Assembly: GCF_000001735.4 (NCBI RefSeq)
Contig: NC_003070.9
Location: forward strand, 5,828,001-5,892,000
DNA from: Arabidopsis thaliana
Taxonomy: Eukaryota; Streptophyta; Magnoliopsida; Brassicales; Brassicaceae
Direction: 5' to 3'
Length of the DNA stretch: 64,000 bases
The position numbers were made by a program, and so were the translations under genes. Under the pieces are notes generated by a model. The model ran no database searches. It saw only the letters and a list, made by a program, of their open reading frames with translations, and was not told the DNA's origin. This document shows, piece by piece, positions 1 through 64,000 of the stretch; the stretch's first letter is position 1, and the number at the start of each line of letters is the position of its first letter.

Positions 1-37
1 TTATTTTATTTATTTTGGTTTTTGTTGCATTTTTCAG

Positions 38-88
38 GATTATAAGAGGCATCTGAATCTAATCAACAGACTCAACTCAACAAAGTAG
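38..88 (+). CDS. Probable last coding exon of an upstream gene (partial)
   Basis: A pyrimidine-rich tract ending in TTTTTCAG is followed by 16 open codons (DYKRHLNLINRLNSTK) and a TAG stop. This has the look of a 3' terminal exon whose gene lies left of the window. By gene order it could be the end of the SH2-domain protein SHA (At1g17040), but the 16 residues are too few to identify it. The stop is followed by AT-rich sequence of 3'-UTR type. A chance splice-like site in intergenic DNA remains possible. Confidence 0.45.
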   Translation, partial: DYKRHLNLINRLNSTK

Positions 89-1288
89 AGAAGCATCGAC
101 TGTTATTGAGGTTTATTGTACAGATAGATTTGCTAAGTCTAAGTATTAACTGATACTAACTTTTGTAAAGCTCAGTGATTTAAATTAGGTGGAAAGGATT
201 TTTATTGTAAGACTTAAGTATATTTGTTTATCTAAAATCAATTACCGACAAGAAAGAAAGGAGTTGCGATTTTTGCTTCTTCTGCTCAGTTTTTATATTT
301 GTGTGGCCCATTTATGTTCCAACTACATATTTGCTTGGTCCCTAATCCCTTATTAGAGGTTAATTATGGTAATGTTTTTTTTACCAAGAAATAAATAAAA
401 TAATTATGGTAATGTTTTTCTTTCATATTTTTGTTTTGTTATGTACTAATTAAATTTAAAAGCTCTTAGAAAATTTATTCAACCATTTTTGTTAATCTTC
501 TCATATATGATGACTTATTGTGATTGGTAATACATGGAATGAGAATAATATACAGAAATTGTAAATTAAGTCATAACAGTATTATTTTGATTCACAATGG
601 AGTTGGAGAAATGAATTATCAATATAAAAAATCATGGTTTCACGTAATTTGATGATTTGTTTTTAAAATACTCCCTAGAGCCTAATTATTGTAGGTAAAA
701 AACTTATTAGTATAAAATTTGTGAGATCTGGATTAATGATATTATAATTGTCTTGAAACCAGAAAAATGGATATTCTCTAATCTCAAAATATTTGATACG
801 AGTTAGATGACGGACCAATCGGTAGGAAACACGTGGTGACATTTCAGCTTCTGATTACAACGATGGACTTTTTTTTCCCTCTCTCTCTAATTTGTATATT
901 GAATTAAAAAAGAAAACGGACACACACACACACACACAAATCTGAAATCTCTCTCGTCCGCCAAAGGTCGAGTTTTGAGAGCGAGTTCTTACTTCTGATG
1001 TGGTTTTGTCTCGTCCACCCAAAGAAAATCAACACAAAAAAAAAAAGGGATCGATTCACAAACTTATAAATTTCTTGTCTTTTTTATTTTTTATTTTTCT
1101 GAAAATTTGCCATACACACACCCAATCTCTCTCTCGTCAGCCAAAAAGAAAAAAACTTAACATTGGACTCTCAGTTTCCGAAGATTCTTCTCTTTGGACT
1201 CTCAGTTTCTGAAACTTATTATTAGCCGTCTTTTTTTGGTTTGGGTTTGCCTAAAAGTTGTCGTCACTTGTGGATTTTGGTCTGAGAA
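89..1288 (+). promoter_or_regulatory. Intergenic region and SPS2 promoter/leader
   Basis: No protein gene is seen. The left part is AT-rich. A CACGTG G-box core lies at 830-835. A (CA)9 run at 920-938 opens a CT-rich stretch that is probably the 5' leader of SPS2. The leader contains several short direct repeats, described in the findings. No convincing TATA box was found. Confidence 0.5.
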
Positions 1289-3215
1289 ATGATGATGTCA
1301 TGTCGGAATATAGACTTGGGTACGAGTGTTCTTGATCATTCTTGTAGCTCTTCTTCAACAAGTCGTCGATTCTTGTTTGGCAATTCTTCGAAGACCGTTT
1401 GTATGATTGGTGGCAGAAGCTGTGTTGGAAATTTGGTATTTCTCCGGCGAGATTTGGCTACTTGCAGAGCTGTTCCGGCTAAATCCAAGGAGAATTCTCT
1501 GGTCAACGGTAACCAATTTTTCAGCAGAACTATCTGATTTTGGTTGTGTGATTGATTGAGATTCTTTGATTTTGAGGTTTGGTTGGTTAAGTAATTGAAT
1601 CATGTTTGATTGGTCTTCACCTTTTTGGTGCATAGTTTTAGTCTTATAACAGTTCAGTTTTGAGCTCATGAGACAGAGAGTCTCATGAATTAAAGTTTCG
1701 AGCTTTTTGAATGTTTGCTATGGAAATAGAAATCTTTAGTTTTGGTTGAGGCAAAGAGTCTTATAAGCTGAGATAATTTATGAGAAGTCAAAAGCTTATA
1801 CATTTAAGACTTTTCTTCAGGGTTTTGAATATTGATGATTGTGTAGGTATTGGTCAAGATCAAACAGTGATGCTCAATCTGAGGCAAGAGTCACGAAAGC
1901 CAATATCTTTGGAAACTCTGTTTGAGGTCGTAGCTGATGATTTGCAGAGGTTGAACGACAATCTTTTATCGGTTAGTACCTCGCCACCATTTCTTTTCTG
2001 GTCTCTTGATAGAGGGTTATGTTTCTTATGTAAATTCTCTTCTTTTATAGATTGTTGGTGCAGAAAATCCGGTTTTGATATCTGCTGCTGAGCAAATCTT
2101 CAGCGCTGGTGGCAAGAGGATGAGACCGGGTTTGGTATTCCTTGTATCACGAGCCACTGCGGAATTAGCAGGCTTAAAGTAATCTATATATAACTGTCAT
2201 TACATCTTTGACCGCGAAACTGCTCATAATCTTTAGAAATAAAAATGATGGTTTATAGCTGATCTTGGTGCAGGGAACTTACAGTAGAACATCGGCGTTT
2301 AGGTGAGATCATTGAGATGATTCACACCGCAAGTTTGATACACGATGATGTGTTAGACGAAAGTGATATGCGAAGAGGTAAGACAAAAGTTCCATTCTTT
2401 TGATCGGAGTATGCATTTTCTCTGCAAAGTGTTTAAGCTTTCTCTCTGTGTTTGTTAGGAAGGGAAACGGTTCACGAGCTATTCGGAACAAGAGTAGCTG
2501 TATTAGCTGGGGATTTCATGTTTGCTCAAGCATCATGGTACTTAGCAAATCTCGAAAACCTTGAAGTCATTAAGCTCATAAGTCAGGTAATATTCCTTTC
2601 TGAGATTAGATGAAGCTACTCAATACAAAGAACATTTGGTCTGAATCTTGATTTATCTTTTTGCAGGTGATCAAAGATTTTGCAAGCGGTGAGATAAAGC
2701 AAGCATCGAGTTTATTCGATTGTGATGTCAAGCTTGATGACTACATGCTAAAGAGTTACTACAAGACAGCTTCATTAGTAGCTGCAAGCACCAAAGGAGC
2801 AGCAATTTTCAGTAAAGTCGAAAGCAAGGTCGCAGAGCAAATGTATCAGTTCGGGAAGAATCTCGGTTTATCTTTTCAAGTAGTTGATGACATTCTGGAC
2901 TTCACTCAGTCCACAGAGCAGTTAGGTAAGCCTGCAGCTAATGACCTAGCCAAAGGTAACATAACGGCGCCAGTGATCTTCGCGCTAGAGAATGAGCCAA
3001 GGCTAAGAGAGATCATTGAGTCTGAGTTTTGTGAGCCTGGATCGCTTGAAGAAGCGATTGAAATAGTTAGAAATCGCGGTGGGATCAAGAAAGCTCAAGA
3101 ATTAGCAAAGGAGAAAGCTGAACTTGCGTTAAAGAATTTGAATTGTCTTCCTAGGAGTGGTTTCAGATCGGCTCTTGAGGATATGGTAATGTTTAATCTT
3201 GAAAGGATTGATTAG
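1289..3215 (+). CDS. SPS2: Solanesyl diphosphate synthase 2, plastid
   Basis: Long-chain trans-prenyltransferase that condenses isopentenyl diphosphate units to make the C45 side chain of plastoquinone-9. From family knowledge it acts in the chloroplast. Six exons (1289-1508, 1847-1971, 2051-2178, 2274-2377, 2459-2586, 2667-3215) join to 417 aa, the expected SPS2 length. All junctions are GT..AG and keep frame. The first aspartate-rich motif is DDVLD at about residues 182-186 and the second is DDILD at about 309-313; both carry all Mg-binding aspartates. The first ~75 residues are rich in Ser, Arg and Cys with few acids, as in a transit peptide. The first of three adjacent Met codons was taken as the start. 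The paralogue SPS1 is the only serious alternative name. Confidence 0.93.
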
Positions 3216-4281
3216 TTTCAAAGGGTATTTGGCAGAGGAAACTGTAACAACACTCTTTACTTGTTCAAAACTTCAAACACAGATTTTTTTTTTTACTGTA
3301 TGTCATAATGGAGTAATAAACAAAAATTCATGCTTATTATTGCAAAATAAAAGTAACTCAATTTTTTAGATACTTGTGAATGGTACTAGACCCAAATATA
3401 AATTGATCTGTGTTAAAATTCTATACATCTTGGTATTGAAAAGTGAAAACAACAAATTTCACATAAACAGTAAAAAAATTAAATCGAAGTTTTGTAAATG
3501 GTCATATTGATTTATTTATTTTTGGGACAAAAAATGGTAATATTTATAAGCTTGCTATTTAGTTGGATTTAAGTTTGGTTTTGATTGAGATTCTTTAACT
3601 AACTCAAAATGAAACATAAAATTTTCTGGAACCGAATAAATTAATAAATTTGTGGTTTCAATTCGAGAATGTTTGTCTGGACCGAATTACCTAAACAAAA
3701 CAAACAAATTAGAAATATAAATGCAAAAACAGCTGATCTTGATGCGTCTCTTCAACCATCTGTTCTTTTCTATCTTCTTTGATTCTTTTTTTGTTATAAT
3801 TATTGTTTATCTTCTTTGATTCATTGCCTCATGTATTAGACTAAATTAGTAAATGAGCTAAAAGCATGTTTTCTTAATCATTTTGTCGAGATTCAACATA
3901 TATAAGATTACTATTTCACGTGGCATTTTCTTTTAACATGGCACAAGATTTTTTTGTAGTGAAGTTGAAATTAGGCAAACAAATAAGAAAAGCCTCTCTT
4001 ATGTGTGTGATGACTAAAGTGGAATTAAAATATACAAATGAAACTCATTATGTTAAACACATAAACTAAATCAGGTGGTGGTGAAAAATATGCTATGAAA
4101 ATAAAAAAATCTTATGAAATTTCTAGATTTTAATTTGTTTCATATATACAAAAACACCCAAATAAGATTTCTTGACCGGATTCAAACTGCATTTACCACT
4201 ACACACCTTCAAGGTTCTGTTTTGTTGATGAACAAAAAAAAAGGAAGCACCTTTACATTTTTTTCCTCATTCTTCTACCTC
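3216..4281. other. Convergent 3' region between SPS2 and CYP72C1
   Basis: AT-rich DNA between two converging genes. It holds the SPS2 3' UTR, with an AATAAA-like signal near 3314-3322, and the CYP72C1 3' UTR on the right. No coding frame with exon signals was seen on either strand. Confidence 0.5.
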
Positions 4282-7255
4282 CTACAGTTTTCGGATGATC
4301 AAATGAGCTCCATGTTGTGGAAATGTAGTTGCAGCTGGGAAAGGAGCATGAGTATACGATGGAGAGAGTTCAACACTGAACCTTTGAAGTACCATTGCCA
4401 AGAAGAGTTTAGCTTGCAACATCGAAAAGTTCTGACCGATACAAGTCCGAGGGCCCGAGCTAAATGGCAAGAAGGAGAGTCTTCCTTTGGTTGCACCCGC
4501 CACGCCATTGGCGAATCTCTCGGGCTTAAACTCTTTCACATCGTCTCCCCAAAGATCAGAATCATGGTGCACCAAGAGCATTGGTATTGTTACTACAACT
4601 CCTTCAGGTAAAGAGAATCTCTCTAGCTTCACTTCTTGTTTAGTTATCCGACATGTGAAGTAAGCTGGTGAATAGAGTCGTAGAACTTCATGGAGGATCA
4701 TTGTTACCTAATGATAATAACCAAAGAAGTTGTTAAAAAAAACAACCCTTTTTTTAGTTATAATGTGGTTTAGTCACTTTTGAAAATGTATACTTACGAC
4801 TTTCAGGTGGCTTAGCCCTTCGAAATCGGGTTCGTTGTTACCGAAGGCCTGAGAAATCTCGTCTCTTGCTTTGTTTTGCCAATCTTGATGTTGGCTTAGA
4901 GCAACAAGTGTCCAAACAAACAATGAAGAAGTCACATTTTGACCAGCTAGATAGAAAGCCTTGCAGTCATCTATCAGATCATCAAGACTCAGCCCTGAAT
5001 CTGGTCCTTGTTCTTTGATGGTTTTTGTATTCGAAGCCAACATCGAGAACAACAGTCGCTGTTTTTGTCGGTACCTCTTCCTCTTTTTATCTCCTCCTCT
5101 TTTGTCTCAATCATCGCTTTAAACATAGCCCTCATGTCCCTTTCGGTTTCTCTCAACCTCCTGTTGAACTTTGTTGGCAAAAACCTGCACATAGAAAAAC
5201 TGAATCAGCAAAACTAGCTTCCGACTTTTTTAATTAAACGCAGTTGATTTTAGACAATTTCTTTACTTTGAGCCAGGAATGTAGACGGCTCGAATAGCAA
5301 GGAGACCAAGATCAATCTGTTCTTGTTGGATTTCGAAGATCTTGATACCATCTTTGTAGGAATCACCAAAAGAAGCACGAGCAAGCATGTTTCTGGTTAA
5401 GTCATGACAGTGAGTCCATGAATCAAGTTCCATTGTTCCTTTTGCTGAGGCTAATCTCTCCCATTCTTCTAACATTTCTTTGCAACTCGAGTTAAATGCT
5501 GGTAGTATGCTCTGTTCATTTATACCATTTCAAAATCACTACCAAATTTCACACCAAAAAAAATCACAGAAATGGGTCTTTAAAGAAGCTTACATTTTGT
5601 ATATTATTTATTGCTACTTATTTGCTCATAATGTTTTTGTTAAAGATGATGAGTGCTCTGCATATGTGAGGTTTCTACACTGATAATGAAATGATAAATT
5701 CTTTTTGTCGAAATAAATTTGGTATTTTAGAAATTCTTGAGTTGAAATATGATGATTTCATTTTCACCTTCTTGTAATGTGCCTTTTTGGCTTTTTCTGT
5801 TTTTTTTGCTTTTAGACTTTTAAGTTGGGTGACTTGGTGGCGTGGCGTGGATTCTTTAGTTCTTTGCTGACTTTTTTTTTTCTCCGTTTCTTCTTTTTCT
5901 ATAAATACCTTTTTTAGGTATTTCTTTATGTTCTTTCCGGGATATTTAATATTTTTTTGTTTAAGAGATTTTTTTTTTCTTTTCTGTTATATCTTGATTT
6001 TTTTATTTTTTTTAAATAGTTAATACATGATTTTTTTTTTAATATAATTATTGTTTAAATCTCTGAGCTAAGAAACAAGAGGAAAGACGTTACTTTATCT
6101 GACTTTTTTCGAAAAAAAGTAAAGAGAGAATGAAACTGACCAAAATCTAAAGAATGAGACGAAAATGACGTCCACAAAGTTCACATTATGTCAGAGTTAA
6201 AAATCAATTATAAAAAAAACAAAATATAATTATTAGAGTCAAAATGAGCATTCTATATATTCTCTTCTTCTTTTTTGGTAAAAGAAAAACATACCTTCAA
6301 ATTATCAATACGAAAAGCAGGATTAAGAATGCTTCGATGCTTGGACCATTTAGGACCTTCGTGATTGAGAAGACCACTTAGGAAAACATGATTATGTGAC
6401 CCGATCTTTGGTTTTGGAAAGAGTTCGTGTTTTGACATAATCTCTCGGAGTGTCTCTGGATCCATTACTATCACGTTCGGGTACGGTCCGTACCATGTGA
6501 AACACTTCTTCCCTATTCAAACATATATTCATTAATTATTACCATTTGTTACTTTTAAATTACCAAATTCACAAATGAAACAAAACAAAGCACATACAAC
6601 AATCATATGTATATTGAACTAGATTTAGACAAAACCAGGGAAACAAAGGGTATCAGATTTAGATCTTAATTATGAAAATGTGTATCATTCTATAATCTGT
6701 ATACACATTAAACTCCTTTTATTTCTTAACTCTGAATTTCTCTGTTCATATATTATACTTTTTGAAAATGATAAAAAAAAAAAAAAGTCATGATGGAAGA
6801 AGATGACCTACTCCTAGTCAAAATTATAAATAATCGTTATGAATCTAACCCAAGATATGTCAAGTATATATAATTGGTTCTTATATAGATTCACATTTCT
6901 TTCAAGTAATTAAATAACCCCATAATTAAAACAATTGATATACAATTTAAGTTGAGGTTGATGGGATCATACCATGTTTTAGAACAGTGTGGTGGAGAAA
7001 AGGCATCATGCGAGGGAGAAAATCGGCGTCGAGAGGAAGAGGAAGAGAGTGAGCAACTTGATCCATCTGATTACTCTCTCTCATATCTCCCATTAAAATT
7101 CTATAAGAATTCCCAGAGAATCCTTGTTTCTTCAGATATTTCTCCAGTCTCTTTGGCCTTAACCAAACCCAATTCACAGCTCTCCATACCCAATTCAGTA
7201 TCAAGATCAAGAATCCGATCAAGAACACTTTTCTTACCGTAATGATCTCTAACAT
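4282..7255 (-). CDS. CYP72C1: Cytochrome P450 72C1, atypical brassinosteroid-inactivating P450
   Basis: ER-anchored P450 known from overexpression mutants (SOB7/SHK1/CHI2) to lower brassinosteroid levels. Coding exons in transcript order: 6973-7255, 6295-6512, 5267-5511, 5075-5184, 4798-4946, 4282-4707. They total 476 aa, against about 510-525 for CYP72 relatives. A hydrophobic anchor lies near residues 8-27. Present are the K-helix ExxR (EVLR, about 342-345), PERF (about 397-400) and the haem loop FSSGPRTCIG with Cys near 424. The I helix is abnormal: the sequence is AGQNVTSS, where relatives have AGxETT, so the acid/alcohol pair is lost, and the preceding ~43 residues are removed by the intron at 4947-5074. 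That intron still resembles CYP72 coding sequence (see findings). Confidence 0.93.
4947..5074 (-). pseudogene. CYP72C1 intron derived from I-helix coding sequence
   Basis: On the minus strand this 128-nt intron starts GTACCG and ends TATCTAG. Read across a one-base frameshift it encodes a normal CYP72-type segment containing LLFSMLASN, LSLDDLIDDCKAFYL and then the exonic AGQN. Reading through in the upstream frame gives a stop after KDQIQG. Removing exactly 128 nt restores the frame to the haem loop. I infer that coding sequence acquired a 1-nt deletion and became an intron. Confidence 0.8.
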
Positions 7256-7385
7256 CTTGATCTAGCTATGAAGAAGAGAGTAGCTAGAAAGAAAAAGAAA
7301 AGAAGAAGAAAAAAAGGAGACAAAACTATAATGATGATGCTTATAATTTCATCAGTTGACTATATATGTTGGAGGCAGCTGGATA

Positions 7386-7397
7386 TCTATATATATG
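7386..7397 (-). promoter_or_regulatory. Candidate TATA box of CYP72C1
   Basis: On the minus strand a TATATATAGA run lies about 135 nt upstream of the CYP72C1 ATG, a suitable distance for a core promoter. A (GA)n tract lies just further upstream at 7457-7477. The assignment rests on position and composition alone. Confidence 0.35.
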
Positions 7398-9483
7398 CGT
7401 GAATAGAGAAAATACTGTAGAAAAGAAATGTGATAAAAAACTTGTTTATAGAGAGACTATAGAGAGAGAGAGAGAGGGGATATATATGTAATAAATCGCT
7501 GTATGTGCAACTGGCAATGAATTTATAACAACAAGTTCTTTGGTGTTTATTTCCAAAAATTTAATTTTGTCTTCCTTCCCTTACGCTACATGCATGTGGC
7601 TTTATTGCATGAGAGTATTTAGTATTTTATCTTTTTATATATACATATATCTACTAGTACGTATATGCTGATCATGATGCTTCCATAATTACTTTCTTAC
7701 GCATTTTTTTGTTTGCGTCTTCGTATCGTAGTTATCTTTAAACAGGTAGAGAAAGGAGAGTTCGTCTCAACTTATATAATTAAACAAGTTTCCATTGAAT
7801 AATTGACGTATAACTCGAAATCAACCTTAACATTTATGTAACTAAGACAATGATCACGATTAAATTAAATTTAAATTGGGGACAATAAATATGGAACCAG
7901 GTGGCGTTGTTCTTTGGAGACGATGAATAGCAATGTCAACTCTCTTGCGAAACGCATGTGATATATGATATAATAATAATTCATAAGATAATGTTCGTCC
8001 AACCATATCAATTAATTTTGAAGTTTAATAATTCATATAAATGCAATTACGCGTAGACTAGGGTCATTAGGCATTTACTAAATTTTCCACCTAGGACAAA
8101 ATAGACCTAACGGCTACGGGCGTTGTTGGTTTATTATTATACTAATTTGTAACGTAAGCTTATTTCATTAGCTAGTACGTACTAATTGTTTTGTTCAACA
8201 AGTAATTAATAGACTATAGGCTTCGAGGATTTTTTTTTTGTCGCGAAGCTATAACATATCCCGTAAGTTATTTATCAGACGTATTCATTTAAGTCCTTAT
8301 TTTTTGCTGATATTACTACCTGAAACTTATTTTATGTACATAAAGATACGAAAAGTATATAATTAAATTGATAGAAGTAAAAAAGTCTAGACATGGTTAA
8401 GGAAATAATTTGCATTGTATAACCAATGTGTGCAATTAAATGACGACATATATAAAAGTTTGTATACACTTTTAGCTGCTAATTTAAAAAATGTAACAAG
8501 AATGGTACATTTAGCTATTAGTGAACCATTCCAAGGAAAATAGTTTCAAATAATGAGATATGACGTCAAAACCTACGTAACATTTTTGAAAAACCAACTA
8601 GAAAAGTCCGAGTCATACAACCGACTTTTCTTTGTTATAACATCTAAAAAGGTGGGACGTTTCTTTATGTGTTGTTGTACTCTTCAAATCCCATATTTAT
8701 GCGATTTGTACAAGAAATAAGGGGATTTTGTTGTATTTATTCCAGAAAGAATATATTAATGCTTCTATTCTATGTTGCAAAATGAAAAGTTGGTTAGTTA
8801 GAGAAAACAAAGTGTTCCTAAAATCTCATGACTTTATATTACTGTTTAAACCAAAAAATTATTGACTTTTATGATTTTATCAGAAAGAGAAAGATTAATT
8901 ATATATAACATAAAACAGAAACAATTTTTTCTAATAATCTAGTCATGCAAAAATATATAATTATGAAATTGGAATAAGAGAGATAGGAGGAGGAGAAATT
9001 AAGACAAAAAATAAGAAAAACTTAAAACATCAAAAACAACACCCTAAAAATCTTAGTAGAATTAATGGAAAAATTTGTTACTTTCGAAAGTATGTGGATT
9101 GAAGACTCAAAACTCCATGATATAATGGAATCTACGTTTTCTTAACGTAATTTTTGGGTTCACAATTTTTTGTTTTTGGTTATAATGAGCAATTTGGTTA
9201 ACCTTATAAGTTATACTTCTAACCTACTATATCTGTTTTGGTGGGTTCTATTTTGTTTTCTTTTCCAAAACTGTGTTTTTGTTTATTTTATCCCTTTTAA
9301 TTAGTTTAGTTATCGTAGTATCTATTGAGTTATGGTTAGATAACGAAACTCATAGTTTTTACCTGAAAAAAAAATCACCTTTTGCGTTTTATTGTAACAG
9401 ATGCGATAAAACGACATAAGGTTGGCCAAGAGTCCAAAATGAAGAAGATGAGGTGACTGATTGTTATAGCCAAGTTTACAAAT
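7398..9483. other. Intergenic region between CYP72C1 and NTR1
   Basis: About 2.1 kb of AT-rich DNA holding the upstream regulatory region of CYP72C1. A short GA microsatellite lies at 7457-7477. No open frame with splice signals, no tRNA and no transposon terminus were recognised on either strand. Confidence 0.4.
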
Positions 9484-9535
9484 AAATGGGCTATAATTCA
9501 AAAATAAATGGGCCTTTATTATTTATAAAGCCCAA
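9484..9535 (+). promoter_or_regulatory. Site II cluster in the NTR1 promoter
   Basis: Three site II elements stand close together: TGGGCT at 9487-9492, TGGGCC at 9509-9514 and AGCCCA at 9529-9534. The cluster is about 120-165 nt upstream of the NTR1/STIPL1 ATG. In Arabidopsis such clusters mark growth-linked housekeeping promoters, usually bound by TCP factors. There is no TATA box nearby. Confidence 0.55.
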
Positions 9536-9652
9536 GTCGGTTAATCCTTTCCCTCCGATTATACACGGCGACGTCGGCGATTTGCAGTCGTAAATCCAAA
9601 AACCTCCGATAGTTTGGAAAATTCGCAGAGTTTCAGATCTAGTTTCTTCGCC

Positions 9653-12202
9653 ATGGATGAGTATCAAGATATGGAGAGATTCAGTATGGATAATGACTAC
9701 GAAGGAGGTCGATGGGAAGGTGACGAGTTCGTATACCAGAAGAGGAAGGAGAAACGGAAACAAACCAAAAACGACGCTACTTATGGAATCTTCGCTGAGA
9801 GCGATTCGGATTCCGATGATTCTGGCGGCGGCGGCAGTCGTAGGAAGAGGCGTAAGGATCGTGATTCGGGAAGGAAAGCAGACTTAACCAAGCCTGTCAA
9901 TTTTGTATCTACAGGTACGGTTATGCCGAATCAAGAGATTGATAAGGATTCTAGAGAACATAATGATGAGAAAGATAGGGATAAAATCGAAGATAATGAT
10001 ATGATTGATGAGGATGTTGAAGTTAGAGGTGGATTGGGTATTGGTAGCTCAGGTTTAGGGTTAGGGTTTAATGCGAATGGTTTTGATGATGAGGACAATC
10101 TTTTACCGGGTGCATTGGGGAAGAAGATAGCTGATCGGGCAAAGATGAGAGGGAAGGCAAAGGTGGAGAAGAGAGGTCAAGAGGGTGGTGGTGCAAAGGG
10201 AGGAAAGAAGAATACTTTAGGCAGTGATATAGGTCAGTTTGAGAAGTCTACTAAAGGAATTGGTATGAAGCTGCTTGAAAAGATGGGGTACAAGGGAGGT
10301 GGGCTTGGGAAGAACCAGCAAGGTATTGTAGCTCCTATTGAAGCGCAGTTGAGGCCGAAGAATATGGGTATGGGGTATAATGATTTCAAGGAGGCAAAGT
10401 TACCCGATTTAAAGAAGGTTGAAGAGAAGAAGATTATTGGAGTCAGTGTCAGTGAGAATGAACAGAGCCATGGTGATAGAGGAGGGAAAAATCTTTGGAA
10501 AAAGAAGAAGGTGAGGAAGGCAGTTTATGTCACTGCAGAGGAGTTGTTGGAAAAGAAGCAGGAAGCGGGGTTTGGTGGTGGGCAGACCATTATTGATATG
10601 CGAGGACCACAAGTTCGGGTTGTGACAAATTTGGAAAATTTAGATGCAGAGGAGAAAGCAAAAGAAGCAGATGTTCCAATGCCGGAGTTGCAACACAACT
10701 TGCGCTTGATTGTTGATCTAGTTGAGCATGAAATTCAAAAGATTGATAGGGACTTGAGGAACGAGAGAGAATCAGCCTTGAGCTTACAGCAGGAGAAGGA
10801 GATGCTTATAAATGAGGAAGAGAAACAAAAAAGACACTTGGAAAACATGGAATATATCGCAGATGAAATAAGTCGAATCGAGCTTGAGAATACATCTGGG
10901 AATTTGACGCTGGACTCACTTGCTATTCGTTTCGAGGACCTGCAAACAAGCTATCCTGATGATTATAAGCTTTGTAGCTTGTCCACCATTGCTTGCTCAC
11001 TGGCCTTGCCTCTCTTTATCAGAATGTTTCAGGGTTGGGACCCTCTTAGTGATGCAGTGCATGGTCTCAAGGCTATATCTTCTTGGAGAAAGCTTTTGGA
11101 AGTCGAGGAAGATCATAATATCTGGGTAGTCTCAACGCCTTATAGCCAACTAGTCTCGGAGGTAGTGTTACCTGCTGTTCGAATAGCAGGCATTAATACC
11201 TGGGAACCCAGAGACCCTGAGCCGATGCTTAGATTTTTAGAGACATGGGAAACTTTGCTGCCTTCATCTGTATTGCAAACGATTTTGGACACAGTAGTGC
11301 TACCAAAGTTGTCAACTGCTGTTGAATATTGGGATCCACGAAGGGAACTTGTTGCCATCCATGTTTGGGTGCATCCTTGGTTGCCTATACTTGGTCAGAA
11401 GTTGGAGTTTCTTTATCAGATCATTCAGATGAAATTGAGTAATGTTCTTGATGCTTGGCATCCCAGTGATTCATCTGCCTACACTATTCTTTCACCATGG
11501 AAGACCGTTTTTGATACTACAAGCTGGGAACAGCTTATGCGACGTTACATAGTTCCGAAACTTCAGCTGGCTTTGCAAGAGTTTCAGGTAAACCCGGCAA
11601 ACCAGAATTTAGAACGGTTTGATTGGGTTATGAAGTGGGCATCTGCAGTACCCATACATCTAATGGCTGATATGATGGAGAGGTTCTTCTTCCCCAAATG
11701 GCTGGATGTGTTGTACCATTGGTTGCGTGCTAAACCAAGGTTCGAAGAGATCCAGGGATGGTATTATGGTTGGAAAGAGTTATTCCCGCAAGAGCTTACA
11801 GCAAATGAGAGGATCCGAATTCAGTTAAAGCGTGGTTTAGATATGTTGATGGAAGCTGTTGAAGGAGTTGAAGTGTCTCAGCCAAGAGCAAAGGCAAATG
11901 AGCGTACACAGTCCGTGCCGGCTCAGGCTCAAGCTCAGGCCAAGGCTCAGATGGATAGCACTGAAGTGTTGAGTTTGAAAGAAGTCTTGGAAGTATTTGC
12001 GCAAGAGCAGGAGTTGCTGTTCAAACCTAAACCGAATAGAATGCACAATGGTCTTCAGATATATGGGTTTGGGAATGTGAGTGTCATTATAGACTCAGTG
12101 AACCAGAAGCTGTTGGCTCAGAAAGATGGCGGTTGGTTTCTTGTAACCCCTGATGACTTATTGAGGATGCACAACAATACAACTGTTTCTGCAAAAAGAT
12201 AG
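9653..12202 (+). CDS. NTR1 (STIPL1): Spliceosome disassembly factor with G-patch (TFIP11/Ntr1 family)
   Basis: Nuclear protein of the Ntr1/TFIP11 family that recruits and activates the Prp43-type helicase to release spent spliceosomes. The Arabidopsis gene is also known as STIPL1, with roles in clock and splicing timing. It is one uninterrupted frame of 849 aa, with no introns. The first ATG in good context (GCCATGG) was chosen. An acidic, Lys/Arg-rich N-terminal region (TIP_N-like) precedes the G-patch at about 198-242, which contains [24 protein letters not shown]-like helical region follows at about 400-670, rich in Trp ([17 protein letters not shown]). Near residue 760 there is a low-complexity run of Ala-Gln repeats. 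It is convergent with the next gene, with 255 bp between stops. Confidence 0.93.
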
Positions 12203-12457
12203 TTTCATTTCATTTTGTAAGTTTCCTGATGTAAAAACCATCTTCAATCTCATCACATTTTGTCTCTCTGTCTTAAATTTCATATCTTTGACTTCTTCTT
12301 ATTTAGATAACAAAACTCAAATAATTCTTGTGAAGTTTACACTTTTTTTTTTCTTGTTTCTTCATAGAGTAAGTAAAAAAGGAAGTAGATAATACAACAC
12401 ACGATAAAGAAACCTATACAAACATTTTTAGAGTAACCCCACAAGATGATTGATCCA

Positions 12458-13536
12458 TCACCAGTCGTCTGCTCCTTTAGATACACCCAGAATCACAGCG
12501 ATTGTTGCTAGAATAGCCTGCAACGTTTAGACATGAATCAATTTAATTTAATTTGTCGGGAGTCCAATGGGATATAAGGAAAAACGAGAGAAGATAAGGA
12601 CAGAGAGTAGAAGAAATATTACAGCGATAGTGCAGGCAATGTATCCTGGTTTCTCCCTGTAATCGATTCTCCTTCCAAACATCATGATGAACAATCCGAC
12701 ATACCAAGGGATTGCTCCAAGGAAAAATCCAACAATGAACCTTCCACAAGACCAAATATTTTCTCAGGCATGTGAAGAGAGAGGGAGATTCAGAAAATAC
12801 TAAGCTCGTGTTTGAAGTAGAAATGAACTTACAGGAACCATCCAAGACCAATTCCACAGCAAGGAAGGCGACGTTGTCTGACAGGTCTTCCTTCAGCAAC
12901 ACCACCATGGACTGAAAAATACAACAATCAAGAAAGAGTAAACATAAGAACGGTTGAACACACATCTATTTATGCTCTTGACTTGGATTTGAACAAGAAG
13001 AAGAAGAGAAAATGAGACACTACATAAGCCTTACAAATTTTCCATAGCACAAACCAATACAACCTAACTAATTAACTGAGCTGTTCCTAGAAGTAATCAA
13101 AGCTCTCCAAACTTTATAATTCTCATCAAAGCTTGTTATAACATTTTGATTAAAACAAAGAACAACCCCAAAACTTGTTTCTATAGCTAAACAAACACGA
13201 TCCCGTAATCAAATTAGAATCTTATGAAGACAATGAATGATCACTATTAATTTTACAACAGTTCAACCTAAATTCCCAAATCTGCTAAAATATGAAATCA
13301 GAATATCCAATACAGGAAGTGAAGCTACCTGGAACAGTTTGATATCCATGAGCGTAATAAGGAGCTCCAGAATCGTAAACGCCAGGTGGCGCAGAAGGTT
13401 GAGGAAACCCAGTGACCGGAGCAGAATTCTGCGGCGGAGGGTAATTGGAAACACCTTGAAAGGTACCGTATTGATGATGCTGGTTACCTTCTTCCGAAGC
13501 AAATCCTTTGCTTTTATCTTCTTCTCCGTGACCCAT
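12458..13536 (-). CDS. L18ae-like two-helix membrane protein
   Basis: Member of the plant '60S ribosomal protein L18a-like' family. The name is misleading, because the protein is not a ribosomal L18a subunit. Four exons (13329-13536, 12833-12911, 12623-12740, 12458-12517) join to 154 aa. The N-terminal half is rich in Pro, Gln, Gly and Tyr (YPPPQNSAPVTGFPQP). It is followed by a basic CC-containing stretch (RPVRQRRLPCCG) and two hydrophobic segments, one around FIVGFFLGAIPWYVGLF and one in the C-terminal 30 residues. The sequence ends KGADDW. This corresponds to At1g17080. The molecular function is not known to me. Confidence 0.88.
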
Positions 13537-14463
13537 CTCTTTCTCCGTGATCTGATCGCTCTTTCTGATTCAATCGAGATTGAAGCGTTGAATCAATTTG
13601 AAGAAGAAGTCTCTTTTTTTTTTTTTTTTGGTTAAAACACTTTTAATTATTTGCTGTCAGACCCCAGATAACGCGTATTTCCGAAAATTGGCCCGGAGTT
13701 ATTATTATATGCTTTTACAAACCGACTGCAATGTTTGACATTAATACGATTGCTATTCATACTAATAAGAAAGTTTTGAAAATATAATTTATGAAGAAAC
13801 ATGTGGTTAGGGTATAATAAATATTAAATGCATCCGTCGAAGCTTCGAGTTCTTGGAAATGATTATGAAATTAACTAATGTTCTTTATCATCCATGAATA
13901 TGATTTATCATCTTCAATCATTTTTATACAATTAGGCAATGGAAACTATAATACAGAACAGAGAATTTTATCAGTAGTCTGTCACTATAAGCATTTCGTT
14001 GTCCTTGTTTTTAATTTTAAATATCTATTTCAAGTTTTTTAATTGTCACTTTTGTCAACTAACAACATCGTTGTTAAACTTTTTATTACTTTCTTTGAGT
14101 GGAATTTTTTTCTCTTCTTCTTTCACGCTAAGTAGAGGCAGCCTTTAATTCTCAGCCTCCAAAGAAACGTAAACCTTGAAAATTAAACTTAATCAAGAAA
14201 TATATGCACCACAAATTAAACAATATAACTTTGAACTTTCCACAAATTTGTGCACCACCACCATTCAATTTACATATGCTTTTTGCAGACTGTATAATTT
14301 CTTTCATATGATACACATGAAACAAAAACAAAAATCTGGATTCCGCATAAGATGGATACTCTCGATCTATGGATTTAACCATTTACAAGTAGGAATGATC
14401 ATAAGACAAAATTGCAAAAGCAAGAGGAGAATTGTGTAATGGAAATAGAAGCCAACCTTTGTT
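13537..14463. other. Intergenic region, promoter of the L18ae-like gene
   Basis: Sequence upstream of the L18ae-like gene. It begins with a T-rich tract at 13612-13630, which on the minus strand is a purine-rich leader. It contains an AT-rich middle and probably the 3' UTR of the 93-aa gene to the right. No further gene was recognised. Confidence 0.4.
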
Positions 14464-14745
14464 TCAACAAGCACAAATATCCTCATGAGAGCAATCTTGG
14501 CCACCATCATCATCATCAGTGGAGTCAGATAATTCTTGGTTACTAGAGACTGTAATGATCATTACCTTCTCATCTGGTTTAGCTTCCTCTGGTTCAATAA
14601 GATTCTTCCTGAGATCACTGAAATCCTGGTTTTCATCTTTCATGGAGCTCTGAAGAATGGAGAAGCAAGTGAAACAAGAAAACACTAAATTGATTGCAAA
14701 CAAGGAGATGCAGAAGATCACGACGATACAATTGTAAGCATCCAT
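14464..14745 (-). CDS. Small one-helix membrane protein, 93 aa
   Basis: Single-exon frame, probably At1g17090, of unknown function. One hydrophobic segment at about residues 6-30 (IVVIFCISLFAINLVFSCF) is either a signal anchor or an uncleaved signal. The remainder is hydrophilic and acidic (DSTDDDDGGQD), and the chain ends ICAC. A TATA box lies about 125 nt upstream, which supports independent transcription. The base composition and the anchor plus acidic tail argue for a real gene, but no family was recognised. Confidence 0.7.
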   Translation of the reverse strand: MDAYNCIVVIFCISLFAINLVFSCFTCFSILQSSMKDENQDFSDLRKNLIEPEEAKPDEKVMIITVSSNQELSDSTDDDDGGQDCSHEDICAC

Positions 14746-14867
14746 TCTTCTTGGAAACTGAGCATGATGGTTGTTGGTTTACAACAAAAACCAGAATCGT
14801 TCAAATGGAGAAATCAAAAGTATTATTCACTTGAAAAGTGATTTGATTCTCTGGTCCCCTACACAGA

Positions 14868-14873
14868 TATATA
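14868..14873 (-). promoter_or_regulatory. TATA box of the 93-aa membrane protein gene
   Basis: On the minus strand CTTATATATCTG sits about 125 nt upstream of the ATG at 14745. This implies a short leader and a promoter separate from the upstream spliced candidate. Confidence 0.5.
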
Positions 14874-15210
14874 AGAAGAAAGCTCAAATCTGAATGTTTG
14901 GTGAGCTTACAACAACAATCTCTTATAAGAAGCAAACAAAAAGGATAAAGAAAACAATATTATTTTTTTGGGTCTGCGGTGGAGAAGATTTTTCAACAGA
15001 TAAAGGTGGCAAGCATGACAAAAGCATTTGTCTCTTTCTTTCTTTTCCCACCAAATTCATATAAATAAAGATATTATGTTTTGCTAAAAAAGTACATATT
15101 ACTAAATTCTAAACAACTTCAAATAATAAGCAACATAATATGAAAGGGAGAGATCATCTTCTCTTATATATGAATTGCGTTAATTAGTATTGCAGAGTAT
15201 TTGATTTTAC

Positions 15211-16198
15211 CTGCACATTTTCAATCAGAGAGTCGCAATAGCATCTGAAGAGACCATCACCACCTGTCTATATCAGTGAAAGGTTCAGGGTTTGCGATTT
15301 AAATCTGAAGTATGACAAAAAACCATTTGTTTATAAAGATTATCTGATGTTAGCATTCAATATGTAGCTTGAGTGTGGATAATAATCTATTAAGGATTTG
15401 AAGGTTTCTTGGTTTGAAGTAAACATCAAAGAGGCCTTACTACGTACAAAACTTCATTTAAAAAGACATAGTTTGTGGCAATCCGAATTAGTAAACTAGA
15501 CTTGTTCTTCGACTTATCTAATTCATAAATAATTTATCACAATAAGCTCACAACTTATCATTGACTACTTGCATTATGCAATCTAGAAATACTAAGGATT
15601 ATAAAGAACAATTTGTTGAAGACAGCTATCAAATTTAAAAGCCATGAACAACAAAATATAGAATACAAAAACACTAATATATTTTTCCCAATTCGTACAA
15701 CAAGAAACCTATAATATTGTTTTAAAGACATCTTTGCATCAACACACAATTGACATTTGATCAACCAAGTCAACTCTTTTTTAAAAACATGGCAAGATGA
15801 TGATACAAGAACATGTCAAATAAGTTCTACAAAATACCAAAAAAAAAACAATGCAGAAAAAGAGAATTCAGATGAGTAAGGCAGAGAGATCATGTTGAAA
15901 CAGAGAACCACCTGCAGCTAATAGCTGGGCAGTAGTTAGTCTCATATTCAGCCACTACTGTTTCATCATAATCCCAAATTGAGCTAAACAATAAAAATTT
16001 CAAAAGCTTGAAAAAATCATCTCTTTTAAACTCATGCATAAAAAGTTAGATATTGAAACAGAAATCCTTCGAGAAAAGTAAAACACGAAAAGATCCCAAA
16101 GATAAATTAAAAAATGACAAAGTTGCTTTAACTCATAAAGAACAGATATACCCGAATGTCAAAACTCGTCGAAGAAGCCAAAATTTCCTTTCAGCCAT
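15211..16198 (-). other. Candidate unannotated three-exon small gene
   Basis: Minus-strand exon-like blocks at 16152-16198, 15912-15983 and 15211-15267 are each bounded by good GT/AG signals; the first intron ends in a T-rich tract and TTTAG. Joined from the ATG at 16198, they read MAERKFWLLRRVLTFG, then SIWDYDETVVAEYETNYCPA, and stop in the third block at 15225, giving 53 aa. The first junction preserves a protein-like frame. The third block reads well in another frame, so the joining or the coding status is uncertain. It could be a 5' leader or a non-coding RNA. It lies divergent to HBP1. Confidence 0.3.
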
Positions 16199-16765
16199 TT
16201 CGTCGAACACTTGATGGGCATTTTTCAACAGAGAGGATGATATGATGATGACCTGGGGCAGTTTCGAGAATTCCTTTTGACTTGGGTAATTAGTTTTGTT
16301 GTTAACAAAGGTACATAATCAGTTTCCGACCCGGACCATTTCGGGTCGGGTGGAGTGTGTATTTCTTTATTTACAACTGTTCAAAATAGTTTTGTTGTCA
16401 GACATATTCCTAACTATTTATTACAAAATGATCCCTACAGTTTCATTTATTATGATTTGATCCATGTAGGGTGATTTTATATAACATAATCACCATTTAG
16501 TTTGGTTCATTACAAATATTATTTTTTCTTCTGGTTCTTAAATGTGTGTACCCGTGGCAATTTCAAACTCAGAACTCATGACAAACGGTTCATAGGCACA
16601 CACATATACAAGAACAAAAAAATGACAAAAAGGTCGAAACTTTTTTACACACACACAAAACCTATCCGAAGATGAACCACACATTCACACGTAACAAATA
16701 ATCTATATTACCGGTAAAAGGCCGCGTAAACAAAGAAAGAAGTAAGCTACCTAGATAAAACCGCC
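16199..16765. promoter_or_regulatory. Promoter region of HBP1
   Basis: Upstream region of HBP1 on the plus strand and, if the small spliced candidate is real, a divergent promoter. A near-palindromic GC-rich patch, GACCCGGACCATTTCGGGTC, lies at 16327-16346. No clear TATA box was found. Confidence 0.35.
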
Positions 16766-17539
16766 ATGGCCACCGGTTTAGGCTTCTTTAAGCTCTCCTT
16801 CCTCCTTAGCCTCCTCTCCGGTGGATCAGACCTATTAGGTCCCGATGCCGAATCCGGAGTCGCCCAAATTGGGAAGTTCCCGCCGTCGTGTAACAGAATC
16901 GAATGCCCGAGCTACGAGCTGGTTCACTCCGGAAATGGATACGAAATTCGCCGGTACAACAACACCGTCTGGGTTTCCACTGAACCGATTCCAGATATCT
17001 CTCTCGTTGATGCTACCAGAACCGCTTTCTTCCAGTAAGTGCAAATTTCCAGTTTTATCTTTTAAAATGAGGCTTTTGTTCGGATAAAGATTGAAAATTT
17101 TGGTATCAGATTGTTTGCATACATTCAGGGGAAGAACGAGTATCATCAGAAGATAGAAATGACTGCTCCGGTTATCTCTCAAGTCTCACCAAGCGACGGT
17201 CCATTCTGTGAATCTTCCTTCACTGTATCATTCTACGTTCCTAAAAAGAACCAGCCTGATCCAGCTCCGTCGGAGAATCTCCACATTCAGAAATGGAACT
17301 CTAGGTACGTGGCCGTGAGACAATTCAGTGGATTCGTGTCTGATGATAGCATAGGAGAACAAGCGGCGGCGCTAGACTCGAGCCTCAAAGGTACGGCTTG
17401 GGCTAATGCAATAGCGAAAAGCAAAGAAGACGGTGGTGTTGGGTCGGATTCAGCTTACACGGTCGCTCAGTATAACTCACCCTTCGAGTTCTCCGGTCGG
17501 GTCAATGAGATTTGGTTACCGTTCGAGCTCGATGTTTAA
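16766..17539 (+). CDS. HBP1: SOUL-family haem/tetrapyrrole-binding protein
   Basis: SOUL/HBP family protein that binds haem and porphyrins; published work on the Arabidopsis protein suggests tetrapyrrole buffering outside the plastid. Two exons, 16766-17034 and 17110-17539, join to 232 aa, the known length. A hydrophobic N-terminus (FFKLSFLLSLLS) looks like a signal or anchor. The SOUL fold covers about residues 40-230, with the typical opening CPSYELVHSGNGYEIRRY, the conserved KIEMTAPV segment, and a C-terminal NEIWLPFEL. The ATG is in strong context (GCCATGG). It is convergent with UBP15 over 276 bp, and an AATAAA signal lies at 17574-17579. Confidence 0.92.
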
Positions 17540-17573
17540 GCTCTGCTTAGTGAACCCTTTTTCTATACATTTG

Positions 17574-17579
17574 AATAAA
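17574..17579 (+). terminator. Polyadenylation signal of HBP1
   Basis: A canonical AATAAA lies 35 nt after the HBP1 stop in T-rich sequence, within the convergent space shared with UBP15. Confidence 0.5.
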
Positions 17580-17815
17580 ATAAGAGGTTAATCTGTAAAG
17601 TGCAAACCTTTTTTCTGATACAAATTTTGCAGAAACAGGGGAATTTGATGAAATGAGATTGAACAATTTGCCCTGATACCAAAGAAACAGATGACTAAAG
17701 ACAAAAAAAAAATCTCAGGGCACTCGAGTTAAGTATCCCTAAAGAGATCTCTAAACATATTTAATAAAAATCAGGGAGGTTCAAAAACAGAATCCTCTCT
17801 AGTCTCTTCTACTTA

Positions 17816-20800
17816 CTACCAGTAACTGTAAGTTCTATCCTGATCCTGACCATTGTTAAATTCTGGGTTAGTCTCGTAATTTACATACATACTCTGATCG
17901 TAATAATCATGGGGCGGATACGGTGCTGGAATAGGATATAGTGATGGTGTTGCGTCCAGCACGACCGTGTTGTTGTGATTTGTTTCTTGCTCCACGAAAT
18001 ACCGGGTTTCGGGTTTGGTACCTGAGAACATTCTGCAAGCGACAGTGTTGTGTGGCGATGGCTCTACGTTGTGGTATACGTTGTTGAAGATGGCGAAAGG
18101 AGAAGAAGAGTCTACGACGTGGCAAACATCTGTGTAGTCTATGGTGCTGAAAGAGTCTCTGGTTGATTCTGTGGTGAAAGAAGCCTCGTCTGAGCTTGTG
18201 AAGAGAGACCATTCGCTTGATGATGACTCTGTGTTCTTGTGATCCGCTCTCGGTTTGAAGCGGTTAACAGGTTTCCTCTGTTCCTTCATCTCGTTTCTTG
18301 GTTGCGAATGGTGAACCGGAGCTTTTCCATTGTGCTCTCCTCTTTGAGGACGTGGATACGATCTGCAAAAAATGTATTTTAAGAATCCATGACCTCGGAA
18401 TGCAGAAAAAACCATTATAAGTTCCAAACCGGTATTTTATTTTCTTACCTCATGTAGAACAACATGTAAGCTCCTTCTGACATAACTTGAGTCATTGGCA
18501 CTGGATGAATCTGCAGAAAAAAGAAATTTGCATATGTTCATAAACCGTTTGGCTTGTCGCATAATGGAAGAGGAGGATGAAACTAGTTTACCTCTGAATC
18601 ATCGATTCTGTACCAATTCCCTCTCAAATCTTTGACATACGAAATGTAGTGACCCGAGAAAGATGCGTTGAGAGTATCCAAGTGAACTATGACGGCGTAA
18701 AGCATATAAAGCGGAGGAACGTCTCCGGTTCTTGTCATGAAAGGAATCATGTCTAGCATTTCAGGAAAACTTATACATTTGTTTATTTTCCCGTATCTTC
18801 CTTCCTGCATACACAAAAGTTTTAAAAGTATTTTCAATTTTTTTTCTAAAGACAACAACAACCCAAGAGTAATATTTCGAGTCATCTTTAAAAGTAATTG
18901 ATACCTGGAATCGCTTAAGAACAATTGTGAGAATGTTTGGTGCTTCATGAATGCTCAATTCTTTCCTCGCTCTAACATATCCAGCGCACCTTTTTAAACA
19001 CATTTTCACAATATTACAGTCTTGTTTCAATACCACAAAAGGACAAGTAATTTGGTTTTTGGATCTAACCTGCTGCATCTATACATGTTTTCTCCGTCGA
19101 GATCTTCCGGTCTAGTAAACTGAGTCAAGGCATCTTGAAGAGATTCTACCCAACCGTATATCTCTAATGTGAGATCCATTATATTCTCGTATCTTTCTGA
19201 TTCATGATCACACCTCAGGCATTTAACCTGGTTTTCCAGAGAAAGACGGGAGCAGAAACAATGAGAATGTGTAAAGTCAAAGTAGAGATAGATCATGAGC
19301 TAGGAGATTAAAACACCTTTGAGCGGAGACGTCCACCAAACATATGTTGAACTAAGGTTGTTTCTTGCAGTCTCGGATCCACTTTAGTCTCACCTCCAAG
19401 TCTCTCCAAACATATGGATTGCATAGAGGCAACCAAAAGCCTACATTTAAGTCAAAAGAATATCGTAATTTCATGAGATTTCAACATAGACGGAGAGATA
19501 TAATCACATTATGTAGAAAGGATACACAGATATCTTGAAGGACTATGAAGAAAAACCTTAAGAACTCATGAGCATCTTCCTGACTCCCATCACCAATCTG
19601 ACAATTTATACTTCGCATGTGTGAGAGAATTCTGCTAGCAGAAAGTGGACCTCCGGATTCTCTTAGCATCATTACATGTTGCTCAAGTTCACACATAAGG
19701 CACCAATCTTTCCCAGAACCTATAGCGAAAGAATAACATAGTTTAGTCAGACGAAGTAAACTAAATCTGCAAAACTTTATGCTACGAGATTAATTGGGAA
19801 AAGCATTACATGATCTTGAATGTGATCGTCGAAGCAAATAAGCAACGAGTGGTTTTGTACATGTTAAGGATTGCAAAACAGCGTTCGCATAGCAACTGGA
19901 GAAGAAAGATGATAGTAAATTTAGAAAGTATATAAATCAGTAAGGACATATATACAAAATGGATCTTGCTATTATAAAAGCAATCCTTAATTCTGTAGAT
20001 TAACAGAATGAAAAGTAATTGAGACAATACCTGTTTCCACAATTTACAAGCCCCCTAGGTGATAAATCAAACACTTCACACTGAAAGAATTTAAGAAATT
20101 CCTCGTATGGAAAAAGCATCTGAAACATAATAGTTATTGACTCAGAAAAGTAGGAAACTAAAGATACAAATTGAAATAGTAAAGAGACGATAATATCACC
20201 AGGGAACTAACTTTCAGGTTCTTATATCGATCATCATGCTTTGTAGAATTTCTTAAACCCATCATCTTCATTATTCCCATCGTTGAGGAGATGCCATTGC
20301 TTTCTTCACTGATGCCAGTATCCTTAGACCGAACAGTCTCTGGATTATAGATACAAACATGAGACACTCAACAAAAGAATTCTAAGGTCGAAGCAAAAGT
20401 CAGGGACGCTCACTTGATACTGCAGCGACTTGCCCCTTCTTACTTGTCTCTGTGCATGACTGTTCTCCAGATTTGTTAATACCTGTTCTGGGCAGTGTTG
20501 CAGTTCTGGTCCCTATTTAATTCAATCCACATTAGAAGATGCAAATCTCAATCTGAATATAGAGTAACTTTTATTAGCTTATGTTATGGTATTAGGCCTC
20601 ACCGTTTGAAGGATATTGTGTGTTTGGACAACCAAAAGAGCTTCTGACTCCCAAATTGTTTTCGTGTTTGTGACTTTCCTGCATACCACTTACAAAAGAT
20701 TGTCCATTCATTTGCACAGCAGAGCTGTCAACAGAATGCCTTCTAGGATTTGTTTCTGCAGCATAACTGTTGCCTCTCGACTGCAAGCAAAATCACCAGG

Positions 20801-21889
20801 TTTAAATTCAAGCACAGTTTTGACTTTTGGCAAGTAAGCACAACAGATTTACTTCTGTTATTTAATACAGGGAGAAAAATAGTTCAAGAACTGGTTAGTG
20901 CTTACCTTATGTTTTATGTGACTCGTCTTGTTATCGCCACCAGCAGAAGCAGCTTCATCAGAAGAATCAAACACAGTAGCACTGTCTCTTCTACATGATT
21001 CTCGGTTGGCCTTGGAAGAATGTTGTTTTCCTACGCTTTTCCTCCCTTGCGTGTTGATTTGTGGCGTAATATCATTCTGAGAGATACCCAAGCTAGCAAA
21101 ATCCACAGAGCTTTTTGAAGTCTTTCCCTTTGCTGCCTGCGTAGTATTGTTACTATACATTGTAGAATCCATGCCATGGTCATACAAAACAGAATCTTTC
21201 TCGAAGGAAACCCTCTCAGATGACGAAGAGCAAGACTCCACTGGGACACATTCATCTTTGTGAGCTACCCTCCAGTGAATTATTTGACACTTCCCGGAGC
21301 TACAAGCGTAAACAATCAAGACATTTATGGGTCAAAATGTCAGCAACTTTCATCGGCAAGAGAGCATCATATAAAAAGATAAAAGAGATAAAAAGAAAAA
21401 CTAAGAAACGTTCTGAAATAATAATGACGTGGAAACATACCAGTATCTAACAGATTTACATCTCGAGCAACGTGTCTTAGCAGGACCAAAACACCTTGCA
21501 CATACATGTAACTCATTATTATTGACAGGAGCCACAACTGTAACCCCACATGTAGCAGTCACGGAATCAGATCTCTGCTCGGCTACAGTTTCTCTCGCAC
21601 CAGCGTCAAACTCTGCTCTTACAGCACCACCACCAGCAGAAACAGTCTTGGTCCTGGTTCTTTGAGCCCTATTCTCAGTAGCCACACTCTCAAATCTTAC
21701 ACCTCTATCCGCATTAACCACGGTCTCAGCTCTTAAAGCTTCTTCAGCTGCCATCTGAGCCAGCAAGTTAGCCCTTACTCTTTTTTCAGAAATGTTACTC
21801 CATTTTCCTAATAAAATGTAAGCTACCACAGGAAGTACAACCAAAACCAGGAACAATATTGGTATGTCCGCTCCCCTTGGTTCAAGCAT
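17816..21889 (-). CDS. UBP15: Ubiquitin-specific protease 15 (MYND zinc finger plus USP)
   Basis: Deubiquitinase that promotes cell proliferation and organ size in Arabidopsis. Fourteen coding exons (21441-21889, 20906-21299, 20603-20780, 20414-20512, 20212-20339, 20031-20119, 19810-19895, 19557-19719, 19317-19440, 19070-19227, 18905-18989, 18592-18804, 18449-18510, 17816-18362) join to exactly 924 aa, the known length. A transmembrane helix lies at about 9-30. The MYND finger spans about 130-167, with pairs CARC, CSRC, C-SGKC and final HKDEC. The USP core begins near 435 with the Cys box [16 protein letters not shown] (catalytic Cys near 448) and ends with [10 protein letters not shown] (catalytic His) and WYRIDDSE. 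The C-terminal ~180 residues are low-complexity and Ser/Asn/Tyr-rich. Confidence 0.95.
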
Positions 21890-22900
21890 GTCCTCAGACA
21901 CGCATTCATGACCCGATCACAGCTCGTGAAAATCCCTTCAAATTACATGAATTCAGATAACCATAATCACACTCCTGATATGCGCCAAGATCTATTTTCA
22001 GGTCCAGCTTGTGAAGCTACTGAAGAACTCGGAAGATGGATAGCCCTGCATTTACAAATACCAATAGAATGAGTTCAGTTTATACTCTCATTATTCCATC
22101 ATATTATACACAGATTCAATAAAGCTCAAGATGGTTTCCAAGGGAAGCCCAATTAAATCTAGTCTCCATTCATAGTTTTTCAACAAAAGCAACAAGAAAT
22201 TATCTCTTAAGCTCTCAAATCTAACAAACCCCCAAAACTGAATAAAGCATCTCACTGAAGAACCCAAGTCTGCTAAATCCCCGATTCAAAGCAAAGTACT
22301 TGAAGATGAGTCTGAAAAATCCCAAATTTCAGGTATAAAACAAATCCTTTTCCAAGGACCTGGTGAGAAACACTCGCGATCCAACTAGTTACCCCAAATC
22401 CGTACAGACCTAAGCACATTATTCTACAGAGCAGCTCAAAAAAAAAAACTTCTCTAACCATAAAATCTGAGGTGCTTGAAAGTCTCCATTGCTCTCGAAT
22501 CAAAGATTCCAGTACCCACAAACCCTTATAACAGAGTAGCTCAAGAACAAATTTTGACCACGATTGAAAAAAAAAACTAAGACACAAGTCGGAAGAAAAA
22601 GGAAAGAGCCGAACTTTAAGAATAAGAATTTGGGAACATACCTTAATTAACGAGCTGAATACAAAAGGAAGAAAAAACCCTAAATTTCTTCAGCCTTATC
22701 TTTTAGCTTCTCGTCGTCTTGAGAGCTCGGAAATAGATGCTTTGATTCCTCGAATGGGTAAGAAGACACAAACAGTCTCTTTGTCTATCTCTCTCTTTCT
22801 TCTTTCTAAAACACACTAGTTTCTCTCTCCTCGTCCCGTGTTGTTTATGCTCTTCGTTTTCACACTCCTCGCATACTCTGTCTCTCTCCGTCCTTCAGGA
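21890..22900 (-). promoter_or_regulatory. UBP15 5' leader with predicted leader intron, and promoter
   Basis: Upstream of the UBP15 ATG a good acceptor (TGCAG, intron end at 22046) and donor (GTATGT, intron start at 22641) define a predicted 596-nt leader intron. The first non-coding exon would lie right of 22642, where a telo-box-like AAACCCTAA occurs on the plus strand near 22674-22682. CT-rich runs near 22775-22890 are typical of plant core promoters. The intron is inferred from signals only. Confidence 0.5.
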
Positions 22901-23963
22901 TGCTGTTTTTAAATAAACTAATAATTAACCAAAAATATAGAAAGTAGATTATTAATAATAATTTTATAAGCTCATTTTGGGTAATAACCAAAATATAGGT
23001 AGACATTTAATAAATTCCGGAATACTATTATTTTATCACACGTAATTATGTAAGCAAATTGATAAAATTATTAAATGTAGTTGATTTTTTCCTATTCAAA
23101 ATACCAGAAAGGAATTCTATACTCCATAAAAATAGTCTTTCATTGTCCTAAAATAATATGTCACATTAACAGTAATATTTTTATTATGGGATTTTTACCT
23201 TGATACCTTTGGACAGGAACATGTAAGTTTTATAAAGTATGAAAATGACTGTTGACGAAATCTGAAACTATGTAATAATGAATCTTCTAATAATTAATTT
23301 TACTTTTTCTTTATTTATAAAACGTCACGTAGAATATCAGTAAAAAAAAATCGAAAGCAATTATAAAAATCAGAAAAGGTACTAAATAACAAAATCTGTT
23401 ATTGTCAAATCAAAAACGAATGGCAAAACACAAGTTCTGTATCTAATACATTTTCTTTCAAACAAATAACAAATACTAGAAATATGATTTTAAAATGTGA
23501 CAAAAAAAAAAAGAAATATGATTTTAAAACAATTTGTTTTTATAAAAAAATGGTAAGCAAGTTGATGAATAAATCAGTCAAGCTCATCGACGAACGTGGC
23601 ATGATCTCGTAATAGACATTCGTCACGTGGCGTTTAGCTATTTGATCAAAACATGTCAGACAAAGTGGGTCCTGCATTTTGTACGATTCATCTCAAAAGG
23701 TGATATCGAGTCTCACATCTCCAATCCTGACCGTTGGTTTATAACTCTTATTAGACGACTTTCAATAAAAACTTTAGGTGGGTCCCTCGTTTTTAGGGTT
23801 GTACTGTCACCACCTTTCAGTTTCAGTGAACGCTGCACGAATTTTAACTACAATTAGACGACTATTTACATTTCGATCCATAACTATTTTATTATCATAT
23901 TTTAGACACTCAAGTTTTTAAATTGCCAATTATTCGCTCTTTCGGATTTTTTGTGGATTTGAG
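22901..23963 (+). promoter_or_regulatory. UBP15-CAT8 divergent intergenic region
   Basis: AT-rich spacer between two divergent genes. CACGTG lies at 23624-23629 in the sequence TCACGTGGCG, about 335 nt before the CAT8 ATG. No coding exon or transposon end was recognised. Confidence 0.4.
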
Positions 23964-25736
23964 ATGATCCCTGCTTCAATGGAGGAAGCTCACCAGCTGG
24001 AGTCGAGATCCGATGACCTAAGTCAACGGAGAAGCTACTGGAGATGGAGGAAGCAGGATTTTTTCCCGGAATTCTCTTTTCAGAGCTTCTCTACCTACAA
24101 ATCAGCTCTCTCCGCCACTTGTCCACGCCTCGCCGATCGTCTTCTCTCTCGCTCTTCCGATGCGTACGAGCTCGATGCAGCCCGCCGCGAAAGCGAGAAC
24201 CCTATGCGTCGTTGTCTCACTTGGTGGGACTTGCTCTGGCTTAGCTTTGGTTCTGTTGTTGGTTCGGGTGTGTTCGTGATCACGGGTCAGGAGGCTCGAG
24301 TTGGAGCTGGTCCTGCTGTTGTTCTCTCCTACGCTATCTCTGGTGTCTCTGCATTGCTCTCAGTTCTCTGTTATGCTGAGTTTGGAGTTGAGATTCCTGT
24401 CGCTGGAGGTTCTTTCTCTTATCTTAGGGTTGAATTGGGGGATTTTATTGCCTTTATTGCTGCTGGGAATATTCTTCTTGAGGCTATGGTTGGTGCTGCT
24501 GGATTAGGGAGGTCATGGTCTTCGTATCTAGCTAGTTTGGTCAAGAATGATTCTGATTATTTTCGGATTAAAGTCGATTCCTTTGCTAAAGGGTTTGATC
24601 TTTTGGATCCGGTTGCTGTTGCAGTGCTTTTAGTTGCTAATGGTATTGCCATGACTGGAACAAAGAGGACTTCTTGGTTGAATTTGATTACTTCCATGGT
24701 CACTGTTTGTATTATTGTGTTTATCGTCGTTGTGGGGTTTACTCATTCAAAAACCTCAAATTTGGTTCCTTTTTTCCCTTATGGAGCGAAAGGTGTGGTG
24801 CAATCTGCTGCAGTTGTCTACTGGTCATACACTGGTTTTGATATGGTGGCTAACATGGCTGAAGAAACCGAGAAACCTTCCAGAGATATTCCAATTGGTT
24901 TGGTTGGTTCGATGTCTATGATCACTGTGGTTTACTGTTTGATGGCTCTGGCCTTGACTATGATGGTGAAATACACTGAAATTGATGCGAATGCAGCTTA
25001 TTCTGTTGCTTTTGCTCAGATTGGGATGAAATGGGCGAAGTACTTGGTTGGTATATGCGCTTTAAAGGGAATGACCACAAGCCTGCTTGTTGGCTCTCTA
25101 GGCCAAGCTCGGTACACCACTCAGATTGCTCGGTCTCATATGATTCCTCCATGGTTTGCTTTGGTTCATCCAAAAACAGGAACCCCTATTTATGCTACTC
25201 TCCTTGTAACCATACTCAGTTCAATAATATCCTTCTTCACCAGCTTAGAGGTTTTATCAAGCGTTTTCTCCTTTGCTACCCTCTTCATTTTCATGCTCGT
25301 GGCAGTAGCATTGCTTGTGAGACGTTACTACGTGAAGGATGTCACTCCTGAGGCCGGTTTGTTGAAGTTTCTTGGTTTTCTGTTTTTGATAATTGCTTCC
25401 TCCATTGGAGTATCAGCGCTTTGGAACTCAGGCGTTAAAGGTTGGATCGCTTACACAGTGACTGGAGTTATTTGGTTTATAGGCACTTTAGGGTTGGCAT
25501 TGCTTCCGAAATATCGTGTTCCTAAGGTATGGGGAGTCCCACTAGTTCCGTGGTTGCCATCGTTTTCAATCGCCATGAATCTATTCCTTATCGGATCACT
25601 CGGTTATGTAGCATTCTTGAGATTCATTATCTGCACCATGGTGATGCTTTTGTACTACCTATTCGTTGGTCTTCATGCAACCTATGATGTAGCTCATCAG
25701 CCTTTGGAGGAAGCAAAGTTTGAGGGAGAGAGATAA
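23964..25736 (+). CDS. CAT8: Cationic amino acid transporter 8
   Basis: APC-superfamily membrane transporter for amino acids of the plant CAT family. From published work CAT8 is found at the plasma membrane and tonoplast and is expressed in young tissues. A single exon encodes 590 aa, as expected. The cytosolic N-terminus of about 75 residues ends before the first helix at LTWWDLLWLSFGSVVGSGVF, whose GSVVGSGVF matches the conserved substrate-binding start of helix 1. About 14 hydrophobic segments follow; conserved CAT sequences include VYWSYTGFDMVANMAEE and the loop after it. The initiating ATG at 23964 is followed by a second in-frame ATG at codon 6. The C-terminus is short and acidic. Confidence 0.94.
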   Translation: MIPASMEEAHQLESRSDDLSQRRSYWRWRKQDFFPEFSFQSFSTYKSALSATCPRLADRLLSRSSDAYELDAARRESENPMRRCLTWWDLLWLSFGSVVGSGVFVITGQEARVGAGPAVVLSYAISGVSALLSVLCYAEFGVEIPVAGGSFSYLRVELGDFIAFIAAGNILLEAMVGAAGLGRSWSSYLASLVKNDSDYFRIKVDSFAKGFDLLDPVAVAVLLVANGIAMTGTKRTSWLNLITSMVTVCIIVFIVVVGFTHSKTSNLVPFFPYGAKGVVQSAAVVYWSYTGFDMVANMAEETEKPSRDIPIGLVGSMSMITVVYCLMALALTMMVKYTEIDANAAYSVAFAQIGMKWAKYLVGICALKGMTTSLLVGSLGQARYTTQIARSHMIPPWFALVHPKTGTPIYATLLVTILSSIISFFTSLEVLSSVFSFATLFIFMLVAVALLVRRYYVKDVTPEAGLLKFLGFLFLIIASSIGVSALWNSGVKGWIAYTVTGVIWFIGTLGLALLPKYRVPKVWGVPLVPWLPSFSIAMNLFLIGSLGYVAFLRFIICTMVMLLYYLFVGLHATYDVAHQPLEEAKFEGER

Positions 25737-26088
25737 AAGAATCGATCGTAACACTTCACTACGTTTGGTAAATTGTATAAATTCCCTTGTTTTCTGATGT
25801 GATTTCAATATTCTTCTATTAAAATGTACAATAATACTATCGATCTTGTTTTCGTGTTTTCTCATTCTTTTCATTTTTCAATGTTGAAACTTATTAACTT
25901 GTTGAACTCTGTTGTATTTGTTTCTATCTTGGAAATTTAAAATTGGAGTTGAATAAGGTGTTCTCAGTTCTCACACCTTTTTATTTAGCTACTTTGTGAT
26001 TATTATACTTTAATGACCCGAGCTACCGGTAACCCGAATGCACGACCCGGTTAACTTCACCCAAAATTGAATACAACATGATAACTCA
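25737..26088. other. Intergenic region, CAT8 3' end
   Basis: It contains the CAT8 3' UTR, which is T-rich, and spacer before the site II pair of the next gene. No gene was seen. Confidence 0.4.
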
Positions 26089-26104
26089 AGCCCAAAAAAG
26101 CCCA
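26089..26104 (+). promoter_or_regulatory. Paired site II elements of the YJU2 promoter
   Basis: Two AGCCCA motifs (site II on the minus strand) lie 10 nt apart, 160-175 nt before the YJU2 ATG. This spacing is typical of housekeeping promoters. Confidence 0.5.
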
Positions 26105-26263
26105 TTTAACCGATTTATAAAAGCGGTGCTTCAGACAGATATGTGTTATAAGGAGAAGCCGAGGTTAAAATCCAAAGCGTAAAATCATAGCGAGAAATTT
26201 CCTTATTCCTGTGATTTTGCTGAGAAGAAGAAGAATCTCGAGGAGGAAGAAGAAACAGGCGAC

Positions 26264-28472
26264 ATGGGAGAACGGAAGGTGCTAAACAAGTATTATCCGC
26301 CGGACTTCGATCCTGCGAAGCTTCAACGGCTCCGGCGGCCGAAGAACCAGCAGATCAAGGTTCGTATGATGCTTCCAATGAGTGTCCGATGCGGTACCTG
26401 CGGAAACTATATCTACAAGGGAACCAAGTTCAATTCCCGTAAAGAAGACGTCATTGGCGAGGTAATTGAATCAATTGGTTTGGTTTCATAGTGTAATTTA
26501 TTTCCTCGGATGCTTTTGCGTAATCTCTGTACCTCTTAGTTGATAGTGTTGATGCAGATTATTAGGAGTGTCTTCTAATTTTATTAGGGTTTCAGTTTTC
26601 GATAATATTGTCGTCGGTCCTTGAATTGAAACTAATTACGAAAACGATTCCAGATTTGGGGTTTTAGGGTTTCGAGAAATTGAGCTTTTATGATAGCGAA
26701 CCAGTATAACTGAGTACCATTACCTTGAAGGCTCTTGAACCTTATATATTGCTGATTTCGTTTTTGGCCAAGGAGATGCCTTTCCATAATCTAGTTCAGA
26801 CTGCTTGAATAGTTATTCTTCTTGGTGTTGTTTTTGTGGCGTTTATTCTAATCAAATTGTTCAGAACTTTTCTTTTGATGTGCAGACGTATCTCGGGATT
26901 CAAATATTTAGATTCTACTTCAAGTGCACCAAGTGCTCTGCAGAGCTGACTATGAAGACGGATCCACAAAATTCTGATTACATTGTCGAATCTGGGGCAT
27001 CTCGAAATTATGAACCCTGGCGTGCAGAAGATGAGGTAAAGACTTTAGACATGTAGCTTTGAGCTTGTTTCCTCGTGCATGATATTGATGTACGCTTTTC
27101 TTCTTTACTAATTTACTTCTTTTTTTTTATTGCACAGGAGGTTGATAAGGATAAACAGAAAAGAGATGCTGAGGAGATGGGGGACGCGATGAAGTCCTTG
27201 GAGAACAGAACTTTGGATTCTAAAAGAGAAATGGACATTATAGCTGCACTTGATGAAATGAAATCAATGAAGGTATGACACAGCTGCCTTTTTGTATCTT
27301 CTACTTCCTCGCGCTCTCTCTTGAATTCTTAAAATGTGATTATATTTCATGATTCTGTTACATGCTGACATAAGAGTTTTGGGTACTGATTTTCTATTAT
27401 TTTGATTTTTGCAGTCTAGACATGCTACTGTGAGTGTAGATGCAATGTTGGAGGCCTTGCAAAGAACAGGCGCTGAGAAGGTATGCTCCTGTTACTCGGT
27501 TACTTTTTCATATTTATGGCGATTTGATATTGTCTTCACAGAATACTGTTTTTAAGTTAAATAAGAAACAGAGATTTCAGCTTTCGTGTTTCTTGATAAC
27601 TAAACCATCTTGTTGCTCTTTGTAAGCCTTCTATCGAAGTGTACCTCTGACAAAAGTGTTCTGTACCATTGTTATGTTAAGTTATTTCGTTGACTGAGCC
27701 AATATGGTTATTTTCTTTTTATTTTGACAGGTAAAACGAATAGAAGAAGAAGATGAAGCAGTTATAAAGTCGATATTTGGTGTAAGTGTTCATGTCATTC
27801 TTGCGTAAATATTGGTTCTTCACATGACATCTAGCTTTGCTAAACTTTTTCATATTTCTGTTTCATCTGAAATGCAGAAACAGAAAGAAGTTATTAGGAG
27901 AATTGCAGATGAAGAAATTGATGATGATTATGATGATGATGATATCGATGATTATCCCAGCCTTCAGAAGGAGAAGAAAGGATCATCGTCAGATCTTTCA
28001 AAGGTTCCTCTATCAAAACATATATCTTTCAGATTTCCCTCATCTTCTCATCATGTTTCAGATTTTTTGGAATCAGGACTAACTGTTAATTCTTTTATCT
28101 TTGATACAGAAGAGGAAGGCAACAGAAGTAAGTCCAAGCAACCCCACAGATATTTTGACTAGTTCTTCTGCAGGTGGGTTTTTTCAATCTTTCTTTCAAG
28201 TTTATCGACTTTGATTTCCTTTTTTCGGTTGAATAATGTTTAACGGGTTTCTCCATTTACGACCAGAAAATCCGAAGGAGCCCAAGAAACAAGCTATCAG
28301 CAAACAACCCTTTAAATCCGTTCACATAAAAGTCATCAAGAAGCAACCTCAACCAACTTCATCGTCAACTCCGGCTCCTGCAAAACCAGAGGAGAAGAAG
28401 AGTGATGGTGCGGCTAACACCAGTTTAGCCTCTTTATTCCAGAATTATGGTAGTGATGAAGATGAAGATTGA
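26264..28472 (+). CDS. YJU2/CWC16-type splicing factor
   Basis: Homologue of yeast Yju2/human CCDC94, an Nineteen-complex-associated factor needed for the first catalytic step of pre-mRNA splicing. Corresponds to At1g17130. Eight exons (26264-26461, 26886-27035, 27138-27272, 27415-27480, 27731-27781, 27878-28003, 28110-28173, 28267-28472) join to 331 aa. The start [17 protein letters not shown] is the invariant family opening. Zinc-binding pairs are C43/C46 (CGTC) and C80/C83 (CTKC). A charged coiled-coil-like stretch follows (about 120-200), then an Asp-rich patch and a Lys/Pro-rich tail ending DEDED. Two of the introns are U-rich and short. It is convergent with ICR1. Confidence 0.9.
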
Positions 28473-28739
28473 TTGTTTTTGTTCTCGACAAGTTCCGCAC
28501 TTTCACAGATCTCATATCACTGTTTTAGAATTCGAGCTCTTATACTGTCGATATATGTGAGATCTTTCAGAATTTTCAGAAATTTGTTCATGAAATTGTT
28601 TTTGCAATTGATTTGGATTGATAGTTAGCTTCTGATGAAGCGGACCCACTTACAAAAACTTCCAGGTAAATACAGCAAAATAAAAGAGAGAAACGGTGAG
28701 CACACCATTTCTTGAATGACACTCCACACAATCTGTAAC

Positions 28740-29861
28740 TCACTTTTGCCCTTTCTTCCTCCACAACTCACCAAACATCTTCATCCCAGAACTCTTCCTC
28801 TTGCCACTTCCCAGTCCATCATCATAATCATCAGCCATTCCCGGTGGATCCATGAACCCAGCTGACGGGTCAAAGAACCCACCTGCATAATACTTCTCAG
28901 TTGACCCAGATCGATCCCGACCATTCATCTCAAACTCTCCAGAAAGAACTGCTGCTGCAGCATCCGCTGCCTTCCTCCACTGCTCGGTTTGAACCCTGAG
29001 CTTCTTCATCTCAGCCTCTAAAGCATCTTTTGCTTCTTCCATGGACTCAAGCTTCTCCTTCAGGTGAGCCGTCTTTGCTCTGCTTTCTTCTAACTCTTCC
29101 CCAATCCTACTCACCTTTGAAACCATCTCATCTTCATTAGCTTTCACATTAGAAATCTCTGAAGCTGAATCGCTCAACTGATTCTTCAAGCTCTCGTTTT
29201 CTTTGCCTAGTGATTCATGCTCTTTCTCCATGTCATAGAGTCTAGCTTTCAGCATCTTTATCTCATCTTCCTTTGCAACCAATTTCTCAGCTTCGTCATT
29301 GCCGCTTCTCAGTTCTTCTTCTTCTACTGCAATCTTTTCAACGGGAACCTCAAACACATCAGTCTCTTTCTGCACATCACCAGGGATTTCGTCTCTATCA
29401 ATCCTCTCAGCCTCAGTTGCAGATTCCTCCACTCGAGCCAGCGGGTTTGGTTTCTTGGACTTCTTATGAAGCTCATCTTGAGCTTGTTTCTTCACAGCTT
29501 CAGCATTAGCCAACTGCTCCTTGAGCAATCTCAGTTCCTCTTGCGCTTGTCCTAACTGCGACTCTAGATCCGATATTCGTCCCCCAAGTTTCTTCTGACC
29601 AAGCGGATCACTGTTAGGTCCACCGCTTCGAGGAGATTTACGGTCAACACCGGGCTTAAAACTTTGATCCGTAGTGATCAGACGGTTGGAATGATTGGAA
29701 TCAGAAGTAGATGACGATGACCTCAGCCTTGGAGCTTGCCTCTGAGACAACTCTGAAACTCTAGAGAAATACAAACAACAACAAAAAATCTTAAATCACA
29801 TCATTACTCATGTGAGAAAATGGAGATTTCTTAGTCAAAATCGTAACCTTGGTCTTGGCAT
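28740..29861 (-). CDS. ICR1 (RIP1): Interactor of constitutive active ROPs 1
   Basis: Coiled-coil scaffold that binds active ROP GTPases and links them to exocyst and polarity. Two coding exons, 29848-29861 (only 14 nt: MPRPR) and 28740-29760, join to 344 aa, the known length. After a Ser/Arg-rich N-terminus, heptad-rich coiled coil runs from about residue 60 to 270 (RISDLESQLGQAQEELRLLK and similar). The C-terminal QWRKAADAAAAVL motif is the conserved ROP-binding element, followed by a basic tail ending ELWRKKGQK, suited to membrane lipid binding. The tiny first exon is easily missed: without it no good ATG precedes VSELSQRQAPRL. Confidence 0.93.
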
Positions 29862-32350
29862 TTTGATTTCGTGTTGAGGATATAATAAGCAATAATTCAC
29901 AACAGAGAAGCCAAAGTTGCTGGAAGCTCGAAGGTTTATGGAGTAACTTGTATAAAACTGAAACGTAAACAAAATCAGTTGTCATTTATTACAGCAACAA
30001 CCAAAGCCATGACTCATGTCGGAAAATTCCGGGGAACTGAGATATGATTATAATCACGCGCCGTCAAAAGCGCGTGTGTATCAGTGTATGATATGTGTGA
30101 GAGAACAAGAGACAGTAATCTTCAAATGAGAAAAACCAGAAACAGAGAAGAGAGTTGTCAAAGCTGGGAACTTATAAACTTTATTTTAATGTTCGTTTGC
30201 TACATTTAATAAGCAAAAGGATCCAACTAAAAAGAGTTAAAACTTACCCTCGAAGAAGAAGAAGATGAGGTCAACTTTGCATTTGAAATCCAACAAGTGA
30301 CTAAGAGAAACTATTAAAAATGGTCAAAGAAAGATTTGCGTTGGCTGATTGTGAGTCAGTAATAGGAACAAGAACATAAAACCAGAAGAATTACCCAAAA
30401 ATGAGCAGAAAAGAAGAGAGAGAGATAGAGAGTTGTAGTGTAACGCATGTACCTTTTCGAAACAGACAGCTTTATTTGAAGACACTCTCTCAATCCAAGA
30501 AGCCTAGACTAGAGAGAGAGAGAGAAAGAAATGGTTTTATTTTATTTTTGAAGATTTGAAATAAAGCTGATCAAATTTAAAATCGAGGGACCATTGGGTA
30601 GGAGAAGGGCAAAAGTATAATTTTAAGTCTTGTAATAACGTCCACATATACACACACGTAACGTAACCATGATGTATATAAAGTCCGCATGTTTCATTCT
30701 TTTGTTTTATATTGTAAACCATCTTATAAAATGATCTAAAAAATGTAATTTTAATACAAGAGTGAATGTGAATGTTCGTATTGAATATAGATGTTATTTC
30801 TCAAATTTATAAGCATCATGTAAATTTTGTAGTTTTTGTGAGTTTTCCCTAGATATATATCAATATACGGTATGTGCCTTTAAATGAGTACAAGGTAAAA
30901 TCATTGAAGTACAATTTCAAAGATCAGTAATAATAATGTATATAAAGTTCAGGAATTAACACTAAAAGCCTAAAACCATCAATATGGGATATTTAATTTT
31001 TGTATATTTATTTTGTAATAGATATATCCAGAGAAATGCATATAAATGTGGATTTATGTCACATAATTAGTTTCAATAGTTTATCATAAATACACACACA
31101 TGTATATTACCTACATATCAATATTTCTGACACTCTTGTTTCTTTTTGTCGGTTTTGTACATGTTTCAATTTACAAACCTCTATTTTATTATAAACCTTC
31201 TCTAATCTCGACGTTTCTTTTTGTGATCTCCAACACGTCGAGAAACCAATTTGATGCTTCTTATAAGGAAAAAATGAAAACGAGATTACAAATTGTATTA
31301 TTTTATGTAGATAGCATTGAATCGCCGTTTAATATTTGATGGCATGGGTGTCCATATCAATAAACAATTATTGTTAATTTGTTACCAAATAATTTGGATT
31401 TCATGTTTTGGTCAATGTCATTAGTTACTATACTAGTTGTAGCTGGCTCTATCATTTTGTTCAAAAATGCTATACGAAATCACTCACCTTAAAATTCAGT
31501 TCACGGCCTTAAAAAATCAGTTTCATTATATATTTGTTAACAACTTAATATGATCATTTCCCATTTCGAATATAAACGCAATAGAATTCGACCTAACATG
31601 GGTTGATCAAAAAGTAGAAATGCGACTATAATAAATAATTTAGAGCAAACATATTTTTATTAGTTGTTGGAAATTAAATGTAAATGGACGCTCTAAAGTA
31701 AGAAAAAGGTGAAGTGTACTTATTCAAGAATGAAAGACAAAAGCATGTGAGTAGAGGAACTCTTAAGTAAATCACTTCAAGGCTAAAAAAACCCTTAAAC
31801 TCCCAAAGATGACCACCACTCTCACTCACACTTCAATTTATGTTCTCTCTTCTCATTTAATATCAAAGAGACCAAAGCATGTGTATCTTCATTTTTGTCG
31901 TCCTTTCTTGACATTTCCTCAACTACTAACTAACTATTCTTTTACTCCTTTAGCAAATCCCCCATTCATCACAAACTCTTCCAAACTATTGCTTTCATTG
32001 ATAAAAATACATGGAATTGCTAAAATGGCAAAATCCCTCATTGATGCTAAGGTTTTACCAATAATGGAATCTCACGGAATCACGATTTATATTCCCCTTT
32101 TTTGTAAATTATATTCTTCATTTCATTTTTGTGCAATGCTTACCATTCATAATAATACAACCAAACAACCAACCTTCTGTAGGAGGAATTGAAAATCGTT
32201 TTGGTTTTTCTTATTGGCACATGTATGAAGTGATCAACATACACCCTCAAAACTAACTAACAATCTAAAACCATTCACTCCCGCTAACATAATATAAACA
32301 AAAGACTATATAACAACTTTGAAGCTTTCCTCTTTACCTTTGGGAACTCT
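29862..32350. other. ICR1 leader/promoter and intergenic region
   Basis: Left part: ICR1 5' leader, with further splice donors on the minus strand near 30247 and 30452 that suggest leader introns, and GA/CT-rich sequence at 30415-30530. Right part: AT-rich spacer and the 3' UTR of DA2L. A frame at about 31809-32192 has no family resemblance and no splice support, so it is not called. Confidence 0.4.
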
Positions 32351-34241
32351 CTATTGCCATGTAACTTCCCTGGAAGTCTCACCGCCGCTATCATCAGTCA
32401 TATCTGATCTTGTATAGCTGATTCCTGCTCCTTGAAGGTAATGGTTACTATCCTGTTCTATGGCATTGTAATGACTGTTGTTACCATTGTCTGGAACAAG
32501 GTTTTGTGATGCAAGGTTAACGTTTTGATTCGAAGAAGATACGCCAACCATTTGCTGACGTTCGGCAAGAACAGCAATTGCACAAGCTAGCCCACCTGAT
32601 GGAGATGATGATGACGGAGTTGATGGTTCCTCATTACGATCTTTTTCTGAAATATCATCAGGTGATGTGTTTCTCTGAATTCCTGGTTCCTGTTAAAGAA
32701 AGAAAATAGTTAGGCTTATCTTATTCAGATAAATGCTATATACTTCAAAGTTTACTAACCAAACAAATTACCTGCATCGAAAGCCATATTGCTTCCATGA
32801 CCATTATATCTTCAAGATCAAAGTCAAACTGACCGTCCCTGAAGAGTTTTCCAGATAACCACATATCAGTCACCTGATATGAACCACTCAGATTCAAAGT
32901 TCCAACACGTATTACCGTTGTGCATATAACTTTAGCCAGAAAGGAATGATCTGAAAATGTAATACCATAACTGACTAATAAGAGACAATTTAAGAAGGGG
33001 TTCATTTTTAAGTTTTAACTGTAACGGTTCTCGAAGCATCAAAGTTTCTCAAGAGATAGGACTAATACAAATGAAATTTAACAGCTAAATAGAGAAAAAG
33101 GCTGTTCATACAACCCCATGGCATGGATACTCATAAAAGTCATTTAGGTCCATTTCTAGGAAAATGACAAACCTTGTAACCTGAGGGTGGTGAGATGGAA
33201 GACATGATTCTTGAGATGAAACAATTTCCTCATCATCCTCTGCGTAAAAGCTACTGATTGAGATTGCGAACCAAGAATAACAAAAGTGGTAAAATTTAAC
33301 ACATGTTGAAAGTTGAAACCGAGAGAAGAACTAACCTGCAGCAGAACCATACTCTGTATCAAGAGTCGCTGCACTAGTGCTAGAACTAGAAGAATATGAC
33401 TCCAGACGTTTCTGCATTCTTTCTTCATCATCTTCAACTTCCTTCTGCCTCATCCTTATTTTGGCTTCTATAACTCGCTGCTCTTCCTTCATAACACAGA
33501 GATAACAATATTGGCAGAATCAGCCAGTAATTCCATCACATACTCTTAAAAACAATACTGTTTCAAGATTTAAGTCTGGCTTACAATTTGTTCAAAGCTC
33601 TTCTCCTCTTTAGTTTTCCCTCCACGATACTCGACAGCATAATTGGATGTTTTGCAAAAAGGGCATCTTACATATGATAAGGAGGACTCAAAAGTAGACA
33701 TTTTCATATGTAAAGAAGACCAAAAGCTTAATGCAAACTATAAGAAAAAGGATACTGAGTAGGTTGAGCTGAATTAGGACTCTTCATCCGCAGAAAGCAT
33801 TCTGTATAAAACCAAACACAAAGTCAATGACTACACCGGATAAGAAACATTCTATAGTTCAGAGATGACTAACAAATACATTTCTTCACCTGTACAAATG
33901 CTTTTCATACAACATCTTGACCTATTAAGACTCGGATAATACTAGAAACACAGAAGAACAAAAAATTGCATGAGAGTTGGTCAATTTCATCTTCTTGAAT
34001 GAGGAAGTAAGCAAAAAAGGAAAGACTTAAAACAAACCAGAAAGCAAATAGGACATTCTTCAAGATCATGATGGGAGGAGGGGGTTTCTTCAAGACCAGG
34101 ATAACAAGGAGCAAGCTTAGACTCTAAGATGAGTTTCTTAAGCTTTTTAATGTCAACATCTTTGCTCATGTATAAACCTTGTTGTGGCTTTGTGTATCTT
34201 TCGTCCACAATCTGTCTCTTCCTTCCCAGCTTATTACCCAT
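32351..34241 (-). CDS. DA2L: DA2-like RING E3 ubiquitin ligase
   Basis: RING-type ubiquitin ligase close to DA2, which limits seed and organ size by restricting cell proliferation. Eight exons (34038-34241, 33890-33941, 33756-33801, 33585-33666, 33336-33486, 33173-33239, 32772-32838, 32351-32689) join to 335 aa. The RING lies at about residues 63-105: [19 protein letters not shown]. At the position where classical RINGs carry His the sequence has no His, as I recall for DA2 itself. Downstream are an Arg/Glu-rich helix ([20 protein letters not shown]) and the conserved [19 protein letters not shown] block, which resembles a ubiquitin-interacting motif. The sixth exon has two possible donors 8 nt apart; only the downstream one keeps frame. 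Confidence 0.88.
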
Positions 34242-35100
34242 TTCGTCTCTTTAAATGCCTTGAAATTAAGATAGTAGAGAGACATAATAAGAACACTCAA
34301 ATAGAAATCAATTTCACTTTCTACAATTCACAAAACGCAATAAAGAGCTTGTAGCAATCCAAAGCCATTTCCTTTTTTCCGAAACTAACAAACAAAGTTT
34401 AAAACCCTAAATTCCAACCGTTGATAAGAATTGAAGCAACAAATCTTTTCAAACAGAAGAAAATTTGCAAACCCTTTGAATATAAATGAGTAATAAAGTT
34501 TGAGTCAGAGAAGAAACCTTAAAAGCTTCGAGAATCGAAGAGACTTAGATAACGAATGATAAGAGAATACAAAGATCAGAACTTTTCCTTTGCGAAAGAG
34601 ATATACAGTAATGTTGTCGTCGTGAAGAAGAAAGATCCGATGAAGAACGAAGAACGAAACGGTGGAGTTAGTCGGATACGAAAGAAATGAATCGTCGTCA
34701 TCTCTTTTGTTTTCACTCTTCCTCTTCTTTATCGTCACGCGCCCCTCTCGCGCGTTAACTTTCTCCACGCTTCTTCTTTTTTTTTTTGTTCCTTCTGATA
34801 TTTTGTCGTAAAATCTGATAGACTATTATTGTTGCAAATATTTATTTCAAAAAATAATATAAGGGTCGAAAAAAAACTTTCAAAAAAAATAAACAAACTA
34901 TGCTACTAATGATTTTATTGATTGTCTTTTTTAAAAAAGTGAAAGATAATCTACATATACATTTTTGCAGCCACTTTGTGAAATAAATTTTCAAGTTGAG
35001 ACTTATTTACAGTGGCTACCACTGGCATTTAATAATTGTTTTTGATAATTAGAAAGTAAATCTTCGAATTAAATGTTTGCATTTAACTACCTTTCTAAAA
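34242..35100. other. DA2L leader and promoter
   Basis: Contains probable DA2L leader sequence with a telo-box-like AAACCCTAA at 34402-34410 and a CT-rich region near 34710-34790, followed by AT-rich DNA up to the Helitron-like element. Leader introns are likely but were not resolved. Confidence 0.4.
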
Positions 35101-35511
35101 TCTCTCTGCATTAACTATACCATTAATTACTAAAATAAAATTTCCAAAATATTTAATATCATTTAAATACTACAAAATTATCATTTTTGATATTGCTTTT
35201 TTTATGACTATAACAATTCGATTATAAGCAGCAAACCGTAAAGATATTTGATAGCAATTAATTACTACAAAATTACAAAATATTTAGACAATGATTCATA
35301 AACATATCATAAATAAGATCAACATTAATAAAATAAATAGTTTTTTTTACGAGACGGGTTGGCGGGACGGGTTTGGCAGGAAGCTACTTAATAACAATTG
35401 TAAACTATAAAATAAAAATATTTTATAGATAGATAAAATTTGTAAACTTTTATATATACTAACTTTAAGGAAATAAATTGTCTCCGCGGTATACCGCAGG
35501 TTAAAATCTAG
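35101..35511 (+). mobile_element. Non-autonomous Helitron-like remnant
   Basis: The 3' end has the Helitron signature: a GC-rich palindromic hairpin (GCGGTATACCGC at 35486-35497), a short A/T spacer, and terminal CTAG at 35508-35511 followed by T. The subterminal GACGGGTTGGCGGGACGGG at 35353-35371 recalls Arabidopsis ATREP-type elements. A plausible 5' end, TCTCTCTGCATTAAC after an A, lies at 35101, so the insertion would be between A and T as expected. No coding capacity. The 5' boundary is less certain than the 3' one. Confidence 0.6.
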
Positions 35512-35653
35512 TATAATACATTAATGCATTAAGCAAAAAAAAAGAAGTTCACCTTCTAAGGAACATTCGTGTTTCACATAGGCTTGAGATAATAATATTA
35601 AACCCAATGGGCCTTAATATTGTGGGAAAAAAAAGAACGAATTATTAGTCTAG

Positions 35654-35950
35654 TCAATGGTCTGACCAAAGATTATACAATTCGCCGACCGGAGGCATCT
35701 CTCTGAAAAAACTATCGAACTCCGTCGTCTCTACACCTCTTTCTGCTTCTTTTCCTACGCCACAAAACCGCTGTGATGAATCTTTGCCACCGTACCCTTG
35801 ACCGGAGAATTCATAAGGACCGTCGGCGACGACTGCGTTTTTACCTGTGAGTTCTTGAACAATTGTCTTGAAGCTCCGAGCATCTGTCTGAACGTACTGT
35901 GTGTTAATGAAGACAACCTTCATCGGTTCAGATCTCACTCCTGCAGACAT
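35654..35950 (-). CDS. VQ1: VQ-motif protein 1
   Basis: Small nuclear regulator of the VQ family, which binds the DNA-binding domains of group I and IIc WRKY factors; VQ1 is reported as a MAP kinase substrate. One exon encodes 98 aa. The VQ core FKTIVQELTG is at residues 27-36. The rest is hydrophilic, with Gly-rich GQGYGG and a C-terminal FDSFFREMPPVGELYNLW. VQ genes are typically intronless and short, which fits. A TATA box lies about 85 nt upstream. Corresponds to At1g17147. Confidence 0.92.
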   Translation of the reverse strand: MSAGVRSEPMKVVFINTQYVQTDARSFKTIVQELTGKNAVVADGPYEFSGQGYGGKDSSQRFCGVGKEAERGVETTEFDSFFREMPPVGELYNLWSDH

Positions 35951-36031
35951 ATTTTTGGCGTTATATGAGATTTTTTCTTTTGGTTTGCTCTATTGAGTAG
36001 TATGCCTTTTGAATCTCCCCGATATTGGTTG

Positions 36032-36039
36032 TATTTATA
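36032..36039 (-). promoter_or_regulatory. TATA box of VQ1
   Basis: On the minus strand TATAAATA lies about 85 nt upstream of the VQ1 ATG, in the right position for a TATA-driven inducible gene. Confidence 0.6.
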
Positions 36040-37201
36040 TGTGTAGATAAATATATGGGAATATATATAATATTTGTGGGGAGACCGAACTTTTATCATT
36101 TTATTGATTTTTAGTTATTGTTTAGAAACATTTATTATCATGGGGACTCCTAATTAGTATTATGAACTATATGGATAAGAGAGCAGATTCTTTTATTGAT
36201 ATAGCATTTATATTCTATATCCATAGTTGTGGATTGGAAAAGAATATTATTATATAGATCGAATGATATTTTGATTCTAGAAATTGCTTACGTGTGGAGT
36301 TACGATCATATGCTTTCATGACTAATGACTAATTATATACTGATTAGATATCAGGGAGTGGCTCAAATTTTCCACTATTTAAAGAAATTAGAATCAACTA
36401 ATCAAACGTTTTTTACCAAAAAAAAAACTAATCAAACGTTGCATATAATAAAATCTATTTTAGAGTTTTTGTAACGACGGGGTCAACTGAAACTGGAGAT
36501 TGTCACTTATTTCAAGAATTTCTATACACATGTGGGGTTTATTTTTTGCAACGTTTCACCAATATTTTTCATTAATTATTGATAGACAAATCTGATAGTT
36601 TTTTTATTTTATTTTTACACTAGTTTGTTAGATGTTTTTATGTTCATTTGTATGTTCCTTGACCATAAGGAAATTATTTTGTGGTCTTTTCAATTTTATT
36701 GTATTGGTCTTTGACGAGATTCTTGTACGGGTGAGACAGGTTTGACCGTTAACATTCAAGCAGCCTTGACGGACCAAATAATAAATGGGCTTTTGTTATT
36801 ATTATGTGACCTTTATTTAATATCGATCGAAAGAATCAGTATTATATAGTGTAATGGGTCAAAGCACGCCTTATTTGATGGAATATTGGAATCACATTAC
36901 ATAACGTGAAACCAGCCTAAGATGCATACATAATTTACATATGCAGAACAGGTTTTGATATCTTTAGAATACTATAAGAAATAAGAAATTTGGAGTCTAT
37001 GTGACTACGTTACTCAGTAACAAAAAAATGATTCCTCAGCATTGGTATATAAGCATATTTCGATTTTTGTATTATAGATTCCTTGATATGTATATAACTA
37101 TATAAGTGTTTTTTTTTATATTATATGCAAACTAAAAATAAACTGTATACAGGTTTTAGTAGTTGATTTTTTTTTTCCTTGATATTTTTTTTTCTAAAAA
37201 A
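36040..37201. other. Intergenic region between VQ1 and the polygalacturonase
   Basis: AT-rich spacer holding the VQ1 upstream region. A short direct repeat, ACTAATCAAACGTT, occurs at 36397-36410 and 36427-36440, separated by an A-rich run. No gene was recognised. Confidence 0.4.
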
Positions 37202-37473
37202 AAACAAATTCTTTCTAAAATCTTCATACAGCAAGATAACGATTCATATATTACTATTTAGTAGTTGTTTTAATAAAGGTAATATATATTTATTTATTTT
37301 TTGGTCAAAATAAAGGTAATATATATAGTAGTTTTTTACTGCATTGATGTAATTTGTTGCATGATTTTAAGAATATTTGATACAACTAATCTCACCAGAT
37401 CAAGACCCCAAAGACAAATAAAATATATGAATCGTTATCTTGCTGTATGAAGATTTTAGAAAGAAATTGTTTT
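37202..37473. repeat. Long inverted repeat (foldback) with 49-bp arms
   Basis: Arms at 37202-37250 and 37425-37473 are reverse complements with a single mismatch and are separated by about 174 bp. The loop contains a short direct repeat, ATAAAGGTAATATATAT, twice (about 37274 and 37311). The element ends about 210 bp before the polygalacturonase ATG. It could be a foldback/MITE remnant or produce a hairpin RNA; no terminal duplication was identified. Confidence 0.85.
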
Positions 37474-37685
37474 TTTAGCCCAAAATTGGTATAACAAGAA
37501 TCAAATTTTTTTCGCAGATTTCTTAGCATATATAGTTCCTTACGATGTATTTCTTTTAAAAAGACCAAATCGTATTGTCTTTTAAAGAAAGTACAGATTT
37601 CTTTGTTATTTCAAAAATCCAAAAAAAAAAAAGAGAAAGGTTGAAAAAAACAAACAAAAAGAAAAACAGAGAAATAAATAGAAGC

Positions 37686-39495
37686 ATGCAGTGCCAAAAG
37701 AAGAAGATGGCGCCGTGCATTGATTTTGTGTTCATGGCTTTTGGTTTGCTTCTCTTGCTCATCGCCGTCACAACAAGTCGCCCAATCACTCGGCCAAAAG
37801 TATTCGACGTTCGAAGTTATGGTGCTAAAGGTGACGGTAAAATGGATAACACCAATGTAAATGACATTTTCTGCTTTCTTTAACTAAATATTCTTTCTCA
37901 ACTTCTTCATTCATTTCACATAGAATGTCGATTGACTCAATAAAAAAAAAAAATAGGAATAAACCTTTTATTTCCAAAAAAAAAGAATAACGGGCTATTT
38001 ACTTGCTTTTTAATATTTGGATTAATTAAAATTAACTAGTTCAATTTAACTACATATTTTCTATTTAGTTATTTGAAGAGCGTATTCATTTATGTGTGTG
38101 TGTGTAACAAAAAAAAATTGAATCTTATAAGTTACTAAGAGTTTTTGTCTTACAAATAATCTACCTTCTTTGGTAATGTCTCATATAAGGCGTTCACAAA
38201 TGCATGGAAAGATGCATGCAGATGGAATGGACCAAGCAAAATGTACATACCACTAGGAACATTCTATCTTGGTGGTGTAACGTTTGTAGGACCATGCGAT
38301 GGTAAGATCTCGTTTGTCATTGATGGAACTTTGTTGGCTCCTCCGAACAACGACGACATTAAAAAGGAAATATGGATAAACTTCCGCTACATCAACTATC
38401 TCACGGTCTTCGGGGATGGCACCCTCGACGGCCAAGGAAAAAAGTCATGGTCACTAATTGATTGCCAGAAGGACAATAATTGTCCCAAACTCGCTATAGT
38501 ACGTACGCTTTCTTGAACTTTCTTTTTATAGCTACTGTTTTTATGGATCAAACTGAATATTTTATGTCATTATATATATATATAACTTTTAAAAAGAGAA
38601 TCTTGAAACATAAACTTGATTTAATCATATTTTCATGGTGTTTTGATACATTTGCAGAATATGGGGTTCGATTTCGTAAAAAACTCAAGCATGAATGGGA
38701 TAACATCACTCAACAGTAAAGCCGGACACTTCAATTTCTTATCCGTTGACCACTTCAGCATCACTAGAGTCAACATAATAGCTCCCAGCAATAGTCCCAA
38801 CACTGACGGAATCAAAATAGCTTTATCAAGTAACATGCAAATCTCAAACACTCACATCAGCACCGGAGACGATTGTATCGCAATGCTCTCTGGAAACACA
38901 AATTTTGATATCTATAATGTCAAGTGCGGACCGGGACATGGAATTAGTATTGGAAGCTTAGGAAAAAACAAAGACGAAAAGAATGTTAATGGTTTAATGG
39001 TTAGAAATTCGGTCTTTACCGGTACGACCAACGGTATACGGATCAAGACATGGGAATCTTCAGCTTCAACAATCCGAATTATCAATTTAGTGTATGAGAA
39101 TCTACAGATGATAAATGTTGAAAATCCTATCGGCATTGATCAAAAATACTGTCCTTACCCGCCATGCAGCAATATGGTAACTTACTATGCAAGAAACAAA
39201 TTTCTATCTTCTTAGAATCTTCATCGACTTTAAAATTAACATGTTAGTTCATGTTTTATCGCAGGGAGATTCTCACATTCAGATCCGAAACGTGACACTA
39301 AAGAACATTTGGGGAACATCAAAGAATAAAGTGGCTGTGAAATTTCAATGTAGCAAAACCTTTCCTTGCAAAGATGTTCAGTTAATTGACATTAACTTAA
39401 CTCACCATGGAGTCGACGGTCCTGCAAGTGCGTTGTGTGAGAACGTTGATGGATCTGCTACTGGGAAGATGGTTCCTCCGCATTGTCTAAGTTGA
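37686..39495 (+). CDS. Polygalacturonase (glycoside hydrolase family 28)
   Basis: Secreted pectin-degrading enzyme that hydrolyses alpha-1,4-galacturonan. Corresponds to At1g17150. Four exons (37686-37856, 38190-38498, 38658-39176, 39265-39495) join to 409 aa from the first ATG; a second in-frame ATG seven codons later (MAPCIDF) gives 402 aa and an equally good signal peptide. All GH28 catalytic motifs are intact: SPNTDGI (Asp near 210), TGDDCIA (Asp near 231/232), CGPGHGISIG (His near 254) and RIK (near 288-290). The N-terminal hydrophobic segment FMAFGLLLLLIAVTT is a signal peptide. The clade of DDI/GDD-type PGs often acts in pollen or separation zones, but expression cannot be judged here. 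Confidence 0.9.
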
Positions 39496-39677
39496 TCCAG
39501 TCCAAACATAGTCATGTACTCATGTTGTTTATTTTTTGGTTAACATATAAATAACATTAATGATCATAACAAACATGGATATATCTTTAACTTACATATA
39601 ATTCTCAGATATGTTTAGTTGTTGGTTCTGAGTTGTGACATAACAGCGATTTCATAAAAGCCAAAAATCAAATAACG

Positions 39678-41215
39678 ATGATGAAAGGGATCTCTTCAGT
39701 TTCTCAATCGATCAATTATAATCCATACATCGAATTCAATCGACCGCAGCTTCAGATCAGTACTGTGAATCCCAATCCAGCTCAATCTCGATTTTCCCGC
39801 CCTCGATCCCTCCGTGTTCTCTCACTCTCCGCCGATCCATCGGCAAATCGGAATCCTAAATCAGCCGTTGACGCACACGCGCCGCCACTGGTGGTTGTGG
39901 GATCTGCGAACGCCGATATCTATGTGGAGATCGAGAGATTACCCAAGGAAGGGGAAACGATTTCGGCCAAGACAGGGCAAACGCTCGCCGGAGGAAAAGG
40001 CGCGAATCAGGCGGCGTGTGGAGCGAAGCTAATGTATCCGACTTACTTCGTTGGTCGTTTGGGAGAGGACGCGCACGGGAAGCTAATAGCTGAGGCGTTG
40101 GGCGATGATGGGTGTGGGGTTCACTTGGACTACGTGAGATCTGTGAATAATGAGCCGACGGGACACGCGGTGGTGATGCTTCAGTCGGACGGTCAGAATT
40201 CGATCATTATCGTTGGTGGTGCAAATATGAAAGCTTGGCCTGAGATTATGAGCGATGATGATCTTGAGATTGTGAGGAATGCTGGTATTGTGCTTCTGCA
40301 AAGGGAGATCCCAGATTCCATCAATATTCAAGTTGCTAAGGTCCATTTTTTTACTTTCTTGAGTTAGTTACTTCAGTGAGAGTTGGTTTAGGGTTTAGGG
40401 AAGCTCTGTTGAATGGATGCAGCTGCTTTAGGTTTTGAAAACTATGAGAGGTTTTGGAATAGGGTTATAGAGTTGATTATGTTTGAAATATCATGTTCGA
40501 AGAAACTTAGGCTGCTGGTGGGTTTTATTGCAGGCTGTGAAGAAAGCAGGTGTTCCAGTCATCCTTGATGTGGGAGGAATGGATACGCCTATACCAAATG
40601 AGCTATTGGATTCCATTGATATCTTGAGCCCCAATGAAACTGAGCTCAGTCGCTTGACAGGAATGCCAACTGAAACTTTTGAACAGATTAGCCAAGCTGT
40701 TGCAAAGTGCCATAAGTTGGTAAGTCCCTTTCTTGCACATTATTAACTCCAAATTTTGGCTAATCCTTGCTGCTACTGGACTCTTTGAAAATGCTGGTTT
40801 AGTGGCTTTTGGGTTTAAAAGGTTTAAGGCTATGTTTTCCTCAGGGAGTTAAGCAAGTTCTAGTAAAACTCGGGTCCAAAGGATCTGCACTATTCATACA
40901 AGGGGAAAAACCAATCCAGCAGTCTATCATACCGGCTGCACAAGTGGTTGATACTACAGGAGCTGGGGATACTTTCACTGCAGCATTTGCAGTCGCTATG
41001 GTAGAGGGCAAGTCCCATGAGGAATGCTTGAGATTTGCTGGTAATAATTAGTGACATAAATCTGGTTTTCTAACCCGTAATTCAGATTAGTTTTGTCTCA
41101 CTTTTTTCCGATGCCTGCAGCTGCAGCTGCCTCTCTTTGTGTCCAAGTAAAGGGTGCAATACCGAGCATGCCTGACCGAAAATCTGTTTTGAAGCTCCTT
41201 AAATTTAGTATCTAA
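39678..41215 (+). CDS. RBSK: Plastid ribokinase (pfkB family)
   Basis: Phosphorylates D-ribose at O5 to give ribose 5-phosphate, salvaging ribose from nucleoside breakdown; the Arabidopsis enzyme is plastidic. Four exons (39678-40340, 40534-40719, 40845-41040, 41121-41215) join to 379 aa, the known length. Residues 1 to about 65 are Ser/Pro/Arg-rich, as in a transit peptide. The pfkB signatures are GGKGANQAACG near 105-115 and DTTGAGDTF with catalytic Asp near 325. The sugar-binding opening VVVGSANADIYVEIERLPKE is typical of ribokinase. The ATG lies only 182 nt after the polygalacturonase stop, so promoter and upstream 3' UTR must overlap or abut. Confidence 0.93.
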
Positions 41216-41373
41216 AACTGATACTCTTTTCAAGTCCTCTTATCAATAAAAGTTGTTCAGATTTCATCCTCTATTTTCATTTTTTTTTTCTTTTTCATTT
41301 CACTCAAATTTTATAAACAAAAACACAATTCACCAGAAACAAGTCTTAGTTAAGTCAATTGTCCAAAGCATGC
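41216..41373. other. RBSK 3' region
   Basis: Ribokinase 3' UTR with an AATAAA signal at 41245-41250, followed by a T-rich stretch. Confidence 0.5.
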
Positions 41374-41393
41374 TGACGCAGGCAGTGGCCTAA
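41374..41393 (+). promoter_or_regulatory. as-1/ocs-like element upstream of GSTU24
   Basis: The 20-mer TGACGCAGGCAGTGGCCTAA has the two half-sites and 12-nt register of an ocs/as-1 element (TGACGYAAGSRMTGACGYMM), matching about 16 of 20 positions. It lies about 520 nt upstream of the ATG. Such elements bind TGA bZIP factors and confer salicylate, auxin, oxylipin and xenobiotic induction on tau GST genes. Confidence 0.5.
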
Positions 41394-41882
41394 GCAACTA
41401 ACGAGAATCTCTTTTTTCTTCTTCTTTGAAAGCAACTATCGAAAATCTTTATAATTAAATAAAGATTAGCGTACAACACTCATTTCTCACATAAATCTGT
41501 TGTCAAAATAATATAACTTGTATTTAACAAAAATATGTGAACATTACATTAAAAAAACTGAATACTGATCAATATTAAGAACCTAAAAAGTAAAGAGGGA
41601 ATTTTTGACTTATTATTCGCAAAACTCATAGTATTGATATGAGTGACACCCAAACAAAAAAATGATGTAATCAAGTGCGCCAAAAGGAAAGAAAGAAAAC
41701 AATCCGACTTAAAGAAGACAAACAACGAACAACAACTGTAGAACTAATTTAATACAACTTTTTTGGCTTTAAGAGCAAGCAAAATGCGATTCAAAACCCC
41801 TAAAAATTACCAAACATATTTTCTATTCATCACACATATAGACACAAAACAGCAAACGAGAGAGGTCGTAGTGAGAGCTTAA

Positions 41883-42691
<809 letters not shown>

Positions 42692-43583
42692 ATCTCTACT
42701 TTGTTATGTTGATCTGTTGTTGCTTTGTTCTATTTTCTTTGAGGTCTATGTAATGCATAATAATACCAATTTCAATTTGTGAGATTATATTTCCCTTTAT
42801 GTAAACTCGATTTCAATAAAAGAAACTTTGTTGTGATGTTCATTCAATGGAGAATTGTTGGTACATTAATCTGGTTGCCATAACGGCGCTTGCTCTAATA
42901 CCAAAATCGACGTAAATATATGATAAAGATTAAATTCGTTGATTCAATGAATAACCTCACATGTGAACAAGATTTGACGATCGTGATTCAAAAAATATGA
43001 TTAACTTAGTTAAATAACCAGGAGAAATGCTAAACCGGTCGAAAAGAAGAATACAAGAATGAAACAAACTAAGTGAAAACTTTGAGCCAAAGAAAAAAAA
43101 ACTGAAGTGAAACTAAACCGATTAGCAAACCCCGATTAAGAACTTTTTAACCAGACACATCTAAAAATCGTTGGATATTTGGCCCAAAGATAAGTCATTT
43201 AATCATTTGATTTTTGAAGTATTGGAAAAAATGTTAAAAGCAAATAGTTATTATATCTTACCATGCAAACTCATTCTACACCGTTTATTTGTTTAATCGT
43301 TTATTGGTTATTTTATTTTTGTCGTTAGATGCACAAAAGATACAAGAATGGGGACAATGTGAAATGGGAAATGGATGCCAAACACATATAATGAGATATG
43401 CATATACTCTATATTTTTAAAAAAGAGGTATGTATAATTGTATATTAATCAATTTTATTAGGTTTCAGACAGCTAAAATTTGTTTTTTTGTTTTTTTTTC
43501 GTCATCCTTAAAGTAAATATAGTCCTAACCAAAGAAAAGTAACCAATAAAAAGTTTGGAAAAAGTGAAGGTAAAAAGGTATGA
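42692..43583. other. GSTU24-GSTU25 spacer, left part
   Basis: GSTU24 3' UTR with AATAAA at 42815-42820, then AT-rich spacer with no gene signal. Confidence 0.45.
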
Positions 43584-43603
43584 TGGCGTAAGCAGTGGCA
43601 TAA
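43584..43603 (+). promoter_or_regulatory. as-1/ocs-like element upstream of GSTU25
   Basis: The 20-mer TGGCGTAAGCAGTGGCATAA matches the ocs consensus at about 16 of 20 positions, with the A-to-G change in both TGACG half-sites. Its central AGCAGTGGC also resembles the element upstream of GSTU24. It lies about 605 nt before the GSTU25 ATG. Confidence 0.45.
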
Positions 43604-44111
43604 TCAATTCAACTCTGTGAATCATGTGGTCAATGTCTTGAACCGCAAAACATTAATAAATGAGTTGTTCAACTAAATAATTGTATACTACTCGTTACCA
43701 ATCTCTAGGTTTAAGCTTTCTGATTTAAAATTTGTCACATAAATTTTACACCAAAATATTTATTAATTCCACATTTTAATATAAAGTACGAGAAACTTTA
43801 CACGAGAAGAAATCAACATGAAATTTCAACATATAAATTACAAACCCCCTTGATAGTTTTTTTTTGGTATGTATAACCCCTTGATAGTTGATATACTCAT
43901 ATTCAATAACACAAAGTATTGAAGCTAAATAATCTCTGACGACTTTTAAACTAAAGCTAATGAAAAGAAAATGTTTAATCAAAAGTTTATTCCCTTCATA
44001 TTAAAATGCTTTAGTGCGATGAGATTTAGTGTAATGGGCACGTTAATGCATTTCTGACTTTAGCGGCAAGCAAATGCGATTTCGTTTGTAGTTTTGAGTT
44101 ATTGTCTCCTC

Positions 44112-44118
44112 TATAAAT
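44112..44118 (+). promoter_or_regulatory. TATA box of GSTU25
   Basis: TATAAAT lies 96 nt upstream of the ATG in CTCCTCTATAAATTGACC. The aligned sequence in GSTU24 at 41801 reads TAAAAAT, so this gene keeps the stronger TATA box. Confidence 0.65.
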
Positions 44119-44195
44119 TGACCAAAACCTTGTTCTCTTCACCATAATATACTTAGACACAAAACAAACAAACAAAAATATCTTAGTGAGCTTAA

Positions 44196-44958
<763 letters not shown>

Positions 44959-47342
44959 ATTCTACGCTGATATGTTTTTATGTTTCTGTTTGTGTTGCTG
45001 TTTCTGCTCTGTTTCATGTTCTGTTTCTTCCTTGTTTCGGAAATCTTTAAGATAATGTCATCAAAATAATACAAATATTTACTTGAAAATTCGGTTGGGG
45101 TGGTTAAGCATGCGTAATACGTTGCATTAGCTTCAATTTTTTAGATCTTCATTGCGATGATAAGTCTAGTAAACCGAATTAAACCAGTACCAAGAAAATC
45201 CAATCCAAAATCTAAAACAATCGATTTGTTTTATTTTTTCTTTCCCCTTACTAATTACTATTATAGTATTATCAAAACAAAGCGTCAAAGAAAAAAAAAA
45301 CTAACAAACCGACTACATTGTTGATTTTATTAAAATAGATTTTGGTGGAGTGCCAAATCTGAATAAATTATCGAGGCTGTACTAAACCAAAACTAATGAG
45401 TAATGACAATTACAATTTGTAATCTTTGTTTGATAGTCATAGACCAAATCAACTAATTTCAAACATTGGACTGAATCCTTTATAATATAGCCCATCCGAA
45501 TATCCAAAACATAATGGGCTTTTGGGCCCAAAAACAAAATCAGTGTGTTGAGTTTAGCCGTGATAGTCTATTTACTTGGGTCTTAGTGGGCTTTAAAGTT
45601 TAATTGTACTATTATATTTTTCGAACCAATAATTGGAATCGAATCTGGAGGAAAACAAGTTTACGTTGTAGTTTGTACACCCAAGTCCCAAGTACCAATA
45701 ACCATCCGACTACCGTTGCTGGATTATGTTTATGTAGGTTATGTTTCTGTTTTCTATTGCTCTGTTTTTTTTTTTAGTTTTGCCTTTTTTGTAGGTTATA
45801 TGTTTCTAAATGATAAGAACTAACTCTGAAGTTGTTTTAGTGTGGACTGTGCCACTGTGGAGCGCGTTTGTTGTGTTGTGTTGTGCTGCGCTATCATCAG
45901 TCTCGGATTCAATCATTCAATGGTTTTTAGGTTTTCTAATAAAGAATATCGTCAGTGGTGCATTAGGAAGGGGAATCTAAACTCAAAACCTTCTACGTTA
46001 CCTAGAAGGTTAGCTCGAGCCTCTTCCACGCATGATCAGATTTGAAAACCATATTAAATATTTGTAGTAAAGACAATTTAAACGTGGTTCGAAAAATCAT
46101 TAAGTATTCAGCCTCTTTTTGGTGATCAGTAATCAGTTTATTAAAATACCACGTGAAACTTGAAAATCAAATACTACCTGTCTTAGCCTGGAATAACAAA
46201 TGTCAAATTTGTCTATGAACTATGAAGAGAAGGTCTAATTGAGTAAATTGTATTGCAGCCAAAAATTATTTATTTAGAAAACTATTAACCCTTTTCGTTG
46301 TCCTGAAAAATTGAGTCTCCAGACATCATCTTACAAAAGTGAACAACCAAAAGATATGTTTTCACTGTACTTGTAAGCTCTTAGTTACTGTTAAAAGAGT
46401 TTTCCAATTCAAATTTTTTTTTTTTTGCCATACAATTCAAATCTATTTTGTTAGTATTAAAATTATAATAGGCTTATCAATTCAAAATATTTTGTCAAAT
46501 CATTCTAAAATAAAAAAGTTTTTTCAAAGATATTTTGAATTGAATATTAGTGAATTCCACTTTCTTGATGTAATATGTAACGAATAAATATTATTAGTTG
46601 TTGAAACGAATAAAAACAAATAAAAACGAGTGAGAGTATTATTTAAAATTTTAAAACATGTGACTTGACAATACAATAATTTATACATAATCAAATAACC
46701 GATGCATCTTGATTAGCATTAGGTAAAGATAATGTATTCAATTGTGTTAAATAAGTTTACCCTTTTTTGTTAAAGTTTTGGAATTAAGTAAAAGAGATAT
46801 AAGTAGCAGAGAAATACCAAAAAAAGAAAAAAAAAAGCTAACTACAACGCAACACAAGCATAACAAATTTGTGTGATTTCCTCAGATTCAAACTTAACAA
46901 AAAGTTTGAATCTTCAATACCGTTCTTACCACGAGCAAATACAGTTTCTTTGAAGACTAACACAAAAAATGGGACTGGTACAGCGGATTCAATCATACAC
47001 CCCAGTACTATCCTATCATGCGTTTTTTTACTTTAAACGTCATTTTAGTAGACTATATTATGGTACGGTCAAGCTTTATCACCCTCCTTTTTATGGAACA
47101 AAATAAAACACTTCCCAAGAAGAAAGCTTATAAAAATCCCAATAATACAGTCAGTACTGATATCTTCTTCCAAATCAAGATATTCGTTGACAGGTAAGGA
47201 AATCACATTTCGATACAATAGAGATTAGAGGGATATAATAATAAAGAAATAACAATATCATGGCCTAAACGTGAACAATAAAAAATAATCCACATATTCT
47301 ATAAGGAAAAAAAAAAAAAATAGAACATGCGACGTGGTACTC
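44959..47342. other. GSTU25-GSTU26 spacer with site II cluster
   Basis: 2.4 kb with no recognised protein gene. A dense site II group lies at 45489-45604 (AGCCCA, TGGGCT, TGGGCCCA, TGGGCT), which is unusual without a gene and may mark an unannotated transcription unit. A perfect 7-bp-stem, 7-nt-loop hairpin (CCTTCTA..TAGAAGG) lies near 45988-46008. The remainder is AT-rich and includes the GSTU26 promoter. Confidence 0.4.
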
Positions 47343-47349
47343 TATAAAT
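47343..47349 (+). promoter_or_regulatory. TATA box of GSTU26
   Basis: TATAAAT lies 109 nt upstream of the GSTU26 ATG, followed by a C-rich and CA-rich leader. Confidence 0.6.
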
Positions 47350-47448
47350 CCCCCCAAAACCGCAACCTCTATCATCCTCATCTACATTTCAATAAACACA
47401 AAGAGTTGAAAACATTAAATCGATATATCAGAACTAAACCGGATCTGA

Positions 47449-48375
<927 letters not shown>

Positions 48376-50492
48376 AAAAATGGTTTGGGTTTCAAGAAGG
48401 CTGTTATTTTCTGTCTTTTATAATGTTTCATGTGAGGTTTGTAATTGTTATTTCTGTCGTTTTGTTGAAAGTATGATAAACCGTAATAACGAAATGTTTA
48501 CTGTACCCTATTAAATTCGACGACATTGCACTCAATTTGAATAAACCGGATTAGCTTCAGTAAACCATCCGGTTTAATCGAAGAGTCGTTTCAGTTCACG
48601 AACCGTACATATTAATTCCGAGGACTTGTTCTTCCTGATATCAATTATATCAACATCATCTGACATGACATCTTATAACAAATGATTGATCTATTTTCAA
48701 TTACAAATACAATATGTAGTTGGACTTAATATAACTAATGATTAACTTACTCTTTTTGTTGTTTATAATAGAGATATTTAATAATCTATAACAAATCAAT
48801 CCAGTAATATATGGAATTCTTGTGTCTTTCATGATTTATCGTTAATTGTGGAGCTATGAATCAAATTCGAAAGAAATGTTACAATATACCTCTAGATTGA
48901 GACTGGCCACGAGACTGAGAACACTTATCTATCTTGTATTTTTATTTTTGGTTTTATATTTTTGTCAAATTTATTTTTGCTTTTATCTTACGAGGCAGTT
49001 TAAGTTTAAACATTAACAAACAAAAACAAAACAATAAAATTATGGTCAATGTAATTACACATATATATATATATGTATAATCTTGCGTAAAGATATGGTT
49101 TGATTGATCCAACACTTAAACAAAACCTTTAATATGCGTTGCTAAGCTGTCCCTTATCATAATCCCTATCAAATTCATCATTCATATTTTTTAGTTCCTC
49201 TATTATTTATTTATTTAAGGGTAAATTAGGAAAAAGTCTCCTATTAATTGACAAAGGCAATTGAATTCATAATTACGAAAGAACCTATCAACGTTATTTT
49301 CGTCGCTAATTATAGTAACCTGAATTTTTTGATGACGTTATTATGATCACGTGGAGCTCGGAGGAACTCAATAAATAATGTACAATAACTGATTTATACT
49401 TGTCTCAGTATACGGATATAAGATATTTTTCCAAAACAATGAAAGTACACGTTGCCTTGCCAGTTGCCTGCATATATATACACATCGTCTAGTAGATACC
49501 ATTACAGTATATTGTTGTTGAGGTTTTATAAATTGTGTAATGATTTTGTATAAATTAAAGAAACATATCTCCAGGCATCTCATAATTACGAAATCACGTT
49601 TAACTTTATAAAATATTATTAATACCACAAGATTTGAAAGTATTTTTAACAAATCATAATTTGAATCATATGTGAAATTTTGCAGCCAAGAGCATTCATA
49701 TTTGATCTACCAGAATGTCATAATGATCAAATTTCATATTTGATCCGCCAAGACCCTGAGCATTCATTTGATCCACCAAATTAAAAAGTCCTAGTGGATT
49801 ATAACTTAGAATTATTTACTTTTATTAAATCAACTAATCTATGAACCACTCAACCACATACTACATTATAAGAAAGAAAACGTAAGTAGCCAAACTAATA
49901 CTCTATACATTTATTATATAAGACGAAACAAGATATATCCATTCTCGACCACGACATTGGATTAGCTTAAAGTTATTTTTAGTATCCTATAAACAGTACC
50001 GTAAACGGAGCAATCTTGCAAATCATTTGCTTCAAGTTCAAAAACCTATCTAGGGTTCTCTGGTGGAGATGTGCTAACTGATTTTCTAACTTGAGTTTAG
50101 TATAGTAATTTTTGTTTTTTTTTTCGTATTTTAAGATTTGAACTGAAGGATTTAGAAAAGAAATGATTCCAATCTTGAGTATAGAGAGAGACCTTCATAC
50201 GGAGTATATTACAATGAATTATAATCTAGATTGTAGTGGAGTGATCAATATTTTGCTTTTTAGCGGGGAGTTATCATTTTCGAAGGCTTTAAATGTTTTT
50301 TTTTGCTTGGGAAATGTGAGGAGTGTCATGAATATCGAAATTAAATGCATTCACCAACCCTATCGATCCAACACTTCCCTTTAGTTAATGTCACACATTA
50401 AAATCATATCCACTTGTTTATAACCACATTTTCTCTCAAAATCCATAAAAAGAGAGAGAGATAAATAAAGAGAAAACTAAAGAAGCTAGAAG
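48376..50492. other. Intergenic region GSTU26 to CASPL2A1
   Basis: AT-rich spacer. It contains a TA run near 49062-49077 and three imperfect copies of a 20-nt unit (core TTTGATCYRCCA) at 49691-49712, 49732-49750 and 49759-49778. The last ~150 nt are the CASPL2A1 promoter and leader, ending in GAGAGAGAG. No gene was recognised. Confidence 0.4.
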
Positions 50493-51871
50493 ATGGAGAA
50501 AAGTAATGATCATGACAAGGCTAGCCACGGCGGCTCCGGTGGTGGTGCCACGGAGAAGTGGGAGGAGACTAGCCTCGGAATCCGAACTGCCGAGACAATG
50601 CTCCGGTTAGCTCCGGTGGGCCTTTGTGTTGCAGCACTTGTTGTCATGCTTAAGGACTCTGAGACTAATGAGTTCGGTTCAATTTCTTACTCCAATCTCA
50701 CAGCCTTTAGGTACGTATCTTCTCCATACACATATATTAACTGTTCATCTTCAAGATGTAGAGTTATTTCTTCTTGCATACTATTTACAATTAGGGTTTA
50801 TATGTTGTGAGATGGTGTGGCGAAGTTTCACATGAAACACACAAAAAAAGTTCTAGTTTTAAGAAACTGACTGTAACTATGTGCATACATATTAGTATAT
50901 TACATATGTACATGTATATTAACCTATATCTACATATTTCACCAAAATTTGTAATCAGAATCCCAATATTTTCAGAATTAATTAAATTAATTTGGATCGT
51001 TAAACCAAACAAATTGTGCTGACTATGAAGACACGTCGAGCTTTTGGCCAGTTTCTAATTTGTTATTTGGTTTACCAGATTGATTATGACCGGTTTTGTA
51101 GTTGTAAACATTATGTTATCTTTATTGAACTTCCCAAACTTTTCCTTAAAATTTTGGCCCCAAATTTTCGTTCTTCTCATGAAACAAGCGGCTCTGATGA
51201 GTTAAATACAAAATGGAGAATTTTTACTTTTGTCTAGGGCCCCAAAATGCTAGGCAAAGACACGTATTAGTCAAGCTACATTTGTTGGTTATCGAAGTTA
51301 GCATAGATAGGGTTTGATAAAGTATAGTCGAAATAAACTGTTTTTGTAAAAAAATATTGATTATCGGTAATGGTAATAATGTAATTACAAACTTAGGTAC
51401 TTGGTGCACGCAAATGGAATATGTGCAGGCTACTCTCTTCTATCAGCAGCCATTGCAGCGATGCCTCGTTCTTCTTCGACAATGCCTCGTGTTTGGACCT
51501 TCTTTTGTCTCGACCAGGTCTACTATTCAAAAAATTCGGTTATAAATGATCCACTGAAGTACAAAAATTAATTTCATAATGTTTTATTGTCTCAGCTTCT
51601 GACCTACCTGGTTCTTGCTGCTGGAGCTGTATCAGCTGAGGTTCTATACTTGGCTTACAATGGAGACTCAGCCATTACTTGGAGCGATGCATGTAGCTCC
51701 TATGGCGGTTTCTGTCATAGAGCCACTGCTTCTGTTATAATCACATTCTTTGTGGTTTGTTTCTACATCGTTCTCTCTCTAATCTCCTCTTATAAGCTCT
51801 TTACTCGCTTTGATCCTCCTTCCATTGTTGACTCCGCCAAGAATCTCGAAGTCGCTGTCTTCGGAAGTTAG
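50493..51871 (+). CDS. CASPL2A1: CASP-like membrane protein 2A1
   Basis: Four-helix plasma-membrane protein of the CASP-like family, related to the proteins that scaffold Casparian strip domains. Three exons (50493-50710, 51397-51517, 51596-51871) join to 204 aa, the known length. A Gly-rich cytosolic N-terminus leads to a first helix ([15 protein letters not shown]). The helices after exon 2 include [31 protein letters not shown] and [19 protein letters not shown]. The conserved pair of charged residues of CASPs, Arg in helix 1 and Asp in helix 3, appears as MLRLAP and LDQLLTYL. The second loop carries Cys in [11 protein letters not shown]. Physiological role not clear from sequence. Confidence 0.92.
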
Positions 51872-52501
51872 ATCCTCCATTTGCTCTTCAAGTACATCTA
51901 GTTTGTCATGTTTCAAATGTTGTGTGTTTTTAACTTTGGTCAAGAGAAAGAATGCTTATGTGTTTGCTCTTCTTTCATTGCTTTTCTTCCTATTACGACT
52001 CGTCTAACTAATTGAAGGGTATAAACAAGAGAATCATACGGAAAAAAAACACAAGTCGAATCATACAAAATTACCGGAGCCAAATTATCCTGAACACAAG
52101 TATACAACGGTTCAAAACACACATTGTCTTGTAAATTAATTTCAAGCAAACCAAAGTTGTTAATCCAGGATTATGATAAACAGCAAAAAAAAAAGGAGGA
52201 AGATACAACAAGAGTCTATAAGATTATTAAATAACAAGATTCAGCACTATCACCTTTGTTTAGGCAGTCTTTAACTTTTACTTACTACACAAACTTTTAC
52301 TTTAAATTCATAGAAACCCCAACGTTTATAGATCAGAGAGATTATAGTAACTTCTTTATTTGTACTGCAAAAAAAGGAAACCCAAGCTAAAGAGCCCTAA
52401 CCAAGTGTTGTTCAAGCTTATATGCTTCACCACACCAATATATATATATTGATTTCATCTGCAATTGTACCCTTTTGTTTTTATTCGCAAGCAAATTATT
52501 C
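51872..52501. other. Convergent 3' region CASPL2A1/ILP1
   Basis: 630 bp between converging genes. It contains both 3' UTRs and a TATATATAT run near 52439-52449. No gene was seen. Confidence 0.45.
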
Positions 52502-55500
52502 TTACTTTTTCCCATGGCTGCTGATAAAAGAGTGGCGTTTCAAGAGCTTCTGGGAAGGAGTTCGGTGATCATCCTACAAACAAAAGAGTTGAAACAAAGT
52601 TAGTGTTAGTGTCAGATCATCCTGAGAAGGAAGAAAATAAAGTAACGGATAAGTTGGTAACAAACCTTGCACAGAGATGCAGCTGATTCTGATTCCATTG
52701 TCTGGTTTTGAGGGTTTTCAAGCGACTGGAACGAATCAAGGGCATCAAGAGTTAGTTGCCACCCACAAACTGCCTCAGCAAAACCTGAAGAACCCGAGCT
52801 ATTGCTGCTACATCCAGCAGCAGCCACATTTTCATTAACCCAAGGACAGTAACAGTTATGATACTTTATTGGATCAAACTCCACAATATCATCATTGCTG
52901 TCTCCGTTTTGTGGCCCTGAAAAATGAAACAGCATATATTTATTACACTTTTTATAAGTGATGAAGTTTGGATATGTTTATCAACCATAAGAAGAAATTT
53001 ACAGACCTTGATCATTGGCAGTGTAACTAGATCCGGGGAGTGCAAAGCCAGCGTTGAGGGGAGACTCCCAAGTCTGGGTCACTTCTTCTTTAGATGCTTC
53101 ATAACCAGAACACACTATCGCATTGCAAGACAAAGATGGATGAACACTGTCATCGTTGATCAACACATTTATGTTACTCATCTTTTCACCACTTTCAACA
53201 GATTCAGCCTTCAATGAATCAACTATTTTAGAACCACTATCCGCCCTTACAACAGACTGAGACACCCTATCTTGACTATCCCCAAGCCTACCTTCTCGAT
53301 CCATTTCTGCAGGAACAAAATCATCAGTAAGGCCTTGGTCTGGTGCGAATTCACCGCTTTGTCCTAGATTCTCTATGACTTCTGCAACTGGTTCCATGTC
53401 TCCCACAACGCTATCTCCCCTATGGACTGAAACGTCAGCTCCGTGTATTTCTGCCTCGTGACTTGCACCCATTCCGACACTACCCCCACTGACACCTAAA
53501 CTTGGTCCATCTCTTCCCTGGGCAGTGACAGTCTCTGTGTTGAGTACTTCCTCACCGTCATTTATGCTGCTAATGCCTTGTTCAGCATTAAACCGAACAG
53601 GAGCTGGTTGGAAGCATGCACTCTGCTGAGCTTGATTGCTGAAATTCAGTTCCGAAGGATCATTGAAGTCAGCACTTTGAGCTGTCGCCACAGAGGGATA
53701 ATTTATGTCATCAAAATCCCCTGGATGGTTTTCCACACTTTCCATAGAATCGTCATTGGCACTGTGGCAAATTGTATCCATTGCAATGACAGAGGAAGCA
53801 CGTGTGGAGTCTCTGGCACCTGGAAAAGCCATAACTTGTTCATTTCCTTCACTAAATGGGTCACTTCTATTTACTTCCCTCTCGTTTTCAGCATCCAGTG
53901 AGTGACTTGGCCCCCCTACTGATAAATCTCGCCCATACAAGAAAGGATAAGCTTCATGCGCATCAGAACCTCGGGTACGCTTTGAAGGCCCTGCTGAATC
54001 ATCATTAACCTCGTCACCGTCACGGTCGACAACAGTGCCTTCAACACTATCTGCACGTTGTATTCGTAGATAAGGCCTATCAACAGTGCTTCCACCATCA
54101 TCCAGGCTCCGTTTACGAGTACTAGGCCCTCGTGATTCATATGAAGCAGCACGATCACCAACCTCACTTCCTGAAGGCTGCCTCCACAACACTTCCTTTC
54201 CTCTATCACTAAATTGGTAATTATCACGGGTCACAGACATGTTCAGCTGCGCAGAGGATGATGCACCAGCTGCATTTTGATAAAAGCTTAGACCTACATT
54301 TGATACTAATCTTCTCTTAACTGAAGTTTCAGCCTCGTCAACATCTTCATTTTGCTGCTGTCCCATGCCTTCATTAGCAAACCATCCATTGATTCCACTT
54401 GTTGCGCTAGTGCCACGTGTCACTCCCATTTTCTTACTCGTTTCAGGAAGATTGGCATTTATAGCAGCAAACGGAACCGGCCGAGAAGTGGTCATGAAAT
54501 CACAAATTCTGACGGTTACACCACATAAACTACAATCCAGTAAAGGTAATCTGGATTCTGACTTATATTCTGGACCCAAAACTTCATAATTTCCAGAGGC
54601 TTTTCGGGATGAAGCCGAGAATTGTTTCCTGCTTGGACCAGGATCTTGCAGACGACTTTGATTTCTAGCCGGTCCAGAAGGGCACCCATTTCTAGCTGAT
54701 TGGGCAGAATGTTCTTCACAATCTTGGATATTTGGAAGCCATCTAGGCTCCCATCCACATAGGCTTATCAGCTTTTGAGCCTACAAGATAAAACATAAAT
54801 TAAGAAACAATAGTAGTTTATGGCTAGTAAGTTTGATATTCCTGAATCCTGAGTTCTTACGCGAGAGTAATTACTGAAAGCCTCTTCTTTGTACGTTTCT
54901 GCAGCTGATATATTGTCCATTCTGAAACTGAGATCATCATTGGCATGTGCCAAAAGGCGGTCAATTTGTGGTCGTCTTGAAGCACGCATCTGGTCAATTG
55001 CAGATGGCGAAACAATTGGTAGAGAATAGAATTGTAGGAGCCCATCACAACGATCCTTGTAACCTCCAATCAAGGCTGATGGAGGAGTTGGAGGAAACTG
55101 AACTAAGCTTTCTGAACAACTTTTTCCTACCCAAGGACAAGAGCTCTCATGTGCATCATCAAGCTGCTTAGAGAATTTTTCTCCGGTGGTATCAGCTGCT
55201 CATCAAAGATGGATGAGGAATATAAAATGTTAGCAGCATATAACGAGGCTGATTCATGAATAATGATCTTTTGTGCTTAAATGACAGCGAAATAGTTAAA
55301 ATCTTTCATTGTAGATGTTGGTAAACTGACCAAAACTCTTGGCTCTTAAGATACTCATAAAGAGTGTCAGATACTATCTTTTTCCGTACAGTATAAGAGA
55401 AAGATGAATACTTAAATGTTAAGAAGACGAATACTTAAATGATATCCCCCCACCCCTTGATTCCAAGAAGAAAAAGAAGATAAGTTAGGTTACAGTAACA

Positions 55501-56657
55501 AGAACTGACCTTCGGGAGGATTCAACGAATCTTGTGGAGGGGAGTATTGTAGAATGGACCCACAGTATTCACATTGAAGTTTGTCCAGATCAACACTAAC
55601 CCAGCCTTTCTGAGCACAAGCCAAAGAACTAGCTGTCTGTAAACAGAGATTACCAAAGCAGGACACCCCTTTAATCAAACAGCATTTCATTGAACCAGTT
55701 GAAACTTGCAACAAATATCAAAGGAGATAGAAAGGACCAATCCAAAGTAGAGAAAGAATAAAAAGTAATAAGCCCACAAATGAGATAACCTAGCTATTCT
55801 TCCTCATGTTTCCATTCCAGGTTATCTTTAATACATCAGTCCCTCAGATTGAATTCTGAATATAAAGGACCATTAAATATACTGTTGGATTCACCTATAG
55901 CAAATTTATTTGAGCCAAAAAAGAACTACAGGAGGATATTTGCCAAGTTTATCAATCAGCATTCAGTCCAAATTTTGTTTTTCGCATCACTAAATTCACT
56001 AGCTCTAGGATAACTGGACTTTTTGCTAGGATATGCACTACGGATTTTCCAAAGAAATATAGTTTGCTGAGAGTGGAAAAATGAATTTGCATGTGAAAGA
56101 GCAAATAACGAGAAAACAAGAGTCATACTTTGGGCTTCCCAAGCCAATTTGAAGGCTTGAAAGTGGCAAGACGTCGAAGTAAATCTCCTCTATCCCATGT
56201 TCTACACGAACGCACTGATAATGCCAGTCCATGACCTGTCCAGTCAACACTGCCAGCGTTTACCAGAACAGCTGGAGATGATGCCCCTGCAGAGCTGCAC
56301 ATTGATTCAATTGAATTCAATCGTCGATATCCAAAAGAGCAAAACTTACAGAAAACTAAAAGCACCGCAAGCAAAATTAAGATGCAAATCTCAAACAACG
56401 AACCCTAGATATATCTCGTCTCAGCTCAAATTCAACAAATCGAATTCAAACTAACTCATAATTTCACACTTCTGAAACTCGATCTGCGTTAAAATGGGGA
56501 CGAACCTAGCAGCAGCAGTTTGAGGAGGAGAAGGCGATCTAGCACGTCGTCGGAACCTATCAACGGGAGTAGCAGAGGCGGAAGCAGAAGCTGAGGCTAC
56601 ACTGTTCCGATTACTTCTAGGGTTTACGTTCTGCGAGCTCACATCCTCTTCCTTCAT
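52502..56657 (-). CDS. ILP1: IAP-like protein 1 (C3HC zinc finger, NIPA-like)
   Basis: Nuclear C3HC-zinc-finger protein related to animal NIPA/ZC3HC1 and described in Arabidopsis as an IAP-like protein opposing cell death. Seven exons (56506-56657, 56129-56294, 55510-55636, 54861-55195, 53007-54780, 52666-52916, 52502-52573) join to exactly 958 aa. The BIR-like zinc site is C128-x2-C131-x32-H164-x3-C168 (CEYC and HESSC), preceded by ACAQKGW and RLATFKPSNW. A second CSLC-type patch lies near the start of exon 5 (LLDCSLCGVTVRICDF), within the Rsm1-like region. The 591-residue exon 5 is largely low-complexity acidic/Ser-rich. A basic signal KGKRHSF-like stretch (KLLKRHSF) closes the protein. Confidence 0.92.
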
Positions 56658-57382
56658 CCTCCTTCGTCAACGACACACACTCTCTCTCTATATCGGGCCT
56701 TCTTCACTTTTTCAACAGAGAGTAGGCAATAGAAAGAGAAATCTTGAGGTCTCAAATGACAAATCTCTCTCTTGACGTTATTTAATATTTATTAAATTTA
56801 GTATTAAATGCTCTGTTACTTATCGATAATATTAAATACTTTTAATTTGTTAATGACGAATTTGCCCCTATATTTACAATATACGGCTTAAATGTAGCCA
56901 CGTGTGTCTATCACGCAGAAGTTTCCGGGTCTGATTTTATAAATGGGCTTTAGAGACGAGCCCAATAGCCTTACTTTTCAGACAAACAAAAGTGTTTTTT
57001 TTTTTTGTTAGCTAAAATATTTATGGATTTTAATTTTAATTTTGTAAGTTGGCCTTATCGGAAATCCGCGAAAATTCCAGGCATAGAAGCAGCCACACCC
57101 ACACAAGCTCAAGTTCAAAGTTATCTCCGCACTCTCTTCTTCTTCTTCCTCCTTCACTTATCTTCTTCTTCCTCTCTCTCTTTCTCTCACCATATATCTA
57201 AATTGCTCATCGATTCTCAATTCAGCTTCATGCTTTCGGATTTGATTCGTCGATAACCCCAATTTCTTTACAAAGTTGAAGTTTTTATGTCATTTCTGGT
57301 TCGAAATTCGTTGCAATTGGAATGAGATAAAGTCTCTGAATTTGCTATCGCTTTGTTTTATTCGTTTTCTGTTTTTTTTGAG
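56658..57382. promoter_or_regulatory. Bidirectional ILP1/FUG1 promoter region
   Basis: Divergent spacer of 725 bp, including both leaders. Site II elements at 56944-56949 (TGGGCT) and 56959-56964 (AGCCCA) are in opposite orientation near the centre, and CACGTG lies at 56900-56905. The CT-rich stretch at 57125-57195 is probably the FUG1 leader. No TATA box; both genes are housekeeping in type. Confidence 0.5.
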
Positions 57383-60300
57383 ATGCCATCGATGCTTGTT
57401 CTCGTCGGCACAATGCCGTCCTTGGCTTCTCTGGTTAGTCTAGGTGGTGCTTGTGCAAGCGTTTCTGGAACGAGTTCTTCGGATGCATCGTATGCTTTAG
57501 TTAAGAGGGTTTCTTTGTCAAGGAGAAGTGTTAAGGGGACTAAGAAATGGCTGTGTAGATATTCTGTTTCGTCTTCAACTACTACTACTACTGCTGACTT
57601 CATTGCTGACCAAAACAACAACTCAGTTTCTATAGATTCTAACTCGTTTAGGGGGAGTAAAGATGGGGATGATAGTGAGGTTGTGCTGAAGCAGACTCCT
57701 AAACCTGTCTTGAAACCCCCTGTGGCAAGGGTAGAAAGAGGTTTGGGGGTGAATACTGCTCCTTGGAGTAAAGATTTGTCGAATGGGGGTAAGTTTGATG
57801 GAGAAGAAGAGAGGAATAAGGTTATTGAATCTCTTGGTGAAGTTTTAGATAAAGCTGAGAAGTTGGAAATTCCGAAACCGGGTAACAAAGAGGGTGGTGA
57901 GGCTGTTAAGCCGTCACAGCCTAGTGCCAACAGTAGTAACTCAAGAAATGGTAGCTATGCGAATGCGAGTGATGGAGGAACAAGGAAGACGAAAACCATG
58001 AAGAGTGTGTGGCGTAAGGGCGATGCTGTTGCTGCTGTGCAAAAAGTTGTTAAGGAATCACCTAAAATTTTTAATAGAGGAGTGCAGACCGAACCTAGAA
58101 CGAGAGAAGAGGGAGAGGTGAATGCCAAAGCAGGCACTCCATTGGCACCACCTCAGCCACCTTTTAGACCTCAACCGCCTGTAAGACCCCAGCCAATGTT
58201 ACAAGGGAAGCCTATGGTAGCTCCACCCGTAAAGAAATCACCCATCTTAAAAGATCTTGGTATGGCAGCAAAACCTTTAGTTTCTGAAGAAGTTGATTCT
58301 AGCGTTAAAAGTAAAGAAAGGAAGCCTATTTTGGTTGACAAATTTGCTTCGAAGAAAAAAGGTGTTGATCCTGCGGCCTCTCAGGCTGTGTTAGCTCCTA
58401 CTAAGCCTGGAAAGGGTCCTCCCTCTAACAAGTTCAGAGTTGAGCACCGTAATAAAAAAAATGCATCAGCTAGTCCAAGACGAAGAATTGTTGCTGAAGA
58501 CGACGGCGACGATGATGCATCCATTTCTCGATCAGGTAGAAAAGGGAGAAAATGGAGTAAAGCTAGTAGGAAGGCTGTAAGACTCCAGGCTGCAAAAGAC
58601 GCAGCACCTGTCAAAGCTGAAATCTTAGAGGTAGAGGAAGAAGGCATGTCCATCGAGGATTTGGCTTACAACCTAGCCATCGGAGAAGGTGACATCCTTG
58701 GGTACCTATATTCAAAAGGGATTAGACCTGATGGTGTGCACACTTTGGACCGCGAGATGGTGAAGATGATTTGTAGAGATTACGATGTTGAGGTCCTTGA
58801 TGCTGATTCAGTTAAAGTAGAAGAGATGGCAAAGAAAAGGCAAACTTTTGATGAAGAAGATTTGGACAAGTTAGAGGACAGACCTCCTGTCATAACGATA
58901 ATGGGTCATGTGGACCATGGAAAGGTAGGCACAGTTTGCATTGCCTTTTTTTTGTTCTCATGTCCTACTCGCCCTTAAAAGGATATATAGAGTCCTATTT
59001 TTTAGCAGTAGGTTGTTCCTAATGCATTTGCTGCCTATTTTGCAGACCACTCTTCTCGACTATATCAGAAAAAGCAAGGTATGGATGAGATTAGCTATTA
59101 ATTTGCCTTTTATTATTTAAGAAATTTCATTGTGGCCTCTTCAGTTTCTTATCATTTCTAAAGCATGGCTACTGGCAATTAATGTTTGTTCATTTGCTTA
59201 TTGTCAAGATTAGTGCTAAGTAGCGTTGTCAGCTAATCTCCCTTCGCTGGATACATGCAGGTTGCTGCGTCAGAAGCAGGAGGAATTACACAAGGAATTG
59301 GTGCATATAAGGTGTCAGTGCCTGTTGATGGAAAGTTGCAGTCCTGCGTTTTCCTTGATACTCCTGGACATGAGGTAGATTCTTTTTCTTGCAATTGAAT
59401 CTTCGCATGTTCATTTCTGATGCTGAAGTATCATTAATTATACTTCATGAGCTTTCTTACATGTAGCATGTTTATTGACTATCTCACATCTATTGCTAGG
59501 CATACCATAGTTTTACTCATCTTACTTTTATGTCCTCATCTAGGCATTTGGTGCAATGAGAGCTCGCGGAGCACGAGTCACTGACATTGCAATCATTGTG
59601 GTTGCTGCTGATGATGGAATTCGTCCTCAAACAAATGAAGCAATAGCTCACGCAAAGGCTGCTGCTGTACCAATAGTTATAGCTATAAATAAGGTATTTT
59701 GTTATTCTTCTTTACCTTGGGTATATGTAAGTTTCTCCCAGTCTTATTCATTTCATGTTCCAGATAGATAAAGAAGGAGCTAGTCCAGATAGAGTGATGC
59801 AAGAGCTTTCTTCAATTGGTTTGATGCCTGAAGATTGGGGTGGTGATGTTCCAATGGTTCAGGTTGGAATACATACTTTCATCACGTATATGTTTTAGGG
59901 TCCAAATGTTCCATGGGTTCTCATATCATGCTCTATATTTGCCTTTGACAGATCAGTGCTTTGAAAGGGGAAAATGTCGATGATCTGTTGGAAACTGTCA
60001 TGCTTGTTGCAGAGGTTAGTTTGTTATTCATCCCATGATAACAGGTTTGCTTGATTTTTCCGTTTCTGTTTTCGGTAGATGCATAATGAAGCTCAATTTT
60101 GTTCTCTTCATGTAAGCACTACATAGTGGCTACGAAATGACTTACATAATTGCTCCAAAGTCGGCCCAAAATCTTGTTTTATGGAGGGCTAAAGACTAAT
60201 AACGCTTACATAAATTCATTTTTTTTTTCTCCCACTTTCTGCTTTTGCTTCTCAATTAGCTTTTGCTTGTGGGCTGACTGTATTTTGCTGTTTCAGCTTC

Positions 60301-62165
60301 AAGAGTTGAAAGCAAATCCACACAGAAATGCCAAGGGCATTGTAATCGAGGCTGGACTTGATAAAGCAAAAGGACCATTTGCGACGTTCATTGTTCAGAA
60401 GGGGACTTTGAAAAGAGGGGATGTTGTTGTTTGCGGAGAAGCTTTCGGAAAGGTCTATCCCAAATTTGGGTTTTCCTCAAGTCACATTGCGCAGATGATA
60501 TATAATCGCTAAAAACTTACCTACTTTGGTCTTGCTCTGTTTCTGTGTTTAGGTACGAGCTTTATTTGATCACAGTGGGGAACGAGTTGATGAAGCTGGA
60601 CCCTCCATACCTGTACAGGTTTGTAGTTTCATAATCTACCCTAAGTTAAACGTCATTGCACACAAACGTCATTGCAAACGTCATTGCACACAAACGTCAT
60701 GTTTATTTTCTTGGTGACAGGATTTTGATACTATGTTCTCATGTATAGATGATTTAGATATCTAATTTGAGGATCTAAAATACATTTGCAGGTGATTGGT
60801 TTAAATAATGTCCCCATTGCTGGTGATGAATTTGAGATCGTCTCTTCCCTTGATGTGGCGCGGGAGATGGCAGAGGCACGTGCGGTATCACTACGAGATG
60901 AAAGAATATCTGCAAAGGCTGGGGATGGAAAGGTCACGCTTTCCTCCTTAGCTTCTGCTGTATCAGCGAAAAAGATGTCAGGCTTAGATTTGCATCAGCT
61001 TAATATCATCTTGAAGGTCGATGTACAGGTAAATAGTCACTTTGGATTCATCCACTCATCGCCTTAAACATTTTGGTTTCCTCTGTCTCTTCTTATTTAT
61101 GCTGATGCAAATCATCAATGTGACTACTAGGGATCCATTGAAGCTGTAAGACAAGCCCTTCAAGTCCTCCCTCAGGAGAATGTCACCTTGAAATTCTTGC
61201 TACAAGCAACAGGGGATGTGAGCAACAGTGATGTTGATCTAGCATCAGCGAGTGAAGCTATCGTTTTTGGATTTAATGTCAAAGCGTCTGGTTCTGTTAA
61301 GAAAGCTGCAGAAAACAAAGGTGTTGAAATCCGACTATATAGAGTTATATATGAGCTTATTGACGATGTGCGAAACGCAATGGAAGGACTTCTTGAGTCT
61401 GTTGAGGTTAGCATTGATTTCTTTAGCAATTTGAAGCGTTTTGTTATTGCCTAATCTGATCAGCATTTCTCATCATTGTTTTGTCTTCTTTCCACATGAG
61501 TTGGCATAACAACTGTTTTTATTGTTGGGTTGAATAATTGAATTGCCTGAAAAGGAAACCTCTGTATCATGTCATAGATTATCATAAAAACATAGGTTTT
61601 AGTCTCACTTCATGAGCCTTTTTGGAGTTTTGAAACTGAAGATTCATGTGGCTGTTGATATTTGATAGGAACAAATCCCAATTGGCTCAGCAGAAGTTCG
61701 AGCTACTTTCAGCAGTGGAAGTGGTCGTGTGGCTGGATGCATGGTGAATGAAGGAAAATTTGTCAAAGATTGTGGCATCAGGGTGGTCCGGAAGGGTAAA
61801 ACTGTCCATGTCGGTGTTCTTGATTCTCTTAAACGGGTTAAAGAAAACGTGAAAGAGGTAAACTATCAACTTCCGTCTTACATGCATAGAACATGGAAGG
61901 AGAAAGTAGAGTCATACTAAACTATCGACTTCCATTTCACACGCTGAAATATGTCCAAATCTAAACCAAATTTTGACTTATCAACCTTTTCAACTTTCTT
62001 ACTTGGTAGGTGAGTGCTGGATTAGAATGTGGTATTGGTATGGATGACTACGATGATTGGATAGAAGGAGACATCATCGAGGCCTTTAACGCAGTTCAAA
62101 AGAGGCGAACGCTAGAAGAAGCATCAGCTTCAATGTCTGCTGCGATTGAAGAGGCTGGAGTTTAA
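57383..62165 (+). CDS. FUG1: Chloroplast translation initiation factor IF-2
   Basis: Bacterial-type IF-2 GTPase that places initiator fMet-tRNA on the plastid ribosome; loss is embryo-lethal and weak alleles suppress leaf variegation. Twelve exons (57383-58924, 59046-59078, 59261-59374, 59544-59693, 59764-59862, 59952-60014, 60297-60452, 60553-60618, 60792-61028, 61131-61406, 61669-61857, 62010-62165) join to 1026 aa, the known length. A transit peptide and a Pro/Lys-rich N-terminal domain precede the IF2_N segment ([20 protein letters not shown]). GTPase motifs: GHVDHGKTT (508-516, split by intron 1), [14 protein letters not shown] (558-563), NKID (612-615) and SALKG (648-652). Domains II-IV follow, to the C-terminus EEAGV. 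Every intron is phase 0. Confidence 0.96.
60648..60700 (+). repeat. Short tandem repeat in FUG1 intron 8
   Basis: Four consecutive units beginning AAACGTCATTGC start at 60648, 60664, 60676 and 60692; units 1 and 3 carry an extra ACAC. Each contains ACGTCA, a bZIP-type core, but the intronic location makes chance expansion the simpler explanation. Confidence 0.8.
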
Positions 62166-63000
62166 TTGTGATCCAGGTTTTGCTTCTAAAGTCATCAAAG
62201 AAACTCAAGCAAACAACAAAATCAGACTCTCAGGGTAAGATTTTTGGTCACACAACAGTTGGTTGGTACATTGTTTGTAATGGTCTCATTTTGTACATGG
62301 CAAATGTTCCTACATTTGGTTGATTGATGTAGGAAGAAAAAAATGAACCAAATATAACAATATTATCTTGAAAAAAGTCCTTTATAATGTCTATAAATTC
62401 ATTACTTTATGTGTTGTATACTATTTGGTTTCGCTCAAAGCCTTAAAAATCGATTATATGTTTCATTGATATGTCATGTGGAAGCTCAACAACTTACCCG
62501 TTAAAAGATTGTGATTTGTGAGCATTTGTTAAATTCACCCAAAATTCATACAAAAACTCAGTAAAACTCAAATCATTCAAAATATTTAGTTAAATATGCC
62601 TTTTTTTTTTTTTTTAATATGCCTTCTTAATTTTGACGAAAATACGCTTGTAAATTAAAGATGAGAGGATGGATAGAGATTGAGATGAGAAAGGGGTAAA
62701 AGTGTAAGAACATAGCTTGAGTGGCAAATTAACAGACAACAAGATGGGCGCGAAAAAGACAGCAATGACTTCCACTTGTGTGTGCGTGCGTGGCTCTTTA
62801 ACGGTCAACGATAAAAATCATGAGCTCACAGACTCCAACGCTCTCTCACACCCATCACCAAGAAATTAAAGCAAACAATACACTTTAAAGATCATTGTCC
62901 TGAATCATCCATCCTTTTTCACGTGTCGTCTTCATCAAATCCTCACCGTCCCAACAAACAAAATCCTCTGTTTTCTTCTATTGACAACCCAGAGAAACAC
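62166..63000. promoter_or_regulatory. FUG1 3' end and LRR-kinase promoter
   Basis: FUG1 3' UTR followed by AT-rich spacer and the upstream region of the receptor kinase. CACGTG lies at 62920-62925 (TTTTTCACGTGTCG). No gene was seen. Confidence 0.4.
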
Positions 63001-63006
63001 TATAAA
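63001..63006 (+). promoter_or_regulatory. TATA box of the LRR receptor kinase
   Basis: TATAAA in CACTATAAAGGATCCC lies about 370 nt before the ATG. It implies a leader of about 340 nt that includes a T17-19 run near 63307-63324. Confidence 0.5.
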
Positions 63007-63374
63007 GGATCCCAACATTTTTATTCAATGGATCTGTACTACAAACCCACACGTGATTTGAAACCACTTGCAGCTCAAAAATATGATGAACCAAATCGGA
63101 GAAAGAGACGATGTCGTCGACAAAGAGAATTAAAAACAGAGTTGACTTATTGTAGAGACAGAGAGAGACCTTTCCAAAGTGTTTTGCAGATAGTCTTCCT
63201 TGATCAATCAAAGTCAGTCTTTTTTGCCCATCTCAATCTCATCTTTTTACCTTTTAACCAAAACCATTCCGTGACTGCCCAAATCGACGTTTCGTTTCGC
63301 CATTCTTTTTTTTTTTTTTTTTTCATATGTGTTCAGCGATCACTCTGTGTTCTTACCAAAGCTAACTTGTAAAA

Positions 63375-64000
63375 ATGAGAGGGAGGATATGTTTCTTGGC
63401 AATAGTGATTCTCTGTTCTTTCTCCTTCATCTTAGTAAGATCCTTAAACGAAGAAGGGCGTGTTCTTCTGGAGTTTAAAGCTTTCCTTAATGACTCCAAT
63501 GGCTATCTCGCAAGCTGGAATCAGTTGGATTCAAATCCCTGCAACTGGACCGGAATCGCGTGTACCCATCTCAGAACTGTAACTTCTGTTGATCTAAATG
63601 GGATGAATCTATCAGGTACACTATCTCCTCTCATATGCAAGCTTCATGGTTTAAGGAAATTGAATGTCTCCACCAACTTCATCTCTGGTCCAATCCCTCA
63701 AGATTTATCTCTCTGTCGAAGTCTAGAGGTTCTTGATCTCTGCACAAATAGGTTCCATGGAGTGATACCAATTCAGCTAACCATGATCATCACTCTTAAG
63801 AAGCTGTATCTATGCGAGAATTATCTTTTCGGTTCTATCCCTAGACAAATCGGTAATTTGAGTTCACTCCAAGAGCTTGTGATCTACAGCAATAATCTCA
63901 CCGGTGTAATCCCTCCTTCCATGGCGAAATTGAGACAGCTCCGGATCATTAGGGCAGGACGGAATGGATTCTCGGGTGTGATTCCGTCTGAAATCAGCGG
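63375..64000 (+). CDS. Leucine-rich-repeat receptor kinase, 5' part (cut by window end)
   Basis: The first 208 codons of a receptor-like kinase, probably At1g17230 (LRR XI group). The frame runs open to the end of the window. Residues 1-23 are a signal peptide (ICFLAIVILCSFSFILVRS). The N-terminal LRR cap contains WNQLDSNPCNWTGIAC with the paired Cys. At least five LRR units of plant type follow (LxxLxLxxNxxxGxIP), for example LRKLNVSTNFISGPIP, LEVLDLCTNRFHGVIP, LQELVIYSNNLTGVIP. The kinase domain lies outside the window, so a receptor-like protein without a kinase cannot be excluded on sequence. Confidence 0.9.
   Translation, partial: MRGRICFLAIVILCSFSFILVRSLNEEGRVLLEFKAFLNDSNGYLASWNQLDSNPCNWTGIACTHLRTVTSVDLNGMNLSGTLSPLICKLHGLRKLNVSTNFISGPIPQDLSLCRSLEVLDLCTNRFHGVIPIQLTMIITLKKLYLCENYLFGSIPRQIGNLSSLQELVIYSNNLTGVIPPSMAKLRQLRIIRAGRNGFSGVIPSEIS

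Follow-up and report, generated by a model that had tools for sequence, protein, structure and literature searches.

The 128-nt intron within the original exon 4 of the Arabidopsis thaliana gene CYP72C1 is most likely a young intron made from coding sequence, that is, a case of intronization. The whole account, in which a coding stretch suffered a frame lesion and is now read as an intron to give a 476-residue P450, is probably correct. Segment 5074-4947 would originally have been the middle of exon 4 and would have encoded 43 residues. A net loss of one base in or beside the segment would have thrown its downstream part off frame, with stops within the segment, and the transcript would now be read with the segment as an intron that has an average donor and a weak acceptor. 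As the ancestral segment would have been 3n long, its removal would join the flanking exons in frame and yield the 476-residue protein; this ancestral length is not independent evidence, because frame restoration demands it. The account has its basis in the coding origin of the segment, the frame lesion, the stop on retention and the absence of the intron from the paralogues.

All coordinates refer to the window, which is the whole stretch of 64,000 nucleotides that was analysed and occupies 5828001-5892000 of contig C1. Joining six exons of its minus strand gives 1431 nt and a P450 of 476 aa with no internal stops, which we take to be the annotated product of CYP72C1; the gene itself is presumably the one known as CYP72C1/SOB7. 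The exons below come from this join, and the intron from sequence, profile and composition.

6973..7255, minus strand, exon 1 of CYP72C1
6295..6512, minus strand, exon 2 of CYP72C1
5267..5511, minus strand, exon 3 of CYP72C1
5075..5184, minus strand, upstream half of the original exon 4 (FLPTK..KRGR)
4947..5074, minus strand, 128-nt intron of coding origin, with donor 5074 (GAG/GTACCG) and acceptor ending 4947 (CTAG/CT)
4798..4946, minus strand, downstream half of the original exon 4 (AGQNVTSS..HLKV), with the altered oxygen-activation motif inside
4282..4707, minus strand, last exon of CYP72C1 (EVLR, PERF, haem motif FSSGPRTCIG)

An earlier, sequence-only reading had reported a length of 128 nt (3n+2), GT..AG ends and a spliced product of 476 aa, all of which were reproduced from the sequence. 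The comparisons below use 18 family members found by search, whose labels (CYP72A, CYP709B and BAS1) were assigned from genomic positions and are assumed to be right. One of the names, CYP72A15 for AT3G14690, is published (PMC5604286). The 476-aa translation carries the CYP72 family motifs ExxR (as EVLR), PERF and the haem-cysteine FSSGPRTCIG, and Pfam p450 matches it with 218 bits in two stretches, the better of which starts at residue 286, the A of AGQNVTSS. The published SOB7 RT-PCR reverse primer corresponds to 4287-4308, in agreement with the identity of the gene as CYP72C1/SOB7, and the forward primer, not contiguous in the window, bridges both sides of the last CYP72C1 intron. That intron is the only one crossed by the amplicon in PMC3516480.

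Elsewhere in the gene, intron 2 (5512-6294) is 783 nt long, compared with 76-110 nt in eight CYP72A and three CYP709B genes. The haem loop FSSGPRTCIG (exon 4282-4707) is another departure from the CYP72A subfamily beside AGQNVTSS, as the third residue of the loop is Trp in all eight CYP72A proteins (FAWG or FGWG). In PMC3465265, SOB7 is amplified by qPCR with a forward primer that falls inside intron 2 (5849-5871) and a reverse primer in exon 3 (5288-5307); this qPCR may report unspliced RNA or a transcript with a different 5' end.

The claim that the removed 128 nt still encode a CYP72 stretch was borne out by profile comparison. Two profiles were used, one built from eight CYP72A exon-4 proteins and the other from three CYP709B proteins. 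Segment 5074-4947 by itself, in frame YRQKQRLLFSMLASNTKTIKEQGPDSGLSLDDLIDDCKAFYL, reached 16.7 bits with the former and 11.6 bits with the latter; the other five frames stayed below 0 bits against both. Codon shuffles reached at most 4.9 bits against the CYP72A profile (1596 of 2000 scored) and 8.1 bits against the CYP709B profile (1795 of 2000). The part of the segment beyond the lesion shares 11-14 identities per 29-32 aligned positions with the eight CYP72A proteins, for which the flanks give 8-11/36 on the 5' side and 26-33/50 on the 3' side; the four codons before the lesion (GTDK) match none of the eight (0/4). Differences from CYP72A at codon positions 1, 2 and 3 are 0.47, 0.31 and 0.59 in the segment, lowest at the second and highest at the third, beside 0.33, 0.18 and 0.64 in the 3' flank and 0.34, 0.46 and 0.52 in the 5' flank. 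The pattern of the segment is coding-like, in common with the 3' flank but not quite with the 5' flank. Its composition resembles that of the surrounding exon, with a GC content of 0.43, above all 51 family introns, and a T content of 0.25, below all 51. By profile and composition, the 128-nt intron is confirmed as former coding sequence that is now off frame.

At the place of the segment the reading frame is open in all 18 paralogues, and a spliced-alignment script found no intron within exon 4 in any of them. Eleven of the 18 (the eight CYP72A and three CYP709B genes) have four introns with phases 1, 0, 2 and 0, and CYP72C1 has the same structure apart from the 128-nt intron; the remaining seven are more distant, two of their alignments contain a stop, and they weigh less. 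Alignment of the interval with CYP72A genes, one part of the check proposed for the intron, found coding similarity across it, with exon 4 open there. The opposite direction of change, in which an old intron turned coding in CYP72A, was rejected in view of the open frame of all 18 paralogues and the match of the segment to sequence conserved among P450s.

It had also been claimed that the GT..AG pair was already present in the coding sequence. This is without support from the paralogues, as none of the eight CYP72A genes has either GT or AG at the aligned splice places. Well-scoring GTs and AGs do occur elsewhere in these paralogue exons (two of the three CYP709B genes, for example, carry a strong AG just one codon downstream), and the splice sites may predate the lesion inside the CYP72C line. 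Several CYP72A paralogues (G000:C3:4.91-4.94 Mb, L010-L017) hold donor-like GTs scoring 6.0-6.5 at other places of exon 4, from which it follows that latent donors are common in this exon.

A pattern scan for orthologues returned 47 matches in genome contigs and four in viral contigs and confirmed no relative, as expected of collections without plants. CYP72C1 is described as Arabidopsis-specific in a review (PMC5684119), and Brassica orthologues, syntenic ones, are listed elsewhere (Bra026005, Bra026692, Bra016621, Bol038280, Bol009797 and Bol029295; PMC5604286). With the indel:substitution ratio assumed to be 0.12, a segment that has gathered 0.1 neutral substitutions per site would escape any further stop or indel with a probability of 0.10, and one that has gathered 0.15 with a probability of 0.03. 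A neutral divergence above about 0.15 per site since the event is unlikely, a loose bound that depends on the assumed indel rate. Set against known divergence figures, the bound would be consistent with an origin within the A. thaliana lineage or not long before it, and we infer that the change was recent.

The frame lesion and its consequence on retention were placed as follows.

5055..5109, minus strand, interval holding the frame lesion, best placement 5055 (two-frame join scores; open frame 4774-5106)
4989..4991, minus strand, first in-frame stop (TGA) on retention of the segment, codon 314 (translation)

With the segment included, exon 4 of CYP72C1 is 387 nt long, or one phase base plus 386, while exon 4 in the 10 paralogues measured is one phase base plus a multiple of 3. 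The loss of a single base accounts for this, and a net gain of two bases would be equivalent. To place the lesion, the two frames were joined at each possible break and scored against an 11-member profile, the upstream bound of the interval being set by the stop codon after which the other frame is open. The break at 5055 scored 128.8 bits and that at 5109 scored 127.8 bits, with the others among the best 25 at 124.8-126.2 bits; these scores point to the interval of about 5109-5055, not to a single position. The single missing base proposed near 5058-5064 therefore lies close to the best placement, but 5109 is nearly equal, and the claim stands for the interval only. No further stop or break beyond this one frame change is found in the segment's own frame. 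When the segment is retained, translation ends at codon 314, ahead of the haem-binding exon.

Evidence from plants comes mainly from PMC3516480, in which all mutants are in the Col-0 background, BR is given as raised in the bas1-2 sob7-1 double null (citing Turk 2005) and the addition of sob7-1 to phyA phyB gave more germination. The same source reports a fusion, in frame at the last codon, of the 'entire SOB7 gene' (its only description of the insert) to uidA, with GUS stain in developing anthers, in the vasculature of rosette leaves and in the elongation zone of the root. As a retained segment would end the reading frame at codon 314, the stain suggests, without proving, that the frame is restored in vivo. 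It is not strict proof of frame because uidA has its own start codon. All SOB7-GUS lines but one resembled the double mutant, a result that the authors attribute to the lack of BAS1, and only one line shortened the hypocotyl (PMC3516480). BR levels were unaltered in sob7-1 alone, according to PMC3755919.

Splice sites were judged with matrices from 51 family introns, and a second run used 71 introns in six settings. The donor GAG/GTACCG scored 5.9 against a median of 6.4, with 23 of the 51 family introns as low or lower, and its level was reached by 5.5% of 857 exonic GTs; by this yardstick it is an ordinary donor. The acceptor at 4947 scored 1.7 against a median of 8.1, a value as low in 4 of the 51 introns and reached by 16.5% of 1380 exonic AGs, and it is weak. 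Restoration of an open frame by itself is not rare, being achieved by 55 of the 188 GT-AG pairs of exon 4 that lie at least 50 nt apart; pair 5074/4947 ranks fifth of the 188 and second of the 55. Efficient splicing of the segment in plants is what we infer.

A second acceptor has to be considered at this point.

4971..5074, minus strand, alternative 104-nt intron that restores the frame and gives 484 aa (splice scores, translation)

The intron could be real and yet end mainly at 4971, a variant that is compatible with the best explanation. Removal of 104 nt would leave a product of 484 aa that keeps DDCKAFYL and about two more turns of helix I, and this product fits the family profile better (99.4 vs 83.5 bits). 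Pair 5074/4971 ranks first of the 188 and of the 55, and 4971 scored above 4947 in all six settings of the 71-intron run. In the two shortest settings, however, AGs at 4995 and 5001 also exceeded 4947 and were roughly level with 4971, which indicates that the matrices discriminate poorly. The sole CTRAY branch-like sequence lies 27 nt before 4947 but only 3 nt before 4971, too near to serve, and the TTGAT found 11 nt before 4971 is weaker. Because of this branch-point geometry, and because the 476-aa form that uses 4947 is the annotated one, 4947 is the preferred, though not a certain, main acceptor; main use of 4971 is unlikely, if still a serious prospect. It had been held that only removal of the 128 nt, or one inserted base, would restore the frame; the removal does so, but so does the acceptor at 4971. 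The weak acceptor and the exonic composition of the segment would also suit a gene-model device, with splicing rare, most Col-0 transcripts truncated at codon 314 and CYP72C1 a near-pseudogene in this accession. The single SOB7-GUS line that shortened the hypocotyl and the start codon of uidA lean the same way, while the genetic effects of sob7-1 in Col-0, the stain from a whole-gene C-terminal fusion and the ordinary donor speak for splicing and make rare splicing improbable.

Two further accounts would preserve a full-length protein. A missing base that is a reference error or a private allele, with a 518-residue CYP72C1 in other accessions or even in Col-0, would agree with a segment free of decay beyond one frame change; the finished Col-0 reference is reliable, however, and with one assembly compared this is very improbable. 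That ribosomes restore the frame by slipping -1 at the CAAAAAC immediately upstream is scarcely credible. This sequence does precede the best lesion placement, and a shift there would enter the CYP72 frame, but it is not a proper slippery heptamer, the form of which is X XXY YYZ. Compared with shuffles, neither the downstream RNA (83 nt, z 0.34) nor the 128-nt segment (z -0.24) shows extra stability, and we know of no such case in plant nuclear genes. For the preferred reading, a coding stretch turned into an intron, speak the profile match, the 18 of 18 open paralogues, the ordinary donor, the CTRAY before 4947, and the SOB7 genetics and GUS stain; on the other side stand the weak acceptor, the exon-like GC and T contents, the 55 of 188 pairs that restore the frame, the behaviour of the SOB7-GUS lines and the BR levels of sob7-1. 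The proposal that a 1-nt deletion was rescued by intronization holds for the coding origin, the lesion and the frame on removal, but not for the order of events, as splicing first and deletion later fits equally.

When CYP72A exon 4 was aligned to CYP3A4, DDLLGILLES paired with DFLQLMIDS, and STEDLMEECKLFYF with SDLELVAQSIIFIF; the CYP3A4 stretches are taken to be helix H and the start of helix I. By homology, the 43 residues missing from spliced CYP72C1 would take in the helix-H region together with the first half of helix I, so that helix G would run at its end straight into mid-helix I. A folded P450 without these parts is hard to picture, which counts against the best explanation. Structure prediction covered an 87-aa contiguous unspliced piece only and gave low confidence (mean pLDDT 59.3).

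The P450 oxygen-activation motif is (A/G)Gx(D/E)T(T/S). AGQNVTSS departs from it and sits in the retained downstream exon, outside the removed 128 nt; the BAS1 gene, with AGKQTTS, is likewise without the acid. The description of the intron as a remnant of I-helix coding sequence is thus right for the upstream half of helix I (and for the helix-H region), but the oxygen-binding motif lies outside. The further claim that the oxygen-activation chemistry changed as a result was not upheld, since the changes in AGQNVTSS are separate mutations and the BAS1 motif is altered too. Because the altered motif lies in the retained exon, a causal link from the intron to altered chemistry is unsupported, although the missing helix-I residues just before the motif could affect chemistry indirectly. 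CYP72A and CYP734A1/BAS1 (the name we assume for the AGKQTTS paralogue) belong to the same P450 family as CYP72C1, and the eight CYP72A genes share four introns; against these, CYP72C1 has one extra intron, 43 residues fewer, and AGQNVTSS in place of AGQETT(S/T/A) or AGKQTTS. Three sources present CYP72C1 as an atypical P450 that catalyses an unknown reaction (PMC7550685, PMC5684119, PMC3465265). One of them (PMC3465265, citing Thornton 2010) states that SOB7 has a preference for typhasterol and no binding of brassinolide, and that modelling showed it as atypical.

Intronization itself is established. In the model set out in PMC9612004, a coding stretch of 3n length is spliced, then gains a stop, and the spliced form takes over; this stop-driven route is said there to have genome-wide support in Paramecium. 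PMC3443670 describes an alternative route and stated in 2012 that the stop-driven one lacked even indirect evidence. CYP72C1 resembles the model of PMC9612004 in coding origin, ancestral 3n length, exon-frame stops, exon-like composition and a weak acceptor. Its stops come from a frame lesion, whereas those of the model come from a point change, and the model's order of events and alternative-splicing intermediate would be conjecture for CYP72C1. Among the cases cited in PMC3565874 are 29 retrogenes of Arabidopsis and Populus. The intronized human retrogenes of that source share with CYP72C1 an indel near the new intron that compensates its length, the two together making a multiple of three; they are retrocopies, unlike CYP72C1, which has other introns and plays a genetic role. 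Arabidopsis exitrons, as described in PMC4484396 and PMC10985678, also originate from protein-coding exons, with a GC content above that of ordinary introns and a weak splice site. However, they are stop-free and leave a readable protein on retention, whereas the CYP72C1 segment contains the stop at codon 314; its 128 nt also depart from the multiple of three that is preferred, though not required, in exitrons. As in intronization, the segment has homology to related coding sequence, no counterpart intron in 18 of 18 paralogues, and GT and AG in splice context. No mention of the coding origin of the intron was found in the literature covered on CYP72C1/AT1G17060, to which the main gene papers (2005, 2010) did not belong. 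What makes the CYP72C1 case notable is where the intron lies, within the core of an enzyme that matters genetically.

For intron evolution, CYP72C1 provides a testable case, confined to one gene, in which a frame lesion was followed by the conversion of coding sequence to an intron; the many accessions and close relatives of the plant would allow the order of events to be dated. A bolder reading, which we hold tentatively and rate somewhat below an even chance, is that a genetically active P450 that inactivates hormones can do without both helix H and the first half of helix I, the coding stretch for which became an intron through a frame lesion. This would be stop-driven intronization in a plant, with a large structural cost that the enzyme bore or even turned to use; the acid-alcohol pair would have been lost along with a remodelling of the active site, perhaps to a form that does not hydroxylate. 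Should the 476-aa form be the one that functions, models built on an intact helix I would have to be revised, and a structural cause may underlie the atypical behaviour of CYP72C1.
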